Source: an uncultured Brachyspira sp.
Lineage (GTDB): Bacteria > Spirochaetota > Brachyspiria > Brachyspirales > Brachyspiraceae
Direction: 5' to 3'
Length of the DNA: 64,000 nucleotides
Assembly: GCF_944388875.1 (NCBI RefSeq)
Contig: NZ_CALXKQ010000006.1
Location: forward strand, 1-64,000
Shown piece after piece: positions 1 to 64,000 of the stretch; the stretch's first letter is position 1, and each line of letters starts with the position of its first letter. The position numbers and the translations under genes are program-made. Under the pieces are notes generated by a model that worked only from the letters and a program-made list of their open reading frames with translations, was not told where the DNA came from and did no database searches.

Positions 1-84
1 CGATAGTCGATAGTCGATAGTCGATAGTCGATAGTCGATAGTCGATAGTCGATAGTCGATAGTCGATAGTCGATAGTCGATAGT
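1..84. repeat. 12-copy CGATAGT heptamer tandem repeat
   Basis: Twelve perfect copies of the 7-base unit CGATAGT run from the left window edge to position 84, so the array may continue to the left. There is no sequence variation between copies. The unit length is not a multiple of three. On the minus strand the array lies directly downstream of a consensus promoter, so it would be transcribed as repeats of ACTATCG. Perfect short arrays of this kind are prone to slipped-strand length change. Confidence 0.97.
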
Positions 85-98
85 ATTATTTTATGCAT
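1..98 (-). other. possible 5' end of a leftward, leaderless coding region
   Basis: An ATG at 98-96 on the minus strand lies just past the -10 box at 105-110, where transcription would be expected to start. The frame stays open to the window edge because the heptamer array has no stop in any frame. It would encode MHKIIL followed by repeats of STIDYRL. There is no SD sequence, so a leaderless start would be needed. The gene itself lies outside the window. The alternative is that the array is untranslated leader. Confidence 0.22.
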
Positions 99-104
99 AC
101 CGTT

Positions 105-133
105 AGTATATATATAATTATTCTATTTGTCAA
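105..133 (-). promoter_or_regulatory. leftward sigma-70 type promoter, proximal copy
   Basis: On the minus strand TTGACA (133-128) is followed after 17 bp by TATACT (110-105). The -35 lies inside a 19-bp segment (115-133) that recurs exactly at 306-324. Confidence 0.6.
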
Positions 134-236
134 TATAAATATATCATATATGAACAATTTTTTAATATTTAAATACTAAAAATATAATATCACTTTTTCA
201 TATAATAAAATATATATAATAAACTTAATATAACGG

Positions 237-273
237 AATCAATAACTATTATAATAAATAATAGTTATTGATT
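237..273. other. perfect 16-bp inverted repeat between the two leftward promoters
   Basis: Bases 237-252 pair perfectly with 258-273 around the 5-base loop AATAA. The stem is AT-rich with few G-C pairs. It sits between the distal and proximal leftward promoters, so it could attenuate the distal transcript or serve as a protein-binding site. There is no run of T on the leftward side convincing enough to call it a terminator. Confidence 0.5.
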
Positions 274-296
274 GAATAATAAAAATAGGCATTGAA

Positions 297-324
297 AGTA
301 TACTGTAATTATTCTATTTGTCAA
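297..324 (-). promoter_or_regulatory. leftward sigma-70 type promoter, distal copy
   Basis: On the minus strand TTGACA (324-319) is followed after 16 bp by TATACT (302-297). It shares an exact 19-bp segment (306-324) with the proximal promoter, which suggests promoter duplication. Confidence 0.55.
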
Positions 325-379
325 CACTTGTTAATATATTTTTTATTGTTTATTAAAATTATTTGATTTTTTTATAAAC

Positions 380-408
380 TTGTTATATTTGTATTTTTAT
401 ATTAGAAT
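380..408 (+). promoter_or_regulatory. metH promoter
   Basis: TTGTTA (380-385), 17 bp, TAGAAT (403-408), giving a predicted start near 415 and a leader of about 27 nt before the metH ATG at 442. I see no riboswitch-sized leader. The rest of 85-441 is AT-rich DNA holding only the leftward promoters and the hairpin listed separately. Confidence 0.6.
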
Positions 409-441
409 ACTAAATATATTATAAAGAATTGGCGGTCATTT

Positions 442-3051
442 ATGGAAAATATAAAATATAAACTTAAAGAATTAATAAAAAAACAATATTTGATAATAGA
501 CGGAGCTACAGGCACAGAATTACAGAAAAAAGAAATAAGGAAAGAAGATTGGATTATAGACGGAAATAATTTAGAAGGATGCAATGAAGTACTAAATATA
601 ACAGCTCCAAATATAATGAAAGAAATACATATAGATTATTTAAATGCTAATGCCAATATAACAAAGACTAATAGTTTTGGGGCTATACCTTGGGTATTAA
701 GTGAATATGATATTGCTGATAAAACTTATGAACTTGCTAATAAGGCTGCTTTAATAGCCAATGAAGCTAGAGAAGAATATTTAAAAAATCATAATTCTAA
801 AGGAGATTTAAATAGAGATATTTTTATTGCAGGCAGTTTAGGACCTGGTGTAAAATTACCAAGTTTAGGACAAATTAGTTTCGATGAAATGTATAAAGGA
901 TATATAGAAGCTGCTAAGGGATTAATAGACGGAGGAGCAGACATTATACTTCTTGAAACAGCACAGGATGTTCTTCAGCTAAAATCTGCTATACTTGCAG
1001 TTAATGATGCAGCAAAAGAATTAAATAAAGAAATTCCAATAATGGTTTCTGTAACAATAGAAAAAGAAGGCACTATGCTTTTAGGCACTGATATAGAAAC
1101 AGCATATACAATACTTTCAAATTTAGATATATTTTCTATAGGTATGAACTGCGGTACAGGACCTGATATGGCGATGCGTCATATAAAAAAACTTTCAGAA
1201 ATATCATGTCTTCCAATATCAATACACAGCAATGCGGGACTTCCTGAAAACAGAGGAGGAAAAGCGTATTATAGTATGACTCCTGAAGAGTTTGCTGATA
1301 TTAATAGTGAGTTTTTTAATTTGGACGGACTTGCATTTATAGGAGGCTGCTGCGGTACTACTCCTCTCCATATAGAATCATTGGCTAAAAAAGTAAAAGG
1401 AGTAAAACCTAAAAATCCTGCATTAGAAAAACCTAGACCTTATATAGCAAGTCTTTTTAATGTTGTGAGCATTAAGCAAGAACCTGCCCCTTTAATGATT
1501 GGAGAAAGAAGCAATGCTACTGGAAGCAAAGTATTCAGAGAGCTTATGATTGCAGGCGATATGGACGGAATGCTTGATGTTGGTATAAAACAGGTTAAGG
1601 CTGGAAGCCATGCTATAGATGTTAATGCTGCTTGGGCTGGACGCGATGAAATAGAAGATATTACAAAAATTATTTCAGCTTATGTTAAACAAATTTCTCT
1701 GCCATTGGTTATTGATGCAATAAAACCTAATGTAATAGAGGCAGCTTTAAAAGTATATGGAGGAAAGCCCATAATAAACTCGGCTAATATGGAGCAGGGA
1801 GAAGAAAAATTTGATGCAATATGTTCTCTTGCTAAAAGATACGGTGCTTCTGTAATGCTTCTTACAATAGACGAAAAGGCTATGGCATTAACTTGCGAGG
1901 ATAAATTAAGAATGTGCAGCCGTATGTATGACAGAGCGGTTAATATACATAAAATTTTACCGCATGATATAATATTTGATCCTCTTACTTTTACGCTTGC
2001 AAGCGGCGATGAGAATAGTTTTTTAGCAGGTGTTGAAACTTTAAATGCTATAAAAGAATTATCAATTAAATATCCAGAAAGCTCAATAAGTTTAGGTGTA
2101 TCAAATATTTCATTTGGTCTTAAAGAAGAAGCTAGAAAAATAATGAACTCAGTATTTTTATATGAAGCAATTAATCATGGACTTACTACTGCTATAGTTA
2201 ATGTTGCTCAAATAATTCCTTTATCAAAAATAGATGAAAAAGAAATAGATCTGGCAAGAGAATTAATATATAATAAGAATAACAGCAAAGAGCCTCTTAT
2301 AAATTATATAAATCATTTCTCTGACAAAAAAGAAAAGAAAGAATTAAACAGTGAAGAAAATATAAAAAAGCCTATAAGAGAAGCCATAAGAGATGCTATG
2401 CTTGACGGCGAATGGAAAGATATGCAGATTTTATTAAACGAAGTGAAAGAAAACAGCGAAGAGTTTGGAGGAGAAAAATTATTTGCTCAGGCTATAATAG
2501 ATGAGATACTTCTTCCAACTATGGCTGATATCGGAGTAAAATTCGGAGAAGGTACTATACAGCTTCCATTTGTTTTGGGTTCTGCTGAAGTTATGAAAAA
2601 AAGTGTGGATTTTTTATCTGAGTTTTTGGAGAAGAAAAAGCAGGATAAAACAGCTAAAATAATACTTGGTACTGTGGCAGGAGATGTGCATGATGTTGGT
2701 AAAAATCTAGTTGAAATTATTATAAAAAATAACGGATTTGAAACAGTCAATCTTGGCACTAAAGTCCCTATAGAAAAGTTTTTAGAAGCATATCATGAAC
2801 ATAATGCTGACTGTATAGGTATGTCTGGACTTTTGGTAAAATCTACTGAAGTGATGAAGGATAATCTTGCATACATTAGAGATAAAGGATTAAAGATACC
2901 AATTCTGCTTGGAGGTGCAGCATTAACAAGAGAATTTGTAGAAAATGATTGTAAAAAAGTTTATGGGGACAGCGGTAAAATTTTCTACTGTAAAGATGGA
3001 TTTGATGATATACTTGCAATAAAGGAGATAATAGCAGACAGGGATAAATGA
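442..3051 (+). CDS. metH: cobalamin-dependent methionine synthase, catalytic part without reactivation domain
   Basis: The enzyme transfers a methyl group from 5-methyltetrahydrofolate through cobalamin to homocysteine. The domain order matches MetH. First is the homocysteine methyltransferase barrel (about 1-330), with zinc cysteines in MNCGTG (about 236) and GGCCGTTP (about 303). Next is the pterin-binding domain (about 350-620, GERSNATGSK, DVNAAWAGRDE), then the cobalamin cap (about 640-730). Last is the cobalamin domain with DVHDVGKN, whose histidine near 748 is the cobalt ligand, plus MSGLL and LLGGAA. At 869 residues it stops where the AdoMet-binding reactivation domain would begin in the roughly 1,200-residue E. 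coli protein. That domain is encoded by the next gene (3334-4146). The SD sequence is weak. Confidence 0.95.
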   Translation: MENIKYKLKELIKKQYLIIDGATGTELQKKEIRKEDWIIDGNNLEGCNEVLNITAPNIMKEIHIDYLNANANITKTNSFGAIPWVLSEYDIADKTYELANKAALIANEAREEYLKNHNSKGDLNRDIFIAGSLGPGVKLPSLGQISFDEMYKGYIEAAKGLIDGGADIILLETAQDVLQLKSAILAVNDAAKELNKEIPIMVSVTIEKEGTMLLGTDIETAYTILSNLDIFSIGMNCGTGPDMAMRHIKKLSEISCLPISIHSNAGLPENRGGKAYYSMTPEEFADINSEFFNLDGLAFIGGCCGTTPLHIESLAKKVKGVKPKNPALEKPRPYIASLFNVVSIKQEPAPLMIGERSNATGSKVFRELMIAGDMDGMLDVGIKQVKAGSHAIDVNAAWAGRDEIEDITKIISAYVKQISLPLVIDAIKPNVIEAALKVYGGKPIINSANMEQGEEKFDAICSLAKRYGASVMLLTIDEKAMALTCEDKLRMCSRMYDRAVNIHKILPHDIIFDPLTFTLASGDENSFLAGVETLNAIKELSIKYPESSISLGVSNISFGLKEEARKIMNSVFLYEAINHGLTTAIVNVAQIIPLSKIDEKEIDLARELIYNKNNSKEPLINYINHFSDKKEKKELNSEENIKKPIREAIRDAMLDGEWKDMQILLNEVKENSEEFGGEKLFAQAIIDEILLPTMADIGVKFGEGTIQLPFVLGSAEVMKKSVDFLSEFLEKKKQDKTAKIILGTVAGDVHDVGKNLVEIIIKNNGFETVNLGTKVPIEKFLEAYHEHNADCIGMSGLLVKSTEVMKDNLAYIRDKGLKIPILLGGAALTREFVENDCKKVYGDSGKIFYCKDGFDDILAIKEIIADRDK

Positions 3052-3131
3052 AAATAAATTCGATAATGTATCCACTTTTTCTAGTTTGCTGACATAACAA
3101 TGATAAAAAGTTATAATTAAAAAATAAGTAT

Positions 3132-3312
3132 GAAGCCAGATAGCTTATTACAGGCGGATGCGACCAAGTAGGCACCCTTACAGGTGACATAACAACAAAA
3201 AAAGCGAGAACGAGCAGAAACTATACGGCGAGTTCGAGCATAATAATAAATAGAAGTGAGCCGAAGCCAGCTAGTGAGTTTACTCGCTAGCTTATTACAG
3301 GCGTAGGCGAAT
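3132..3312. repeat. two degenerate copies of an intergenic repeat, the second with an inserted hairpin
   Basis: GAAGCCAG at 3132-3139 and 3263-3270 is followed in both places by TAGCTTATTACAGGCG (3141-3156 and 3288-3303). The first copy has one base between these blocks. The second has 17 bases, which form a 9-bp stem (270-278 with 283-291 of the 3,000 block, loop TTTA). TGACATAACAA also occurs twice (about 3090 and 3185). The segment is richer in GC than the flanks. It separates the two methionine synthase genes and has no credible coding potential. Confidence 0.75.
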
Positions 3313-3333
3313 ATAACAATAAAGGAAAGAATT

Positions 3334-4146
3334 ATGCCAGAAATAAATCACAAAAATCATGAACATTATGTAAATAAGCCTCCTTTCTATGGAAGAAAAG
3401 TTTTTGAGTTTAATAAAGATATAGAAAAAGAAGCTTTTGATATGATTAATAAGGTTAGGCTTTTTAGAGTTGGTTTTGGCTACTCTGCTAAAAATCAGGA
3501 TATGGAAAAATATAATGAGATGATTAAAACTAAAGTAGAGCCTAAATACGAAGAGATGAAAAAAAATATCATAGAAAATAATTTAATGGAAGTAGTAATG
3601 ATTTACGGATTTTATAAAACTACTACAGAAAATGACAAATTATATATATATGATGTTGATTTTGATACTAATCAATTAAAAGATGAAAAAATAGAAATAC
3701 CATTAGAGCGTATGGAAAATGAACCTTATAATTCTATAGTTGATTTCTTTGATAAGGAAGAAGATACTATAGGTTTTACTCTTGTAAGTCTTGGAACAAA
3801 ATTTGCTGATTTTTTGAAAGGGCTATATGATAATGACGATTATAAGGATTATTATTTCTATAATGCTATAGGAATACATATTATAGAAAATTATGTGGAT
3901 ATACTTCAAACTAATATGGATAATCTTTTAAATTTAAAAAATAATGGAAAAAGAAAACATGTAGGATGCAGATATTCTTTCGGTTATAAGGCCCTAAAAA
4001 ATATGTATGGAAACAGAATCATATTTGATAAATTAAAGCCAGAAGAGTTTAATGTTACGCTTACAGAAAGCTATATGATGTATCCAGAACTTAGTACATG
4101 TGCAATAGTTTCATTTTGCGAAGATGCTTATTATTTTGCTAATTAA
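3334..4146 (+). CDS. methionine synthase reactivation (AdoMet-binding) domain protein, stand-alone
   Basis: This 270-residue protein corresponds to the C-terminal activation domain of MetH, which methylates oxidised cobalamin from S-adenosylmethionine. Matching features in order are VMIYGFYKT (about 87-95, like VYGFFPA), DYKDYYFYNAIGIHIIENY (about 168-187, like the family DY helix), CRYSFGY (about 211-217, like RPxxGYP) and LTESYMMYPELS (about 248-259, like ESFAMWPGAS). The SD sequence AAGGAAAG lies 6 nt before the ATG. It follows the catalytic gene on the same strand after 282 bp of repeat-bearing DNA. Together the two genes make one split enzyme. This arrangement is known in some bacteria such as Thermotoga. 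The cysteine of the usual YPACPDH motif is absent. Confidence 0.85.
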   Translation: MPEINHKNHEHYVNKPPFYGRKVFEFNKDIEKEAFDMINKVRLFRVGFGYSAKNQDMEKYNEMIKTKVEPKYEEMKKNIIENNLMEVVMIYGFYKTTTENDKLYIYDVDFDTNQLKDEKIEIPLERMENEPYNSIVDFFDKEEDTIGFTLVSLGTKFADFLKGLYDNDDYKDYYFYNAIGIHIIENYVDILQTNMDNLLNLKNNGKRKHVGCRYSFGYKALKNMYGNRIIFDKLKPEEFNVTLTESYMMYPELSTCAIVSFCEDAYYFAN

Positions 4147-4314
4147 TATAATTAGTAATTTTATGGAATTAAGGTTTATTATTTGCATGTTCCGTTAATT
4201 ATTGTTATGTTAACTTTAATTATGAAAAAGTAATAATTTTATATATATTTTATTCATATTAAATTATGTTTTATACATGAATTATGATATTAAATTGATA
4301 TTTTATGTATAATA

Positions 4315-4345
4315 TTGACTTTATATAGAAATATAATATTATAAT
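4315..4345 (+). promoter_or_regulatory. promoter of the GT11-like gene
   Basis: TTGACT (4315-4320), 19 bp, TATAAT (4340-4345). The spacing is long by 2 bp. The site lies 27 bp before the start codon. Confidence 0.4.
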
Positions 4346-4371
4346 ACTTACATAACAATAATTAGAGGTAT

Positions 4372-5370
4372 ATGTCTATGTTATATAATAATTATAGAGA
4401 TTTAATAAATAAGAGAATAGCTTGGTTTATACCTATAAAAAGTTTAAGGGATAAATTTAGAAATATATTAGATGATATAGTTAATACTATGTATAAAATA
4501 GAATATCTAGTAGATAAAAATAATACTTTAGAAAACAAAGATGAACGCTTATTTATAATATGGCAATGCGATGGTTTTGCAGGTCAAATATGGAAATATA
4601 TATTGGGAGAATCTATAAAGCAGAATCAAAACAATATAAGAATAAAATATGATATAAGTTGGCATATAAATAATGGTAAAGATGCTTATGGTAAAGATAA
4701 AAGAGTTTTTGATTTAGTTAATTGTTTTCCAGATTTAAATATAGAGGTAGCAGAAAAAGAAGAATTAGAAATTTATAGAAGATTGTTTACATATAGAGGT
4801 CCATATAATTATGATATAGAAAACATAGTATTTACAAAAAAGAATGCATATCTTGATGGATATCCGAAGTTATTAAAACATGATATCAATATTATAAAAG
4901 AAAAACTTGATTTAGATAAGCATCTATTTCATAGACTTAAAGATGAAAATTTAAATGTATATAATATGATAGTTAACCATGAAGCATCTGTAACAGTTCA
5001 TATTAGAAGAGGAGATATAAATTTACATGGAGAGTATGCTTTTTTTAATAATAGTGATAAAGTATATAAGGAATATATAATAAAAGCTATTAATAAGATG
5101 ATTGATAAATTAAAACCTATTACCCCAAAATTTTTCTTTATTTCAAATGATATGAATTGGGTAAAAAATAATATATTAAATAATTTTAATAATTCTATTG
5201 ATTATTATGAAGTGAAAGGAAATGATGATCAAGTATATTTTGATTTATATTTGTTATCAAAAGGAAAAAATATGATATTAACTATAGGAGGATTTTCACA
5301 TTTTGGAAAATTTTTTAATAAAAATGAAAATCCTATAATTATTAGTCCAGATAATATAGATTCTATTTAA
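4372..5370 (+). CDS. GT11-like glycosyltransferase (fucosyltransferase family)
   Basis: It probably transfers a sugar from a nucleotide donor to a surface glycan. The best match is family GT11 (alpha-1,2-fucosyltransferases). An N-terminal block WQCDGFAGQIWKYILG (about 64-79) resembles the GGLGNQMFQYA motif. VHIRRGD (about 207-213) is the family donor-binding motif. FFFISNDMNWVK (about 260-271) and DLYLLSKGKNMILTIGGFS (about 288-306) match the later motifs, although the usual SSFSWW is GGFSHF here. The start at 4372 lies only 3 nt after AGAGG, so ATG 4378 (9 nt away) may be the true start. The gene stands alone between methionine genes, and its 3' end overlaps the convergent metF end by 8 bp. 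Donor and acceptor cannot be read from the sequence. Confidence 0.7.
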   Translation: MSMLYNNYRDLINKRIAWFIPIKSLRDKFRNILDDIVNTMYKIEYLVDKNNTLENKDERLFIIWQCDGFAGQIWKYILGESIKQNQNNIRIKYDISWHINNGKDAYGKDKRVFDLVNCFPDLNIEVAEKEELEIYRRLFTYRGPYNYDIENIVFTKKNAYLDGYPKLLKHDINIIKEKLDLDKHLFHRLKDENLNVYNMIVNHEASVTVHIRRGDINLHGEYAFFNNSDKVYKEYIIKAINKMIDKLKPITPKFFFISNDMNWVKNNILNNFNNSIDYYEVKGNDDQVYFDLYLLSKGKNMILTIGGFSHFGKFFNKNENPIIISPDNIDSI

Positions 5371-6289
5371 TATTTTTTAATAAATTAACAACAAAATCAT
5401 AATTGTTCATACTCATTATATGCATCTTTTTATGAACTTTAATCATACTGTTAAATAAATTAATAGATAATTCTTCCGCAGTCTTTTTTTCTTCTTCTGG
5501 AGATTTATCGCTGGCATCTTTTAATTTATTTAACCATTCTTCTGGTATATAAGCACCTGGAAGTTTATAATATATAAAATATGCAGTTTTGTAAGTTAAT
5601 ACTGGAAAAAATCCAGGTACAAGTATAGGTTTTTCTTTTAATGGAAGCTCATCTATCCATTTTAAAAATAATTCTAATTGACTAACCTCATATATTGGCT
5701 GTGTAAAAATTGCTTTTACCCCTGATCCAGCTTTTTTGGCTAATCTTAATTTTAATGTATCATTATTTTTAGCATAACTGTTTATAACACAAAACGGATA
5801 TATAGGCTTCAATTCTTCTTTAAAAGTAAACTCCCCTAAACTTTTTGAATTATTTAAATTATTGATTATTTTTATTAATAGTTCTGAATTACCTTCAAAT
5901 ACTCCTTTAGCTTGTTTCTGATTTCCATTAGCTACAGCATCTCCAGTAACAGCAAGCACCATTCTTATATCAAAATAATTAGCTCCTATTAAATCATTCT
6001 GCAATGCTATTGAATTTTTATCTCTCATAGTCTGAGTTGTTATAAACGGTTTATCATTATTTAATCTTTGCTGTAATTGTAAAGCAGCAAGTATAGATGA
6101 AATTTTTAAATTGGCAAAAGGAGAGTCAGTTACAACAAATGCATTTATATATTCATCTATTTTTGATTTACTTATTTTATCTTCTATATAGCTTAAATCA
6201 TATTTTGCCTGAGGTGAAATTTCCAATGTAAAAGTATATTCATTATTATTTTCTAATTTAGATATAAAATTTTCTACTTTATTATTCAT
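5363..6289 (-). CDS. metF: methylenetetrahydrofolate reductase
   Basis: MetF reduces 5,10-methylene- to 5-methyltetrahydrofolate with flavin, supplying the methyl donor for the nearby methionine synthase. The 308-residue length fits the bacterial family. FTLEISPQ (20-27) carries the expected catalytic glutamate (E23). LAVTGD (about 112-117) is the flavin-binding block. AGSGVKAIFTQPIY (about 188-201) matches the family GADFxxTQxxf motif. ATG 6289 is preceded by AGGA. It is convergent with the GT11-like gene. Its proximity to metH suggests a methionine/folate neighbourhood, but it is not in the same transcript. Confidence 0.88.
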   Translation of the reverse strand: MNNKVENFISKLENNNEYTFTLEISPQAKYDLSYIEDKISKSKIDEYINAFVVTDSPFANLKISSILAALQLQQRLNNDKPFITTQTMRDKNSIALQNDLIGANYFDIRMVLAVTGDAVANGNQKQAKGVFEGNSELLIKIINNLNNSKSLGEFTFKEELKPIYPFCVINSYAKNNDTLKLRLAKKAGSGVKAIFTQPIYEVSQLELFLKWIDELPLKEKPILVPGFFPVLTYKTAYFIYYKLPGAYIPEEWLNKLKDASDKSPEEEKKTAEELSINLFNSMIKVHKKMHIMSMNNYDFVVNLLKNIK

Positions 6290-6365
6290 ACTTATTTATC
6301 CTAATTATTATGTTTACTTAAATATCGTACTAGAAAAATAAAAAAAGTCAAACAAAAAAATCATA

Positions 6366-6393
6366 TTGAAGTTATATAAAAAAGGTATATACT
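6366..6393 (+). promoter_or_regulatory. MATE gene promoter
   Basis: TTGAAG (6366-6371), 16 bp, TATACT (6388-6393), 43 bp before the ATG at 6437. Confidence 0.4.
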
Positions 6394-6436
6394 TTGATAT
6401 ATTGCTTGGAATATATTTTATTAATAGGTATTTGAT

Positions 6437-7834
6437 ATGGAAAATGATATAGTTAATGATGATTATAAAAGGCAGGAATTAAAATATAAAGAATTAACGG
6501 AGAAACCTGTTGAAAAACTTGTAGCAAAAATGGCTGTTCCAACAATAATAAGCATGCTTACAACTTCATTCTATAATATGGCAGATACATTTTTCGTAAG
6601 CAAAATAAATACGCAATCAACAGCAGCCGTAGGTATAGTATTTTCTATGATGGCTGTTATACAGGCTATAGGCTTCTTTTTTGGACATGGTTCAGGTACA
6701 TATATTTCTATAAAGCTAGGTGCTAAAGATACTGCAGAAGCATCTAAAATGGCAGCTACTGGTTTTGTTTCTTCTATTATTATAGTGGGACTTTTTATAC
6801 TTATATTTGGAATAATATTTATAAAGCCCCTAGCCTATATTTTAGGATCAACAGAAACCATACTTCCTTATTCAATAGAATATATGAAGTATATTTTAAT
6901 AGGTGCTCCGTACATGACAGCTTTATTGGTGCTTAATAATCAATTAAGACTGCAGGGTAATGCAATTTTTGCTATGGTTGGACTTATAACAGGTGCCATA
7001 ACAAATATAATATTAGACCCCATACTTATATTTACTTTTTCTATGGGAATAAAAGGAGCGGCAATAGGAACTATAATAAGTCAGTTTATAGGTTTCTGTA
7101 TATTGTTAGTAGGTACTAATGTTTGGGGTACTTTGCCTATAAATTTAAGAGATTTTTCACCTAGTTTTCAAAAATATAAGGCAATTATAGCAGGAGGACT
7201 TCCAAGTCTTTGCAGACAAAGCATTGCCAGTGTATCAACTATGCTTTTAAATACTGCAGCAGGTCCGTTTGGAGATGCTGCAATAGCTGCTATTTCAATA
7301 GTAAATAGAGTGGCAATGTTTACAAATTCAGCAGTTATAGGTTTTGGTCAAGGATTTCAGCCTGTATGCGGTTTTAATTATGGAGCTAAAAAATATGACA
7401 GAGTTATTAAAGCATATTATTTCTGCATAAAAATATCTACTATAATACTTTTAATATTTTCCAGTATTATATTTATAAATGCTTTTCATATAGCAATGTC
7501 TTTTAATGATAAAGATGCTTTGCTTGTAGAAATTGCTTCAAGAACATTGAGATATCAGGCATTAACCATTCCATTATGGGGATTAATAACATTATCAAGC
7601 ATGATACTTCAGACAACAAGGAAAACATTTAGGGCTTCTTTACTTGCTGTATCAAAACAGGGGTTATTTTTAATACCAGTAATATTTATGCTTCCTAGAT
7701 TTTTTGGATTAACTGGTATAGAAACGGCACAGCCTGTTGCTGATTTTCTAACTTTTTTGCTTTCAATACCTCTTGGATACAGCATAATAAGAGAGATGAA
7801 ATTAGAAGTCAAAAACTCTGCAAAAATAGTTTAA
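6437..7834 (+). CDS. MATE family multidrug/metabolite exporter
   Basis: This 465-residue inner-membrane protein should exchange sodium or protons for drugs or metabolites. It has about 12 hydrophobic segments in two homologous halves (about 25-240 and 250-455). The N-terminal half starts with the family pattern PTIISMLTTSFYNMADTFFV. The second half contains GFGQGFQPVCGFNYGAKKYD (about 295-314), the typical QxxxGxNYGAxxxxR motif. There is no linked regulator. The 110 bp downstream are AT-rich and carry the promoter of the next operon. The substrate cannot be inferred. Confidence 0.9.
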   Translation: MENDIVNDDYKRQELKYKELTEKPVEKLVAKMAVPTIISMLTTSFYNMADTFFVSKINTQSTAAVGIVFSMMAVIQAIGFFFGHGSGTYISIKLGAKDTAEASKMAATGFVSSIIIVGLFILIFGIIFIKPLAYILGSTETILPYSIEYMKYILIGAPYMTALLVLNNQLRLQGNAIFAMVGLITGAITNIILDPILIFTFSMGIKGAAIGTIISQFIGFCILLVGTNVWGTLPINLRDFSPSFQKYKAIIAGGLPSLCRQSIASVSTMLLNTAAGPFGDAAIAAISIVNRVAMFTNSAVIGFGQGFQPVCGFNYGAKKYDRVIKAYYFCIKISTIILLIFSSIIFINAFHIAMSFNDKDALLVEIASRTLRYQALTIPLWGLITLSSMILQTTRKTFRASLLAVSKQGLFLIPVIFMLPRFFGLTGIETAQPVADFLTFLLSIPLGYSIIREMKLEVKNSAKIV

Positions 7835-7908
7835 CATAATATATTATAAATTGTTATATTTATGAATATGCTTTATTTTTTACTAAAACTAATATAAAAA
7901 ATTAATGC

Positions 7909-7936
7909 TTGAACTTTAATATTATAGGTATATAAT
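7909..7936 (+). promoter_or_regulatory. promoter of the 7945-13182 cluster, with almost no leader
   Basis: TTGAAC (7909-7914), 16 bp, TATAAT (7931-7936). The ATG at 7945 begins 9 bp past the -10, so the transcript would have at most 1-3 nt of leader. Confidence 0.5.
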
Positions 7937-7944
7937 AGAGAATT

Positions 7945-8478
7945 ATGGAAATTAAAGATTCTACAAGAAGTGCATTGATTAGAAAAGGAAATGAGCTTTT
8001 TAATCAAAAGGATATAGATGGGGCTTACCGATGCTATTTAACAGCCTCATATTTTGGCGGTATAGAGAAAATTGCGGATTATTATAATTTTGAAAAGAAA
8101 AATATTATAAAAGCAATGCAGTTATATAAATTTATCTTAAAAGAAGACTCTAATCTAGGAGGTAATGTAAGAGCCAAGCAAAAATTGGATAAATTATCAG
8201 AATCTGTGGTTAAAGTTTTGAGAAAATGGCTTAAAGAAGATGAAACTTTTGATGCTGAAAATAAAAATACTAAACTTGAATTGGATAGTAAAAATGCTGT
8301 GCTTCCTTCTAATTATAAAAAAAATAGTTTGGAAGATATACTAAAAGAAAAAGAGAAATTGGATAAAAAAGCTGAAAAAGATTTAGAAAATAATAATAAT
8401 GATTTTTATTCCAAAGCATCAAATATAAAAAAGCCAGTTTTTGAAAAAATATATACAAATAAACAAAATAAAAAATAA
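7945..8478 (+). CDS. conserved hypothetical protein with TPR-like N terminus
   Basis: I do not recognise a named family. Residues about 8-75 are helical with a TPR-like look (ALIRKGNELFNQKDIDGAYRCYLTASYFGG, broken here only in description; then MQLYKFIL). The remainder (about 100-177) is highly charged, lysine-rich and probably disordered. There is no signal peptide, so it is probably cytoplasmic. It is the first gene of a rightward cluster leading into the GlmU-like gene after 34 bp. A consensus -10 box lies only 8 nt before the ATG, so it may be translated without a leader. AGAG is the only SD-like sequence. Confidence 0.6.
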   Translation: MEIKDSTRSALIRKGNELFNQKDIDGAYRCYLTASYFGGIEKIADYYNFEKKNIIKAMQLYKFILKEDSNLGGNVRAKQKLDKLSESVVKVLRKWLKEDETFDAENKNTKLELDSKNAVLPSNYKKNSLEDILKEKEKLDKKAEKDLENNNNDFYSKASNIKKPVFEKIYTNKQNKK

Positions 8479-8512
8479 AAACTATTAAACATAAAAATTA
8501 GGAGTTCTCTTT

Positions 8513-10048
8513 ATGGAAAAAAATGTAGTAGAAATAGAAAATGCCCTTGCTTCACTTTCATCAAAGTTCTCAAAAAATGATACTTTGGTTATTATATTGG
8601 CTGCTGGTCATGGTAAAAGAATAAGAAGCTCCACTTCAAAGATGCTTCATACTATATGGGGCGTTCCTAGTATAGAAAGAGTTAGACTTGCAGTTAGAAA
8701 CGGCATGCCTAAAAGTAATATTACTATAGTTGTAGGAATAAAAGCATTGGATGTAGCTAATGCTGTTGGAAAACAAGCCAATACAAATTTTGCGTATCAG
8801 GAAGAGCAAAGAGGTACTGGACATGCTGTCAAAGTAGGACTTGAAAAAAGCGATTTAAAAAATATTAAATATTGTTATGTAATATATGCTGATATGGGAC
8901 TTATAGATTCTGAAACTATGAAAGAATTTCATGAAGAGTTTATTAAATCTAAAACAGATATGATAGTTATGACTGCTTTATATGACGGACCTAAAGGCAG
9001 TAATTATTATGGAAGAATACTTAGAAGCAGAGGCTTAACATGTGATGGTAAAGTAAGTAAATATAAACAAAAATCTCAGGGTAATGTACTTGGTGTTATT
9101 GAATATAAAGATATACTTGCCATGAATGATGATGATAAACTTTATAAAACATATAAAGATGAAAAGTTTTCTTATGAAAAAGATGAATTATTGGACAATT
9201 TTAATGAATATGTAGCTGGTATATATGGTTTTAAAATGAAGCCTTTAGAAGAGCTGATACAAAAGTTAGAGGCTAATAATGCCCAAAATGAACTTTATTT
9301 AACGGATTTAATAGAAATATTTTTCAATAATAATTTATCTATTTCTACATACATGCCTAAAGACAGCAGAGTTGTTTTAGGATTTAATGATAAAACAGTT
9401 CTTAAAGAGATGGAATCTATTGCCAGAGCTAATGTTTATAATAAGTTAAAGAATATTATTACTATATATGATGCAGAAGATTTCTTTATTGATGATACTG
9501 TTGTAGAGCAAATACTTGAAAGAGATAAAGATGAAAAACCTCTTGATATATATGTTGGCAAAGGAGCATATATTGGAAAAGGAGTTACTCTTAATTATGG
9601 AGTTACCATATCTCATGGAGCTAAATTAGAAGGAAATGTTTATCTTGGAGAGCATACTTATATAGGAGATAATGCTCTTATTTCATGCTTAGAAAATCAA
9701 AAACTCATACTTGATGATGATGTTCAAATATATTCAGGAAACCAAATTAAAGGAAATGTTTATATAGGAAAGAATACAATATTAGAAAGAGGAGTAAATG
9801 TTACGGGAAGTGATAATCATCCTATAAATATAGGAAGCAATGTACTTATAAAGGGAGTTAGTTATCTGTATGGTTCTATTGTTGATGACAATGCTTATAT
9901 AGAACATTGTATATTCTATTATTCACATATAAAGGCATTATTAGATGATAAAGGGAATGTAATAAAATGCCGATTTATAAGACCTAAGGAAGAAGGTTTA
10001 GAATCAGTAAGTAAGATAGAAGATGGTAAAAAAACTAAGAAAAAATAG
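8513..10048 (+). CDS. GlmU-like nucleotidyltransferase with left-handed beta-helix
   Basis: The N-terminal half is a sugar-phosphate nucleotidyltransferase. It has LAAGHGKRIRSSTSKMLH (about 29-46), the NTP-binding signature LAAGxGTRMxSxxPKxLH; EEQRGTGHAV (about 102-111); YYGRILR (about 163-169); and NNAQNELYLTDLIEIF (about 255-270). The metal-binding GDxPL loop reads YADMGL, keeping the aspartate. The C-terminal part (about 340-480) has hexapeptide repeats typical of left-handed beta-helices. The GlmU acetyltransferase motif around the catalytic histidine (NHLxYxGD) is not visible, so acetyltransferase activity is doubtful. It may act as a UDP-GlcNAc pyrophosphorylase only, or on another sugar. 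A clear AGGAG lies upstream. The 3' end overlaps the next gene by 26 bp. Confidence 0.75.
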   Translation: MEKNVVEIENALASLSSKFSKNDTLVIILAAGHGKRIRSSTSKMLHTIWGVPSIERVRLAVRNGMPKSNITIVVGIKALDVANAVGKQANTNFAYQEEQRGTGHAVKVGLEKSDLKNIKYCYVIYADMGLIDSETMKEFHEEFIKSKTDMIVMTALYDGPKGSNYYGRILRSRGLTCDGKVSKYKQKSQGNVLGVIEYKDILAMNDDDKLYKTYKDEKFSYEKDELLDNFNEYVAGIYGFKMKPLEELIQKLEANNAQNELYLTDLIEIFFNNNLSISTYMPKDSRVVLGFNDKTVLKEMESIARANVYNKLKNIITIYDAEDFFIDDTVVEQILERDKDEKPLDIYVGKGAYIGKGVTLNYGVTISHGAKLEGNVYLGEHTYIGDNALISCLENQKLILDDDVQIYSGNQIKGNVYIGKNTILERGVNVTGSDNHPINIGSNVLIKGVSYLYGSIVDDNAYIEHCIFYYSHIKALLDDKGNVIKCRFIRPKEEGLESVSKIEDGKKTKKK

Positions 10049-11159
10049 TATATTATTTATAATAATAGCATTGATTATTTTTTTATGTGCTAGTTTAACT
10101 GCCCAATATCAAAAAGATTTAAGAAATGATGCTCCTCCTCTTACAGAGCATTATATAAGAATGAGCGGATTTGAGTCGTTGATTACATGGTCTGTTGCTT
10201 CTTTGAGGGAAGAGCCTAATATTACTGATTTATTTGTTGATATAAGAAATAATATACATTTTGCTTATTATGATAATGTGCTGAATACAGCAGTTTATGT
10301 TACTGGAAAAGACGGCAAGTTTACTAGAACCTTGCTTGATGATAATAGAGATTTAGGCGGATTAATTACTTTAGCCACCAATAATAATAATATTCATACA
10401 GCATATAACAGGTCAAGCAAATTATTATATGCTAATAATAACGGCGGTTCTTTTAATAATTATGATATGGATTTAACAGCAAATAAAAAAATAATAGACT
10501 TAAAATTAGTTGTATCTGCTTTCTATTATCCTACATTGTTTTTTATAGACAGCAGAGGAATTTTATCCGTATCAAGATTTTATAGAGATAATTTCTTCTC
10601 TGATTTCGTTTATACAAATAATATAGTTGATAGTGTATATCCAGTGGCAGAAAAGGACGGATATGCTTTATTTATACATGATTATGAAACAGGAAATATA
10701 TTTTATGGTTCTAGAAAAACAAATACAGCATTTAGATTTTTTGATAACAGAGCCATAGTAACTAATTCTGATATTTATACGGTAATACATGAAGAGCATA
10801 ACAGATTCAATGTACTTTACACAACAAAAGATAATCAAAATGAAATAAGATATATGAGATTTTATCATGGAAGTTTTAGTAATGGAGTAATAACAGAAGA
10901 TGATAAAAAAATTACTTCATTAGATGCTACATTAAATTATGGTTATGAGGTAACAGCATTATATTTAAAAGAAGATGGTAATAAAAGTTTGTATATGGAT
11001 GGAAGAGTTATAGATTTATCAATACTTGGAACAAGTAAAGGTAATGTGAAAGTTGCTGCTGCTCAATATCCGTATTTTTATCTTTTATATTATAATGATA
11101 TATTTCAAGAATTGAGGGTAACTAAGATAAATATAAGTGATGTTGAAAAATCAAAATAA
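10023..11159 (+). CDS. exported hypothetical protein, probable beta-propeller
   Basis: A 378-residue protein of unknown function. Residues 1-28 form a positively charged start, a hydrophobic core (SILFIIIALIIFLCASL) and TAQ, which fits a signal peptide or an uncleaved anchor. The mature part has repeated blocks of about 45-55 residues, such as NIHFAYYDNVLNTAVYVT, NIHTAYNRSSKLLYANNNG and RFNVLYTTKDNQNEIRY. Each has the form 'hydrophobic strand, turn, tyrosine strand', suggesting a periplasmic propeller fold. The start overlaps the GlmU-like gene by 26 bp in another frame, which implies translational coupling. I cannot assign a partner or substrate. Confidence 0.65.
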   Translation: MVKKLRKNSILFIIIALIIFLCASLTAQYQKDLRNDAPPLTEHYIRMSGFESLITWSVASLREEPNITDLFVDIRNNIHFAYYDNVLNTAVYVTGKDGKFTRTLLDDNRDLGGLITLATNNNNIHTAYNRSSKLLYANNNGGSFNNYDMDLTANKKIIDLKLVVSAFYYPTLFFIDSRGILSVSRFYRDNFFSDFVYTNNIVDSVYPVAEKDGYALFIHDYETGNIFYGSRKTNTAFRFFDNRAIVTNSDIYTVIHEEHNRFNVLYTTKDNQNEIRYMRFYHGSFSNGVITEDDKKITSLDATLNYGYEVTALYLKEDGNKSLYMDGRVIDLSILGTSKGNVKVAAAQYPYFYLLYYNDIFQELRVTKINISDVEKSK

Positions 11160-11172
11160 GACGATAATAAAT

Positions 11173-11201
11173 TTGACATTTTTACATTTAAAATGTTTAA
11201 T
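11173..11201 (+). promoter_or_regulatory. possible internal promoter for the DUF2225 gene
   Basis: TTGACA (11173-11178), 17 bp, TTTAAT (11196-11201), in the 71-bp gap before the DUF2225 gene. Confidence 0.45.
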
Positions 11202-11230
11202 TAAATAATTGTAAGAAATAGGATGTTTTT

Positions 11231-12112
11231 ATGAGTGATGAACAACCAAAAGTATCTTTTATAGAAAAAAATCCAAGAACTTGTCCTGTATGCAAGGGTG
11301 ATTTTTACCATGAAATGCTTCTAAGCGGCGGCGGAAGATTAATAGCAGGACAATTAAGAAATGACTTAAGAAGAACCTATGAAAAGAGTAAAAGATATGG
11401 TACTGTATATCCATTAATATATGTAGTTGTGGTTTGTCCGCACTGTTTATATGCTGCTTTTCAGGAGGATTTTCAATTAATAGATCCTAAGAAAAAGGAT
11501 GCTGCTTCAGATTCTGCTGTTAATAGAGCTAAGTATATGAAAGAATTTTTCGGAGATGATGTAGATTTTACAAGAAACAGAACATTGCTTGAAGGTGCGG
11601 CAAGTTATTTTTTAGCATTGGATGGCTATCATTATCATGGAAAAGATACTGCCCCTACTTTAAAAAAGGCTTTATGTTCTTTGAGATTAAGCTGGACATT
11701 AGAAGATTTGGCAAGTGTTTACCCTAATGAAAATTATGAAAGACTTATACCATTTTTTCAATATAAAGCAAGCGAATTATATTCAGCTTCTATAGAATGT
11801 ATGCAAAACGGAAAAGAAAATTTTGAGAAATTAAAATCTTTCGGACCTGATATAGATAATAATTTTGGTTATGAAGGTATGCTTTATATGGGGGCTTTGC
11901 TTGGAATGGATGCCTCTAAATTTATACCAGACCCTAAGGTTAAAGCTCAAACTTTAGTACAGGCTAAAAGAAAAATAAGTAAAGTATTTGGTTCTGGTAA
12001 GACAAGCAAATCTAAACCTTCAGCATTGCTTGAAAAAATAAAAGAATTACATAATAATATAACAGATGAACTAAATCGTCTTAATGAAGAATATGGTATA
12101 GATGTGAGTTAA
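11231..12112 (+). CDS. DUF2225 zinc-binding protein
   Basis: This matches the DUF2225 family found in spirochaetes and Firmicutes, whose function is not established. Two CxxC pairs near the N terminus, CPVCKGDF (about 18-25) and CPHCLYAAFQEDF (about 73-85), probably bind a structural metal. Between them lies the basic stretch RNDLRRTYEKSKRYG. The C-terminal half is helical with TPR-like character (about 100-220) and ends in a coiled-coil-like tail. No signal peptide is seen. The stop codon overlaps the ATG of the LptF/G-like gene (TAATG), so the two are translationally coupled. Confidence 0.8.
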   Translation: MSDEQPKVSFIEKNPRTCPVCKGDFYHEMLLSGGGRLIAGQLRNDLRRTYEKSKRYGTVYPLIYVVVVCPHCLYAAFQEDFQLIDPKKKDAASDSAVNRAKYMKEFFGDDVDFTRNRTLLEGAASYFLALDGYHYHGKDTAPTLKKALCSLRLSWTLEDLASVYPNENYERLIPFFQYKASELYSASIECMQNGKENFEKLKSFGPDIDNNFGYEGMLYMGALLGMDASKFIPDPKVKAQTLVQAKRKISKVFGSGKTSKSKPSALLEKIKELHNNITDELNRLNEEYGIDVS

Positions 12113-13182
12113 TGAAGAAGCTAAATCTGTATTTATTAAAAGAGTTCCTTTCTTTTTTCTTTGGATCATTATTTTTATTTGTTATTTTAGTTACAATAGC
12201 AGATTTAAGCAGCAGATTATCTTTTTATACTGCACATCCTGAATTAATGAGATATTTTGTTACATACCATTTGGCAAGAGCACCTCATAATACATATTAT
12301 ATATTTCCAGTAGCTTTAATGTTCTCTTCTACATATGTACTAGGAACTTTCGTAAAAAATAAAGAAATGATAGCTGTTGAAAATTCTGGTATTAGTTTAT
12401 TTAAATTTTCTAGTCCGATATTTATAATAGTTATATTTTTATGTTTATTTCTTGTATTTTTTTGGGAATTTGTAGCAGCTCCATTAAATAAAGTATCATT
12501 TGATGCTAATGATAAGATGCATGGAAATACTAAAAGTTCAAAAAGCGGTCCTTGGCAGCTGTTTGGAGGAAATAATTATATTTACTTTATAGATACATAT
12601 TTTTATCAAGAACAATATATGACAAATACGATAATATTAAAATTGGATGATAGCGGATCTATAAAAATGAGAATATCAAGTCCTTATATTCAATGGAATA
12701 ATAATGATAGAAAATGGTATGTATCCAGCGGAATATTAACTACATTTAGTGACAATAAGGAAATAACTGTTCAAGAGATAACAAATTATCAACTAGATGT
12801 TTTGGAAAGACCGGAACATTTTTACGGACGTCCTCCATTAGATTCTATGAGCATAAGTGAAGAAGCACGCATTATAAGATTACAGAAAGAAGTAAATATG
12901 AATACATCAAAATTAGAAACGGATTTGCATTATAGAATATCATACTGTTTTTCAGGATTTATTATAGTTTTATTAGCATCATTATTTTCTAAATTTTCTA
13001 CTCAAAGTGTATTAGTTGTAAGTTTAGTATTGGTTATATTAGTAGCATTGTTTTATTATTCTATTGTTATGATATTCAGATCTATGGGTGAAGCCGGAAA
13101 TATGAATGCTTTTATTGCTGCTTGGATGCCTAATATAATATTTGGCATACTATGTATATTGGCTTTTAAGAAATTCCACTAA
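12112..13182 (+). CDS. LptF/LptG family permease
   Basis: LptF/G proteins are the membrane subunits of the ABC transporter that moves lipopolysaccharide or other lipids from the inner membrane toward the outer membrane. This 356-residue protein has the family layout: N-terminal membrane segments (about 10-32, 58-78, 98-120), a periplasmic beta domain (about 130-265) and three C-terminal segments (about 275-355). The start LNLYLLKEFLSFFFGSLFLF is typical. Spirochaetes such as Brachyspira have lipooligosaccharide, which suits this role. The partner permease and the ATPase are not in the window. The 3' end overlaps the convergent GNAT gene by 17 bp. Confidence 0.8.
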   Translation: MKKLNLYLLKEFLSFFFGSLFLFVILVTIADLSSRLSFYTAHPELMRYFVTYHLARAPHNTYYIFPVALMFSSTYVLGTFVKNKEMIAVENSGISLFKFSSPIFIIVIFLCLFLVFFWEFVAAPLNKVSFDANDKMHGNTKSSKSGPWQLFGGNNYIYFIDTYFYQEQYMTNTIILKLDDSGSIKMRISSPYIQWNNNDRKWYVSSGILTTFSDNKEITVQEITNYQLDVLERPEHFYGRPPLDSMSISEEARIIRLQKEVNMNTSKLETDLHYRISYCFSGFIIVLLASLFSKFSTQSVLVVSLVLVILVALFYYSIVMIFRSMGEAGNMNAFIAAWMPNIIFGILCILAFKKFH

Positions 13183-13624
13183 TTTTATCAATTTGTTTTT
13201 CCATTATAATAGCGTCAAATTGATTATTATAATATTTGTTTCTAATTGATATTTCTTTAAAACCATTTTTTATATAAAAGTTTTTAGCTATTATATTTTT
13301 TTCATGCAAATCTAATTTTATGCTGTTTACATTATTATTTTTGGCTTCATTAAATAAATATGATAATAATTTATTACCATATCCATTGTTATATGGATAA
13401 ACTGCTATAAATATTATATCTATTTCTGGCGGAAGCAAAAAATATATTAAAAAACCAAATATAGATTTATCATTTTTTATTATAACAACCTTATTATATT
13501 CATCTTCTATATATTTTTTTATAGTTTCTTTTGATAAATTTATATATTCACTTTTTAAAGATATAGAAAAAATTGAATCTATGATATAATCATCAGAATT
13601 ATTTATAAACTCAATATTTTCCAT
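13166..13624 (-). CDS. GNAT family N-acetyltransferase
   Basis: A 152-residue acetyl-CoA-dependent N-acetyltransferase of unknown substrate. The core strand IIFIAVYPYNNGYGNKLLSYLF (shown in part; about 76-97) contains the acetyl-CoA pyrophosphate-binding loop, here YNNGYGNKL instead of the usual RRxGxGxxL. KNFYIKNGFKEISIRNKYY (about 118-136) is the classic C-terminal block 'FYxKxGF'. There is no visible SD. It starts 3 bp after the proS stop codon, so it is likely translated by coupling to proS. It could act on a protein N terminus or a small molecule. Confidence 0.75.
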   Translation of the reverse strand: MENIEFINNSDDYIIDSIFSISLKSEYINLSKETIKKYIEDEYNKVVIIKNDKSIFGFLIYFLLPPEIDIIFIAVYPYNNGYGNKLLSYLFNEAKNNNVNSIKLDLHEKNIIAKNFYIKNGFKEISIRNKYYNNQFDAIIMEKQIDKISGIS

Positions 13625-13627
13625 ATA

Positions 13628-15364
13628 TTATAATTTATTATTAATTTCATCAAATAATTCTTGTTTCTTTGTTTTCACATATTCTATTATTTCATCAGCT
13701 TTTACTTCAATAGTATTAGATGAATTTCTTAGTTTAAACTCTACTACCCCACGCTGAAGAGATTTTTTTCCAACCATTATTCTCATAGGTATTCCTATTA
13801 AATCACAATCATTAAGTTTAACTCCAAGCCTTTCCTTTCTATCATCAAATATAGTTTCAATACCAATATTATTTAAAGACTTATATATTTCTTCAGCCTT
13901 TTTAAATGATTCTTCACCTTCCTTATCAATAGCAACAACAATAGCTTCATAAGGAGCAACGCTTATAGGAAATATTATTCCTTTATCATCATAATTTTGT
14001 TCTATAATAGAAGCCAAAGCCCTAGTAACTCCAATCCCATAGCATCCCATTATAGGAATTATCTCTTTATTATTTTCATCCAAAACTTTGAAATTAAATG
14101 CTTCAGTATATTTATCGCCAAGTTTGAAAATATGACCTAGCTCCAAACCTTTCTTTTGATAAAGAACTTCTCCGCATTCAGGACATTTATCTCCTTCTTT
14201 AGCTAACCTGAAATCTCCCCATACATCAATATTAAAGTCCCTATTTATATTAACATTTTTTATATGCGTATCATCCTTATTTCCTCCAACTATAGCATCA
14301 GATACCGATTTTATAGTATTATCAGCAAAAACTCTAACTTTTTTCTTTAATCCTATAGGCGAAGCAAAACCGACTCTAGCACCTGTAACTTCTTTTACAG
14401 TATCTTCATCAGCAAGTTCTATTTCCAATCCTCCTAATGCATTGCAAAGTTTAGTTTCATTAATTTCTAAATCACCTCTAATTACAACAAGTATAACTTC
14501 TCCCTCTTCTGTTTTGTATATTATACTTTTTATAAAATTATCAGCAGTTGTATTGAAGAATTTTTCCAAATCATTAATAGTTCTTATGTCAGGTGTATAT
14601 ACTTCCTCTAAAGGCTCATCTGTATAAGAATTAGAATACTCTTCATCTTTAACATTAGCTTTCTCTACATTAGCTCTGTAGCTGCATTTAGAACAAAAAA
14701 TTATTGTTTCCTCCCCTACTTCGCTTAAAACCATAAACTCTTCACTGCCTTCTCCTCCCATAGCACCGCTGTCAGCTTTAACACTTACTGTATCAAGCCC
14801 CATTCTTTTAAATATTTTTGTATATGCTCTGCTCATATCATTATAAGTTTTATCCAAGCATTCCTTGGTTATATGAAATGAGTATGCATCTTTCATTATA
14901 AATTCTTTTGATCTTATAACTCCAAATCTAGGACGTATTTCATCTCTGAATTTTGTATGTATTTGATATAAAGTTAAAGGAAAATCTTTATACGAATGTA
15001 TTTCATTTTGTGCAGTTATAGTAAACGCTTCTTCATGAGTAGGTCCCATAGCCATATCAGCATTATTTCTATCTTTTAATCTGAATAATTCTTTTTTAAA
15101 TCTTTCCCACCTTCCTGAAGGAGTAAGAAGTTCTTTTGAAACAAGTATAGGCATTATGCATTCATTGGAATCTATGGCATCCATCTCTTCACGTATTATA
15201 TTTGATATTTTATTCAATACTCTTACACCTAAAGGCAAATATGAGTAAAGTCCATTGGATATTTTTCTAGCAAGCCCCGCTCTTAGCATTAATTTGTTTG
15301 AAGCTATTACTGCATCTCTAGGAGCTTCTTTCAATGTTGGAATAAACATTTTTGATAAACGCAT
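13628..15364 (-). CDS. proS: prolyl-tRNA synthetase, bacterial type with editing domain
   Basis: ProS charges tRNA-Pro with proline. The class II core begins MRLSKMFIPTLKEAPRDA and has RAGLARKISNGLYSYLPLG (about 31-49), MGPTHEEAFT (about 107-116), RPRFGVIRSKEFIMKDAYSF (about 151-170) and GCYGIGVTRALASI (about 440-453, motif 3). The long insertion between motifs 2 and 3 (about 225-405) is the bacterial editing domain that clears Ala-tRNA-Pro. I place the start at ATG 15364, which follows AGGTGA with a 5-nt gap. An upstream in-frame GTG at 15373 lies inside that SD sequence. It is followed by a GNAT gene 3 bp downstream. Confidence 0.96.
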   Translation of the reverse strand: MRLSKMFIPTLKEAPRDAVIASNKLMLRAGLARKISNGLYSYLPLGVRVLNKISNIIREEMDAIDSNECIMPILVSKELLTPSGRWERFKKELFRLKDRNNADMAMGPTHEEAFTITAQNEIHSYKDFPLTLYQIHTKFRDEIRPRFGVIRSKEFIMKDAYSFHITKECLDKTYNDMSRAYTKIFKRMGLDTVSVKADSGAMGGEGSEEFMVLSEVGEETIIFCSKCSYRANVEKANVKDEEYSNSYTDEPLEEVYTPDIRTINDLEKFFNTTADNFIKSIIYKTEEGEVILVVIRGDLEINETKLCNALGGLEIELADEDTVKEVTGARVGFASPIGLKKKVRVFADNTIKSVSDAIVGGNKDDTHIKNVNINRDFNIDVWGDFRLAKEGDKCPECGEVLYQKKGLELGHIFKLGDKYTEAFNFKVLDENNKEIIPIMGCYGIGVTRALASIIEQNYDDKGIIFPISVAPYEAIVVAIDKEGEESFKKAEEIYKSLNNIGIETIFDDRKERLGVKLNDCDLIGIPMRIMVGKKSLQRGVVEFKLRNSSNTIEVKADEIIEYVKTKKQELFDEINNKL

Positions 15365-15456
15365 AATATTCACCTCATAAAATTATATAAAATTGTATTA
15401 ATAATATATTATAAAACTAAAATTATCAACTGTTAATATAAAATGGTTTTTAATAA

Positions 15457-16611
15457 TTATTTTTTCATTGAATCTATCATCCAAGCAGTTTCTTTTCTTA
15501 TCTCATTATCCATATTTATAATATTTTCTATAGTTAAAGGAATATTTATTTTTCTATTGCATATTTTACTTACTATATTAAATATATCAGTAAATCCTAT
15601 TTTCTTTTCTAAAAATGAATAAACACATATTTCATTTGCAGCATTCAAAATGCATGGATAAAGACCGCCTTTTCTTCCGCATTCATAAGCTAGTTTAAGC
15701 ATAATAAATTTATCTATATCCATTTTATAAAAGTTTATTTCAGGATGTTCATATAATCTTAATTTTTCAAAAGGCGTATTTTTAATCTCTGGATAAGTAA
15801 GTGCATGCTGTATAGGAAGCCTCATATCATTTTTTCCAATCTGAGCATAAATTTCTCCGTCAATAAATTCTGCCATAGAATGTATTAAACTTTGAGGATG
15901 AATTATTGTTTCTATCATATCATAATCTAAATTAAATAAATGATGAGCTTCTATAACTTCAAAACCCTTATTCATCATAGTAGCACTGTCAATAGTTATT
16001 TTGCTTCCCATTGACCAAGTAGGATGTTTTAATGCCATCTCTACCGTAACATTTTTTAATTCTTCTTTCGGAGTTCTAAAAAAAGGACCTCCTGAAGCTG
16101 TTATTATTATTTTTGAAAGAGCGTTTTTAGGGAAATGTCTAAGCATTTGGAATATTGCAGAATGTTCGCTATCTATTGGTATTAAACTAGCATTATGTTC
16201 TTTTAATAGTTCATTTATTATATCTCCTCCTACAACTAAGGTTTCTTTATTTGCCAATGCTATAGTCTTTCCTTTTTTTATGGCCTCTATTGTAGGAAGA
16301 AAACCAGCATATCCTGTAAGGGCATTTACTAGTATATCAAAATCTGTATGTTTTACAAAATCAGCTATGCTTCCTTCATAAATGTTTATATTATCGGTGC
16401 AGTCATAGTCTTTAAAAATGTTTAATGCATTTTTATCAGATATATTAACTGTTTTAGGTTTAAACTCTGTGCATAAAGTTCTCAATACATCTATTTTACT
16501 GTTTGAAGACATGCCAACTATTTCAAAATCATTATTAAACTCTCTCACAACAGAACAAGTATTAGTGCCTATAGAGCCTGTAGCTCCCAACAAAAGAATT
16601 CTTTTTTTCAT
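15457..16611 (-). CDS. dxr: 1-deoxy-D-xylulose 5-phosphate reductoisomerase
   Basis: Dxr converts DXP to 2-C-methyl-D-erythritol 4-phosphate with NADPH, the first committed step of the MEP isoprenoid pathway. The N terminus carries the nucleotide-binding ILLLGATGSIGTNT. LANKETLV (about 117-124), IPIDSEHSAIFQ (about 144-155) and HPTWSMGSKITIDSATMMNK (about 204-223) hold the catalytic and metal-binding residues. The length of 384 is normal. I choose ATG 16611; a TTG at 16617 is also in frame, but the spacing to the GGA SD-like sequence favours the ATG. It is a single leftward gene 84 bp from proS. No other MEP gene is nearby. Confidence 0.96.
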   Translation of the reverse strand: MKKRILLLGATGSIGTNTCSVVREFNNDFEIVGMSSNSKIDVLRTLCTEFKPKTVNISDKNALNIFKDYDCTDNINIYEGSIADFVKHTDFDILVNALTGYAGFLPTIEAIKKGKTIALANKETLVVGGDIINELLKEHNASLIPIDSEHSAIFQMLRHFPKNALSKIIITASGGPFFRTPKEELKNVTVEMALKHPTWSMGSKITIDSATMMNKGFEVIEAHHLFNLDYDMIETIIHPQSLIHSMAEFIDGEIYAQIGKNDMRLPIQHALTYPEIKNTPFEKLRLYEHPEINFYKMDIDKFIMLKLAYECGRKGGLYPCILNAANEICVYSFLEKKIGFTDIFNIVSKICNRKINIPLTIENIINMDNEIRKETAWMIDSMKK

Positions 16612-16785
16612 TTTCAATATCCGTTATAATATATATTTAAATGTTGTTTAATTTTATCATTGTTTTTTATGCAAGTAAAGAAAATTATATAAAAATAATT
16701 TTATTAATAATTTTTTATTTTTATTTAGTAAATCACAAATAAACCGATACTTAATTGAAGAATTGTATATAAATTAACATAACTA

Positions 16786-16813
16786 TTGAAATTTATACTG
16801 GTTTATATATAAT
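16786..16813 (+). promoter_or_regulatory. promoter of the GldG-like gene
   Basis: TTGAAA (16786-16791), 16 bp, TATAAT (16808-16813), 36 bp before the ATG at 16850. Confidence 0.55.
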
Positions 16814-16849
16814 ACTTATTCAAATTAATAAAAAACGGATTATTAGCTA

Positions 16850-18478
16850 ATGTCAAATAAAAAATTTAATTTAAAAATTGCAATGATAGCATCTTGGGTG
16901 TTATTATTTTTTGCTTGGATATTCTTTTATGCTGTAACTCAAACTCCAACTCCTGTATTTTGGGTTGTTCTTGTAATATCTGCTATTTTAACCATTACAA
17001 CATTGGTTATAGATAGAAAAAATATAGTATCTCTTTTAAAAATGAGATTCGTACATAAAGCATTTTTTGGCATATTATCTCTAGTTATAATATTAGCAAT
17101 ACTTGTAGGACTTTACATTATAAGTATAAACTTCCCTATAAGGTTTGATTTGACTCAAAATAAATCTTATACGGTATCACAGCAGACTATGGATGTACTA
17201 TCAAGAATAGACAGTCCCCTTTCTATAGTTGTATTAAGATCTCCCAGCACTGACCCTACTTCAGCAGATTGGAAAGCTGACTTGCTGTTAGAACAATATA
17301 AAAGAATAAATAAACATATAACCGTTGAATATATAAATCCAATAGAAAAGCCTTCAGCTAAAAGTAAATATCAAATGACTCAGGTTGGAGAGATAGTATT
17401 CACTTACGGACAGGGAAAACAGGTAAGAGTATATAGAAAAGATTTGACGACTCAGTCTAAGGTTACTTCAGATCCTTTATTTGTTGGGGAAGAAAAATTT
17501 ACTCAGTCTATATATACATTATTAGATAATGAATCTTATGTTATATATTTTACAGTTGGTCATGGTGAAAGACAGCTTCAGGACAGAGGCGGAGAAGGTT
17601 TATCTTATGTGAAAACATACTTAGAAAATGAGAATTATAAAGTTAGAGATTTAAATATAATACTTGAAAATATACCTACTGATGCAGCTTTATTAGTTAT
17701 TGCAGCTCCAGTTGAAACTTTCAGTGATTTTGAAATAGAAAAATTAAACAATTATGTAAAAACAGGAGGAAAACTTTTAGTTTTATATGATAGTTTCTTG
17801 GATAGAAGTAAATTTAATTGTAATTTAGGTGATTTCTTATCCGATTGGGGATTTAAAACTAAAAATGACTATATAATAGATACAGCTTCAAGTGTTGTTA
17901 TACCAGTTAATATAGTTCCTCAATATACTTCTCATCCTATAACTCAGACGCTTAAAGAAGGCAATGTATTTGCATGCTTAGTTGTAGCAAGAAGTATATT
18001 AAGAGGAGAAAACAAATATAACGGCAGCTTTGAAGATATAATAACTACTACTCCTCAGGGATACGGTAAAGAGGAAGCAACATTTGATTTATCTAGGGCT
18101 AGATTTAATCCTAGAACAGATATTTCAGGTCCTGTGCCTTTGGCTATAAGCGGTACTTATGAGATAGAAGGAAGAAAAGAGCCTGCAAGAATAGTTGTAT
18201 TTGGTGATGCCACTTTTGCTTTGAATGCATATATAAATCCTGAACAAGGTCAGTCTGTTGATATTGCTTTTGCAGGAAATAAGGATTTATTTATGAATAC
18301 AGTTGCATATCTTTTGGAAGCAAGACAAAAAATTACTATAAGACCGAAAGAAGCAAGCATAAAAAATCTTACTCTCACTACTACGCAGACTAACTTTATC
18401 AGATATGTTGCTCAAATAGGTTTGCCTTGTTTATTCGGAATATTAGGTATATTAATTTGGTTCTTAAGAAGAAGATAA
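16850..18478 (+). CDS. GldG-like ABC-transporter auxiliary membrane protein
   Basis: A 542-residue protein of the GldG/ABC-auxiliary family. Three membrane segments lie near the N terminus (about 10-30, 34-52, 63-90). A large extracytoplasmic region follows (about 95-500), beginning RFDLTQNKSYTVSQQT, the family hallmark. One final segment (about 518-538) is followed by LRRR. In GldG systems this subunit works with an ATPase (GldA) and a permease (GldF), sometimes as a fusion. Neither partner is adjacent here: dxr lies divergently upstream and a flippase-like gene follows after 38 bp. The role is probably in envelope transport. Confidence 0.75.
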   Translation: MSNKKFNLKIAMIASWVLLFFAWIFFYAVTQTPTPVFWVVLVISAILTITTLVIDRKNIVSLLKMRFVHKAFFGILSLVIILAILVGLYIISINFPIRFDLTQNKSYTVSQQTMDVLSRIDSPLSIVVLRSPSTDPTSADWKADLLLEQYKRINKHITVEYINPIEKPSAKSKYQMTQVGEIVFTYGQGKQVRVYRKDLTTQSKVTSDPLFVGEEKFTQSIYTLLDNESYVIYFTVGHGERQLQDRGGEGLSYVKTYLENENYKVRDLNIILENIPTDAALLVIAAPVETFSDFEIEKLNNYVKTGGKLLVLYDSFLDRSKFNCNLGDFLSDWGFKTKNDYIIDTASSVVIPVNIVPQYTSHPITQTLKEGNVFACLVVARSILRGENKYNGSFEDIITTTPQGYGKEEATFDLSRARFNPRTDISGPVPLAISGTYEIEGRKEPARIVVFGDATFALNAYINPEQGQSVDIAFAGNKDLFMNTVAYLLEARQKITIRPKEASIKNLTLTTTQTNFIRYVAQIGLPCLFGILGILIWFLRRR

Positions 18479-18516
18479 TAATATTACTATAATAAAGGTT
18501 ATTAAGTTAATATAGT

Positions 18517-19797
18517 ATGAATAATATTAAAGAATTATATAAAAAATATTCATATTATATTAACTATGCCATGCTTGTATTTATAAATGGTATTGCAAGC
18601 GTACTAAATTATGTATCTTCAATCTATATAAATAGAAGTTTATCAATATCAGATTTCGCACACTATAATGGTATAATAAATATATATTCTATAATAGTTT
18701 TAACTGTATCAAGTTTCAGCTATTATATAATGCATCATTATAAAGATGATGAAGATGCAAGGGCTTATTGGGCTTATGGATATATACTTGCGGTAATAAT
18801 ATTTATAATTTATATTTTATCAATACCTTTAATGGATATATTATTCAATATAAAAAGCTATAGTTCTCTTTTGATAATGTCGGTCGGTATATTTGCTTCA
18901 ATTTTGGTAATAGTTTCTCAGTCTATATTAAAAATTAATAATTATATAGCTTATGATTATGCGGCAAGTTTGGCGGCAATATTTATAGCTAAAATACTGC
19001 TGTTGGCATATTTCATTATTACAGGACTTACTTTAGACAGGGCTATTATATCAGTATCATTATTTTGCGTTTTATATCTTATAATAAATTTAATAGAATT
19101 AAAAAAAGTAAATCTGCCTTATTATGCATCTCTAAAAAATATTAGAATGTATTTTTCTTCTAAAAATTTGTCAGTGTTTTTAACATATATAATTAATATT
19201 GTAATTATTAACTTTATATTTAACTGGATATCATTAAGCGATGTTTTAATGGCAAACAGATATCTGGATAAAACAAGTGCAGGCTACTACTCTACTATAT
19301 CATTGATAATAAAAATGTTTTTCTATATTGGCACTCCAATAGCTTCAGTAATGTTTTCTTATATATTAATAGCTATGAGAGAAAATAATAAAAGCAAAGA
19401 AAAAAAAGTTGTTTACTATTCCATAGCTCTTTTGGTATTAGCTTCGCTTTTTTTATCAATATTTTTGATTGTATTTGCAAAACGGATAGTATTAATACAA
19501 TTTACAAGCAGATATGAGGCTATTATTCCATTAATTCCTCAGGCTGTGATATTTGGTTTTTCTCTAGCCTTTACAGTACTTACATTTAATTATGGGCTTG
19601 CTTATAAATTATTTGCCCCATTTTACGGTTATTTGGTCATATTTGCCTACGTATATTTTTCATTAAGAAACGGACTTAGAACATTTGAAAACTTTATGTT
19701 CATAATGAAAATATTTTTTATAGCTTTGCTTATATACAATATTTTAATTATATTAATACATAGAATAATATTAAAAACTAATAAAAAAGTAAAATAG
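18517..19797 (+). CDS. polytopic flippase-like membrane protein (Wzx/MOP type)
   Basis: A 426-residue protein with about 12 hydrophobic segments and few polar loops. The beginning (INYAMLVFINGIASVLNYVS, then YINRSLSISDFAHYNG) resembles polysaccharide-repeat flippases, where 'RxLsxxeFGxyn' is typical. It would move lipid-linked glycans across the inner membrane. It follows the GldG-like gene on the same strand after 38 bp and is likely cotranscribed. No polymerase or glycosyltransferase cluster adjoins it, so the substrate is open. Confidence 0.65.
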   Translation: MNNIKELYKKYSYYINYAMLVFINGIASVLNYVSSIYINRSLSISDFAHYNGIINIYSIIVLTVSSFSYYIMHHYKDDEDARAYWAYGYILAVIIFIIYILSIPLMDILFNIKSYSSLLIMSVGIFASILVIVSQSILKINNYIAYDYAASLAAIFIAKILLLAYFIITGLTLDRAIISVSLFCVLYLIINLIELKKVNLPYYASLKNIRMYFSSKNLSVFLTYIINIVIINFIFNWISLSDVLMANRYLDKTSAGYYSTISLIIKMFFYIGTPIASVMFSYILIAMRENNKSKEKKVVYYSIALLVLASLFLSIFLIVFAKRIVLIQFTSRYEAIIPLIPQAVIFGFSLAFTVLTFNYGLAYKLFAPFYGYLVIFAYVYFSLRNGLRTFENFMFIMKIFFIALLIYNILIILIHRIILKTNKKVK

Positions 19798-19853
19798 AAA
19801 ATTATATATGAATGTTATTAACTTTTAAATCGGCAATAATAAATTATTTTTTA

Positions 19854-19991
19854 TTACTTAGCATATTTTTCAATAAGCATTTTTGATATTTCATCTTGCT
19901 TATAAATAATAGAGAACATTAAATGACTAATCCCATCCTCAATGTTAAGATTTATATTAATTTTTTTTATTATCCAAATAATATACTTGTT
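19854..19991 (-). pseudogene. ankyrin-repeat gene fragment
   Basis: Read on the minus strand, 45 codons run between stop codons at 19992-19994 and 19854-19856. They include KININLNIEDG, MFSIIYKQDEISKMLIEK and a final AK. This matches the first ankyrin repeat of the intact neighbour (20504-21196), which reads KININARIKN and IFSIIFKQDEIAKMLIEK. The end, with AK before the stop and the nearby ATTACTTAGCA, matches the neighbour's 3' end. It therefore looks like repeat 1 fused to the last codons by deletion. There is no start codon or SD. It is a decayed or recombined copy. Confidence 0.8.
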
Positions 19992-20048
19992 TCAAAACTA
20001 AATTTATTAATATTTATAAATTTTTAATTTAATATTTTTTTAATTATA

Positions 20049-20148
20049 GTTGGGGCTTTGCCCCAAACCCCACTTCTTTTGGACGCTGTCCGCTTTCGGT
20101 GTGGCACAAAGAAGCATACGAAGTACGCCTGTGGCGAAAGACTGCATA
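20049..20148. repeat. GC-rich intergenic hairpin element
   Basis: A 100-bp island with GC content well above its flanks. It starts with TTGGGGC-TTT-GCCCCAA (20050-20066), a 7-bp perfect stem with a 3-base loop. A second inverted pair follows, CTTTCG (about 20093-20098) with CGAAAG (about 20135-20140). It has no open frame of interest. The composition suggests a dispersed repeat, which only a genome search could confirm. Confidence 0.6.
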
Positions 20149-20503
20149 TTTATATACTAAAATGATAGTTTACACAACATATAAAACATTACTTTTATAA
20201 TCGGTAAATTACGGAATTTTTATATATAATCTTGTCAAGTACTTTTGAAACAAGTCTAATTTGAAACACCTTCACTATTACCATAAAATTATATATAATA
20301 GAAATTTTATCTTCACTTAGTTTATTAAGTTTTGTCTTATTAGAATATTTTAATAAAAAATAACAATATATAAAAATACATTCTTTATAAAATAAAGAAG
20401 CAAACAAAGTTTTCATCCTATACGCCATACATGGCAGTACCAAGAGACACTATGTTTGCTTCGTATTAGTATTCTTTAAAATTATAAATAAAATTACTTT
20501 TTA

Positions 20504-21196
20504 TTACTTAGCACCTTTTTGAATGAGCAGATGCTCTATTTTAGAATTATTTTTCTCTCTTGCATAACCCAATGCTGTTTTTCCGTCTTTATCTTTAGCA
20601 TTAATATCTGCCCCAGATTCTATTAATAATTCAGCTATTTCTGTATTATCAGCAACAATAAACAACATTAAAGGTGTAGCATTTTCTAATTTTATATCAC
20701 CATTTTTACAAGATAATTTAAGATTAATATCAGCACCAGCATTTATTAATAATTTCGCTATTTCTTTATCTTGGTTAAGTATTAAAGGAGTAATATTTTT
20801 CATATACACCCCATTTTCATTTAATGAAGTTTTTATATTGACATCAGCTTTTTTTTCTATAAGGATTTTGGATATTTCTGTTCTATTATACATTATAGAA
20901 TGTATTAGAGCGGTAAATCCAGACTTGTCTTTTACATTGATATTAGCACCTTTTTCTATGAGCATTTTTGCTATTTCATCTTGCTTAAAAATAATAGAAA
21001 ATATTAATGGTGTAGCACTATTTTTTATTCTAGCATTTATATTAATTTTCTTATTATCTATAAAATTTGAAACTTCTTCAATATTACCAGATGCTATATA
21101 TGATAAGAATTCTGCTTCATTTTCAGAGTTTGATGGATACAGTGCATTAAAACTAAATAAAGTATACAATACTGTCATTAATACAATTTTTTTCAT
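20504..21196 (-). CDS. exported ankyrin-repeat protein
   Basis: A 230-residue protein with a signal peptide (about 1-22, MKKIVLMTVLYTLFSFNALYPS) and about five ankyrin repeats over residues 30-230. Clear units include IFKQDEIAKMLIEKGANINV, MYNRTEISKILIEKKADVNI and ADNTEIAELLIESGADINA. Ankyrin repeats bind other proteins. In Brachyspira such exported proteins are common, but their partners are unknown. AGAGGT precedes the ATG by 6 nt. A TTGACA-17-TATACT promoter lies directly upstream and is overlapped by an inverted repeat. A decayed copy of the gene lies 500 bp downstream, which points to local duplication and loss. Confidence 0.85.
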   Translation of the reverse strand: MKKIVLMTVLYTLFSFNALYPSNSENEAEFLSYIASGNIEEVSNFIDNKKININARIKNSATPLIFSIIFKQDEIAKMLIEKGANINVKDKSGFTALIHSIMYNRTEISKILIEKKADVNIKTSLNENGVYMKNITPLILNQDKEIAKLLINAGADINLKLSCKNGDIKLENATPLMLFIVADNTEIAELLIESGADINAKDKDGKTALGYAREKNNSKIEHLLIQKGAK

Positions 21197-21228
21197 ATAA
21201 ACCTCTTTTTTAAAAATTTTTATAAAAA

Positions 21229-21257
21229 AGTATATATTAATTATATTATTTTGTCAA
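21229..21257 (-). promoter_or_regulatory. ankyrin gene promoter overlapping an inverted repeat
   Basis: On the minus strand TTGACA (21257-21252), 17 bp, TATACT (21234-21229). The -35 is part of the left arm of a long imperfect inverted repeat (21254-21296), whose arms share TCAATATTGAT. Confidence 0.65.
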
Positions 21258-21428
21258 TATTGATATTTTATTCTCAATAATAAAAATCAATATTGAGTAT
21301 TTTAGTATAATAATATTGTGAATTATAACGAGGTTAAAGTGAATATGCTAAAAAATATATATTTTAAATGATTATAATATTTTAATAAAAAAGCTTGTAA
21401 CCTAAATAATCAGTTCTCAGTTTGAGCG

Positions 21429-21565
21429 AGCGAACAATTTTTATTAGCAATAATAAAAAAATAATAATTTTTTAAATATTAGAATGCCAAATATAAAAAT
21501 TGTGAGCGTCTAGTAAATTTATTTACTAGAGTAAAATAGCGAACAATTTTTATTAGCAATAATAA
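21429..21565. repeat. 28-bp direct repeat flanking a 10-bp palindrome
   Basis: An identical 28-bp segment beginning AGCGAACAATTTTTATTAGC occurs at 21429-21456 and 21538-21565. Between them is the hairpin TCTAGTAAAT-TT-ATTTACTAGA (21509-21530). The block GTGAGC plus this hairpin resembles 3256-3290. The second copy ends 5 bp before the Crp-like gene's stop codon. The remainder of 21197-21569 holds the ankyrin promoter and featureless AT-rich DNA. Confidence 0.85.
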
Positions 21566-21569
21566 GAAA

Positions 21570-22205
21570 TTATGATCTCTTTCTTTTTAAATCAATTTGT
21601 CTTTGAATCTCTTTTAAGTTTCTTACATATATTGTATTTGTTTTAATATCAATTTTACCAGTTTTTGATAATGTATTTAAAACTTTTTGAACATCATTAA
21701 CTTTAACACCGCACCAGTTAGCAATATCATTTATTGTAGCATTTAATTCCTGAGGTTCATAATATTGATCTCTAGGTATATTCTGAAGTTCAGCAAGCAA
21801 AAGCAAACAATCATATACTCTTAAATCTATTTCATTTAATTGAAGTATTAAAAGTCTTCTCTTAGCATCGAATATTCTTTTTGCGAACATTTTTGAAAGT
21901 TTAAGTGCCATAACAGTATTATTTGATAATATGGATTGGAAATTCTCTTTTCTAAGCTCTATTAATACAGTAGGTTCATTTGCTATTGCAGATGCACTTC
22001 TAGTGGTATCTTCTAATATAGCCATTTCCCCAAAAAACTCTCCCTGATAAACTATATCCAATAACTTTTCAACATCTTTAATAACTTTTGTGATTTTCAC
22101 AGAACCGCTTTGAATCATGTAAAATTTATCACCTTTTTCATATTCTAAAAATATAATATCATCAGTGTTGTATTTCTTTGTATGTGAAGATATATTATTA
22201 TCCAT
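21570..22205 (-). CDS. Crp/Fnr family cyclic-nucleotide-binding regulator
   Basis: A 211-residue transcription factor. The N-terminal beta-roll (about 10-115) has the phosphate-binding cassette GEFFGEMAILEDTTRSASA (about 53-71), with the Glu and Arg-Ser-Ala that grip a cyclic nucleotide. The dimer helix spans about 100-135. The C-terminal winged helix (about 140-205) includes INDIANWCGVKVNDVQKVLN. There are no N-terminal cysteines, so it is not an FNR-type iron-sulfur sensor. AAAGGAAC precedes the ATG. It is 24 bp downstream of a second cyclic-nucleotide domain protein on the same strand and is probably in one operon with it. Targets are unknown. Confidence 0.85.
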   Translation of the reverse strand: MDNNISSHTKKYNTDDIIFLEYEKGDKFYMIQSGSVKITKVIKDVEKLLDIVYQGEFFGEMAILEDTTRSASAIANEPTVLIELRKENFQSILSNNTVMALKLSKMFAKRIFDAKRRLLILQLNEIDLRVYDCLLLLAELQNIPRDQYYEPQELNATINDIANWCGVKVNDVQKVLNTLSKTGKIDIKTNTIYVRNLKEIQRQIDLKRKRS

Positions 22206-22229
22206 TTTTGTTCCTTTTATTAAAATTAA

Positions 22230-23216
22230 TTAAAGTTTAGACACTCTGGCATTAGCTTCCTTAGAGAAATTATCCATAGGAGGCATAGAAATAACTTTTT
22301 GATAATATGCCTTGGCTTTGGTTTTGTCAGCTTTAGCTTCACATGTTTTAGCCAAAAACAGTATAGCCTCTTTAACATTTGAAGATTTAGGATATTTTTT
22401 TATTGCTGATAAAAGCACTGTAGAAGCATTATCATATCTATTTAAATTATAGTAGCATTTTCCCATAAAAAACATTGAATTTTCAACTACTTTTTCATTA
22501 CTGTTTTTAAGAAGTGAATTAAATATTTTTATAGAAGCAACATAATCATTATTATTATATAATTCTACAGCTTTAGTATAATCAGGATTATTAATTTCTT
22601 CTTTTTGTTTATTATCGCCTTTAGAATATGAAACAGTATCAGGAGGCGGTGCTATATCGCTGTCATCAGTTATATCAAGTTCATCCTTACATTCTTCAAT
22701 CTTTTCTTTCACAGTATTATAGTAAGATGAATCTTCATCAGCATATTGAACATATCTTTTATATGCATATAAGGCATTTTTAAATTTTTTATTTTTGAAA
22801 TAGAACTCCCCTATACTGTATAATCCTTCCAAAGGATCAGGTCCTTCTTCATTTATATCATTTTCTACAAGAACTCTAACTCTTTTATTTATTCTTCTAA
22901 GCTGATTAGAAAATACTTTAAGCATTTTTATTATTATAGGCTTATTTTTTTCTATAAGACTTTCAAACTCTTCATAAGTTATGATAATTACCACACAGTC
23001 ACTCAAGCACTGAACAGTATCTTCCTGAGGATATGTTCCTAGTATACTTTTTACTCCGAAAAATTCACCTATATTTATAAGTTCTCTTGTTTCATAACCA
23101 GTTTCCTCAGATAAAAATATACTCTGTGCCTGACCTTGTTTTAATATGTAAACTCTATCAGAAGTATCCCCAGCAAAATATACTATAGAACCTGCTTTAT
23201 ATACTCTTGTTTGCAT
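22230..23216 (-). CDS. cyclic-nucleotide-binding-domain protein with TPR repeats
   Basis: A 328-residue cytoplasmic protein. Residues 1-120 form a cNMP-binding beta-roll (KAGSIVYFAGDTSDRVYILK). Its cassette reads GEFFGVKSILGTYPQEDTVQ, lacking the Glu and Arg needed for canonical cAMP or cGMP binding. Residues about 130-170 and 213-328 are tetratricopeptide repeats (ALYAYKRYVQYAD, AVELYNNNDYVASIKIFNSL, AILFLAKTCEAKADKTKAKA). There is no DNA-binding domain. GAGGAAA precedes the ATG. It may be a scaffold or a sensor for another ligand, paired with the Crp-like regulator. Confidence 0.8.
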   Translation of the reverse strand: MQTRVYKAGSIVYFAGDTSDRVYILKQGQAQSIFLSEETGYETRELINIGEFFGVKSILGTYPQEDTVQCLSDCVVIIITYEEFESLIEKNKPIIIKMLKVFSNQLRRINKRVRVLVENDINEEGPDPLEGLYSIGEFYFKNKKFKNALYAYKRYVQYADEDSSYYNTVKEKIEECKDELDITDDSDIAPPPDTVSYSKGDNKQKEEINNPDYTKAVELYNNNDYVASIKIFNSLLKNSNEKVVENSMFFMGKCYYNLNRYDNASTVLLSAIKKYPKSSNVKEAILFLAKTCEAKADKTKAKAYYQKVISMPPMDNFSKEANARVSKL

Positions 23217-23332
23217 TAAAATTTCCTCAAATAATATTTATTCTAATTAAAACTTCATAGAATATATTAAAGATTTTTTTATCATTAATTTATTCTATCA
23301 CTTATGATACTTTTTTCAAGTTATTTTTTTTA

Positions 23333-23920
23333 TTATTTTCTCATTTTATTAATCATAATGATTGTTTCATTATCGATTATTGTACCCCTATTCTTCAAGT
23401 CATTTATAATAATATTAATATCATTATCGGGAATATTTTGCCCAAATTTTGCTTTTGAAGTAATATTCTCGGCTTTTAAAACCCCTATAAGTACATTTTT
23501 TTGTGAATAATCAAAAATATCATTATTTATGGATAATGAATAGTTGTATGGTTCATATTTTTTCACTATTTCATAAAGTATTTCTTTTCTCTTATCTGTA
23601 TTATTAATAATTTCAAATTGACCTTCAATAAATACCGAAAAGAAAAACTGTGTAGGAACCATTTTACCAAACATAAATGAGGATGGTATATAAGAATATA
23701 GTTTTGAAGCGGTAAAAGAAACTTTTGGATTATTTTTTAGAATTTCATATTTTCTTCCAGCCATTGCACCATGAAAATATACCTCATTATTTTTATAGCA
23801 AAAACTTATAGGAACAGCATAAGGAATTTTATCAGGCAATGCCATAACCCCAAATTCTATACTATTAAGAATGGCTTCTATTTCTTTAGTATCTTCAAAA
23901 ATAAAATCTTTTCTTCTCAT
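23333..23920 (-). CDS. Nim-like pyridoxamine 5'-phosphate oxidase family flavoprotein
   Basis: A 195-residue protein with a split-barrel flavin-binding fold. The start MRRKDFIFEDTKEIEAIL and IPYAVPISFCYKNNEVYFHGA (quoted in part, about 33-50) match the family of 5-nitroimidazole reductase-like (NimA) proteins, which reduce or bind flavin-dependent substrates. GRKYEILKNNPKVSFTA (about 57-73) is also typical. I start at ATG 23920 because homologues begin MRRKD; an upstream TTG at 23935 has no better SD. It is a single gene between the cyclic-nucleotide pair and nadE. The physiological substrate is unknown, and resistance to nitroimidazoles is only a family association. Confidence 0.75.
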   Translation of the reverse strand: MRRKDFIFEDTKEIEAILNSIEFGVMALPDKIPYAVPISFCYKNNEVYFHGAMAGRKYEILKNNPKVSFTASKLYSYIPSSFMFGKMVPTQFFFSVFIEGQFEIINNTDKRKEILYEIVKKYEPYNYSLSINNDIFDYSQKNVLIGVLKAENITSKAKFGQNIPDNDINIIINDLKNRGTIIDNETIIMINKMRK

Positions 23921-24032
23921 TTGATTTTCTTTCAATAAAAATGTATACTTAAATTAATATTTTTTGTTATATTGTTTATATATACGGTTATTTATTTAAA
24001 TTATTTAATGTTTTATTTATGGAGTATGATAT

Positions 24033-25928
24033 ATGAAAATAGCAATTTCGCAATTAGAGATAATTCCATCTATGCCATGTGATAATACTGTTAGAATTAT
24101 AAGTTTTATAAGCAAGGCTAAAAAAGAAAATGCTGATATAGTAATATTTCCAGAATTATGCATATCAGGATACTTAATAGGAGATATGTGGGAAAGCGAA
24201 TCATTTATAAGAGAATGTGAGGAACTTGGAGAAGAAATTATAAAGGCTTCTAAAGGTATATATGTTATATTTGGAAATGTAGCTTCAGATAAAACTAAAA
24301 AGAATTTTGACGGCAGAATCAGAAAATATAATGCTATGTTTGTATCAAAAGACGGAAAATTAGTGCATAATAATTCAGCTCCTTATCCGTATATAATAAA
24401 AACATTGCTTCCTAATTATAAGGAATTTGAAGACCCTAGGCATTTTTATAGTTTAAAGGATTTAGCTTTTGAAAATGGTGCAGATATTAAAGAATATTTG
24501 AAACCTTTAGAAATAGAATGTAATAATGGAAAAAAAATCAATTTAGGATTAACTATATGCGAAGATGCTTGGAGTAAGAACTATTCTGTATCTCCTATGG
24601 ATGTTATAAATAGAGATAAAAATGTTGATATATTTATAAATATTTCAAGTTCTCCTTATACTTTGATTAAAGATTCTAAACGTCATCAAATGTACGGAGA
24701 GATAGCATGCAGGCATAATGTTCCGCTTGTATACGTAAATAATGTGGGTATCCAAAATAATGGAAAGACTGTATATAGTTTTGATGGAGGAAGTTCTGTT
24801 TATGATAATAATGGAAGGCTTCTTATTTCTGGAGTGAGATATGAAGAAGATTTATATTTTGTAGATATTGATGTAAAAAATAAAATATTTCCAAAGTACA
24901 TTGAAATAAAAGAGAATAATGAATATAAACTTATATATGATACAGTAATTTATGGTATAAGAAAGTTTTTGAAATCTATAGGAATTAATAAGGTTGTTAT
25001 AGGGGTTTCTGGCGGTATAGATTCTGCATTATCATCTGCAGTATATGTTAATGCTATAGGCAAGGACAATGTTCTTCTTGTAAATATGCCTAGCAAATTC
25101 AATTCTGATACCACAAAAAATTTAGCTAAAACGCTTGCTGATAATTTGGGATGTGCTTATATGGTTGTTCCTATACAGGAATTTGTAGATTATACTGTAA
25201 AACAATTGGAAAGCTCACCTATTATAAGAGATAATAAAGAAGATCATTTAAAGGTGTCATCATTTGTTATAGAAAATATACAGGCTAGAGATAGATCATC
25301 AAGAGTCTTATCTGCAATTGCTGCGAGTTTTGGAGGAGTATTTACATGCAATGCAAATAAAACAGAAACTATGGTAGGATATTCAACCATGTACGGAGAT
25401 GGAGCTGGATTTTTTGCATGCTTGGCGGATTTATGGAAGTATCAAATTTATGGTTTAGCTGATTATGTAAATAAGGAAGTTTTTAATAAAGAAATAATAC
25501 CTGAAGGCACAATAAAGATAGTTCCAAGTGCGGAATTATCAACTTCTCAGGCTGTAGATGAAGGCAAAGGAGATCCAATAAAGTATGATTACCATGATTA
25601 TCTATTCAAAACTTTGATGGAGTCATGGAATAGAGTTATATTAGAGGATGTTTTGTCTTGGTATATTGATGGAGTTTTAGAGGAAAAAATCGGCTGCAGA
25701 AAAGGTTTAGTAAAAGAATATTTTAAAAGCGATGCAGATTTTATAGATGATTTAGAGAAATGGTGGAAACAGTATATGGGTATGGCTGTTTCAAAAAGAA
25801 TACAGGCACCGCCTATACTTGCTATAAGTAGAAGAAGTTTCGGATTTGGAAACAGAGAGGCACAGAACAGAGTTTATTATACGGCTAGATATTTATATTT
25901 GAAAAATAAAATACTGAATGAAAAATAA
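24033..25928 (+). CDS. nadE: glutamine-dependent NAD+ synthetase
   Basis: NadE amidates nicotinic acid adenine dinucleotide to NAD+. The 631-residue two-domain form is present. The N-terminal carbon-nitrogen hydrolase (about 1-280) carries FPELCISGYL with the catalytic Glu, and GLTICEDAW with the catalytic Cys near 180. The C-terminal synthetase has VIGVSGGIDSALSSAV (about 325-340, ATP loop). The glutaminase domain lets it use glutamine rather than free ammonia. GGAG precedes the ATG by about 11 nt. It is a single gene between nim-like and the chemotaxis operon. Confidence 0.96.
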   Translation: MKIAISQLEIIPSMPCDNTVRIISFISKAKKENADIVIFPELCISGYLIGDMWESESFIRECEELGEEIIKASKGIYVIFGNVASDKTKKNFDGRIRKYNAMFVSKDGKLVHNNSAPYPYIIKTLLPNYKEFEDPRHFYSLKDLAFENGADIKEYLKPLEIECNNGKKINLGLTICEDAWSKNYSVSPMDVINRDKNVDIFINISSSPYTLIKDSKRHQMYGEIACRHNVPLVYVNNVGIQNNGKTVYSFDGGSSVYDNNGRLLISGVRYEEDLYFVDIDVKNKIFPKYIEIKENNEYKLIYDTVIYGIRKFLKSIGINKVVIGVSGGIDSALSSAVYVNAIGKDNVLLVNMPSKFNSDTTKNLAKTLADNLGCAYMVVPIQEFVDYTVKQLESSPIIRDNKEDHLKVSSFVIENIQARDRSSRVLSAIAASFGGVFTCNANKTETMVGYSTMYGDGAGFFACLADLWKYQIYGLADYVNKEVFNKEIIPEGTIKIVPSAELSTSQAVDEGKGDPIKYDYHDYLFKTLMESWNRVILEDVLSWYIDGVLEEKIGCRKGLVKEYFKSDADFIDDLEKWWKQYMGMAVSKRIQAPPILAISRRSFGFGNREAQNRVYYTARYLYLKNKILNEK

Positions 25929-25990
25929 AATAATATTTACTATTTATGTAAAAAATTATTATAAAACTATAAACTAATTAAATATTTTAC

Positions 25991-26019
25991 TTGCAAAAAG
26001 CAATAATAAATGTTATATT
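25991..26019 (+). promoter_or_regulatory. chemotaxis operon promoter
   Basis: TTGCAA (25991-25996), 17 bp, TATATT (26014-26019) with an extended-10 TG at 26011-26012. This is a housekeeping-type rather than flagellar sigma-28 promoter. Confidence 0.55.
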
Positions 26020-26068
26020 TAGTTTGTAATATTATTTAAATACAATAAAATGTTAGGATAGTATATAA

Positions 26069-28000
26069 GTGGCAGCATCTAGTGTTATAGATAACAACAT
26101 ACATCAAGACATACTTGATTATTCAGCAATACTTGAAACAACTGTAAAAGATATTCATTCTTTTTTGGATGAAGTAGGAAGAGTATATAGTTTTATAGGT
26201 GAGAAGTTTCCTATTATAGAACAGGAAATGAAAAATGAAAATGAAAAGGCAAATGAATTGCTGTCATACTTTACAGATAAAGAGAAAGGTAATAAAAACT
26301 TTTCAAATGATTTAGATGAGAATCAGGAAGACTTTTTTAGATCATTTGAAAGAATGCAGGGATTTATTAATCAGGATAATGAACTTTCAGATTCATTAGT
26401 AGAAGACGTTGGTAAAACAAGCAATATAATGGACTCTATTGAACAGATAAGAATGCTTGCAGATCAAATTAAAGTTTATTCATTAAATGCGATTATCATA
26501 TCATCTAAATATGGTGCAGGCGGTAAAGCTTTTGGAGAGATATCAAAAAATATTATTAAAATGTCTGAAACTTCAAATGAACAAGCATATCAGATGAATA
26601 GAATTGGTAAGGAATTATTTGTTAGATTTGAGTCATTTAAAACAGAAATTCTTAAGGCAAATGAATTACAGAGGCAGAATTTTACTATAATGAGAGAACA
26701 GCTTGATAAAGAGCATAATAATATGGTTAACTCTTTTGCTGTATTTTCAAATATTATATCTGATATAATATCAAGAGTTGATAATACTTATGATTTTATA
26801 TTTGAAATAATGATGGTTTTGCCTCGTGAGGATATTGTAAGACAGCAGACTGAGCATATTATTGAATCTATCAATTCCATAGTTTATGAAAATAGAAATT
26901 TTATAAATTCTTACGGCGAAAATGTTGATACAATGAATGCTGAAGATTTAGAAAAATCTGAAAATGAAACATTAGAGCATAAGTTATTGGATTTGCTTAC
27001 ATTTGACGATGTTGTTTTAACTCTTATTATTGAGAACTTCAAATCAATACATGAAGAGATAAATATGACTAATGCGGATATATATAAGAGTTTAAAAGGT
27101 TTAAAAGATGCTTTATCTGATATAGCTTCTGATAGAACAACTATTGTGGAATATATGATAGGCGGTGAGAACGGTAAATCAGAATTTCCATTTACCGTAT
27201 CTGAGTCTTTATTTGAAGAATATATGGGATTTATTAAACTATATTTGGAAAATTTCAAATTGTTCTTAACTAATAAATATAGAATATCAGACAGTAATAT
27301 AGCTATAATTGACTCTATTGAAGAATTGGAGAGCATGTTCTTAGAAACAAAAAATATAGCTAAAACGTTTAACTCAATTAACTTTTTGGCTAAAATAGAA
27401 TTAGAGAAAAATAGTAATATATTCAATAACTCTCAAACTTTCTCTATTGAAAGCGTAGAGGCTATAGCTACAAATATTACTGATACGGTTGACGGATGTT
27501 TGGAGCAGTTTCATAATATTAAATCTGCAATATTTAGTTCTATTAATAAATTTAAATCTAATATTAATCATCAGTCAAGCGAACATACTTTTATAGAATC
27601 TATGACTGAGAGTGTAAGTAAGCGTCTTGATGAATCAAAATTTATTATTAATAATAATATAAAAAGATTGGAAAGTTATGCTAAGGAATTATTCGGACTT
27701 ATAGATAAAACATTAATAGATTTAAGTTCTTTGAGTACATTATTGACTAAAATTAATGAAATTATAGAGATTTTCAATAGCATGAGAAATGTTATAAGAG
27801 ATAAGAAAAATAAATATTATCAATCATTAGGTATTGATAATTGGAAAATAGAAAGCGATAAATATTTAGATATAGTTAATTCTTATACTATAAAGAAAGA
27901 GAGAGCTATTGCTAATAGTATTTTATCTGGCGAAGAGGCACCTGATGTCGATATAAATATAGATGTAGGTGCTGATAGCGGTGATTTTACTATGTTTTAA
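26069..28000 (+). CDS. cytoplasmic MCP-like protein heading the chemotaxis operon
   Basis: A 643-residue, mostly helical protein with no membrane segment. Residues about 127-170 resemble the signalling hairpin of methyl-accepting chemotaxis proteins: IRMLADQIKVYSLNAIIISS followed by KYGAGGKAFGEISKNI, compare IxxIAxQTNLLALNAAIEAARAGExGRGFAVVAxEV. The conserved E-A-A-R is SSKY here, so CheA/CheW contact may be altered. A second, weaker copy lies in the C-terminal half (IAKTFNSINFLAKIELEK). The start is GTG with AGGA 11 nt upstream. It is separated by 24 bp from the STAS gene. It may be a soluble receptor or a structural adaptor. Confidence 0.7.
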   Translation: MAASSVIDNNIHQDILDYSAILETTVKDIHSFLDEVGRVYSFIGEKFPIIEQEMKNENEKANELLSYFTDKEKGNKNFSNDLDENQEDFFRSFERMQGFINQDNELSDSLVEDVGKTSNIMDSIEQIRMLADQIKVYSLNAIIISSKYGAGGKAFGEISKNIIKMSETSNEQAYQMNRIGKELFVRFESFKTEILKANELQRQNFTIMREQLDKEHNNMVNSFAVFSNIISDIISRVDNTYDFIFEIMMVLPREDIVRQQTEHIIESINSIVYENRNFINSYGENVDTMNAEDLEKSENETLEHKLLDLLTFDDVVLTLIIENFKSIHEEINMTNADIYKSLKGLKDALSDIASDRTTIVEYMIGGENGKSEFPFTVSESLFEEYMGFIKLYLENFKLFLTNKYRISDSNIAIIDSIEELESMFLETKNIAKTFNSINFLAKIELEKNSNIFNNSQTFSIESVEAIATNITDTVDGCLEQFHNIKSAIFSSINKFKSNINHQSSEHTFIESMTESVSKRLDESKFIINNNIKRLESYAKELFGLIDKTLIDLSSLSTLLTKINEIIEIFNSMRNVIRDKKNKYYQSLGIDNWKIESDKYLDIVNSYTIKKERAIANSILSGEEAPDVDINIDVGADSGDFTMF

Positions 28001-28024
28001 TAAAAGTAATGGAGGTATTACAGT

Positions 28025-28288
28025 ATGGCAGTTTTAGAAATTAGTGATAATCTTAATATTAGAACAATGAGTAAATATTTTAAGAATGTCATAAAAAGTG
28101 CAAATTATAATGAAGATATTACCGTAAAATTTAATTGCGAAGGTCCGGCCCATGTAGATTTAGCAGGTTTACAAATACTATATGCTATGAAAAAAGAACT
28201 TGCTAAAAATCAAAAAAACCTTATAGTAGAGGGTATGGATAATTTATTTGTAGAATATTTAAAAATAATTAATGATAAAAATAATTAA
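28025..28288 (+). CDS. STAS domain protein without phospho-acceptor serine
   Basis: An 87-residue single STAS domain. The segment HVDLAGLQILYAMKKEL (about 43-59) matches the phosphorylation loop of anti-sigma-factor antagonists (DxSGLxxL), but the acceptor position is Ala47. STAS proteins occur next to cheY and cheA in several chemotaxis clusters (for example in Vibrio), with a role that is not well defined. GGAGG precedes the ATG by about 8 nt. It lies between the MCP-like gene and cheY, 20 bp from the latter. Confidence 0.8.
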   Translation: MAVLEISDNLNIRTMSKYFKNVIKSANYNEDITVKFNCEGPAHVDLAGLQILYAMKKELAKNQKNLIVEGMDNLFVEYLKIINDKNN

Positions 28289-28308
28289 TGATATAAGAGG
28301 TTAAATGT

Positions 28309-28677
28309 ATGGCTAAAACAATACTAATTGTAGACGATTCAAATACAGCTAGAGCATCTGTTGAATATACCTTGAAAAAGGGCAGTTATAGCGTGGTATC
28401 TGCAGATGATGGTACTACAGGATTAGAGGTTCTAGGTAAAACACCAAATGTTGATATGATAATAACTGACCTTAATATGCCTAAAATGGATGGTATAGAA
28501 TTCATTAAGCATGTAAGACAGGTAGATCAACATAAATATACCCCTATCCTTATGCTTACAACAGAATCTCAGGATGAGAAAAAGATGGAGGGTAAAGCTG
28601 CTGGAGCAAGCGGCTGGCTGGTAAAGCCATTTAACCCTACTCAACTTTTAGACGTTGTTAAACGTTTTTTAAATTGA
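28309..28677 (+). CDS. cheY: CheY-type single-domain response regulator
   Basis: A 122-residue receiver with no output domain. The acidic pocket is D9-D10, the phospho-acceptor is D54 (IITDLNMPKMDG), T83 or T84 is in MLTTES, and the lysine is in WLVKPF (about 105). It would carry phosphate from CheA. The LTTE/KPF pattern is typical of CheY partners of STAS-containing operons. AGAGGT precedes the ATG by 7 nt. Other CheY copies elsewhere in the genome may control the flagellar switch; that cannot be judged here. Confidence 0.9.
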   Translation: MAKTILIVDDSNTARASVEYTLKKGSYSVVSADDGTTGLEVLGKTPNVDMIITDLNMPKMDGIEFIKHVRQVDQHKYTPILMLTTESQDEKKMEGKAAGASGWLVKPFNPTQLLDVVKRFLN

Positions 28678-28680
28678 TGT

Positions 28681-28710
28681 TTGACACTACCCTATTATTA
28701 GGGATTTTAT
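28681..28710 (+). other. hairpin and possible internal promoter between cheY and cheA
   Basis: CCCTA-TTAT-TAGGG (28690-28703) is followed by ATTTTATT, which looks like a weak terminator or attenuator. The same stretch begins with TTGACA (28681-28686) and has TTTTAT 18 bp later, a possible weak promoter. Confidence 0.4.
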
Positions 28711-28730
28711 TAAAGGCAGAGGTATGATAT

Positions 28731-30881
28731 ATGTTTGATAGTGATGAATTTATTTCGATATTCTTAAGTGAAGCTAATGAGATAGTAGAAGGTCTTGAAA
28801 ACGACTTGGTGCTTTTAGAGGATAACAAGAGTGATGAAGATCTTTTAAATAAAATATTTAGAAGTGCTCATACTTTAAAATCATCTGCAGGTACAGTTGG
28901 TTTTACTACTATGAGTGAATTAAACCACGTTGCTGAAAACTTGTTGGAAAAGGTAAGAAGCGGTAAATTAGATGTAACTCCTCAAATGATAACAGTTCTT
29001 TTAGAGTTTTTAGATACTGTTAAATTGATGCTTCAGAATATCGTTGATGGTAAGAGCGAAACTGAAGGTGTTACAAATATAGAATCTTTAAAAGCCAAAA
29101 TAAAAGCTATAGCTGATGGAAATGATGTTAGTACAGCAGCTCCTGCAAAGCCTGCTCCTGAGCCTAAGAAGGAAGAGCCTAAAGCTGAAAATACTGAAGA
29201 AAATAAAACAGAGGAGAAAAAGGAGGAAACAAGCGGCGGTACTGGAGATAATTCTTTCCATATAGAAATGGGATTTAAAGCTACTATTTTTGATAATGGT
29301 ATAGACCCTCTTATGTTTTTAAATGACCTTAGAGCTATTGGTACTATAAGTAATTTAAAAATAGAATGTGTTAGTTTGCCTACCATTTTAAATCTTGAAG
29401 ATCCTTATATTTGTTATACTCAATTTTCATTAGATTTTGAAACTAATGCTCCTGAAGACCAAGTTCAAAATATATTCTTATTTGTAATAGATGATAATGA
29501 TATTAATATAGTTAATACAAAAGCAGATATAAAAGATGATGAACCTGCAGAAGCACCTAAAAAAGAGGAAGCTCCTAAAACAGAGGAGGCTCATAAAACT
29601 GAAGAAAATAATAAAGCAGAATCTCCTGCGAATTCTTCTGCAGCTGCTGCAGGAAATAATCAGTCGCAAGCAGCTGCTCATAAAAAAGTTCAAGCTCCTT
29701 CAACTGTTAGGGTTGATACTAGAAAACTAGATAGTTTGATGAACCTTATAGGAGAACTTGTTATCGCCCAGTCAAGAATAATGCAGCTTACTCAGAGTCT
29801 TGATATAGATAATGGTTTAAAAGAAGCTGTTAGTTCAATGGATAGAACTTCAAGACAAATACAAGAAGAGGTTATGAACATTAGGATGATGCCTATAGGT
29901 CCTATATTCAATCAGTTCCATAGATATGTTAGGGACCTTAACTTGGAATTGAATAAAGAAGTTAAATTAGTTTTAAAAGGTGAAAGTACAGAAATAGATA
30001 AAAATATGTTAGAGCAATTATCCGACCCTCTTAAACACATGATAAGAAACTCTATGGACCATGGTATAGAAAAAACAAAAGAGGAAAGAATTGCAAGAGG
30101 AAAACCTGAGTACGGTACCATAACAATGTCAGCTGCACACCAAGAGGGACATGTTGTTATAGAGGTAGCTGATGATGGTAATGGATTAAATAAAGAAAAA
30201 ATACTTAATAAGGCTATCGAAAAAGGTTTATTATCGAAAGATGGTAAATATTCAGATGTAGAAATATATAGAACTATATTCTATCCTGGCGTTTCAACTG
30301 CTGATAAAATTACTGACATATCAGGAAGAGGTGTTGGTATGGACGTTGTTAGAGCCAATGTTGAAAAAATGAAAGGTAAAATAGAAATTAAATCTGTAGA
30401 AGGTCAAGGCAGTACATTTATAGTAAAACTTCCTCTAACATTAGCCATTATTGAAGGTATTACTTTTGCTTTAGGAAAACAGATATATATAATGCCTCTT
30501 ATATCTATTATTGAACAAATTAAAGTTAAAAATGAGCAGGTAAAACCTTTTGAAGGCAAAGGAGAAATGATAAAAATAAGAGATGAATATTTGCCTTTAA
30601 TAAGACTTCACAAAGTTTTTGAAATAGATACGCAAGTTGAAAATATAGAAGATGGTATTGTTGTAGTAGTTGAAGCTGGTTATAGAAGATGTGCTATATT
30701 TGTTGATGAGTTATTGGATCAGCAGCAGGTAGTTATAAAATCTTTGGATTCTGCATTTAGTAAGCATGCAGGAATAGCGGGCGGTACAATACTTGGAGAT
30801 GGAAGAATAGCTCTAATTATTGATATACAAGGGCTAGTTAATATGTCTTTACAAGGAAAAATAAACAACGGCGTTAAATAA
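28731..30881 (+). CDS. cheA: chemotaxis histidine kinase CheA
   Basis: A 716-residue class II histidine kinase that phosphorylates CheY and CheB. The phosphotransfer domain (1-110) has H47 in RSAHTLKSSAG. A P2-like domain (about 182-265) is flanked by two Glu/Lys/Pro/Ala-rich linkers (about 135-175 and 275-325). The dimerisation domain starts with VRVDTRKLDSLMNLIGELVI (about 326-345). The ATPase has LKHMIRNSMDHGIE, VADDGNGL and SGRGVGMDVV. The C-terminal CheW-like domain spans about 575-710. All catalytic boxes look intact. The SD is GAGGT. cheW follows after 12 bp. Confidence 0.97.
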   Translation: MFDSDEFISIFLSEANEIVEGLENDLVLLEDNKSDEDLLNKIFRSAHTLKSSAGTVGFTTMSELNHVAENLLEKVRSGKLDVTPQMITVLLEFLDTVKLMLQNIVDGKSETEGVTNIESLKAKIKAIADGNDVSTAAPAKPAPEPKKEEPKAENTEENKTEEKKEETSGGTGDNSFHIEMGFKATIFDNGIDPLMFLNDLRAIGTISNLKIECVSLPTILNLEDPYICYTQFSLDFETNAPEDQVQNIFLFVIDDNDINIVNTKADIKDDEPAEAPKKEEAPKTEEAHKTEENNKAESPANSSAAAAGNNQSQAAAHKKVQAPSTVRVDTRKLDSLMNLIGELVIAQSRIMQLTQSLDIDNGLKEAVSSMDRTSRQIQEEVMNIRMMPIGPIFNQFHRYVRDLNLELNKEVKLVLKGESTEIDKNMLEQLSDPLKHMIRNSMDHGIEKTKEERIARGKPEYGTITMSAAHQEGHVVIEVADDGNGLNKEKILNKAIEKGLLSKDGKYSDVEIYRTIFYPGVSTADKITDISGRGVGMDVVRANVEKMKGKIEIKSVEGQGSTFIVKLPLTLAIIEGITFALGKQIYIMPLISIIEQIKVKNEQVKPFEGKGEMIKIRDEYLPLIRLHKVFEIDTQVENIEDGIVVVVEAGYRRCAIFVDELLDQQQVVIKSLDSAFSKHAGIAGGTILGDGRIALIIDIQGLVNMSLQGKINNGVK

Positions 30882-30893
30882 AAGGATTTAAAT

Positions 30894-31424
30894 ATGTTAG
30901 ATAATCAAAAAATAAATGCTGATAGTATACCTCAAGTTGGAGGAACTTCTTTAGATCATGAGGATAATATTTCTACTGAACCAAGTCAGCAATTTTTAGT
31001 GTTTAAAATTGATAATGAAGAATATGCCCTTGATGTATTGAGTATTGACGGTATAGTTGGCGTTACTAATATAACACCTGTACCTGGAAGTCCTAAATAT
31101 ATGAGAGGGTTAATGAATTTGAGAGGTAATATTCTTCATATAGTTGATATAAGAATCAGATTCGGATTAGCTAGAAGGGATGATCATTCTATTGAGGATG
31201 ATGTTATTATTGTCATATCAACTACAAATAGGAAATTTGGAATATTAGCAGATATGGTAAGTGATGTTATTACAGTTTATGAAAGCCAAATGACAGAAAC
31301 TCCTATAGATAATATGAGAGGACTTCAAATTTCTAATGTTATTAGATTGGAAAACAAGATTATAATGGTTCTTCCTATAGAAGAAATAATTAAATCTAAT
31401 GATGAAGAAAATAAAACTTTATGA
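30894..31424 (+). CDS. cheW: chemotaxis coupling protein CheW
   Basis: CheW links receptors to CheA. The 176-residue protein has a 35-residue acidic, probably disordered N-terminal extension, then the CheW fold: FLVFKIDNEEYALDVLSIDG (about 37-56), the conserved MRGLMNLRGNILHIVDIRI (about 75-93, with the NLRG receptor/kinase contact) and GILADMVSDVITV (about 120-132). AAGGA precedes the ATG. It lies between cheA and cheR with gaps of 12 and 19 bp, consistent with one operon. Confidence 0.95.
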   Translation: MLDNQKINADSIPQVGGTSLDHEDNISTEPSQQFLVFKIDNEEYALDVLSIDGIVGVTNITPVPGSPKYMRGLMNLRGNILHIVDIRIRFGLARRDDHSIEDDVIIVISTTNRKFGILADMVSDVITVYESQMTETPIDNMRGLQISNVIRLENKIIMVLPIEEIIKSNDEENKTL

Positions 31425-31443
31425 TTTTATTTAAGGAATAAAA

Positions 31444-32295
31444 ATGGATGATTTAAATGCCAGTATGCCTGCATTGACTGATTCCGAATTTGCTGAATTA
31501 GTTAAAATTATTTATGATAAAACTCGTATACAGATGTCTAATCATAAAAGAGCTTTGGTTACATCTAGATTAAGTAAAAGACTCAGAGCTTTACATATGG
31601 ATTCTTTTAGGGAATACATAGATTTTGTAAAAAATGCTAAAGACGAAGAATTAACAAATTTTGTAAATGCTGTTACAACTAATAAAACAGATTTTTTTAG
31701 GGAAAATAAACATTTTGAATATATGAAAAGTACATTTCTTCCAGATTGGGAGAAAAATTTCAAAGCAGGCAAAGTTAAAAATCTTAGAATCTGGTCGGCA
31801 GCTTGTTCTACAGGGGAAGAACCTTATACAATACAAATGACATTACATGAATATTTTGGTTCTAATTATGACAGATACGATATTAAAGTATTAGCAAGCG
31901 ATATAGATACCAATGTATTAGCTCATGGCAGAGCTGGTATTTATAGAGAAGAATCTGTTGACCCTATACAGGATAATATTTTAAGAAAATATTTTTTGAA
32001 AGGTACAGGGGATAAGGAAGGACTTTATAAGGTAAAAGATATTTTAAAGAAAAATTTATTTTTTAGACAATTAAATTTTAAAGATGAAGATTTTGATATA
32101 CATACTCAATTTGATTTAATATTTTGCAGGAATGTTATAATTTATTTTGATAAAGAATTTCAAAAGGAATTATTTAATAAATTTCATAGATATTTAAAAG
32201 AAGATGGTTTGGTATTTATTGGTCACTCTGAAACTTTATTTGGAGTATCGGACAAGTTTAAATATGTAGCAAGCAATATTTATAAAAAGATTTAA
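31444..32295 (+). CDS. cheR: chemotaxis receptor methyltransferase CheR
   Basis: CheR methylates receptor glutamates with S-adenosylmethionine. The 283-residue protein has the N-terminal helical domain (about 10-85; ending with VNAVTTNKTDFFRENKHFEY) and the AdoMet fold with IWSAACSTGEEPYTIQMTL (about 118-136) and FDLIFCRNVIIYFDKEFQ (about 221-238). No pentapeptide-binding or TPR extension is present. It is part of the adaptation set with cheB and cheD. Because the linked MCP-like protein is degenerate, its methylation target may be encoded elsewhere. Confidence 0.95.
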   Translation: MDDLNASMPALTDSEFAELVKIIYDKTRIQMSNHKRALVTSRLSKRLRALHMDSFREYIDFVKNAKDEELTNFVNAVTTNKTDFFRENKHFEYMKSTFLPDWEKNFKAGKVKNLRIWSAACSTGEEPYTIQMTLHEYFGSNYDRYDIKVLASDIDTNVLAHGRAGIYREESVDPIQDNILRKYFLKGTGDKEGLYKVKDILKKNLFFRQLNFKDEDFDIHTQFDLIFCRNVIIYFDKEFQKELFNKFHRYLKEDGLVFIGHSETLFGVSDKFKYVASNIYKKI

Positions 32296-32315
32296 AAATT
32301 ATAGGGGTAATAATA

Positions 32316-32909
32316 ATGATTGATTTTCCAGCAGCAGCCAATAGTAATTTTAAGAGAATAACTATTTATATAGGCGGTTATTATGCTTCTAAAGAGCCAG
32401 CTGTTATTAAAACTGTTTTGGGCAGTTGTATATCTGTTTGTCTCTTTGAGAACAAATTAAAATTTGGAGGTATGAACCATTTTATGCTGCCAGAAATGAG
32501 AGAATGGGAAAATCCAGCAGAAGACTATAACAATACCAGATACGGCGTATTTGCTATGGAAGTTTTGATAAATGAAATAATAAAATTGGGCGGAAAAAAA
32601 GAAAATCTTACAGCTAAGATATTTGGAGGCGGACATGTTTTATCAGGTATGACAAGTAATATACTTCAAGTTCCTGATAAAAATATACAATTTGCCAAAA
32701 AATTTCTAGCTGATGAAAAAATCCCTATAGTTAGCGAAGATATTGGAGGTTCTTGGCCTAGAAAGGTTTTTTTCTTTAATACTGAAAATAGAGTTCTTAT
32801 GAAAAAACTAGAAGGAAAAACTAAAGAATTCTCAGCAGAACAAGAAATTAAATACTCTAAAAACTTACAGCATAAACTAGAGGAAAAATCAGATATCACA
32901 CTGTTTTAA
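32316..32909 (+). CDS. cheD: chemotaxis receptor deamidase CheD
   Basis: CheD deamidates receptor glutamines, and in some bacteria it binds CheC. The 197-residue protein has the catalytic Cys38 in TVLGSCISVCL and His55 in GGMNHFMLP, the family pattern GSCxxVxxxxxxxxxxGxxHxxLP. RYGVFAMEVLINEIIKLGGK (about 85-104) and KIFGGGHVL (about 110-118) follow as expected. The C-terminal 35 residues form a charged tail beyond the usual 160-residue core. There is no cheC in the window. Spacing to cheR is 20 bp and to cheB 27 bp. Confidence 0.94.
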   Translation: MIDFPAAANSNFKRITIYIGGYYASKEPAVIKTVLGSCISVCLFENKLKFGGMNHFMLPEMREWENPAEDYNNTRYGVFAMEVLINEIIKLGGKKENLTAKIFGGGHVLSGMTSNILQVPDKNIQFAKKFLADEKIPIVSEDIGGSWPRKVFFFNTENRVLMKKLEGKTKEFSAEQEIKYSKNLQHKLEEKSDITLF

Positions 32910-32936
32910 TATATTAATAATTAGGAAGGATTTTTT

Positions 32937-34073
32937 ATGGCTACAAAAATTAAAGTATTAGCTATTGATGATAGCGCATTAATTAGACAATTACTTACTA
33001 AAATAGTAAATTCAGATCCTGCATTGGAAATGGTTGGAACAGCAGCAAATCCTATTTTAGCAGAAAGTAAAGTTAAAAATCTTAAACCTGATATTATTAC
33101 TTTGGATATAGAGATGCCTGAAATGGATGGTATTACATATCTTAAAAAATTAATGCTTAATAACCCTATTCCAGTAATAATGTTCAGTTCTTTATTAGAT
33201 AAACATAGAGAATTAGCTTTGGATGCTTTAAATATAGGTGCTTTTGATTATGTTATAAAACCATCAGCTAATGTTAGAGATGGAGTTGAAGAATTAGCTA
33301 CTGATTTAGTAGAAAAAATAAAAAATGCTTATGCAAATAGAGCAAAATTCTATAGAAAGCATGGTGTAAATATGCCTACAGAATCTGCTGCTTCAGTTTC
33401 TGATAAAGCACCTTTAAGTTTAGAAGCTCCTAAAACTTCAGGATTTAAAGTATATCAAAAAAATACAGCTGATATTATACTTCCTCTTACACCGTCTAGA
33501 GAAACGCCTATGGATAAAATTATTCTTATAGGTTCTTCTACTGGAGGTACAGAGGCTTTAATAGAATGTCTTAAAAATGTTACTCCTTCAGCACCTCCTA
33601 TTGTAATAGCTCAGCACATGCCTGAACATTTTACTACTTCTTTTGCTAAGAGATTAAATAGTTTATTAAAGATAGATGTATTTGAATCTGAAGACGGTAT
33701 GCCTGTTGGAAGAGGACAAGCTGTACTTGCACGCGGGGCAAAACATACTATGATTGAAGTTAGAGGCGGTAAATATTATATAAAAGTAAAAGACGGTGAA
33801 CCTGTTACTAGACATAAACCTTCTGTAGATGTATTGTTTAGAAGCGGTGCTGTTTATGCTAAAAATAAAGCTATAGGTATAATATTAACTGGTATGGGTG
33901 ATGATGGTGCTAATGGTATGAAAGAGATGAAAGATGCAGGTGCATATAATATAGCTCAAAATGAAGAAACTTGTACTGTATTTGGTATGCCTAGAGAAGC
34001 AATAGCTAGAGGCGGAGTTGATGAGGTTTTACCTTTAGATAAAATTCTTGCTGCTGCTTTAAAAAGAGTATAA
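32937..34073 (+). CDS. cheB: chemotaxis methylesterase/deamidase CheB
   Basis: CheB removes receptor methyl groups when phosphorylated by CheA. The receiver domain (about 3-125) has D11-D12, the acceptor D57 and K109 in YVIKPS. A 60-residue linker follows. The esterase domain has GSSTGGTEALI (Ser near 200-201), QHMPEHFTTSFAKRL (His227) and LTGMGDDGANGM (Asp near 323). All three triad residues are present. AAGGA precedes the ATG by about 7 nt. The stop is 6 bp before the next gene. Confidence 0.96.
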   Translation: MATKIKVLAIDDSALIRQLLTKIVNSDPALEMVGTAANPILAESKVKNLKPDIITLDIEMPEMDGITYLKKLMLNNPIPVIMFSSLLDKHRELALDALNIGAFDYVIKPSANVRDGVEELATDLVEKIKNAYANRAKFYRKHGVNMPTESAASVSDKAPLSLEAPKTSGFKVYQKNTADIILPLTPSRETPMDKIILIGSSTGGTEALIECLKNVTPSAPPIVIAQHMPEHFTTSFAKRLNSLLKIDVFESEDGMPVGRGQAVLARGAKHTMIEVRGGKYYIKVKDGEPVTRHKPSVDVLFRSGAVYAKNKAIGIILTGMGDDGANGMKEMKDAGAYNIAQNEETCTVFGMPREAIARGGVDEVLPLDKILAAALKRV

Positions 34074-34079
34074 TAAAAA

Positions 34080-34901
34080 ATGGATTATTCAAATATAGAT
34101 TTATATCAATATATAAATAAATGGGTGGGTGGTACTGCCATCTACCCTGCTTATAAAATAGATAAACAGCTTGAAGCAGTATCAAAATTAATATCCTCAC
34201 ATAAATCTTTCAATAATATTTCTTTAATTGCAACTGGTGCCAAAAGAAACGGTACTAATATAAGCTATATGGAATATTTAAATATTTATATAATTTTGGA
34301 TGATCCTTCCAATGGAACAGATACTAGAAAATTTAAAAATTCAATACTTGAACTCATTAAGAAAAATAATAATTATTCTGATAAAATTATAGAAATAACA
34401 AATTCATTAATTCTTGATTATGATAATGAAAAGATTGCATTATTTCCATGTTTTAGAATTATTGAAGAAAACAATGTTGAAGGTGTGCTTATTACATCTG
34501 TTGATGCTGTTAATTATATGGATTATCCTAAATTAGATAATAAGAATTTTGATAAGAAAGAACATGACTGCGGAAAAAATTTTATTAATTTAGTAAAAAT
34601 ATTTAAATATATATTTTCTAATTTTTCATCTGAAATTAAATCTATAAATGAGCTTTCTCCAAATATTGTTGAGGCACTTATTTGGAATTTACCTGATGAG
34701 TATTTTAAATTTAAAGATTATGATGAAGGAATAATTGATGCTATAGATTATATATATGAAGTAATAGCAAGCGATGATTATATGTCATTATCTGAAATTA
34801 ATGATATAAAAGTTTTATTTTCAACTAGAAATAATCTTCATAGAAAAGAAATTCTAAAAGCATTGTATGAAATAAAAGACTTTATTCATAAAAATATTTA
34901 A
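34080..34901 (+). CDS. nucleotidyltransferase-like protein of unknown function, probably inactive
   Basis: This is the last gene of the chemotaxis operon, 6 bp after cheB, 273 residues, with no signal peptide. I do not recognise a named family. Residues 47-74 (SLIATGAKRNGTN, then YLNIYIIL) look like the polymerase-beta nucleotidyltransferase motif GSxxxGT...DhD, but the two metal-binding acids are Asn68 and Tyr70. The expected third acidic strand reads KIALFPCF (119-125) and also lacks an acid. The C-terminal half is helical (LVKIFKYI onward). If the fold is right, it is a pseudoenzyme. There is no clear SD, so coupling to cheB is likely. Confidence 0.5.
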   Translation: MDYSNIDLYQYINKWVGGTAIYPAYKIDKQLEAVSKLISSHKSFNNISLIATGAKRNGTNISYMEYLNIYIILDDPSNGTDTRKFKNSILELIKKNNNYSDKIIEITNSLILDYDNEKIALFPCFRIIEENNVEGVLITSVDAVNYMDYPKLDNKNFDKKEHDCGKNFINLVKIFKYIFSNFSSEIKSINELSPNIVEALIWNLPDEYFKFKDYDEGIIDAIDYIYEVIASDDYMSLSEINDIKVLFSTRNNLHRKEILKALYEIKDFIHKNI

Positions 34902-34948
34902 AAAAATCTCTTTTTTATTAATTTTTTAAATAACTATTGATAGTAATA

Positions 34949-34976
34949 TTGCATTAATTTTAAGTAATGATATAAT
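34949..34976 (+). promoter_or_regulatory. glnN promoter
   Basis: TTGCAT (34949-34954), 16 bp, TATAAT (34971-34976) with an extended-10 TG at 34968-34969. Leader of about 38 nt to the ATG. Confidence 0.55.
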
Positions 34977-35020
34977 AGAAAAAATTTATAATATAAATTT
35001 TTTTAGGAGAAAATACTAAA

Positions 35021-37108
35021 ATGAAAAAAATACCAGAAATTTTTGGTAGTATGGTTTTTAATGATAATGTTATGAAGGATAAACTTCCTAAAGACATTTA
35101 TAAAAAATTGATAAAAACCATAAAAAATGGAGAGCGTTTGAATTTGGAAGTTGCCAATGTTGTTGCTCATGCTATGAAAGAATGGGCTATAGAAAAGGGA
35201 GCTACACATTTTACACATTGGTTTCAGCCTATGACTGGGATAACAGCAGAAAAACACACTAGCTTTATAACTCAAACTGATGATGGTTCCATACGTATGG
35301 AATTTACAGGTAAAGAATTGGTGCAGGGAGAGCCTGATGCTTCAAGTTTTCCTTCAGGAGGTCTTAGGGCTACATTTGAAGCTAGAGGATATACTGCTTG
35401 GGACCCTACTTCTTATGCATTCATAAAAGATGATACTTTATGTATACCTAGTGCTTTCTGTGCTTACAGCGGCGAATCATTAGATAAAAAAACACCGCTT
35501 CTTAGATCTATGCAGGTTATAGAAAAAGAAGCTTTAAGGATATTAAAACTATTTGGACATAATGATGTTAATAGGGTATTTACTACTGTAGGAGCTGAGC
35601 AGGAATATTTTTTAATAGATAGAGAATTATATTTACAGCGACCTGATTTAAGATATTGTAAAAGAACATTATTTGGAGCTTGTCCTCCTAAAGGTCAGGA
35701 ATTAGAGGATCATTATTTTGGAGCAATAAAACCAAGAGTATTGGCATTTATGAAAGAACTTGATAATGAACTTTGGAAATTAGGAATAGTTGCTAAAACA
35801 GAGCATAATGAAGTTGCTCCAGGTCAGTATGAATTAGCTCCTGAATTCACTATTACTAATATGGCTACAGATCAGAATCAAATTACTATGGAGCTTATGA
35901 AAGTAATAGCTGAAAAACATAACTTAGCATGTATACTGCATGAAAAACCATTTGCGGGAGTTAATGGAAGCGGAAAACATAATAATTGGTCTATAGCAAC
36001 CGATACAGGAATTAATTTATTGGATCCTACTGATAATCCTTCTAAAAATAAACAGTTTTTATTATTCTTATCAGCTATTATTAAGGCGGTTGATGAGTAT
36101 CAGGATTTACTTAGAATAACAACTGCAAGTGCAAGCAATGATCATAGGCTTGGTGCCGCTGAAGCTCCTCCTGCTATTATATCCATGTTTCTTGGAGATG
36201 AATTGACTGAGATATTAGAATCTATGGAAAATTCTAAAAAATATAAAGGAAAAGAAAAAGTTGAAATGGAAATGGGTGTTAATTCTCTGGCAAGATTAAC
36301 TAAGGATACAACAGATAGAAACAGGACTTCACCTTTGGCATTTACTGGAAATAAATTTGAGTTTAGAATGGTTGGCTCAAGTCTTTCTGTTTCAGGTCCT
36401 AATATAATAATGAATACAATAGTAGCTGAGGCTTTATCTCAATTTGCAGATATACTTGAAAAATCTTCAGATTTTGAAAAAGATGTAAATAATCTGATTG
36501 TAGATACAATAAAAAAACATAAGAGAATAATTTATAATGGAAATAATTATTCTGAAGAATGGATTAAAGAAGCTTCTAAAAGAGGATTATTCAATTTAAA
36601 AACTACACCTGAAGCATTACCTCATTTTATAACTAAAAAAAATATAGACCTTCTAACTAAGCATAAAGTATTAACTGAAGCTGAAATTCGCTCAAGATAT
36701 GAAATAGGTATGGAAGAATATGTTAAAGTAATTAATATAGAAGCTCTTACATTAATGGATATGGTTCATAAGCAGATACTACCCTATTCTATAGAATATA
36801 CTGGAGAATTAGCTGATATTGCTGATAAAAAGAGAAATTTAAAACTTAAATTTGATGTTGAAAAAGATTTAATAAATAAACTTAATGAGTTAATAAAATT
36901 ATTAGATTATAAATTAAATAAATTGGAAGTATATATTGCTGAAGCTAAAAAAATAAATGATATATCAAAATTAGCAAAATTCTATAGGGATAAAATATTT
37001 GAATGTTTAGAAGATATGAGAGTTACAATAGATGAATTAGAGAAAACTGTATCTAAGAAATATTGGAAACTGCCTACTTATGGGGATATGCTTTACAGTC
37101 TTTCATAA
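35021..37108 (+). CDS. glnN: glutamine synthetase type III
   Basis: It makes glutamine from glutamate, ammonia and ATP. The 695-residue length and sequence are those of the GSIII class, found in Bacteroides and other anaerobes, not the roughly 470-residue GSI. Key blocks are [20 protein letters not shown] (about 59-78), [11 protein letters not shown] (about 189-199), [16 protein letters not shown] (about 266-281, metal ligands) and [18 protein letters not shown] (about 316-333, ammonia and ATP contacts). AGGAG precedes the ATG. It is monocistronic. The next gene is convergent across a bidirectional terminator. Confidence 0.95.
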
Positions 37109-37118
37109 AAATTATATT

Positions 37119-37153
37119 AATAGGCATGAATATTTTTGATATTTATGCCTATT
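37119..37153. terminator. bidirectional terminator between glnN and the WYL gene
   Basis: A 15-bp stem pairs 37119-37133 with 37139-37153 (one G-U), around the loop TTTTG. It has AT-rich tails both ways, ATTTTT on the right. It sits in the 43-bp convergent gap and overlaps the stop codon of the WYL gene. Confidence 0.75.
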
Positions 37154-38171
37154 ATTTTTCATTCATAATAGATAACGCATTATTAAGATATTCCACAAAT
37201 TCTATGTGAAATTCTTTAGGAGATATAATCTTAAAATGTCCAAGCCATGGACTTAAAAATATTCTAAGTTCTGTAAAAGATGAAAAATCAAAATTAATTA
37301 ATATAGATCCATCATCTAATTCTTTTTTTATTTTTTGATTAAATCCATAATCCCTGCTCTTGAAATAATGTGCAACATTGGAATTAAATTCAACTAAAGT
37401 TTTTATAATCTCATCATCATTCCAATATATACTTCTTTTACTTTCTAAATGTTTAATTAATTTCTCTCTTTTTTCAGATCTTATTTTATATTGATTATCA
37501 TACTCTTCTTTTTCCTTTTGAGAGTGAAATTTTAATGGTTTATGAACCTCAATATTGGATATATTATTTATTATATATGTTTTAATTTTATTATGCTTAT
37601 TGTCATTTGCAACTAAATACCATATACCTTGAAAATAGTATATTAAATATGCAGCAGCATTAACTTTATAAACAATATCTCCTCTTTGAAGATAATAATC
37701 AAAACTTATATCATTTAAATCTTTTACATAGCAAATTAATTTATCAATAACATCATTATCTATAGATATATTATTTATTTCATTATTTGCTATTATAATA
37801 ACATCATAATATTCATTATCAATATTTTGAGGAAGGATTTTTGATACTGTAGAATTGGGTATCAATGATAAATTACTGCTTATTTTCTTTATAAATACAG
37901 AAAATAATTTATCAACATTCTCTTTCAAATCTTTATTATCTAAATTAACACCTTTTTTAAGCCTTTTTAAATCTTCTTTTTTTAGAAGATATTTATCTTT
38001 TTCTGAAACTAAATCTATTTTTAGATATTTCTGTATATCTTCAATATCTCTTTGAGATGTTCTTGTGGACATGTCGGATGAGTTCATAACTTTGTTTTTT
38101 GGAATAAAACCATCCAATATAAGAGAAGTGTATAGTTCAAATAATCTTTCAAATTTTTTCTTTTCAGGCAT
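37152..38171 (-). CDS. WYL-domain transcriptional regulator
   Basis: A 339-residue regulator. The N-terminal 60 residues form an HTH (LFELYTSLILDG, then STRTSQRDIEDIQKYLKIDL), the DeoR/YafY-like type. The WYL domain lies at about 170-235 (YKVNAAAYLIYYFQGIWYLVA; the WYL triad is WYL in IWYLV) followed by a C-terminal extension domain (about 250-335). WYL domains sense small ligands or nucleic acid fragments. A perfect AGGAGG precedes the ATG. It lies 12 bp downstream of the 38184-39311 gene and is likely in one transcript with it. Confidence 0.8.
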   Translation of the reverse strand: MPEKKKFERLFELYTSLILDGFIPKNKVMNSSDMSTRTSQRDIEDIQKYLKIDLVSEKDKYLLKKEDLKRLKKGVNLDNKDLKENVDKLFSVFIKKISSNLSLIPNSTVSKILPQNIDNEYYDVIIIANNEINNISIDNDVIDKLICYVKDLNDISFDYYLQRGDIVYKVNAAAYLIYYFQGIWYLVANDNKHNKIKTYIINNISNIEVHKPLKFHSQKEKEEYDNQYKIRSEKREKLIKHLESKRSIYWNDDEIIKTLVEFNSNVAHYFKSRDYGFNQKIKKELDDGSILINFDFSSFTELRIFLSPWLGHFKIISPKEFHIEFVEYLNNALSIMNEK

Positions 38172-38183
38172 ATTATTAACCTC

Positions 38184-39311
38184 CTAAAATACACTGTGTA
38201 CAAATTCTTTAACAGCATTTCCGTTAATTTTAAATTGCTCATCATTTATTGTAAAATATCCGTCTAATATTCCATTTACTATTTCAACATCCATTTTCTT
38301 TAAAGTTCCAAATGAATCATATAAATATTTTCCAGCAGCATTAAATACAAAGCTAAATCCATTTTCTTTAGAATAATAATCTATAACATCTTTATATTCA
38401 TGCGATTCAAAATTATTATATATATACCATTTGCCTTTATATAAAAATTTTATCATTTTAGAATTTTGAGATTCTGGCTTAGCATCATAAATAAATACTG
38501 CTATAGGCTCTGTTGTATATGAAGTATATACTAAAGCTGCTATAACATTATGTGTATATTTTGACGGAATTCTTCCTGCTGTATTAATTGCCAAAACAGA
38601 ACTGGTATCAGTAATAACATTTTCACTTCCTGGAACAACTAAATAACCTGCTGGTGCTCCATAATAAAATGAGGTATATAATGCTCTGTTTCTTGCCCAA
38701 TTTACCATAGAAGCACTGAAGTTTGTGAATTTAAATGAAAATTCTGTGTCTATTAAATTACTTATTGATGATTTTAAAGATATTTTTGTATTATAGAAAT
38801 TTGGTATTTCTAAATTTAATTCTCCTATACTTTTCTTAAATTGAGAGCGTATAAAATTATCATAAAAATCTAAAAAATCTTTTTCATCTTCTTTTATTAT
38901 AAAATTCTGAGAATCTCCGTCTAATATATTAAAGGCATTGTATGAAAAATATCTTTTAAGTCCGTATTTATATAACTTCCAAAATATTATATGATTATCA
39001 TGAAACAAATATAAATACAAATTTTCTACCATATTTTTATTTATCTGTATAGATTTTGGTACCTCAGAAAAATTACCAGTATAATATATTCCTTTAGCAT
39101 TTGTAATAGATGTTACAGTATTATCCAATATGGGCAGATCATTCCTGCTGTATGATTTATTTGGCATAACATTATAGTTAACATATATAAAAATGAATAT
39201 TGATATTGCAATAAACAAAATCACAGATATTATTAGAATATATTTTTTTATATAACTGGAAGAATATTCATAATAATCATCTTTTGCTATAAGACGTTTT
39301 TTTATACGCAT
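38184..39311 (-). CDS. membrane-anchored hypothetical protein
   Basis: A 375-residue protein of unknown function. Residues 1-24 are basic and cytoplasmic. A single hydrophobic segment (about 25-48) is followed by an extracytoplasmic region to the end. That region has no repeats, zinc motifs or lipobox. A late segment, DTSSVLAINTAGRIPSKYTH, then VIAALVYTS and GKWYIYNN, loosely recalls transglutaminase-like folds, but there is no cysteine, so I do not assign it. It is 23 bp after the YqhQ-like gene and 12 bp before the WYL gene on the same strand. Confidence 0.6.
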   Translation of the reverse strand: MRIKKRLIAKDDYYEYSSSYIKKYILIISVILFIAISIFIFIYVNYNVMPNKSYSRNDLPILDNTVTSITNAKGIYYTGNFSEVPKSIQINKNMVENLYLYLFHDNHIIFWKLYKYGLKRYFSYNAFNILDGDSQNFIIKEDEKDFLDFYDNFIRSQFKKSIGELNLEIPNFYNTKISLKSSISNLIDTEFSFKFTNFSASMVNWARNRALYTSFYYGAPAGYLVVPGSENVITDTSSVLAINTAGRIPSKYTHNVIAALVYTSYTTEPIAVFIYDAKPESQNSKMIKFLYKGKWYIYNNFESHEYKDVIDYYSKENGFSFVFNAAGKYLYDSFGTLKKMDVEIVNGILDGYFTINDEQFKINGNAVKEFVHSVF

Positions 39312-39334
39312 AACTTTTCTTCTAAATTAGATTG

Positions 39335-40351
39335 TCATTCAGATTTTTTTATATCGTTTTGTACATCTTCTTCTGTTCTATTTTCCACAGAATTATCCAA
39401 AAGTTTGCTTAATGCAAATAAAGCAACTTCTATTTCATCATCCTGAGGTCTTCTTGTAGTTATTTTCTGCAGCAATAAACCCGGTAATATTGCAAGCCTC
39501 ATGAGAGGAAAATTATAAAATTTGAATCCCAATTTTAGTATCTCATAAGATATACCAGAAACAATAGGAAGCAGTATTATATTAATAGCAAGCACAGTTA
39601 AATTTCCTATTAATTTGGGAGGAGTATAAGAAGCATATATATATGTATAAACAAAATAGCTTGTAAACATATACAATAAAATAGATACAGTCAATACTAA
39701 GAACATAAATGTAGTTCCGCATCTAGGATGTATTGTAGTGTATTCTCTTATATTTCCAGTATCAGGATTAAGTCCATGTTCATAAGCATTAACAACCATG
39801 TGTTCTGCACCATGATATTCAAATACTCTTTTTATATCCTTAAAAAATGATATTACTAATAAATATATAACAAATATGGCTAATTTGATTGCCCCCCTTG
39901 CCAAATTAAAAATGACAAAATGTTCTTTTTCATTTATTCCGATAAGAGTTGTAATAAAATAAGGCAACGCTATAAAAAGTCCTACAGCAAAAGCCAAAGA
40001 TACAAGCATACTTAAAGTCATTGCTATATTATCATTTTTTTCTGATTTGTTATTATCGTTTTTATTGTACTTTTTATTTTCTTCTTCAATTCCTGCAGTA
40101 TTGGCAGAAAATACTAAAGTTTTATATCCTAATTTCATCATATCTATAAAATTAACAACACCTCTGAAAAAAGGCATTTTACTTAATTTATTTTTATTTT
40201 CAGGTATGCTTTGCTTTATAAAATCAATCTGCTTATCAGGTTTTCTAACAGCAACAACATAATGACTTCTGTTTCTAAGCATTATACCTTCTATAACAGC
40301 CTGACCTCCTACACCTTCTTTTATTCTATTTTCATCTAATTTTTTATTCAT
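39335..40351 (-). CDS. DUF1385 (YqhQ family) membrane protein
   Basis: A 338-residue member of the DUF1385/YqhQ family, whose function is not firmly known. The hallmark is the N-terminal GVGGQAVIEGIMLRNRSHYV (13-32). The middle block is FEYHGAEHMVVNAYEHG (about 178-194), with two histidines and two acids in an HGAEH motif. RCGTTFMFLVL follows. There are about five membrane segments (about 110-130, 150-170, 210-235, 245-275). AAGGAT precedes the ATG. It is first of a leftward trio with the 38184 and 37152 genes. Confidence 0.85.
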   Translation of the reverse strand: MNKKLDENRIKEGVGGQAVIEGIMLRNRSHYVVAVRKPDKQIDFIKQSIPENKNKLSKMPFFRGVVNFIDMMKLGYKTLVFSANTAGIEEENKKYNKNDNNKSEKNDNIAMTLSMLVSLAFAVGLFIALPYFITTLIGINEKEHFVIFNLARGAIKLAIFVIYLLVISFFKDIKRVFEYHGAEHMVVNAYEHGLNPDTGNIREYTTIHPRCGTTFMFLVLTVSILLYMFTSYFVYTYIYASYTPPKLIGNLTVLAINIILLPIVSGISYEILKLGFKFYNFPLMRLAILPGLLLQKITTRRPQDDEIEVALFALSKLLDNSVENRTEEDVQNDIKKSE

Positions 40352-40474
40352 TCAATAAATATCCTTATATATTTAAATTTTAATATTAAGTAGATATATA
40401 ATATAATAAATATTATATTCTTTCAAGTATAAAAAAATATTGAATTTGTTAAAAAAATAATATATTATAGAGGT

Positions 40475-40885
40475 ATGAAATTTTTAGGAGTTATCGTATT
40501 TTTTATTACTATCACTTTTATTTCATGTAAAAGTACTAATACTCAAGCTGTATCATTAGTAGAATATCATAATAAAGAAAATATTTCGTATGTAAAAACA
40601 ATAAAATTAAAAGATAGAAGCGGATTCTATATGAGTAAAAGTCCATATTTTACATTTAATATAGATTTAAAAGAAAACGGATATGCTGATGTGGTATTGA
40701 GAGGATGGATGGTTTATAAAGGTATAGTTAAAGTAGGAGATCCTGAATCAGAAAATAAAAAATTTATATTAGATATAGATAATGTTACACATGTTATAGT
40801 AGAGTTTAAAGATATGAGTAATGCAAAAGCCTCTATAGTATTAGAGGGAGTTGTTCAGCAGGTTTTGGATATGACAAAAATTTAA
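40475..40885 (+). CDS. small lipoprotein
   Basis: A 136-residue protein with a type II signal peptide (MKFLGVIVFFITITFISC), lipid attachment at Cys18. The mature part is about 118 residues, rich in beta-strand patterns (GFYMSKSPYFTFNIDL, YADVVLRGWMVYKG). I recognise no family. It is convergent with gpsA, 3 bp apart. The upstream TATAGAGGT gives an SD close to the ATG. It is probably anchored in the inner or outer membrane; its role is unknown. Confidence 0.7.
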   Translation: MKFLGVIVFFITITFISCKSTNTQAVSLVEYHNKENISYVKTIKLKDRSGFYMSKSPYFTFNIDLKENGYADVVLRGWMVYKGIVKVGDPESENKKFILDIDNVTHVIVEFKDMSNAKASIVLEGVVQQVLDMTKI

Positions 40886-40888
40886 TTT

Positions 40889-41890
40889 TTAGAAAAATCC
40901 TTCACTTTTAGCATCTTTGCTCATGAGTTCAGTTAAAGTACTCTGTATATTGGCATTATTAAATAGTATATTATATATTGCTTCTGTAATAGGCATATAA
41001 ATATTATTTTTTTTAGCATATTCATAAGCTGCCGTTGTAGCATAAACACCTTCAGCAACCTGTCCATGATTTTCTGCTATTACCTGTTCATATTTTTTTC
41101 CTTTAGCAAGTTCACGTCCAAGCCTGTTATTTCTACTAAGTCCGCTTGAACAAGTTACTATTAAATCTCCTATTCCAGAAAGTCCGTACATAGTATCTAT
41201 TCTAGCACCTTTGCTTAATGCAAATCTCACTATTTCATGCAGTCCTCTTGTTATAAGAGCAGCCTTTGTATTATCCCCAAGATGAAGTCCGTCTACTATA
41301 CCGCCTGCAATTGCTATAATATTTTTTAACGCCCCCCCTATTTCAACACCTTTCTGATCTGTAGAATTATATATCCTAAATTTAGGCGGAACAGTTAAAG
41401 TATCTCTTACATATTCAGAAACTCCCTTCTCTCCGCCAATAACTACAGCAGTAGGTACTCCTTTGGCAACTTCTTCAGCATGCGAAGGACCAGAAAGTGT
41501 AAGTATTGATAAATCTCCTGATATTATACTTCTAGCAACTTCGCTCATAGTTTTCCCAGTTTTTCTATCAAGTCCTTTAGTTGCAGATACTAATATTTGA
41601 TCATTGCTTATATATGGTTCTATATTTTCACATGCCTGAGAAAAAGCAAATGAGGGAGTTACTATTATGATTATTTCATTATCATTAACAGCTTCTCCGA
41701 TATCCATTGTGAAGTTTATATTTTTATTTAATTCTATATTTTTAAGATAATTATCATTTCTATGAGTTATACTTAATAATTTATAGCTTTCTTCACTATG
41801 AACCCATACTTTAATATTATGTTTTTCAGAAAAAATATTTGCAAGAGCAAGTCCCCAACCGCCTGCCCCTATAATACCTACATTTGCCAT
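40889..41890 (-). CDS. gpsA: NAD(P)-dependent glycerol-3-phosphate dehydrogenase
   Basis: GpsA reduces dihydroxyacetone phosphate to sn-glycerol 3-phosphate for phospholipid synthesis. The 333-residue protein begins VGIIGAGGWGLALANIF (the nucleotide loop GxGxWGxAL). It has TLSGPSHAEEVAKGVPTAVV (about 132-151), the catalytic lysine in GALKNIIAIAGGI (about 183-195) and YGLSGIGDLIVTCSSGLSRN (about 238-257). All match the family. It is monocistronic and faces the lipoprotein gene 3 bp away. Confidence 0.96.
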   Translation of the reverse strand: MANVGIIGAGGWGLALANIFSEKHNIKVWVHSEESYKLLSITHRNDNYLKNIELNKNINFTMDIGEAVNDNEIIIIVTPSFAFSQACENIEPYISNDQILVSATKGLDRKTGKTMSEVARSIISGDLSILTLSGPSHAEEVAKGVPTAVVIGGEKGVSEYVRDTLTVPPKFRIYNSTDQKGVEIGGALKNIIAIAGGIVDGLHLGDNTKAALITRGLHEIVRFALSKGARIDTMYGLSGIGDLIVTCSSGLSRNNRLGRELAKGKKYEQVIAENHGQVAEGVYATTAAYEYAKKNNIYMPITEAIYNILFNNANIQSTLTELMSKDAKSEGFF

Positions 41891-41996
41891 ACTCAGCCCT
41901 ACTTCATTTTATAATACAGTATCTATTAGTATATATAAAAAATAATTATTATCAATATATAATTATAAAAAAATATTATGTAAACTTATTGCATTT

Positions 41997-42566
41997 TTAT
42001 TTAAAAGATTTTTCAAGTAAAATGCATATATTATTAAGCAAATCTTCTTTTTTTATTTTATTGTCATCTTTTACCCAGCAGAATATAACAGATACTAATG
42101 CTCCTGAAAAAAATTGAGACATTATTTTAGCATTTTGAATATCATCACTTTTTATTGTTTCATCTAAATATTCAGTAAATATTTTATATAATGATGAAAC
42201 AAATAATAATGTGTTGTTATAATCTATTAGAGATACATTAAAATACTGCTTATTGTCATCAAAATAATTAATAACTTTTTCTAATATTTTTCTATAGTTT
42301 TTTTTAAAATCATATATAGAATTATCTTTTCTTAATTCTTTTATGATATCTTCTTTTATATCTTCTATAATAGAGTTTAAAAGATCCTCTTTATTATTAA
42401 AATGATCATAAAATGTAACTCTGTTTACTAATGCATGTTCGCATATTTCTGTTACGCTTATATCTTTTAATGAATTACTTTTTAGAAGTTCAAGCAATGA
42501 TTCTTTCAAAAGTTTTTGAGTTTTTAATATTCTTAAATCTTTTTTAATCTTTTTTTCTTTTCTCAT
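41997..42566 (-). CDS. TetR family regulator
   Basis: A 189-residue repressor. The N-terminal HTH (about 12-60) contains SVTEICEHALVNRVTFYDHF then NNKEDLL, the TetR signature. The C-terminal ligand domain (about 75-189) is unlike any I can name. It is divergent from the PadR gene, with a 110-bp gap that contains the PadR promoter. Its own target may be elsewhere because no leftward partner adjoins it; gpsA lies 106 bp beyond its end. Confidence 0.85.
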   Translation of the reverse strand: MRKEKKIKKDLRILKTQKLLKESLLELLKSNSLKDISVTEICEHALVNRVTFYDHFNNKEDLLNSIIEDIKEDIIKELRKDNSIYDFKKNYRKILEKVINYFDDNKQYFNVSLIDYNNTLLFVSSLYKIFTEYLDETIKSDDIQNAKIMSQFFSGALVSVIFCWVKDDNKIKKEDLLNNICILLEKSFK

Positions 42567-42628
42567 TTATAAAGTATGCCATATATTAGAATAAAAATAA
42601 AGTTATTAAATAAAATTTATTTAATATA

Positions 42629-42665
42629 TTGATATATTGTGTATTACATAGTATAATACAATATA
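42629..42665 (+). promoter_or_regulatory. padR promoter with overlapping inverted-repeat operator
   Basis: TTGATA (42629-42634), 17 bp, TATAAT (42652-42657). An imperfect inverted repeat covers it: TATATTGTGTATTA (42633-42646) and TAATACAATATA (42654-42665), differing by a 2-base GT insertion in the left arm. Binding there would block RNA polymerase, as expected for PadR autoregulation. Confidence 0.65.
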
Positions 42666-42676
42666 TAAAGGATTTA

Positions 42677-43012
42677 ATGTTGAATCATGATGATATAGTA
42701 TTAAATTTGATGCAGGAACTAAGACGAGGAACATTGATAATAGCAGTTCTAAGTCAATTAAAAAAAGAAGAATACGGATACAATTTAATTACTAAATTAA
42801 AAGAAAACGGCATCACTGTTGAAGCAAATACTTTATACCCTCTTTTAAGAAGATTAGAAAATCAGGGTATTTTAAAAAGTGAATGGAATACCAAAGAAGA
42901 TAAGCCAAGAAAATATTATTCTATAACAAAAGACGGAAAAGAAGTTTTCAAAAAGGCTGTTCATAATTGGAAAGAATTTTCATATAATGTTAATAAAATA
43001 ATAGATGAATAA
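42677..43012 (+). CDS. PadR family regulator
   Basis: A winged-helix repressor of 111 residues from ATG 42677 (SD AAAGGA, 4 nt gap). A longer TTG start at 42629 would fall in the -35 box and is rejected. The sequence has the PadR pattern: LRRGTLIIAVLSQLKKEEYG (about 12-31), TLYPLLRRLENQGIL (about 50-64) and PRKYYSITKDGKEVF (about 76-90). It lacks the long C-terminal helix domain, so it belongs to the short PadR-s2 type. The next gene, a HAAS-domain membrane protein, is its usual operon partner. Confidence 0.9.
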   Translation: MLNHDDIVLNLMQELRRGTLIIAVLSQLKKEEYGYNLITKLKENGITVEANTLYPLLRRLENQGILKSEWNTKEDKPRKYYSITKDGKEVFKKAVHNWKEFSYNVNKIIDE

Positions 43013-43034
43013 TTTTTTAATAATAGGAGTTTAT

Positions 43035-44024
43035 ATGATTGAAAATAAAGAAAATAAAAAAGTAGAAGATATTATTGAAAGATATATTTATACCGTTACA
43101 AAATCAATGCCCGATAAAATAAAAGAAGATGTTTCAAATGAAATAAGAACTCTTATTGATGATATAATAAAAGAAAGATTTTCAAACTCAGAGTATAAAC
43201 TAAATGATATAAAAAATATTTTAATGGAAATCGGAAATCCTTATGAACTTGCCTACAAATATAATACTGATTACAATAAATGTTTAATAGGATATCCTTA
43301 CTATATTTATTATAAACTTATACTAAAAATTGTTTTATCTTCTACATTGCTTGGAATAGTAGCTTCATCAATAATTAATATATTTATAAATAATGAAGTT
43401 TTAAATTTGATTAATATAGCAAGCAATATTTTTACTGCATTATTATTAGCATTTTCATTTGTAACATTAATATTTGTATTAATTTCAAATAAGATAGATA
43501 TTTCTAGCTTTATAATAGATTTTGATAATCTTCAAAAACCTCCTAATAAAAAAATAAATTTCAATACTTCAATTATTAAAATATCAGCAGCAATTATATT
43601 TTTATTACTTTTATTATTATCTCCAAATTTATTTTCAATAAAAATAGATAATGAGTATTTGGCATTCTTTAATACAGATATTATAAAAGATACTTTTTTA
43701 TTTCCTTTAATATTTATTTTAATGCTTATATCAAGAGAAATTATAAAAATGTTTTCAAATGCTTATAATAAAAAGACATATACATTTTTTATTAGTATTG
43801 ATATAGTATCTGCTATTGTTTCATCATTATGGCTATTATCATACAATGTAATTAATAATAATTTTATAAATACATTAACAAAATTAGAATCAGACAATTT
43901 TATTACTTTCAATATATTTAATAATTTTCAGTTATTTTGTTTAATATTTATATTATTTGCTTTGCTGATTGATAGTATATATGTTATATTAAAACTAAAA
44001 AATAGCCTTGCATATAAAGGCTAA
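43035..44024 (+). CDS. HAAS-domain membrane protein, PadR operon partner
   Basis: A 329-residue protein. Residues about 6-75 form the helical HAAS-type domain (VEDIIERYIYTVTKSMPDKI, DDIIKERF, MEIGNPYELAYKY), which precedes membrane domains in genes next to PadR regulators. About six hydrophobic segments follow (about 88-110, 117-140, 182-200, 215-233, 250-270, 290-315). I start at ATG 43035, 5 nt after TAGGAG, rather than at ATG 43005. PadR/HAAS pairs are often linked to envelope stress or export, but the exact role is unknown. Two alternative hairpins span its stop codon. Confidence 0.75.
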   Translation: MIENKENKKVEDIIERYIYTVTKSMPDKIKEDVSNEIRTLIDDIIKERFSNSEYKLNDIKNILMEIGNPYELAYKYNTDYNKCLIGYPYYIYYKLILKIVLSSTLLGIVASSIINIFINNEVLNLINIASNIFTALLLAFSFVTLIFVLISNKIDISSFIIDFDNLQKPPNKKINFNTSIIKISAAIIFLLLLLLSPNLFSIKIDNEYLAFFNTDIIKDTFLFPLIFILMLISREIIKMFSNAYNKKTYTFFISIDIVSAIVSSLWLLSYNVINNNFINTLTKLESDNFITFNIFNNFQLFCLIFILFALLIDSIYVILKLKNSLAYKG

Positions 44025-44177
44025 TATATGCAAGACTATAATATTATAATAAAAATTTATATAAATGCTAAATTGTAAAATCATTTATATATTAAGCAAA
44101 CTACTGTAAATATTTTCATATTTTATAAATAAGATAAGTTATTCAAAAATAATATTACAATAAAAATAAAATCTGTC

Positions 44178-44211
44178 AAAAAAATTTAATATTTAAATAT
44201 TAAATTTTTTT
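44178..44211. terminator. 34-bp perfect AT palindrome, probable bidirectional terminator
   Basis: Bases 44178-44211 form a perfect palindrome centred on TTTAAA, starting with A7 and ending with T7. As RNA it gives a stem of about 15 bp with a short loop and a U-run. It lies between the HAAS gene and the NERD gene, in a 273-bp gap otherwise holding only the NERD promoter. Confidence 0.5.
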
Positions 44212-44232
44212 TAATAAAAATATATTTAATTG

Positions 44233-44260
44233 TTGTTAAATAACTGTTATTATTTATAAT
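44233..44260 (+). promoter_or_regulatory. NERD gene promoter
   Basis: TTGTTA (44233-44238), 16 bp, TATAAT (44255-44260), 37 bp before the ATG at 44298. Confidence 0.5.
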
Positions 44261-44297
44261 AATTATAGTTTTATATTTTATTATAAGGTTTATAAAT

Positions 44298-45020
44298 ATG
44301 GGCTTATTTAATTATATAATACATAAAATTCTTGGAAATATATTTTATGGTGATTCTCTTAAAGGAAAAATTGGAGAACTAGAAGTAGATAATGCTTTAA
44401 ATCCATATTTTTTTGGTAAAACAGAACATAAGCAAATAAATAATTTAGTAATAGTTGATGAAAATGGAAAAAGCCATCAAATAGATCATATAGAGATAAG
44501 ATCAAATGGTATATTTTGTATAGAAACTAAAAACTATAGCGGATTAATATTTGGAAGTGAAAATAATAATAAATGGACTCAGTGTTTAAGAAGAGGAAAA
44601 AAGAATTATTTTTATAATCCAATAAAACAAAATAAATCTCATATATTCCATTTAAAAAAAATATTAGAAAATAAATATAATATAAATTCATTAATCGTAT
44701 TTACACAAAATAATGCTGATAATATAAATATTAATAATGTTATAAATTTGATAGATTTAAAAACATATCTAAATAATTTTAATGACGGAACTAATTATAC
44801 TTCTGAGGATATGGATTATATTTATAATAAGTTAATTTCAAGTAATAAAAATATTTCTAATTCAGAACATATAGAAAATATAAAGAATACTAAAGAAGAA
44901 ATAAGAAGCGGAATATGTCCAAGATGCAAAGGAAAATTAATATTAAGAGAAGGAAAATATGGAGAGTTTTACGGATGCAGCAATTATCCATATTGTAAAT
45001 TTACCATAAAAAATAATTAA
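44298..45020 (+). CDS. NERD-domain protein with C-terminal topoisomerase-type zinc finger
   Basis: A 240-residue protein. The NERD domain (about 20-135) is a nuclease-related fold of the restriction-endonuclease type: GKIGELEVDNAL (24-35), HQIDHIEIRSNGIFCIETKN (56-75, with the D and ExK acids) and WTQCLRRG. The C terminus has one CxxC-x-CxxxxxxC finger (GICPRCKGKL, then GCSNYPYCKF), as in topoisomerase I tails that bind single-stranded DNA. The combination suggests DNA processing. It is a single gene and neither neighbour is a defence gene. Confidence 0.85.
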   Translation: MGLFNYIIHKILGNIFYGDSLKGKIGELEVDNALNPYFFGKTEHKQINNLVIVDENGKSHQIDHIEIRSNGIFCIETKNYSGLIFGSENNNKWTQCLRRGKKNYFYNPIKQNKSHIFHLKKILENKYNINSLIVFTQNNADNININNVINLIDLKTYLNNFNDGTNYTSEDMDYIYNKLISSNKNISNSEHIENIKNTKEEIRSGICPRCKGKLILREGKYGEFYGCSNYPYCKFTIKNN

Positions 45021-45068
45021 CAAAAATAAAAAAATGTAGTTTATAATACAATAGTAATTTTGTTGTAC

Positions 45069-45097
45069 TTGAATATAAAGTATAAAAATAATAGAAT
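45069..45097 (+). promoter_or_regulatory. efflux operon promoter
   Basis: TTGAAT (45069-45074), 17 bp, TAGAAT (45092-45097), 30 bp before the GTG start of the TolC-like gene. Confidence 0.45.
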
Positions 45098-45127
45098 ATA
45101 TACAATATTTTTGGCAGGTGTTAGAAA

Positions 45128-46633
45128 GTGTTAAGGAAATTGATATATATTATTTTTATACATTCAGTTATTTTTAATTTTATTATTTTTGCACAAAATA
45201 CAAACACTATGGTTCTTCCGTATACACAATATATGGAAAGGATAAAAGTACTAATACCAGAGATGAAATTAACAGCCTCGCAGGAGAGCAATGCATATAA
45301 TAATTTAACAAAAGCAAAAAGCTCCGGAGATGTAAAGTTTGATTTGCAGGCAGGAGCTATAGGAAAGCAGGCTCATTTTGACGAATACAGTTTTATACCT
45401 ACATCAGACTTTTATTATAATGGTTTTAGAATAGGTGCAGGTTTCAGCGGACTTATACCCTACTCTGGAACTAGATGGTCCGTAGAAATTAAACATGACA
45501 GTTTCTTTGGAGATTTTAAAACTGGAGATATTGTATTGCCTGTAGATACAGCTCTTGGAACAGTAAGCGGCAGAATTCCTAATTTGGGTACAAATGATTT
45601 TAAATATTATTATCCAAGCGTTAAAATACAAATTGCTCAGCCAATATTAAGAGATTTTTTTGGTAAATTAGACAGATACCCTATTAAAGATGCAGAATAT
45701 CAGCTTACAATAGCAAAATTAAAAAGAATGATAGATGACAACAGCGTATTAACTTCTTATCAGAAAATATATTATCAATGGATAATGTCAAGAAAATTAA
45801 TAGCTCTGTATGATGCTATGATTAGAGAAGCCAGAAGTTTTGAAAATCAGGTTTATAAGAGATATTCAAGCGGAGTTATAGATAATGACTCTTATCAGAA
45901 TGCAAGAAGACAAACTTTAAAATATATAGAAGCAAAAGATAAATCAGAATTAATGCTCAAAAAAATTATAAGAAATATAAAGTTTTTCATACCAGAAGAA
46001 AATATTATACCAAATGAAGACGATTGGACTCAGACGCTTGAAACTTCTATTAATGCAAAAGTTGATATAGTGCCGTTTTTAGAAAGTGCTCAGGGACAAA
46101 TGGCTTATCAGTTAAAATTAAGAAGCGAATATGCACTATCAATAATGAAAAATAATGCATTGCCTGATTTATCAATAGTAGGAAGCGTATCATTATCAAG
46201 TTTGGATGACAGCGGATATTTTAAATCTTTTTCTACTATGACAAATGTTGATTATTTTGTAGGGCTTATGTTTTCTTATCCTATAGGAGGACGAGATGCC
46301 AAAGCCAAAATGGAAGATGCTTATGCGGCTTTGAATGCTGTTACTGCTGACTTTGACAGAGTTAATAGGGATTTTGATGTGCAGATAGGTACTTATTATG
46401 ATGAGTTTGAGGCGTATAAAAAAATGCTTGAAAATAAAAAATTGGAAGTTAATGCTATAGTGTCAAGAATAAATACTCAAAATGCTAAATTCAGACAAGG
46501 ACGCCTTCCTATAGATGAGATAATAAATGCTAGGCTTGATTTAGCACAGGCAAGAGCAGAACTTCTAAATCTTGAATATATGATAATAAGCACTGTTATG
46601 GATTATAATTCACTGGTGCTTCTTAGTAATTAG
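45128..46633 (+). CDS. TolC-like outer-membrane efflux protein
   Basis: A 501-residue protein with a signal peptide (about 1-24, ending FAQ) and the two-part OEP pattern. Long helices with heptad character lie at about 190-285 (MSRKLIALYDAMIREARSFE) and 395-485 (QNAKFRQGRLPIDEIINARL, the typical C-terminal helix-turn). Strand segments such as FYYNGFRIGAGFSGLIPYSG fit outer-membrane barrels. It forms the outer channel of a tripartite exporter. The start is GTG 45128. The RND pump gene follows after 44 bp on the same strand, so the two are probably one operon. Confidence 0.85.
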   Translation: MLRKLIYIIFIHSVIFNFIIFAQNTNTMVLPYTQYMERIKVLIPEMKLTASQESNAYNNLTKAKSSGDVKFDLQAGAIGKQAHFDEYSFIPTSDFYYNGFRIGAGFSGLIPYSGTRWSVEIKHDSFFGDFKTGDIVLPVDTALGTVSGRIPNLGTNDFKYYYPSVKIQIAQPILRDFFGKLDRYPIKDAEYQLTIAKLKRMIDDNSVLTSYQKIYYQWIMSRKLIALYDAMIREARSFENQVYKRYSSGVIDNDSYQNARRQTLKYIEAKDKSELMLKKIIRNIKFFIPEENIIPNEDDWTQTLETSINAKVDIVPFLESAQGQMAYQLKLRSEYALSIMKNNALPDLSIVGSVSLSSLDDSGYFKSFSTMTNVDYFVGLMFSYPIGGRDAKAKMEDAYAALNAVTADFDRVNRDFDVQIGTYYDEFEAYKKMLENKKLEVNAIVSRINTQNAKFRQGRLPIDEIINARLDLAQARAELLNLEYMIISTVMDYNSLVLLSN

Positions 46634-46677
46634 TAAATTATTAATTAGTTATTATTTAAATAATTGGAAAATAATAT

Positions 46678-49600
46678 ATGAATAAAATTATAGAACTATT
46701 TGCAAAAAACAGATTATTAGTTAATGTAATAATTTTGATAACTTTAGCAGTTGGAATATACTCTTATCTTAATATAAAAAAAGAAGCATTCCCATCTACA
46801 AACTTTGACGTTATGATAGTGCAGGTTATATATCCGGGTGCCTCTCCTGAAGATGTTGAACAATATGCTATGATACCAATAGAAGATGAGCTTCAAACTA
46901 TAGCAGGAATTGATGAGTTTTATTCTATAATAATAGAAAATGCAGGAATACTCACCATAAGAATAGATATGAATCTCAAAGATTCAAGACCTGTAAAAGA
47001 TGAAATATTTAGAAGACTTCAGAATGCTCCTAATGTATCAAAAGATGTTTCAGAAATAAAAATTTTTGAAGCCAATGCCAACAGAATGCCTATATACAAT
47101 TTAGGTATAAGATTTAAAGAAGGACAGGAAGGAAGTGAAAAAGAACTTTATGATATATCCAAAAGATTTGAAAAAGAATTAAAATATGTAGACGGAGTTG
47201 CAAATGTAGAAGTATATGGAAGAACAGACCCAGAAATACAAATACTAGCAGACCCTTACAAATTAAGAGAATACTACACTTCATTAACAGAAATCATACA
47301 GGCATTATCTTTGAGAAATATACGCTCTACAAGCGGAAGTATGAAGCCTTTGGAAAGCGATGATTTGGAAGATAAAAATAAACTTCTAGTTACAACAGGA
47401 CAATTTCAAGACCCATTATCAATTACAAATGTTATAGTGCGTTCTATATTTAATGGAAAGCCCGTAAGAATTGGAGATATTGCAAGAGTTGAAGAATTAT
47501 TCGTTGATAAAAGTGTGTATATGAGAGTTAATAGCAAGCATGGATACTCTATAAACATAATAAAAAAAGAAGATGCTGACATATTAAAAACTATTGATAA
47601 TGTTAATAAATATTTTGAAAAAAATAAATCTACTATTCCAAGCAATATAGAAATAGTTCCTATGGCTGATAACTCAAGAACTATTACAGATTTGCTTAAT
47701 GCAGTTTCTTCAAATATTATAACAGGTTTTATCATCATATTTATAATACTTATTATATTTTTGGATTTTAAGAGTGCAATATTTACTTCTCTTGGAATGC
47801 TTATAGTTATATCTGTTTCTCTTATTTATATGACATATTCTGGAATTACTTTTAATATAATATCTCTTGGTGGAATCATAACCGTACTTGGTATGATAGT
47901 GGACAATTCCATAGTAGTTTCAGAAAATATTTTTAATTATCATCAAAGAGGTATAAAAGGGCTTGAAGCTACAAAAAATGCAGTAGGAGAAGTATTTATG
48001 CCTATGCTTGTTTCTACTCTTACAACAGTTGCATCATTTGCTCCTATAATATTTGTTACTGGTACTATGGGAAGATTAATCAATCAGTATCCTAGAGTTG
48101 TTATTGTGGCATTAGTAGTAAGTATATTTCAGGCTGTTTTGCTTCTTCCTAATAACTTAATCACTAAAGAAGAACTTACGGGAGAACATAAAAGAAAAAG
48201 ATTTAATTTCAAAAATCCTCTTGATTTTGATAAAGATAAATTATTTGATAAATTAAAAATCCCTTTTGTTAAGTTTTTAAGATTTACATTAAAGTTTAGA
48301 TATATTGTTCTTATATTTTTTATAGTTACACTTTTTATCACTCTTTTAATAGCTAAATCAATATTTGCAAAGTTTACTTTAGTTTATGATACAAGTGCAG
48401 ATGTTATAGTCATTAATATAGATACAGGTGTTGGAAGCTCTATATACAAGACAGAAAAATATCTTCAGAAAGTAGAAAATATTATTTATGAAACTATAAA
48501 TACAAATGATATAATAGCAGTTTATAGTTTACTTGGAAAACAATTAGATAAGAACACTGTAGAAGTATCAGAAGAGATGGACAATATTGCAGGCACTATG
48601 ATATATTTAGTTCCAGCCAATAACAGAAAAAAAATAGCTTATGATATAGTTGATGATTTAAATCTTGCTATAGAAAAAAGCGGAATAAAAGATGAATTAG
48701 AACTTATAACAGTTAATACCAAGCTTCCAATAAATCCCGGTAAAGCAGTTGATATAAAAATAATAGGTAATGATACTCTTATGGTTAAAGAAGTAAAAGA
48801 TAAAATGAAAGAACATCTTTTGAGTTTGGACGGAGTAGTTAATTATGATGATGATGATAAAATAGGACAGGAAGAATTAAGAGTAATATTTGATTATGAC
48901 AGAATGTCTGAACTAGGAGTTAATGTTGCTTATGCAGCAAGAGAACTTAGAGCAGCTTATGCTGGAATAGTAGCTACTTCAATACAGCAGTTTGAAAATA
49001 AATTAGACTTTAGAGTAAGACTGGATAAGCAATATACTTATGATACTAATGTACTTAATAATCTTTTAATACCAAATACCTATTACAGACTTATACAATT
49101 AAAAGATATAGCAGATATATACATTACAAACAATCAGTCAAGCATAAGACACTATAATGGAAAAAAATCTATCACTATGACTGCTGATATTGAACAGGGT
49201 AAAAATACTGCTATACAAGTAACCTATGCAATGCAAGACTATTTTAATTCTATATCAAAAGATTATCCTAATATAAGCGTGGAGTTTGCAGGAGAGGTAA
49301 AAGAAACAAGAGGCTCTATAATCGGTATTGCTTGGGGATATGTTATTGCTATAATTGCAATATATGTAATACTTCTTCTTCAATTCAATAAATTTGTTCA
49401 GCCTTTCATGATTTTGGGTATAATACCTTTTGGAATAATCGGCGTTATACTTGGGTTTGCAGCTCATAGAATGCCTATGTCATTTGTTGGTGCTGTTGGT
49501 ATAGTGGGACTTGCTGGTGTTGTTGTAAATAATGGTATTATAATGGTTGACTTAATAAACAGAATACTTGAAGGAGGCAATATACATGATAAACAAGATG

Positions 49601-49848
49601 TATTAAATGCCGTTGTGGAAGGTGCAGGCGACAGATTCAGAGCAATATTTCTCACAACTGTAACTACAATATTCGGACTTCTTCCAACTGTTTATGGTAT
49701 AGGAGGACGTGCTGATTTGATAGTACCTATGGTTATGTCTATGGCTTATGGGCTTTTATTTGCTGCTCTTTTAACTTTAATACTTCTTCCATCTCTGTTT
49801 ATGATATCTGCAGATTTGAAATTAATAAAGATAAACTATAAAAAATAA
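46678..49848 (+). CDS. RND family efflux pump (AcrB/HAE type)
   Basis: A 1,056-residue inner-membrane pump driven by proton entry. It has the RND layout: a first membrane segment (about 10-30), a periplasmic porter domain, a membrane bundle (about 335-545), a second porter domain, and a final bundle (about 870-1045). VIYPGASPEDVEQYAMIPIE (about 50-69) is the hallmark of the family. GGIITVLGMIVDNSIVVSEN (about 396-415) is membrane segment 4; the usual pair of aspartates reads Asp-Asn. It follows a TolC-like gene. No membrane-fusion protein gene lies between or beside them, which is unusual for this operon type. Confidence 0.9.
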   Translation: MNKIIELFAKNRLLVNVIILITLAVGIYSYLNIKKEAFPSTNFDVMIVQVIYPGASPEDVEQYAMIPIEDELQTIAGIDEFYSIIIENAGILTIRIDMNLKDSRPVKDEIFRRLQNAPNVSKDVSEIKIFEANANRMPIYNLGIRFKEGQEGSEKELYDISKRFEKELKYVDGVANVEVYGRTDPEIQILADPYKLREYYTSLTEIIQALSLRNIRSTSGSMKPLESDDLEDKNKLLVTTGQFQDPLSITNVIVRSIFNGKPVRIGDIARVEELFVDKSVYMRVNSKHGYSINIIKKEDADILKTIDNVNKYFEKNKSTIPSNIEIVPMADNSRTITDLLNAVSSNIITGFIIIFIILIIFLDFKSAIFTSLGMLIVISVSLIYMTYSGITFNIISLGGIITVLGMIVDNSIVVSENIFNYHQRGIKGLEATKNAVGEVFMPMLVSTLTTVASFAPIIFVTGTMGRLINQYPRVVIVALVVSIFQAVLLLPNNLITKEELTGEHKRKRFNFKNPLDFDKDKLFDKLKIPFVKFLRFTLKFRYIVLIFFIVTLFITLLIAKSIFAKFTLVYDTSADVIVINIDTGVGSSIYKTEKYLQKVENIIYETINTNDIIAVYSLLGKQLDKNTVEVSEEMDNIAGTMIYLVPANNRKKIAYDIVDDLNLAIEKSGIKDELELITVNTKLPINPGKAVDIKIIGNDTLMVKEVKDKMKEHLLSLDGVVNYDDDDKIGQEELRVIFDYDRMSELGVNVAYAARELRAAYAGIVATSIQQFENKLDFRVRLDKQYTYDTNVLNNLLIPNTYYRLIQLKDIADIYITNNQSSIRHYNGKKSITMTADIEQGKNTAIQVTYAMQDYFNSISKDYPNISVEFAGEVKETRGSIIGIAWGYVIAIIAIYVILLLQFNKFVQPFMILGIIPFGIIGVILGFAAHRMPMSFVGAVGIVGLAGVVVNNGIIMVDLINRILEGGNIHDKQDVLNAVVEGAGDRFRAIFLTTVTTIFGLLPTVYGIGGRADLIVPMVMSMAYGLLFAALLTLILLPSLFMISADLKLIKINYKK

Positions 49849-49877
49849 GGAGATGCATTATAAAATACAGCTCCTTA
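49846..49877. terminator. weak stem after the RND gene
   Basis: TAAGGAG (49846-49852), which includes the RND stop codon, pairs with CTCCTTA (49871-49877). The stem is 7 bp with an 18-base loop. The next gene is convergent (ends 49886). Weak evidence for shared termination. Confidence 0.3.
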
Positions 49878-49885
49878 AATATTTA

Positions 49886-50842
49886 CTAAAAATCAGTGCA
49901 GAAACCCTGATACTTTTCAATATATCCTACTGGATTATATGACATTTTAGCTTTTCTAAGTCCTAAATCTCCTACATCCTGTTCTCTGTTTACAAATTTA
50001 AATCTATTATCACTATCAGGCAAATTTTCTAAAAATAATCTATTAATAGCCTGATAGCTTCCTTTATAATCCCTATCCCCTCTTTCTGAATGAACAACTA
50101 TAGTATCTCTCATGCTCAAATCAGCTATAGTATATGCTGCTATTTTTTTATTTATATAAATAACACCTCCAACTATATTATTAATGCTGTCCCAATTATC
50201 TAATAATGTTTTTATCATAGTTACATCAGCTTCTGCCCTAACCTCATGAGATAATAATTTTCCCTTTTCAAAAGCCTCGCATGATTCAGTATTATCATCA
50301 TTTGATTCTGTATTTGTATTGCTATTAAGTTCATCTATTTCCCATTTGCTTTCAAAATCAAAAATTTTATCTACCATTGAGCTGTCTATAGGCTTATATT
50401 CAAAATCATTTTTCATAAATTGATTGTATAAGTTTTTCTTATTATGAAATTTTTTACCCGGTAATGTTTTAAGTTCATTAAAGTCATATATATATTCCCA
50501 CTCATCTCTTGATTCTTTTACTTTTATTTTTGTGGTTTTTTCCCAAAATAATGCAAGCTCTTTAGGAATTCTTATTATACTTTCTCCTGAAATTTCACAT
50601 GGACTCATTTCATCACAAAAATTAGTATCAAACCAATCTCCAACTGGTGCCCAATAAATTGTATATGGAGATTTTTGCCTTATCCATACTAATTTTTCAG
50701 TAAAAGCCCATTCAAGCATATATGTATCTTTAAGTCCAAATAAGTTCATAAATGTATAATCGGCTGACTGCTCTGGAGTTATAGAAAAATATTTATTATA
50801 TAATTGCTGTTTATCTAATGATATAGGTTCAAAATTAAGCAT
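49886..50842 (-). CDS. DUF2156 family protein (lysylphosphatidylglycerol synthase C-terminal fold)
   Basis: A 318-residue soluble protein of the DUF2156 family. The fold is a double GNAT-like domain related to the catalytic part of lysylphosphatidylglycerol synthase. The start LNFEPISLDKQQLYNKYFSI and SADYTFMNLFGLKDTY (about 26-41) are typical. The C-terminal half has AYTIADLSMRDTIVVHSERG (about 228-247) and FVNREQDVGDLGLRKAKMSY (about 283-302), the acyl/aminoacyl transferase block. No membrane domain is fused, so lipid modification is uncertain. GGAAAA precedes the ATG. Confidence 0.8.
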   Translation of the reverse strand: MLNFEPISLDKQQLYNKYFSITPEQSADYTFMNLFGLKDTYMLEWAFTEKLVWIRQKSPYTIYWAPVGDWFDTNFCDEMSPCEISGESIIRIPKELALFWEKTTKIKVKESRDEWEYIYDFNELKTLPGKKFHNKKNLYNQFMKNDFEYKPIDSSMVDKIFDFESKWEIDELNSNTNTESNDDNTESCEAFEKGKLLSHEVRAEADVTMIKTLLDNWDSINNIVGGVIYINKKIAAYTIADLSMRDTIVVHSERGDRDYKGSYQAINRLFLENLPDSDNRFKFVNREQDVGDLGLRKAKMSYNPVGYIEKYQGFCTDF

Positions 50843-50913
50843 ATTAAAATTTTCCTTATAAAAAATCTAATTATTGAGGATATATTATATATTAAAAAAA
50901 ATTAATGTAAATA

Positions 50914-51468
50914 TTATATTATTAGCTTGCCCATTTCAAATGCCTTGTTTAACTCAATTTTACCATTAATATCTCCAATTCTAAAAACACCTCCTGCTAT
51001 CAAATACCCTAAATCTTTCCATCCAAGATAATTTAATAAATATTTATAATATTCTATGACAGGCTTAGAATTATTTTCATCATTTCCCTCTGCTGCCATT
51101 AACATAAAACATTCTTTATACGGCGTATTATAATGAGGATCTATCTCTGTTACAGCAAATAATCTGTCTATAGCCATTTTTAATTGGGCACTGAAAGACC
51201 AATAATACATAGGAGAAGCCAATACTAGTATATCTGCTTCTTTATAATACGGATATATTTTTAACATATCATCTTTTTGGGTACATGGACTTTCCTTATC
51301 CTTTCCTCCTTTCAAACAGCCTTTGCAGCAATGTATATTCATTTTATCTAAATCAAATCTAACTACATCGTGTCCGCTGTATTTTAAACCTTTGCTGAAT
51401 TCTCCTATTAAAGCAGAAGTATTTCCATTAACTCTAGGGCTTCCATTTAATATTAATATTTTTTTCAT
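50914..51468 (-). CDS. flavodoxin-like NAD(P)H-dependent FMN reductase
   Basis: A 184-residue flavoprotein of the iron-sulfur-flavoprotein/FMN-reductase class. KKILILNGSPRVNGNTSALI (2-21) is the FMN phosphate loop. CCKGCLKGG (about 48-56) and PCTQKDD follow, and VLASPMYYWSFSAQLKMAID (about 77-96) is the flavin-ring block. The cysteine pattern does not fully match the Cys cluster of iron-sulfur flavoproteins. AAGGAGT precedes the ATG. It is divergent from an HxlR regulator 114 bp away, whose operator lies in between, so it is probably redox- or electrophile-controlled. Confidence 0.85.
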   Translation of the reverse strand: MKKILILNGSPRVNGNTSALIGEFSKGLKYSGHDVVRFDLDKMNIHCCKGCLKGGKDKESPCTQKDDMLKIYPYYKEADILVLASPMYYWSFSAQLKMAIDRLFAVTEIDPHYNTPYKECFMLMAAEGNDENNSKPVIEYYKYLLNYLGWKDLGYLIAGGVFRIGDINGKIELNKAFEMGKLII

Positions 51469-51547
51469 TATATACTCCTTATTTCTATTGATATAATTAT
51501 TATAGTATTATATATTATTAATAACAAGTACGAACAGAAAAGTTATA

Positions 51548-51562
51548 TACTTACTATAAGTA
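51548..51562. promoter_or_regulatory. candidate HxlR operator
   Basis: TACTTA-CTA-TAAGTA, a perfect palindrome with 6-bp arms, in the divergent region between the FMN reductase and the HxlR gene. It fits the TACTnnnnnnnAGTA sites bound by the HxlR regulators YodB and related proteins of Bacillus. It lies 21 bp before the HxlR start. Confidence 0.55.
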
Positions 51563-51582
51563 AAGTATCAGGAGTATTAAAT

Positions 51583-51915
51583 ATGGAAAAAAACAAATTA
51601 AAAGAAAAATATATGGAAGATACAGGATTTGCTTATACAATGTCATTAATATCTGGAAAGTATAAAATGATTATATTATATATATTATCAGAGCTTAAAG
51701 TTGTAAGATATAATGAACTAAAAAGAATAATATCCAATATATCTCATAAAACATTGAGCTTATCTCTAAAAGAATTAGAAAAAGATGATTTAATATCAAG
51801 AAAAGAGTATCCTCAAATACCTCCAAAAGTGGAATACAGCTTATCTAAACGAGGTAAATCTCTTATACCTATATTAGATGCTATATGTATTTGGGGCGAA
51901 AAGAATAAAAAATAA
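51583..51915 (+). CDS. HxlR family regulator
   Basis: A 110-residue winged-helix repressor. SGKYKMIILYILSELKVVRY (about 24-43, the HxlR GKWxxxIL block) and ISHKTLSLSLKELEKDDLIS (about 53-72, recognition helix) with PPKVEYSLSKRGKSL (about 78-92) are diagnostic. The N-terminal cysteine used by YodB/HypR-type sensors is missing (GFAYTMSLISGKYK). The only Cys is near the C terminus (AICIWGEK, about 103). AGGAG precedes the ATG. It probably controls the divergent FMN reductase through the palindrome at 51548-51562. Confidence 0.88.
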   Translation: MEKNKLKEKYMEDTGFAYTMSLISGKYKMIILYILSELKVVRYNELKRIISNISHKTLSLSLKELEKDDLISRKEYPQIPPKVEYSLSKRGKSLIPILDAICIWGEKNKK

Positions 51916-51920
51916 TTTTT

Positions 51921-52451
51921 CTATTTTTTACTGTTTCTAATAAATTTTCTTATGTTTCTAAAAAAATCAGATTTGCCGTTTTCATCTATTAGAACGTATT
52001 TTAGCATAAATCTCAAATAAGGATGATAAACATATAAAGTTTCTTTTATAGTCATTTTAGTTCTATTATCATCAGCATCTTCTAATACATAAGTCCATAA
52101 AACAGTAAATTCATTTTCCATTTTTACTATTGATATTTCGCTGTTTTCAATGCTTCTAACCTCTACGAATTCCTGATATGTCCTTCTGTTAGTATAAGTC
52201 TGCATTACTTTTAATTTATTTCCATCCAATCTTTGAGTATTAACTATAGATATATATTTAAGCCATATAGGATAATTATCATAATCTTTAAGAAGGCTGT
52301 ATAATTCATTTCTTTGTATATCTAATATTTCAGTTTTCTCTTTAGAAAAAGCAGGCGGCATTCTTTTGCCTATTGATGTAGGCAGTAATATCATAATACC
52401 CATTAAAAATAACGGTAAGATTATAAATATTGGAACTAAATAAAATAGCAT
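51921..52451 (-). CDS. membrane-anchored SRPBCC-like protein
   Basis: A 176-residue protein. One hydrophobic N-terminal segment (about 2-24, LVPIFIILPLFLMGIMILLP) is followed by a START/SRPBCC-like cavity domain (about 40-165): LLKDYDNYPIWLKYISIVNT (about 53-72), VMQTYTNRRTYQEFVEV and FTVLWTYVLEDADDNRTKMT (about 113-132). Such domains bind lipids or aromatic ligands. AAAGGAC precedes the ATG. It follows the AI-2E-type gene on the same strand with a 2-bp gap, so the pair is cotranscribed. Confidence 0.75.
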   Translation of the reverse strand: MLFYLVPIFIILPLFLMGIMILLPTSIGKRMPPAFSKEKTEILDIQRNELYSLLKDYDNYPIWLKYISIVNTQRLDGNKLKVMQTYTNRRTYQEFVEVRSIENSEISIVKMENEFTVLWTYVLEDADDNRTKMTIKETLYVYHPYLRFMLKYVLIDENGKSDFFRNIRKFIRNSKK

Positions 52452-52453
52452 TT

Positions 52454-53773
52454 CTATTGTCCTTTTTTAATTAAAGTGTAGAATTTAGAATTATAATATT
52501 TATAGAAAAAGTTTCTGGATATAATAAGTATTATACCGCAGAATGGAACTGCAAATAATACTCCAAGAAGTCCGAATAATACTCCCCCTATAATAGTACT
52601 GAACATTACTGCTATAGGATGTATCTGAACAGATTTTCCTAATATTTTAGGAGCCATTAATCCTGAATCAAGTATTTGTATAACTCCATATATTATTCCC
52701 ATCTTTAATGCTCCATGCCACCATATAGGTTCTGTTATAATACCTACGAATACCGCAGCCAAAAATGCTATGAAAGGTCCTATAAAAGGTATATAGTTTA
52801 AAAGTCCTCTAAGTAATGCCAGCATAAAAGCATATTTTGTTGATGTTATGGACAATAATATATAGCTTATTATAAAAAATGATACAGCAAGTATTGTCAT
52901 GCCTCTTATATAGCTGTTAATTATATCATTTGATTTAATTATTATATTGCTTATTGATGTCTGCCATCTCATAGGAAGAAGCCTAATGATTTTAGATTTT
53001 ATATTCTGAAAATCAAGCATCAAATAAAAGGTAACAAATGGAAGTATAACAAAATATGAAAATATTATACTGAATATTTTTGTGATGCTGTTTATATTTT
53101 GAAATCTTAAATCTGTAACTCTTTTATATATCAAAGTTAGCATGCCGTTGCTTCCAAATAAGAAGTCTTTTATAGAGTCAGCATCTATTGCCATGTCTAT
53201 ATCAAAACTTTTTCCTACGGTTCTATTCAATCTTTCAGATAAATATATCAGCAATGAAGAAATAGAATTATATATTTTATCAACATACTGAGGTAAATTT
53301 CTTAATATAATATCCATCTCTTCAATAGTTCTAGGCAGAATAAACATAAAAAATATTATAGCAAATATTACTAATGGTATGAATATTAATAAAACCCCTA
53401 TTATTCTAGGTATCTTTTTTTCCATTTTTGTAATTAGAGGATCAAACATATATGCTAAGAACATACCCCATAAAAATGGAGCAACTAAATATCCAGCCTC
53501 TTTTATTATCCAAAGCATAAACAAAAAAGATATTAAGCATATCATTGTCTTAGCCCATATATATTTCCAAAATGGAATTATTGCAGCTGTCAAAATGATA
53601 AATAATATAATAGGATTAATAACATTCTTTATTAAATAGCAAAAGTAAAAAAAACCTGATGATACGGCTAATACTAATAGTATTTCACCACCATTTATTA
53701 ATATTTTATTATGATTGAGTATATGTCCATTTTTATCTTTTTTGAAGAAGCTTTTATCATTGTTATTTATCAT
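52454..53773 (-). CDS. AI-2E family (UPF0118) membrane protein
   Basis: A 439-residue inner-membrane protein of the UPF0118/AI-2E family. About eight hydrophobic segments include the pair near 25-45 and 50-75, LISFLFMLWIIKEAGYL, then IVLLIFI-like stretches. The C-terminal block ALLRGLLNYIPFIGPFIAFL (about 317-336) and the closing IGGVLFGLLGVLFAVPFCGI (about 395-414) are family hallmarks. Despite the name, most members have no proven role in autoinducer transport; some are sodium/proton antiporters. It is the first gene of a two-gene operon with the SRPBCC-like protein. Confidence 0.85.
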   Translation of the reverse strand: MINNNDKSFFKKDKNGHILNHNKILINGGEILLVLAVSSGFFYFCYLIKNVINPIILFIILTAAIIPFWKYIWAKTMICLISFLFMLWIIKEAGYLVAPFLWGMFLAYMFDPLITKMEKKIPRIIGVLLIFIPLVIFAIIFFMFILPRTIEEMDIILRNLPQYVDKIYNSISSLLIYLSERLNRTVGKSFDIDMAIDADSIKDFLFGSNGMLTLIYKRVTDLRFQNINSITKIFSIIFSYFVILPFVTFYLMLDFQNIKSKIIRLLPMRWQTSISNIIIKSNDIINSYIRGMTILAVSFFIISYILLSITSTKYAFMLALLRGLLNYIPFIGPFIAFLAAVFVGIITEPIWWHGALKMGIIYGVIQILDSGLMAPKILGKSVQIHPIAVMFSTIIGGVLFGLLGVLFAVPFCGIILIISRNFFYKYYNSKFYTLIKKGQ

Positions 53774-53881
53774 ATTACATTATCCCATTAACAGCTTTTA
53801 ATAATACAGCAGAAATCTATTTTTTACAATATTTCATAAAAATAAAAATTATAAAAAATATTGTTTTTAATAAAAAAATAC

Positions 53882-53910
53882 TTGATATTTTTTTTATAGT
53901 ATGTTATATT
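53882..53910 (+). promoter_or_regulatory. tRNA operon promoter
   Basis: TTGATA (53882-53887), 17 bp, TATATT (53905-53910), with the first tRNA base at 53937. Confidence 0.55.
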
Positions 53911-53936
53911 CTAGTTCATATCGTTGATGATTAAAA

Positions 53937-54010
53937 GGGCCTGTAGCTCAGATGGCTAGAGCGTTCGACTGATAATCGAAAGGTCGGTGGTTCAATTCCT
54001 CCCAGGCCCA
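53937..54010 (+). tRNA. tRNA-Ile (GAT)
   Basis: A 74-nt cloverleaf with acceptor GGGCCTG/CAGGCCC, D stem GCTC/GAGC, anticodon stem TTCGA/TCGAA around CTGATAA (anticodon GAT), T loop TTCAATT and discriminator A. CCA is not encoded. The T stem GGTGG/CCTCC has a central T-T mismatch. It reads isoleucine ATC and ATT. It is followed after 26 bp by tRNA-Ala, the pair usually found in rRNA spacers, but no rRNA flanks them here. Confidence 0.95.
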
Positions 54011-54036
54011 CACGCTCAGGTCTTAAAAATCAATAC

Positions 54037-54110
54037 GGGGGTTTAGCTCAGCTTGGGAGAGCGACTGCCTTGCACGCAGTAGGTCGTGGGTTCGATCCCC
54101 ATAACCTCCA
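54037..54110 (+). tRNA. tRNA-Ala (TGC)
   Basis: A 74-nt cloverleaf with acceptor GGGGGTT/AACCTCC (one G-U), D stem GCTC/GAGC, anticodon stem ACTGC/GCAGT around CTTGCAC (anticodon TGC), T stem GTGGG/CCCAT and T loop TTCGATC, discriminator A. CCA is not encoded. It is cotranscribed with tRNA-Ile and followed by a terminator hairpin 10 bp downstream. Confidence 0.96.
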
Positions 54111-54120
54111 CATCTTTTAT

Positions 54121-54165
54121 AAACGATTCTTAAATCTCAATATTTAAGGATCGTTTTATTTTATT
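54121..54165 (+). terminator. tRNA operon terminator
   Basis: Bases 54121-54135 pair with 54142-54156 (15 bp with one T-G) around a 6-base loop, then TTATTTTATTAACTTTT. This is the clearest intrinsic terminator in the window. Confidence 0.85.
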
Positions 54166-54200
54166 AACTTTTAAATATTAAAAGTTAAAGGAGATTCTTA

Positions 54201-54545
54201 ATGATAAAAAAATTATTAATACCATTAATTATAATATCATTAATATTAACGCCTTTAAATACTATATATGCCCTAACTCAGGATGAAGAAACTTTTTTGG
54301 ATGCTGCTGTATTCGGTGATGAAGATGTAATAAAAGATATACTTCAAAAAAATATTAATATCAATATTCAAGATGATGTAGGAAATACTGCATTAATATT
54401 AGCATGCATGGAAGGACATATTCAGGTTGTAAAACTCTTAGTAGAAGCTAATGCTGATAAATCTGTATTAAATAAACATGGAAATAATGCATTATTTTAT
54501 GCAAAGCAAAAAAATTACTCTGATATAATAAAACTTATTGAATAA
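54201..54545 (+). CDS. small exported ankyrin-repeat protein
   Basis: A 114-residue protein with a signal peptide (about 1-24, cleavage near IYA). Two complete ankyrin repeats (about 58-86, DVGNTALILACMEGHIQVVK then LLVEANADKSV; and about 90-114) follow a degenerate first one (DEETFLDAAVFGDEDVIKDI). AAAGGAG precedes the ATG by 8 nt. It is convergent with the channel fragment 6 bp away. It is a shorter relative of the 20504-21196 protein. Its partner is unknown. Confidence 0.8.
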   Translation: MIKKLLIPLIIISLILTPLNTIYALTQDEETFLDAAVFGDEDVIKDILQKNININIQDDVGNTALILACMEGHIQVVKLLVEANADKSVLNKHGNNALFYAKQKNYSDIIKLIE

Positions 54546-54550
54546 TAAAA

Positions 54551-55375
54551 TTATTTTTTTGTATTTTCATCTATTATAATTATTATTTCGGCTTCTTTAT
54601 TAACTTCATAATCATGTTCTGGATTTAAAACTATATTAGATTTATATTTAATTCCTATAGAAATAATATTTTTTTCAAGCAATAAAATATAAATATTTTC
54701 AAAATTCATAGATTCATTATCAGGAAAATATTTTTTATAAGGAACCATAATAATATCATTTCCATTTTTAGTAAGCAGATCATTAAATATATAAAGCAAA
54801 TCCGAATTATTAGAAGCTGTAGCCATAAGCATTCCTATTAATTTACCGCTTACTATAAAATCTCTTATATCATTAGAGTCTATTAGATTTCTATTTTCTA
54901 TAGAACTCATTAAAGAAAGAATAGGAATATCATAGTGGTCTTTAACTATTCTTCTTATTATTAAAAGAATATTGATTGCTTTTATATCTGTTTCTAATGT
55001 TTCTGATATTAATACTATTTTACTTATTTTATTTTCAGCTATCTTTGATGCAATAAAATCCTTTTTTATTTCTGCATTTTCTATATCTTCATAATAAAGT
55101 TTTACTATTTTTTCCTTTTCTGTATATTGTGATATTTCTTTGATAATTTCATTTTCTTTTTTGGTATCTAATATTAAAAGAACATTATGATCATACATTA
55201 TTTTATCTGTCATATGAATAGTTGTATCTATGTTTTTAATATTATCTTCTTTTTGATAAAGAATTACTAACTTTTCTTTTTCTTTTATTTTATCATAATA
55301 GTTTGGTATTAGAAGGCTCTTTTTTGGTTTTATTACTTTATTAATTTCTGCTATTTCTTCATGAACTAAACCCAT
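54551..55375 (-). CDS. C-terminal fragment of CASTOR/POLLUX-like channel, out of frame with its N-terminal half
   Basis: The 274 residues match the C-terminal half of the intact paralog at 56363-58123. Pairs such as SLLIPNYYDKIKEKEKLVIL versus PLLIPNYDNFIKKENRLVIL and DDIRDFIVSGKLIGMLMA-type blocks (here SNDIRDFIVSGKLIGMLMAT) align throughout. It would be the second cytoplasmic nucleotide-binding-type RCK/TrkA regulatory unit. Its ATG at 55375 has no SD. The 5' end overlaps the N-terminal fragment by 17 bp in another frame. Removing one A from the A9 tract at 55387-55395 joins both halves in frame, reading YLKKREILMGLVHEE. Confidence 0.85.
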   Translation of the reverse strand: MGLVHEEIAEINKVIKPKKSLLIPNYYDKIKEKEKLVILYQKEDNIKNIDTTIHMTDKIMYDHNVLLILDTKKENEIIKEISQYTEKEKIVKLYYEDIENAEIKKDFIASKIAENKISKIVLISETLETDIKAINILLIIRRIVKDHYDIPILSLMSSIENRNLIDSNDIRDFIVSGKLIGMLMATASNNSDLLYIFNDLLTKNGNDIIMVPYKKYFPDNESMNFENIYILLLEKNIISIGIKYKSNIVLNPEHDYEVNKEAEIIIIIDENTKK

Positions 55376-56333
55376 TAATATTTCTCTTTTTTTTTAAATA
55401 TATAGAGGATAGTTCTTCAAATGTTTTATTTTGATTATTGTATTCTATCCTTATATCTATTCCGCTAACATCAAATAATTCTTCATAAATACTGCTTAAT
55501 CCTGTATATGTTATACTTTGTCCTATTAATTTGTAAAGTATTTCATATTTATAAATTATATGTATATCAAATAGCTCGCTGTCATTTATAGATGATATAA
55601 TTTCTATACTTTCTTTTTTATTAACTAATATACATATATCTATTTTTTTTATATGAGATGCAGATTTTAATATTTTTTTTAATGATAGTAATATTTTTAA
55701 TGATTTAACATCATCATCATTAACTATTGTAACACTATGAGCTCTTTCTATATTAAGCATTTTTAAATTTTCAAATATGCTTGGATTTCCTTCTCTTATT
55801 ACTATATTTGTTTTTTTATAATTAGGAAAGAATGATATTCTTTTTTTTATTTCATCTGGATTTGCTTCAGATAATAATACTATTTTTTTTGCTCTTCCTG
55901 ATATAAACTCACTTATAATAGTTAAAGCTTCTTCTCCATATCCAAGTATGATAGAATGATTTCTCTCCATTATGAAAGCATTTCCATTACTAAGATTTTT
56001 TATTCTCTCTTGCAATGAATTATTAATCATAGCAATTAATAAACCCCATCCGCATACACCAAAAAATGTTACTCCTAAAAAAATAATAACAACTCCATTG
56101 AAGCCTCTGTCAGCTTCAGCGGCTGATATATTACCTGTATCTATAAACTGCATTAAACTATCCCAAAATGCTTCTAAAATTGGATAGTTAAAGAAGATTC
56201 TCATTAATACAGATATGATAAATAATGATATTACTATAATTAGTGTTAATATCATTAATTGGTATAATAATCCTTTATTAAATACTCTGTCTATTTTATA
56301 TTTTATATATTTTGATAATCTATCTATTAACAT
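55359..56333 (-). CDS. N-terminal fragment of CASTOR/POLLUX-like ion channel, frameshifted
   Basis: The 324 residues match the first half of the intact paralog downstream in coordinate order (56363-58123). The membrane part (about 20-115) has two helices around the pore block AFWDSLMQFIDTGNIS, as in bacterial relatives of the plant nuclear channels CASTOR and POLLUX; there is no TVGYG filter. The RCK-like domain starts with HSIILGYGEEALTII (about 124-138). The frame ends YLKKKRNINGFSS at the A9 tract, then stops. The rest is in the adjoining fragment. AGGA precedes the ATG. It may be a pseudogene, a phase-variable gene, or a sequencing error at a homopolymer. Confidence 0.85.
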   Translation of the reverse strand: MLIDRLSKYIKYKIDRVFNKGLLYQLMILTLIIVISLFIISVLMRIFFNYPILEAFWDSLMQFIDTGNISAAEADRGFNGVVIIFLGVTFFGVCGWGLLIAMINNSLQERIKNLSNGNAFIMERNHSIILGYGEEALTIISEFISGRAKKIVLLSEANPDEIKKRISFFPNYKKTNIVIREGNPSIFENLKMLNIERAHSVTIVNDDDVKSLKILLSLKKILKSASHIKKIDICILVNKKESIEIISSINDSELFDIHIIYKYEILYKLIGQSITYTGLSSIYEELFDVSGIDIRIEYNNQNKTFEELSSIYLKKKRNINGFSS

Positions 56334-56362
56334 AAAATCATTCCTATTGTAATTAATATAAA

Positions 56363-58123
56363 TTAAAAAATTAATTCTTCATTTTCTTCTTCTAAAATAT
56401 AATTGGTTATAATTATAATTTCATCCTTATTGTCTAATAAGCATTCATTATTAGGATTTAAAATAACATCATTATATCTTTTTACCCCTATTATTACTAT
56501 TTTTTTCTTTAATAAAGATAAATAAACATCCTGAAAAGTTTTAGATTCCTGAAAATAATCAGAATACGGAGACATTATTATATCTTTTCCATTTTTGCTT
56601 AAAAGACCGTAAAAAATATATAATATATTTGAACTCAATGAAGCCTGAGCCATAAGCATGCCTATAAGTTTTCCGCTTACTATAAAATCTCTTACATCAT
56701 CTGAATATATTAGATTTCTCTTTTGTATAGAATTAAGCAAAGATAATATTGCTATATTCAAATTTTCTTTCCTAATGATTTGCCTTATTATTAAAAGTAT
56801 ATTTATGCTTTTTACATCGGTAATATTATCCTCAGATATCAAAACTATTTTTGTTATTCCTTCTTTTTTCAATTTTTCAAGCATGAATTTATATTTGTTT
56901 TTTTGGGACTTTATTAAATCATAACTAATCATAGCTATATTATTATTTTCTATATATTCTGAAATTTCTTTGATTATTTCATCATATCTTTTATCTTCGC
57001 ATATTAGCAGAATATTATTTTTATATTTTATAATACTTGGTTTTATATCAGGGTATTCATTTATAGAATCATCATTATTATTTCTTGATAATATGACAAG
57101 TCTATTTTCTTTTTTTATAAAATTGTCATAATTTGGTATTAACAAAGGACTTCTATCTTCTTTAGTTATACCAAGAAGTATCATTCCCTTCTCAAGATAT
57201 TTTAAAGCAGCATCTTCAAATTTACAATTATCAAAATTATGATCCGTTTCTATATAAAATACATTTCCGTCATTAGAAAATAAATCCTCATATACATTGC
57301 TTAATCCTGTATAAATAATACTTTGTGCTATAAGTTTATAAAGAATTTCATATTTATAAATTATATGTATAACAAAGTTTTTTTCTTCAATAGATTTTAT
57401 TATTTCAATAGTATCTTCTTCATGAACTAATACGCATATATTTATTTTTTTATCAAGTTCTTCTTCTTCAATTATTTTTTTTAATGCGAGAAGTATATTT
57501 AATGATTCTGTATCATCATTATTTATTATTGATATGCTTGAAGATTTTGCTATATTAAGGAGTTTAATATTTTCTATCCTGCTGGTATTTCCCTCTCTTA
57601 TTATAACATTACTCTTTTTATAACCTTTTATGAAAGATACCCTCTTTCTTATAACATCAACATTATGATCAGAAAGTATTATAATAGTTTTTACCTTTGC
57701 CATAATAAACTGCTCTACTATAGTTAAAGCCTCTTCTCCATATCCCAATATAATAGCATGATTTTTTTCCATAATAAATGCATTGCCTTTGCTAAGATTA
57801 TTAATTCTATCCTGTAAAGCTTTATTTATCATGGCTATAAGAGAACCCCATCCGCATACACCGATAAAAGTAACCATTAAAAATGTTATCACTATACCAG
57901 TACTTCCTTCTACAGATGATATATTTCCAGTATCTATAAACTGCATTAAACTATCCCAAAATGCATCTTTAGGAGGGTATTGGAAAAAAACTATTATAAA
58001 TATTGAAACTATTAAAAGAAGTATTATTATAGCAAAAACTAAAAGCATTAATTGATATAATAAGCCTTTATTAAGCATTCTGTCAATTAGATATTTAATG
58101 TATTTTGGTATATCTTTAATCAT
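56363..58123 (-). CDS. CASTOR/POLLUX-like ion channel with RCK-type domains
   Basis: A 586-residue intact membrane protein. Two membrane helices (about 20-45 and 75-100) surround a pore loop region AFWDSLMQFIDTGNIS. Two tandem regulatory domains follow: HAIILGYGEEALTIVEQFIM (about 119-138, a Rossmann-type GxGxxA loop) and a second one after about 330 (PLLIPNYDNF, RLVILSRNN, SDDVRDFIVSGKLIGMLMAQ). Plant homologues conduct calcium or potassium across nuclear membranes; the bacterial ones are mostly uncharacterised. It lies 29 bp upstream of the frameshifted paralog in transcription order, an evident tandem duplication. Confidence 0.88.
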   Translation of the reverse strand: MIKDIPKYIKYLIDRMLNKGLLYQLMLLVFAIIILLLIVSIFIIVFFQYPPKDAFWDSLMQFIDTGNISSVEGSTGIVITFLMVTFIGVCGWGSLIAMINKALQDRINNLSKGNAFIMEKNHAIILGYGEEALTIVEQFIMAKVKTIIILSDHNVDVIRKRVSFIKGYKKSNVIIREGNTSRIENIKLLNIAKSSSISIINNDDTESLNILLALKKIIEEEELDKKINICVLVHEEDTIEIIKSIEEKNFVIHIIYKYEILYKLIAQSIIYTGLSNVYEDLFSNDGNVFYIETDHNFDNCKFEDAALKYLEKGMILLGITKEDRSPLLIPNYDNFIKKENRLVILSRNNNDDSINEYPDIKPSIIKYKNNILLICEDKRYDEIIKEISEYIENNNIAMISYDLIKSQKNKYKFMLEKLKKEGITKIVLISEDNITDVKSINILLIIRQIIRKENLNIAILSLLNSIQKRNLIYSDDVRDFIVSGKLIGMLMAQASLSSNILYIFYGLLSKNGKDIIMSPYSDYFQESKTFQDVYLSLLKKKIVIIGVKRYNDVILNPNNECLLDNKDEIIIITNYILEEENEELIF

Positions 58124-58185
58124 ATTTCAATTCTAGTATTAATTTATATATAAAAATTATACTAAAGTATGTAAAAAATTTCAAA

Positions 58186-58232
58186 ATAAATTTTATAAAA
58201 AAGGTGCAAACCTAAAGAAGATTTACACCTTT
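58186..58232 (-). terminator. oadGAB operon terminator
   Basis: AAAGGTG (58200-58206) pairs with CACCTTT (58226-58232), extended by AAA/TTT after one mismatch. On the minus strand the stem is followed by a T-rich tail (TTTTATAAAATTT). It lies 25 bp beyond the oadB stop. Confidence 0.65.
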
Positions 58233-58256
58233 AATATTTGATAAATAATTCAACTA

Positions 58257-59633
58257 TTAACCAAGTATAGCCAAAAGAACTCCTGCGGCAACCGCTGATC
58301 CAATAACACCAGCAACATTAGGACCCATAGCATGCATGAGTAAGAAGTTGTGAGGATTAGATTCCTGCCCTACTTTATTGGCAACTCTTGCAGACATAGG
58401 AACAGCAGATACACCAGCAGCACCAATAAGAGGATTAATTTTATCTTTACTAACTAAATTCATAAATTTAGCAAGAAGAACTCCTCCTGCTGTACCCATA
58501 GAGAAAGCAATTAAACCTAAAACTAATATACCAATAGTTTCAAAACGTAAAAACTTATCTGCAGCTAATTTACTTCCAACTGATAATCCTAGCATTATTG
58601 TAACTATATTAATCAATTCATTTTGAGCAGTTTTAGAAAGTCTGTCAGTAACACCAGATTCTTTAATTAAATTACCAAACATTAATGCACCTATAAGCGG
58701 AGCAGCATCAGGTAAAAGCAAGGCAACTAGTATAATAACAGAAAGAGGGAAAATAATTTTTTCTCTTTTACTAACAGGGCGTAACTGTTTCATTTCAATT
58801 TTTCTTTCTTTTTCAGTAGTAAGCCATTTCATAATAGGAGGCTGAATAATAGGAACTAAAGCCATATATGAATAAGCCGCAACAGCAATAGCACCTAATA
58901 GATGAGGCGATAATCTTGAAGCTGTGAATATAGCTGTAGGACCGTCAGCACCTCCTATAATACCTATAGAAGCAGCATCTTTTAATGTAAAAGAAATTAC
59001 AGGTACATAAGCTGATATGAGCATTGCACCTAATAATGTTCCAAATATACCTATCTGAGCAGCAGCACCTAATAAAGCTGTTTTAGGATTAGCAATAAGA
59101 GGTCCGAAATCTGTCATTGCACCAACACCTATAAATATAAATAATGGGAATAAACCAGATTCAATACCAAAATTATATATCTGTCCTAAAAAACCTCCGC
59201 TGCTTAAAGTAACTGGTATACCATTAATAACTTCTACAACAGGCAATGCAGCAATATTGGCTATTGGAATATTTGCAAGTATTCCTCCCATACCTATAGG
59301 AATTAAAAGCAAAGGTTCAAATCCTTTAGAAATAGCCAGATAAACTAAAAGCAAGCCAACACAAATCATTATAATATTTTGCCATAGAGGAACTGTTTTA
59401 ACTTTTATGTCGTTTAATTTAGTTTGATATTTTTCTTGTTTGCTTTTTTCAGCTTTAGCCTGAGCTTCTGCTATCTCTTGTTCACTTCTAGGAAAAAGTC
59501 CTCCAAAAGCAGTATTTCTCGCTAAAGAAATAAGCGAATCTTTTATATTAAGCGGCTTATCTGCACTTTCCTGAGGCAGTACAATTGATGCTGTCATAAA
59601 GATAAGTGCAAATACTAAAAATACTTTTCTCAT
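58257..59633 (-). CDS. oadB: sodium-pumping oxaloacetate decarboxylase beta subunit, with N-terminal extension
   Basis: OadB decarboxylates carboxybiotin and exports sodium. The core (about 95-458) has about nine to eleven membrane segments with [11 protein letters not shown] (about 225-235) and [15 protein letters not shown] (about 258-272), the family motifs, and a closing block [16 protein letters not shown] (about 344-359). Unlike most OadB proteins, an extra 90 residues precede the core: a signal-like segment (1-20, ending LPQ) and a charged region. AAGGAGAT precedes the ATG. It is last in the operon oadG-oadA-oadB, 31 bp after oadA. Confidence 0.92.
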
Positions 59634-59664
59634 TCTTTTATCTCCTTAAAACCAGCATCATCTA

Positions 59665-61470
59665 TCAGCCAACTATAGCTAATTCCTGACCAGCAACTAC
59701 AGCGTCCCCTGGTTTAACTTTAACTTCTTTAACAACTCCGCTGGCAGAAGATTTTATTTCTACTTCCATTTTCATAGCTTCCACAACTAATATTGTAGAA
59801 CCATCTTGAACTTGTGTTCCAACTGGAGCTACTATTTTCACTACTGTACCAGGCAAACCTGCTGTAATAGGAGTAGCAGAACCACTTGAAGCAGGAGCAG
59901 CAGCTTGAGAACTTCCAGCAGCTATACCATCTTTAATAGTATAATCATAGCTTACTCCATCAACTATAGCTTTGCCGTTTTCTATTTTTATACCGTAACT
60001 AGAGCCTCCAACAGTAACTGTAACTTCATTGCTTGTAGCTTTTACACCATCAGAAGAAGCACCTCCTGCATTTTTTCTGATACCAAGTTTAGCTTCGCCT
60101 TTAAGGAATTGTATACCTTTTTCTTTACAAGCAGCAGCTATAAATACATTTTCATCTGAAAGATCAGTTATTCCAGCATCTTTTAATGCCTGTTCAGCAG
60201 CTTTTCTTCCTTTTTTAGGATTTTTATCATCTATATCCATAGGAAGTTCAGTAGTAGGCTGCAATCCCAATTGCTCGCTTGCAATTTTTACTATTTCAGG
60301 ATCAGGTGTAGAAGGTGTTTTACCAAAATATCCTAATACCATTTTACCATAACCATCAGCTATTTTTTTCCAATCGCCCTGCATTACATTATTAAATGCT
60401 TGTTGGAAATAGAACTGTGATACAGGAGTTACAGATGTACCGAAACCTCCTTTTCTAACAACCTCAGTCATAGCTCTTATAACTTCTGGGAATCTGTTCA
60501 TTACATTAATATCTCTCATCATTTGAGTATTAGCTGTTAAGGCACCGCCTGGCATTGGAGCAAATGGAATCATAGGTTCTACTGTTCTGCTTTCTGGAGG
60601 AAGGAAGTAATCTTTCATACATTCTTTAAATACTTCTTCAGCTTCTCTGATTTTATCTATATCTATACCCAAATGATATTCTGTACCTCTTAAAGCATGC
60701 CACATAACTATTAAATCAGTCTGACAAGTACCGCCTGATACTGGAGCAGCTGAAAGGTCTATACAATCAGCACCTGCATCTAAAGCAGCTCTGTACTGAA
60801 CAGCCCCTATACCTGCTGTTTCATGGCTGTGCATTTGTATATGAATATCTTTTCCTAATATTCTTCTTGCTTCCTTAATAGTATCATAAACTACCTGAGG
60901 TGTTGCTGTACCTGAAGCATCTTTGAAACATACAGAATCGAAATCTACTTTATCTTTTATTTGAGTTAATACTTTTCCATAGAATGCAGCATCATGTGCC
61001 CCTTCACATCCTGGAGGAAGTGCCATCATACTAACACATACCTGATGTTTTAGCCCTGCTTCTTTTATGCATTTACCACTAAAAATAAGATTGTTTACAT
61101 CGTTTAAAGCATCAAAGTTTCTAATTGTTGTAACACCATGTTTTTTGAAAAGATCAGCATGAAGCTTAATCATTTCTCTAGGCTGAGATTCCAAACCTAC
61201 TACATTAACTCCTCTTGCTAAAGTTTGAAGGTTTACATCAGGTCCTACTGTTTTTCTAAAAGTATCCATTACATCAAAGGCATTTTCCTGATTGTAAAAG
61301 AAAGCACTTTGGAATGTTGCACCGCCGCCTGATTCAAAATATGTAACACCTGCTTTTACAAATGCTTCTACAGCAGGCATAAAATCTTTAGATAATACTC
61401 TAGCACCATAAACAGATTGGAAACCATCTCTAAATGCTGTAAGCATAAATTTTATTTCTTTTTTAGCCAT
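59665..61470 (-). CDS. oadA: biotin-dependent oxaloacetate decarboxylase/carboxyltransferase alpha subunit
   Basis: OadA moves CO2 from oxaloacetate (or a related acid) to its biotin. The 601-residue protein has the carboxyltransferase barrel (about 1-460) with SVCFKDASGT (catalytic Lys near 170), the metal ligands in IQMHSHETAG, and SAAPVSGGTCQTD. The biotinyl domain (about 530-601) carries K567 in VEAMKMEVE. The N-terminal DAHQS motif reads DGFQS, retaining the zinc ligand Asp and Gln. AAGGAGAT precedes the ATG. It is second in oadGAB. Methylmalonyl-CoA 5S-type or pyruvate carboxylase B-type chemistry cannot be excluded, but oadG and oadB next to it support a sodium pump. Confidence 0.92.
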   Translation of the reverse strand: MAKKEIKFMLTAFRDGFQSVYGARVLSKDFMPAVEAFVKAGVTYFESGGGATFQSAFFYNQENAFDVMDTFRKTVGPDVNLQTLARGVNVVGLESQPREMIKLHADLFKKHGVTTIRNFDALNDVNNLIFSGKCIKEAGLKHQVCVSMMALPPGCEGAHDAAFYGKVLTQIKDKVDFDSVCFKDASGTATPQVVYDTIKEARRILGKDIHIQMHSHETAGIGAVQYRAALDAGADCIDLSAAPVSGGTCQTDLIVMWHALRGTEYHLGIDIDKIREAEEVFKECMKDYFLPPESRTVEPMIPFAPMPGGALTANTQMMRDINVMNRFPEVIRAMTEVVRKGGFGTSVTPVSQFYFQQAFNNVMQGDWKKIADGYGKMVLGYFGKTPSTPDPEIVKIASEQLGLQPTTELPMDIDDKNPKKGRKAAEQALKDAGITDLSDENVFIAAACKEKGIQFLKGEAKLGIRKNAGGASSDGVKATSNEVTVTVGGSSYGIKIENGKAIVDGVSYDYTIKDGIAAGSSQAAAPASSGSATPITAGLPGTVVKIVAPVGTQVQDGSTILVVEAMKMEVEIKSSASGVVKEVKVKPGDAVVAGQELAIVG

Positions 61471-61495
61471 TCTTATATCTCCTTAAAAATCACTA

Positions 61496-61744
61496 TTATT
61501 TGGATTTATTACTGTGAACATGTGCTAAAGCTATTGCTATAGCAACCATTTTATCATTATTTACTGCTTGAACTGGTGCAGGAGAAGATACAGACGCCTC
61601 TTGAGGAGGAGGCATTAATTTATCTACCTGAGCTACAACAGTACTAACAAATTTCATAACGAAAACTAATATAATTAAAAACAATACAACAACGCCCATA
61701 CCTATGACCATTATTTGCAGAGCTTCCATAATACTACTGTTCAT
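61496..61744 (-). CDS. oadG: sodium-pumping decarboxylase gamma subunit
   Basis: An 82-residue small membrane subunit from ATG 61744, placed 8 nt after AGGAG; a longer start at 61765 has no SD. One membrane helix (about 8-32, ALQIMVIGMGVVVLFLIILV) is followed by a Pro/Ala-rich linker and a C-terminal helix (DKMVAIAIALAHVHSNK), the OadG pattern. OadG holds alpha and beta subunits together and carries a metal ion. It is first in oadGAB, with 25 bp to oadA. Confidence 0.85.
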   Translation of the reverse strand: MNSSIMEALQIMVIGMGVVVLFLIILVFVMKFVSTVVAQVDKLMPPPQEASVSSPAPVQAVNNDKMVAIAIALAHVHSNKSK

Positions 61745-61781
61745 CAAAAATACTCCTATTATCATAAATTTTTAATACTTT

Positions 61782-61809
61782 ATTATACACTATTATCTGC
61801 TTAATACAA
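61782..61809 (-). promoter_or_regulatory. oadGAB promoter
   Basis: On the minus strand TTGTAT (61809-61804), 16 bp, TATAAT (61787-61782), 38 bp before the oadG ATG. Confidence 0.5.
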
Positions 61810-61889
61810 GCAAATTTATTACAAAATAAAACATATATATCACAATATAATAAAGTATATAGAAATACTGTATATAATAATTTTTATTA

Positions 61890-61918
61890 TTGACATTATG
61901 TTAAATACTAATTATAAT
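61890..61918 (+). promoter_or_regulatory. murI promoter, perfect consensus
   Basis: TTGACA (61890-61895), 17 bp, TATAAT (61913-61918). Both hexamers match the sigma-70 consensus exactly at the ideal spacing, implying strong constitutive expression. Confidence 0.8.
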
Positions 61919-61945
61919 TAATCATTATTTAGGAAAAATTATACT

Positions 61946-62773
61946 ATGATTACTAATTCAATGCCGATAGCAATTTTTGATTCTGGATTTGGAGGTATAA
62001 CAGTATTAAAACAGCTGTTAAAAATATTGCCTAATGAAAATTATATATATGTGGGAGATAATGCAAATATACCTTATGGCAGTAAATCTAAAGATGAGAT
62101 AATAAATTTAACATTAAGAATAGTTAATTTTTTAGTAGAAAAAAAATCAAAAATAATAATCATAGCATGCAATACTATAACAGCATGCACTTATTATATT
62201 CTAAAAGAAAAATATGATACCCCAATAATAGAAGTCATATCTAATGGTGTAATTGATGCTGTAAAAAGCACTAAAAATAATAATATATCAATAATGGCTA
62301 CAGAGTTTACAGTTCATTCTAATGCTTATATAGAAAAAATAAATCAATATAATAATAATATAAAAATTACTCAAATAGCATGCAGGGATTTATGCCCTAT
62401 GATAGAAAGTGATTGGTACAGCCATAGCAATAGATTTGAAGTTTTAAAAGGATATTTAGAAAAAATAGATTCAAAGTCTGATACATTAATATTAGGATGC
62501 ACTCACTATCCTCTTATATTGGATGATATACAGAAAGTATTAAATGAAAGCAGCAATAACTCTATAAAAAATATTATAGATCCTGCATTAAATACTTCTT
62601 CATCAATAAAAAAATATTTAGAAAATAATAATTTATTAAATACAAATAAAAATGCTGAGCCATATATAAACATATATTCAACTGGAAATATAGAAAGAGT
62701 TAAGTTATTAATTAATATGCTTCTTCCAAGAGAAATTTATAATTCATATACTATTGAACATCTAAATCTATAA
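61946..62773 (+). CDS. murI: glutamate racemase
   Basis: MurI makes D-glutamate for peptidoglycan. The 275-residue protein has PIAIFDSGFGGITVLKQL (about 6-23), YVGDNANIPYG (about 36-46), IIACNTITACTYY with the first catalytic Cys (about 75), and LGCTHYPLI with the second Cys (about 191). All are intact. It is monocistronic under a perfect-consensus promoter and convergent with the VWA gene 21 bp away. AGGA precedes the ATG. Confidence 0.95.
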   Translation: MITNSMPIAIFDSGFGGITVLKQLLKILPNENYIYVGDNANIPYGSKSKDEIINLTLRIVNFLVEKKSKIIIIACNTITACTYYILKEKYDTPIIEVISNGVIDAVKSTKNNNISIMATEFTVHSNAYIEKINQYNNNIKITQIACRDLCPMIESDWYSHSNRFEVLKGYLEKIDSKSDTLILGCTHYPLILDDIQKVLNESSNNSIKNIIDPALNTSSSIKKYLENNNLLNTNKNAEPYINIYSTGNIERVKLLINMLLPREIYNSYTIEHLNL

Positions 62774-62794
62774 TATATTTATAAAAATAATATA

Positions 62795-64000
62795 TTAAAA
62801 TGCATGTTTAATACCATTATCGGTATCAAATATCCAGTGATTATTAAACACCTTTTTATATGAATATCCAAATGGAAATTTTCCAATAGATACAGCAAAA
62901 AATTTATTTCCTTTATCTTTCTGCTTGCTGCATATTTTTACTAAATTATCAGGCATATCCTCCATTATAAAATCAGACAATACCAACACATCAGCATTTC
63001 TAAAATAAGAAGTCTGCATTATTCTGCAAGCCTCATAAAGAGCTTTATATATATCAGAACCTCCATAGTAGCTTAATTTCAAAAATTTAATTAAATCATT
63101 AATTCCATCATTTTTAGTAAATTTGCATGTATATATTTCTGTGCTGAAATTAATTAAATACGCATTCCTATTTTCAGATAAAGCCTGCATTACCATTTTT
63201 AGCATAATGGCCTTAGCAATATATTCATTTGTACCTTTCATAGAACCGCTTGTGTCTATGCATATAATCATATCACCTTTTCCTTCTTTATACCCAGATT
63301 TAACCTTATCAAATTCATTTTCATTAAATACATAGGCACTTTTATCAAAACACATAAGTCTGTTTTCTATATATTTTAATTTAAATAATTTTTCACTATC
63401 TTCAGCACATAAGAGTGAAAGCTCTTCAGAAACAACATTTTCTATATCTTTAGCAAAATATATACCAACTATCTCTTCTTTAGAACTTATTTTTTTATTT
63501 GTATAACTATAAGTATTTTTAAACTCAGCATTTTTTAAAGACTTTTCTAAATCTACTCTTCTTCCCATAGTATCGCATATAATTTCTATGTCTTTGTATT
63601 TGCTTATAAAATCAACATATTTATTTAAAATAGATATATCATTTTCTTCAAGCTCTCCTACTCTAAAATCCCATAATACACCTGTTTTTATTCTTAAAAT
63701 ATTGGACATGTATTTTAATTTCTTTAACAAACTAATCCAAGATTCTATATCAGTAATAAATTTATCTCTCTTTTCTTTTACTGTATGAACAATCCATTCA
63801 TTATTTTTTTTATAATAAGTTTTCTGCCATAAAGATAAAATATTATTTTTTATGATATTGAGATTTTTAGAATTGTAAAGTTTATCTTTCCAGAACTCCA
63901 TACTACTATCATCTGATAAAATACTAAAGCTATTTAAATCATTTATAATATCTTCTTTTGTAGTTTTTATATTTTTATTTTTTAATCTTTTTAACTTTTT
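62795..64000 (-). CDS. VWA-domain protein, ViaA-like, cut by the right window edge
   Basis: At least 401 codons are open to the window edge with no stop, so the true start lies beyond 64000; the ATG at 63901 is probably internal. The C-terminal half (about 205-365 counted from that ATG) is a von Willebrand factor A domain with the metal site ICIDTSGSMKGT, a Thr/Ser in KLSYYGGSDIYKAL and VLVLSDFIMEDMP. The layout, a helical N-terminal part then a C-terminal VWA, resembles ViaA, partner of the MoxR ATPase RavA. A MoxR-type gene would be expected just to the right. The VWA domain may bind ATPase or receptor partners; the cellular role is unknown. Confidence 0.8.
   Translation of the reverse strand, partial: KKLKRLKNKNIKTTKEDIINDLNSFSILSDDSSMEFWKDKLYNSKNLNIIKNNILSLWQKTYYKKNNEWIVHTVKEKRDKFITDIESWISLLKKLKYMSNILRIKTGVLWDFRVGELEENDISILNKYVDFISKYKDIEIICDTMGRRVDLEKSLKNAEFKNTYSYTNKKISSKEEIVGIYFAKDIENVVSEELSLLCAEDSEKLFKLKYIENRLMCFDKSAYVFNENEFDKVKSGYKEGKGDMIICIDTSGSMKGTNEYIAKAIMLKMVMQALSENRNAYLINFSTEIYTCKFTKNDGINDLIKFLKLSYYGGSDIYKALYEACRIMQTSYFRNADVLVLSDFIMEDMPDNLVKICSKQKDKGNKFFAVSIGKFPFGYSYKKVFNNHWIFDTDNGIKHAF

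Follow-up and report, generated by a model that had tools for sequence, protein, structure and literature searches.

Two neighbouring channel genes of an uncultured Brachyspira sp., of which one is interrupted at a run of nine adenines, raise the question of whether such a break is an evolved switch, a lost gene or an error in the assembly. The genes lie in a 64,000-nucleotide stretch of DNA, the whole of which is called the window here. A first-pass annotation had proposed that the interrupted channel could be phase-variable, or that its transcripts could be restored by RNA polymerase slippage, and had named a miscounted homopolymer as the main alternative. From the comparisons described below, the break most likely looks like ordinary gene loss and not like an evolved on/off switch.

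Layout and protein family of the tandem genes

The interrupted gene, copy B, occupies positions 54551-56333 of the window on the minus strand, behind its intact paralogue copy A (Table 1). Its two open reading frames, both on the minus strand, overlap by 17 nt. They align with copy A across both pieces, the 5' piece with 59% identity over 312 aa and the 3' piece with 47% over about 250 aa, and in this alignment the frame switches exactly at the A9 run. The coordinates, the two overlapping frames and the tract were all found in the sequence as first annotated, and the description of tandem CASTOR/POLLUX-like channels, one of them out of frame at A9, is borne out by Pfam, alignment and fold matches. 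Since four further A8 runs are present in copy B besides the A9, the gene is simply A-rich. The short spacer, the common direction and the AGGA-like site suggest that the two copies may form one operon. In the large-genome Brachyspira species examined, the array ends on its 3' side at the ankyrin-repeat gene, a conserved border.

Table 1. Features of the channel locus (positions in the window)
Feature	Positions	Strand	Basis or remark
Copy A, intact 2-TM channel gene, 586 aa	56363..58123	-	ORF list, Pfam, fold matches
Spacer between copy A and copy B, 29 bp, with AGGA-like ribosome site	56334..56362	-	sequence
Copy B 5' piece, 324 aa: TM part, pore and most of RCK1	55359..56333	-	out-of-frame tail after the tract is short
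A9 run on the coding strand (T9 on the plus strand), point of the frame break	55387..55395	-	sequence
Copy B 3' piece, 274 aa, shifted frame: end of RCK1 and RCK2	54551..55375	-	Pfam, alignment
Small, secreted-looking ankyrin-repeat gene, convergent to the channel genes	54201..54545	+	ORF list

Copy A and the 3' piece of copy B both exceed the curated cut-off of 26.7 bits for the Pfam family Castor_Poll_mid (PF06241), with 64.9 and 34.6 bits respectively. By sequence, copy A matches DMI1 (7vm8, E 9e-19) and CASTOR (6o6j, E 3e-15), while MthK is a weak match (E 1e-4). An AlphaFold2 monomer model of copy A, built from an input of 13 Brachyspira sequences (pLDDT 76), has the CASTOR and DMI1 gating rings as its best PDB folds, with E about 1e-25 and TM 0.62-0.72; in this monomer model copy A has two tandem RCK domains that match the CASTOR-type gating ring. 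The pore motif FIDTGNIS, with an acidic D-x-G-N and without TVGYG, is found in copy A and in nearly all B copies. Taken together, sequence and model indicate that both copies are genuine relatives of the plant CASTOR/DMI1 channels. The break in copy B falls at about residue 312 of copy A, at a helix/strand junction inside the C-lobe of RCK1 and not at a domain border.

PF06241 matches were found in 94 of the 296 Spirochaetota genomes searched, and CASTOR-like domains occur there also in shorter ORFs of about 330-390 aa, which may hold one domain copy. A literature search on the Pfam name returned nothing about bacterial channels. CASTOR-like channels are widespread in spirochaetes, yet their bacterial members have been little studied.

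Copies A, B and C across the genus

The locus was compared with 25 other genomes of the genus, among them B. hampsonii 30446 (G006), B. alvinipulli ATCC 51933 (G002), B. innocens (G008) and Brachyspira sp. G79 (G016). An orthologue of copy A is present in most of the 25 and is frameshifted in one, G016, where it is broken at an A7/A6 run. In that genome copy A near its 3' end (L041:7361-7501) and a nearby AI-2E-type permease (8309-8410) both appear frame-broken, possibly because of assembly errors.

Copy B lies beside copy A in B. hampsonii, G021, G020, G004 and B. alvinipulli, and elsewhere in the genome of G017; a third paralogue, copy C, stands between A and B in G020, G004 and B. alvinipulli, and A, B and C each form a well supported clade in the tree. 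Copy B is intact in B. hampsonii, G021 and G020. In G004, whose genome is a single contig, and in B. alvinipulli a one-base change at a site without a long run breaks it; copy C is also broken in B. alvinipulli, at a T3/T4 run. Ten genomes have only 14-67 bp between copy A and the ankyrin-repeat gene, and no copy B remnant was found in these ten, where copy A stands directly against that gene. From such varied breaks and clean absences it follows that copies B and C have often been lost, by different routes. Of the six copy-B genes in the array, three are intact and evolve under purifying selection, and copy B is therefore useful in some lineages. Brachyspira thus offers natural sets of one, two and three tandem copies, together with natural knockouts, which are useful for studying the function of each copy. 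In three strains of B. pilosicoli 4, 223 and 50 genes with suspected frameshifts or deletions were reported (PMC3532143), indicating that pseudogenes formed by strain-specific frameshifts are frequent in the genus.

In paralogue C an alanine replaces the conserved filter aspartate (F[IV]ATGNIS vs FIDTGNIS; L035:6769-8505 and L036:4666-6411, both on the minus strand), at a position that is essential in plant CASTOR. Given this substitution in the pore motif, the tandem copies may not all have the same ion selectivity.

The 5' piece of copy B is orthologous to the copy B of B. hampsonii, with 93% identity, and the 3' piece is 85% identical to the same gene. This nearest orthologue is a single open frame through the site, where it reads YLNKREILIGLVYED. 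At nucleotide level the orthologous site is AAATAAAA (also given as TTAAATAAAAGAG) in B. hampsonii, ATAAATAAAAAAGA / AAATAAAAAA in G021 and TTAAAAAGAAAAGA / AAAAAGAAAA in G004, while in G020 and B. alvinipulli the run is at most 4. A long run at the site is absent from all other B copies examined: none exceeds A6, and there is either an interrupted A4-A6 or no run. Among the genomes examined, the A9 is therefore private to the source genome.

Age and cause of the frame break

How prone to slippage a run of nine may be in this genome was judged from genome-wide pattern counts and a 244 kb sample. In the 3.11 Mb there are 3972 A7, 1062 A8 and 122 exact A9 runs, and 13 of ten or more. Against a codon-randomised expectation in 206 kb of coding sequence, runs of at least nine are avoided about six-fold (6 observed, 35 expected), whereas A8 is at expectation (65 observed, 62 expected). 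Avoidance of long runs in coding sequence has been taken as a sign of slippage-prone runs (Baranov et al., PMC1088944), and by this criterion nine is the length at which slippage, of DNA or RNA, becomes costly here. It is plausible that some polymerase slippage occurs at the A9 of copy B. Among 18 sampled A9 runs flanked on each side by 60 or more open codons, a non-random sample in which G/C-flanked sites were favoured, 17 are read straight through; with 122 exact A9 runs in the genome, the tract itself is less remarkable than the gene break.

One other A9 frame break was seen among the sampled runs (L099; G000:C23:17911-17921, minus strand), where a frame of 116 codons runs into one of 86 codons; the site is flanked by a gene with Ig-like sequence and a phage tape measure-like gene. 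The position and order recall the programmed frameshift of tail chaperones; the gene pair had no PHROGs match. For copy B itself, programmed -1 ribosomal frameshifting on A AAA AAG was ruled out, the shift needed being +1 (or -2).

Concerning the age of the lesion, no extra stop was found in the 274 codons downstream of the break. Copy B of the window and that of B. hampsonii are separated by a dS of 0.35-0.46, and in neutral simulations the probability of finding no stop was 0.06 at 0.05 substitutions per site and 0.006 at 0.1. The 3' part has a dN/dS of 0.25 against B. hampsonii, and its dN to the outgroup G021 is 0.160, compared with 0.163 for the intact B. hampsonii gene, so there is no excess of amino-acid change in the broken copy. 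From the lack of stops and of excess change we conclude that the lesion arose long after the split from B. hampsonii, or leaves the gene partly or wholly functional, or is a miscount. Recent exchange with B. hampsonii was considered as a source of the undecayed 3' half and is not favoured, there being no near-identical block along copy B: identity to B. hampsonii is uneven, 79-97% per 100 bp, and the longest identical run is 44 bp.

The reading that we prefer, at a probability of roughly 0.6, is a recent knockout of copy B by replication slippage; a young knockout would explain the private tract, the single lesion, the lack of decay and the independent losses elsewhere. Copy B would be a non-essential tandem paralogue of a predicted CASTOR/DMI1-like cation channel. 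A T-to-A change, judging from the sister species (B. hampsonii, site as above), probably first made an uninterrupted A8, and replication slippage would then have added one A. The first frame ends soon after the tract and would yield a shortened subunit that lacks RCK2 as well as the end of RCK1 and should be unable to build a normal gating ring. This would have happened recently, and the isolate very probably depends on copy A; since A9 is slippage-prone in this genome, a minority of correct copy B transcripts may leak through. The simple pseudogene, which the first-pass annotation had listed as an outcome that would refute its proposal, is the best fit if it is taken as very young: the frame is lost in copy B while the orthologues in B. 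hampsonii, G021 and G020 are intact, and the downstream decay expected of an old pseudogene is absent, leaving at most a young one in a species represented by one genome.

The absence of decay beyond one indel would also be expected of a miscount, of functional leakage or of a reversible switch. A single homopolymer indel is a classic sequencing or assembly error. If the true run were A8, copy B would be intact, and both the draft state of the assembly (48 contigs, 3.11 Mb) and the evolution of the rest of copy B, which is that of an intact gene, would agree. On the other hand, an 80 kb stretch of B. alvinipulli that is syntenic with the window has 48 genes with a match there, and of these copy B alone is split in the window, so that the break is more than chance; the rest of the window is frame-clean despite more than 20 A8/T8 runs, sampled A9 runs inside genes are nearly always in frame, and B-type copies in unrelated assemblies are also broken, at sites outside long runs. 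As the sole split gene despite so many A8/T8 runs, copy B lowers the chance of a miscount without removing it, and this explanation, put forward at first as the main alternative, now appears unlikely while keeping some claim. Rescue by RNA polymerase slippage, through which some in-frame mRNA would give full-length copy B at a reduced level with the 3' part still under selection, is possible and agrees with the threshold of nine in coding sequence, with the low dN/dS and open frame of the 3' half, and with the rescue known in Blochmannia and Buchnera (PMC3017870). However, neither the run nor its frame relation is conserved between relatives, as a functional slippage gene would have them; the tract is common to no relative, giving no sign that the arrangement is kept, the low dN/dS is mostly inherited from the time before the frameshift, and nothing shows that slippage is used. 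We consider this rescue unlikely.

Phase variation by reversible A8/A9 slippage of the DNA, as a selected switch, might be thought of from a tract that is long for this genome, whose length changes should be frequent, and from the variable state of copy B, on in certain species but off elsewhere. A repeat tract conserved in orthologues, as at contingency loci, was however found in none of those examined; the switched-off copies of other species have their lesions away from long runs, where they should not flip readily, or are cleanly deleted, A runs of at least ten are nearly absent from the genome, and the nine papers returned by a literature search on Brachyspira and phase variation include no title or abstract reporting tract-based switching in the genus. 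The proposal of a phase-variable channel consequently lacks support and we regard it as improbable. It is scarcely credible that copy B is a split gene, with a pore and RCK1 part and a free RCK2 piece translationally coupled at the ATG at 55375 and assembling together as separately made RCK subunits do: this start codon precedes the end of the first frame by 17 nt and has a weak GAGA ahead of it, but the break is inside an RCK1 lobe and the orthologues are single frames. A broader conjecture, which we hold as doubtful, is that independent small indels repeatedly turn off the B and C array whereas copy A is retained, loss being advantageous in certain niches or in culture, and that in this isolate the off state is leaky or reversible through the A9. 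The frameshift is mainly a caution that a lone A9 break in an AT-rich genome supports no claim of a switch without a comparison of orthologues.

Comparison with known systems

A homopolymer indel that inactivates a gene, as proposed for copy B, is known from inlA of Listeria, where poly(A) insertion or deletion switches the gene off (PMC2831843); the tract of copy B is in the middle of the gene, whereas that of inlA is at the 5' end, and the A9 of copy B is known from one genome. In the AT-rich endosymbionts Blochmannia and Buchnera poly(A)-tract frameshifts are possibly corrected by transcriptional slippage (PMC3017870). These cases share with copy B a lone indel in a long stretch of A, the gene being otherwise free of decay, but the tract of copy B is not conserved between species, and the gene appears to be a dispensable tandem paralogue in a 3.1 Mb genome.

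As channels, the Brachyspira copies have the pore-plus-gating-ring architecture of the MthK/BK-type RCK-gated potassium channels, without their TVGYG potassium filter. With CASTOR, POLLUX and DMI1 (6o6j, 6o7a, 7vm8) they have in common two tandem RCK domains after the pore and the D-x-G-N of the pore motif, which is found in the plant filter AD-S/A-GNHA, whose aspartate is required for CASTOR activity (PMC6697748). They differ from the plant channels in being bacterial, in having 2 TM instead of 4 TM, and in an identity of only about 17% in the structural alignment.
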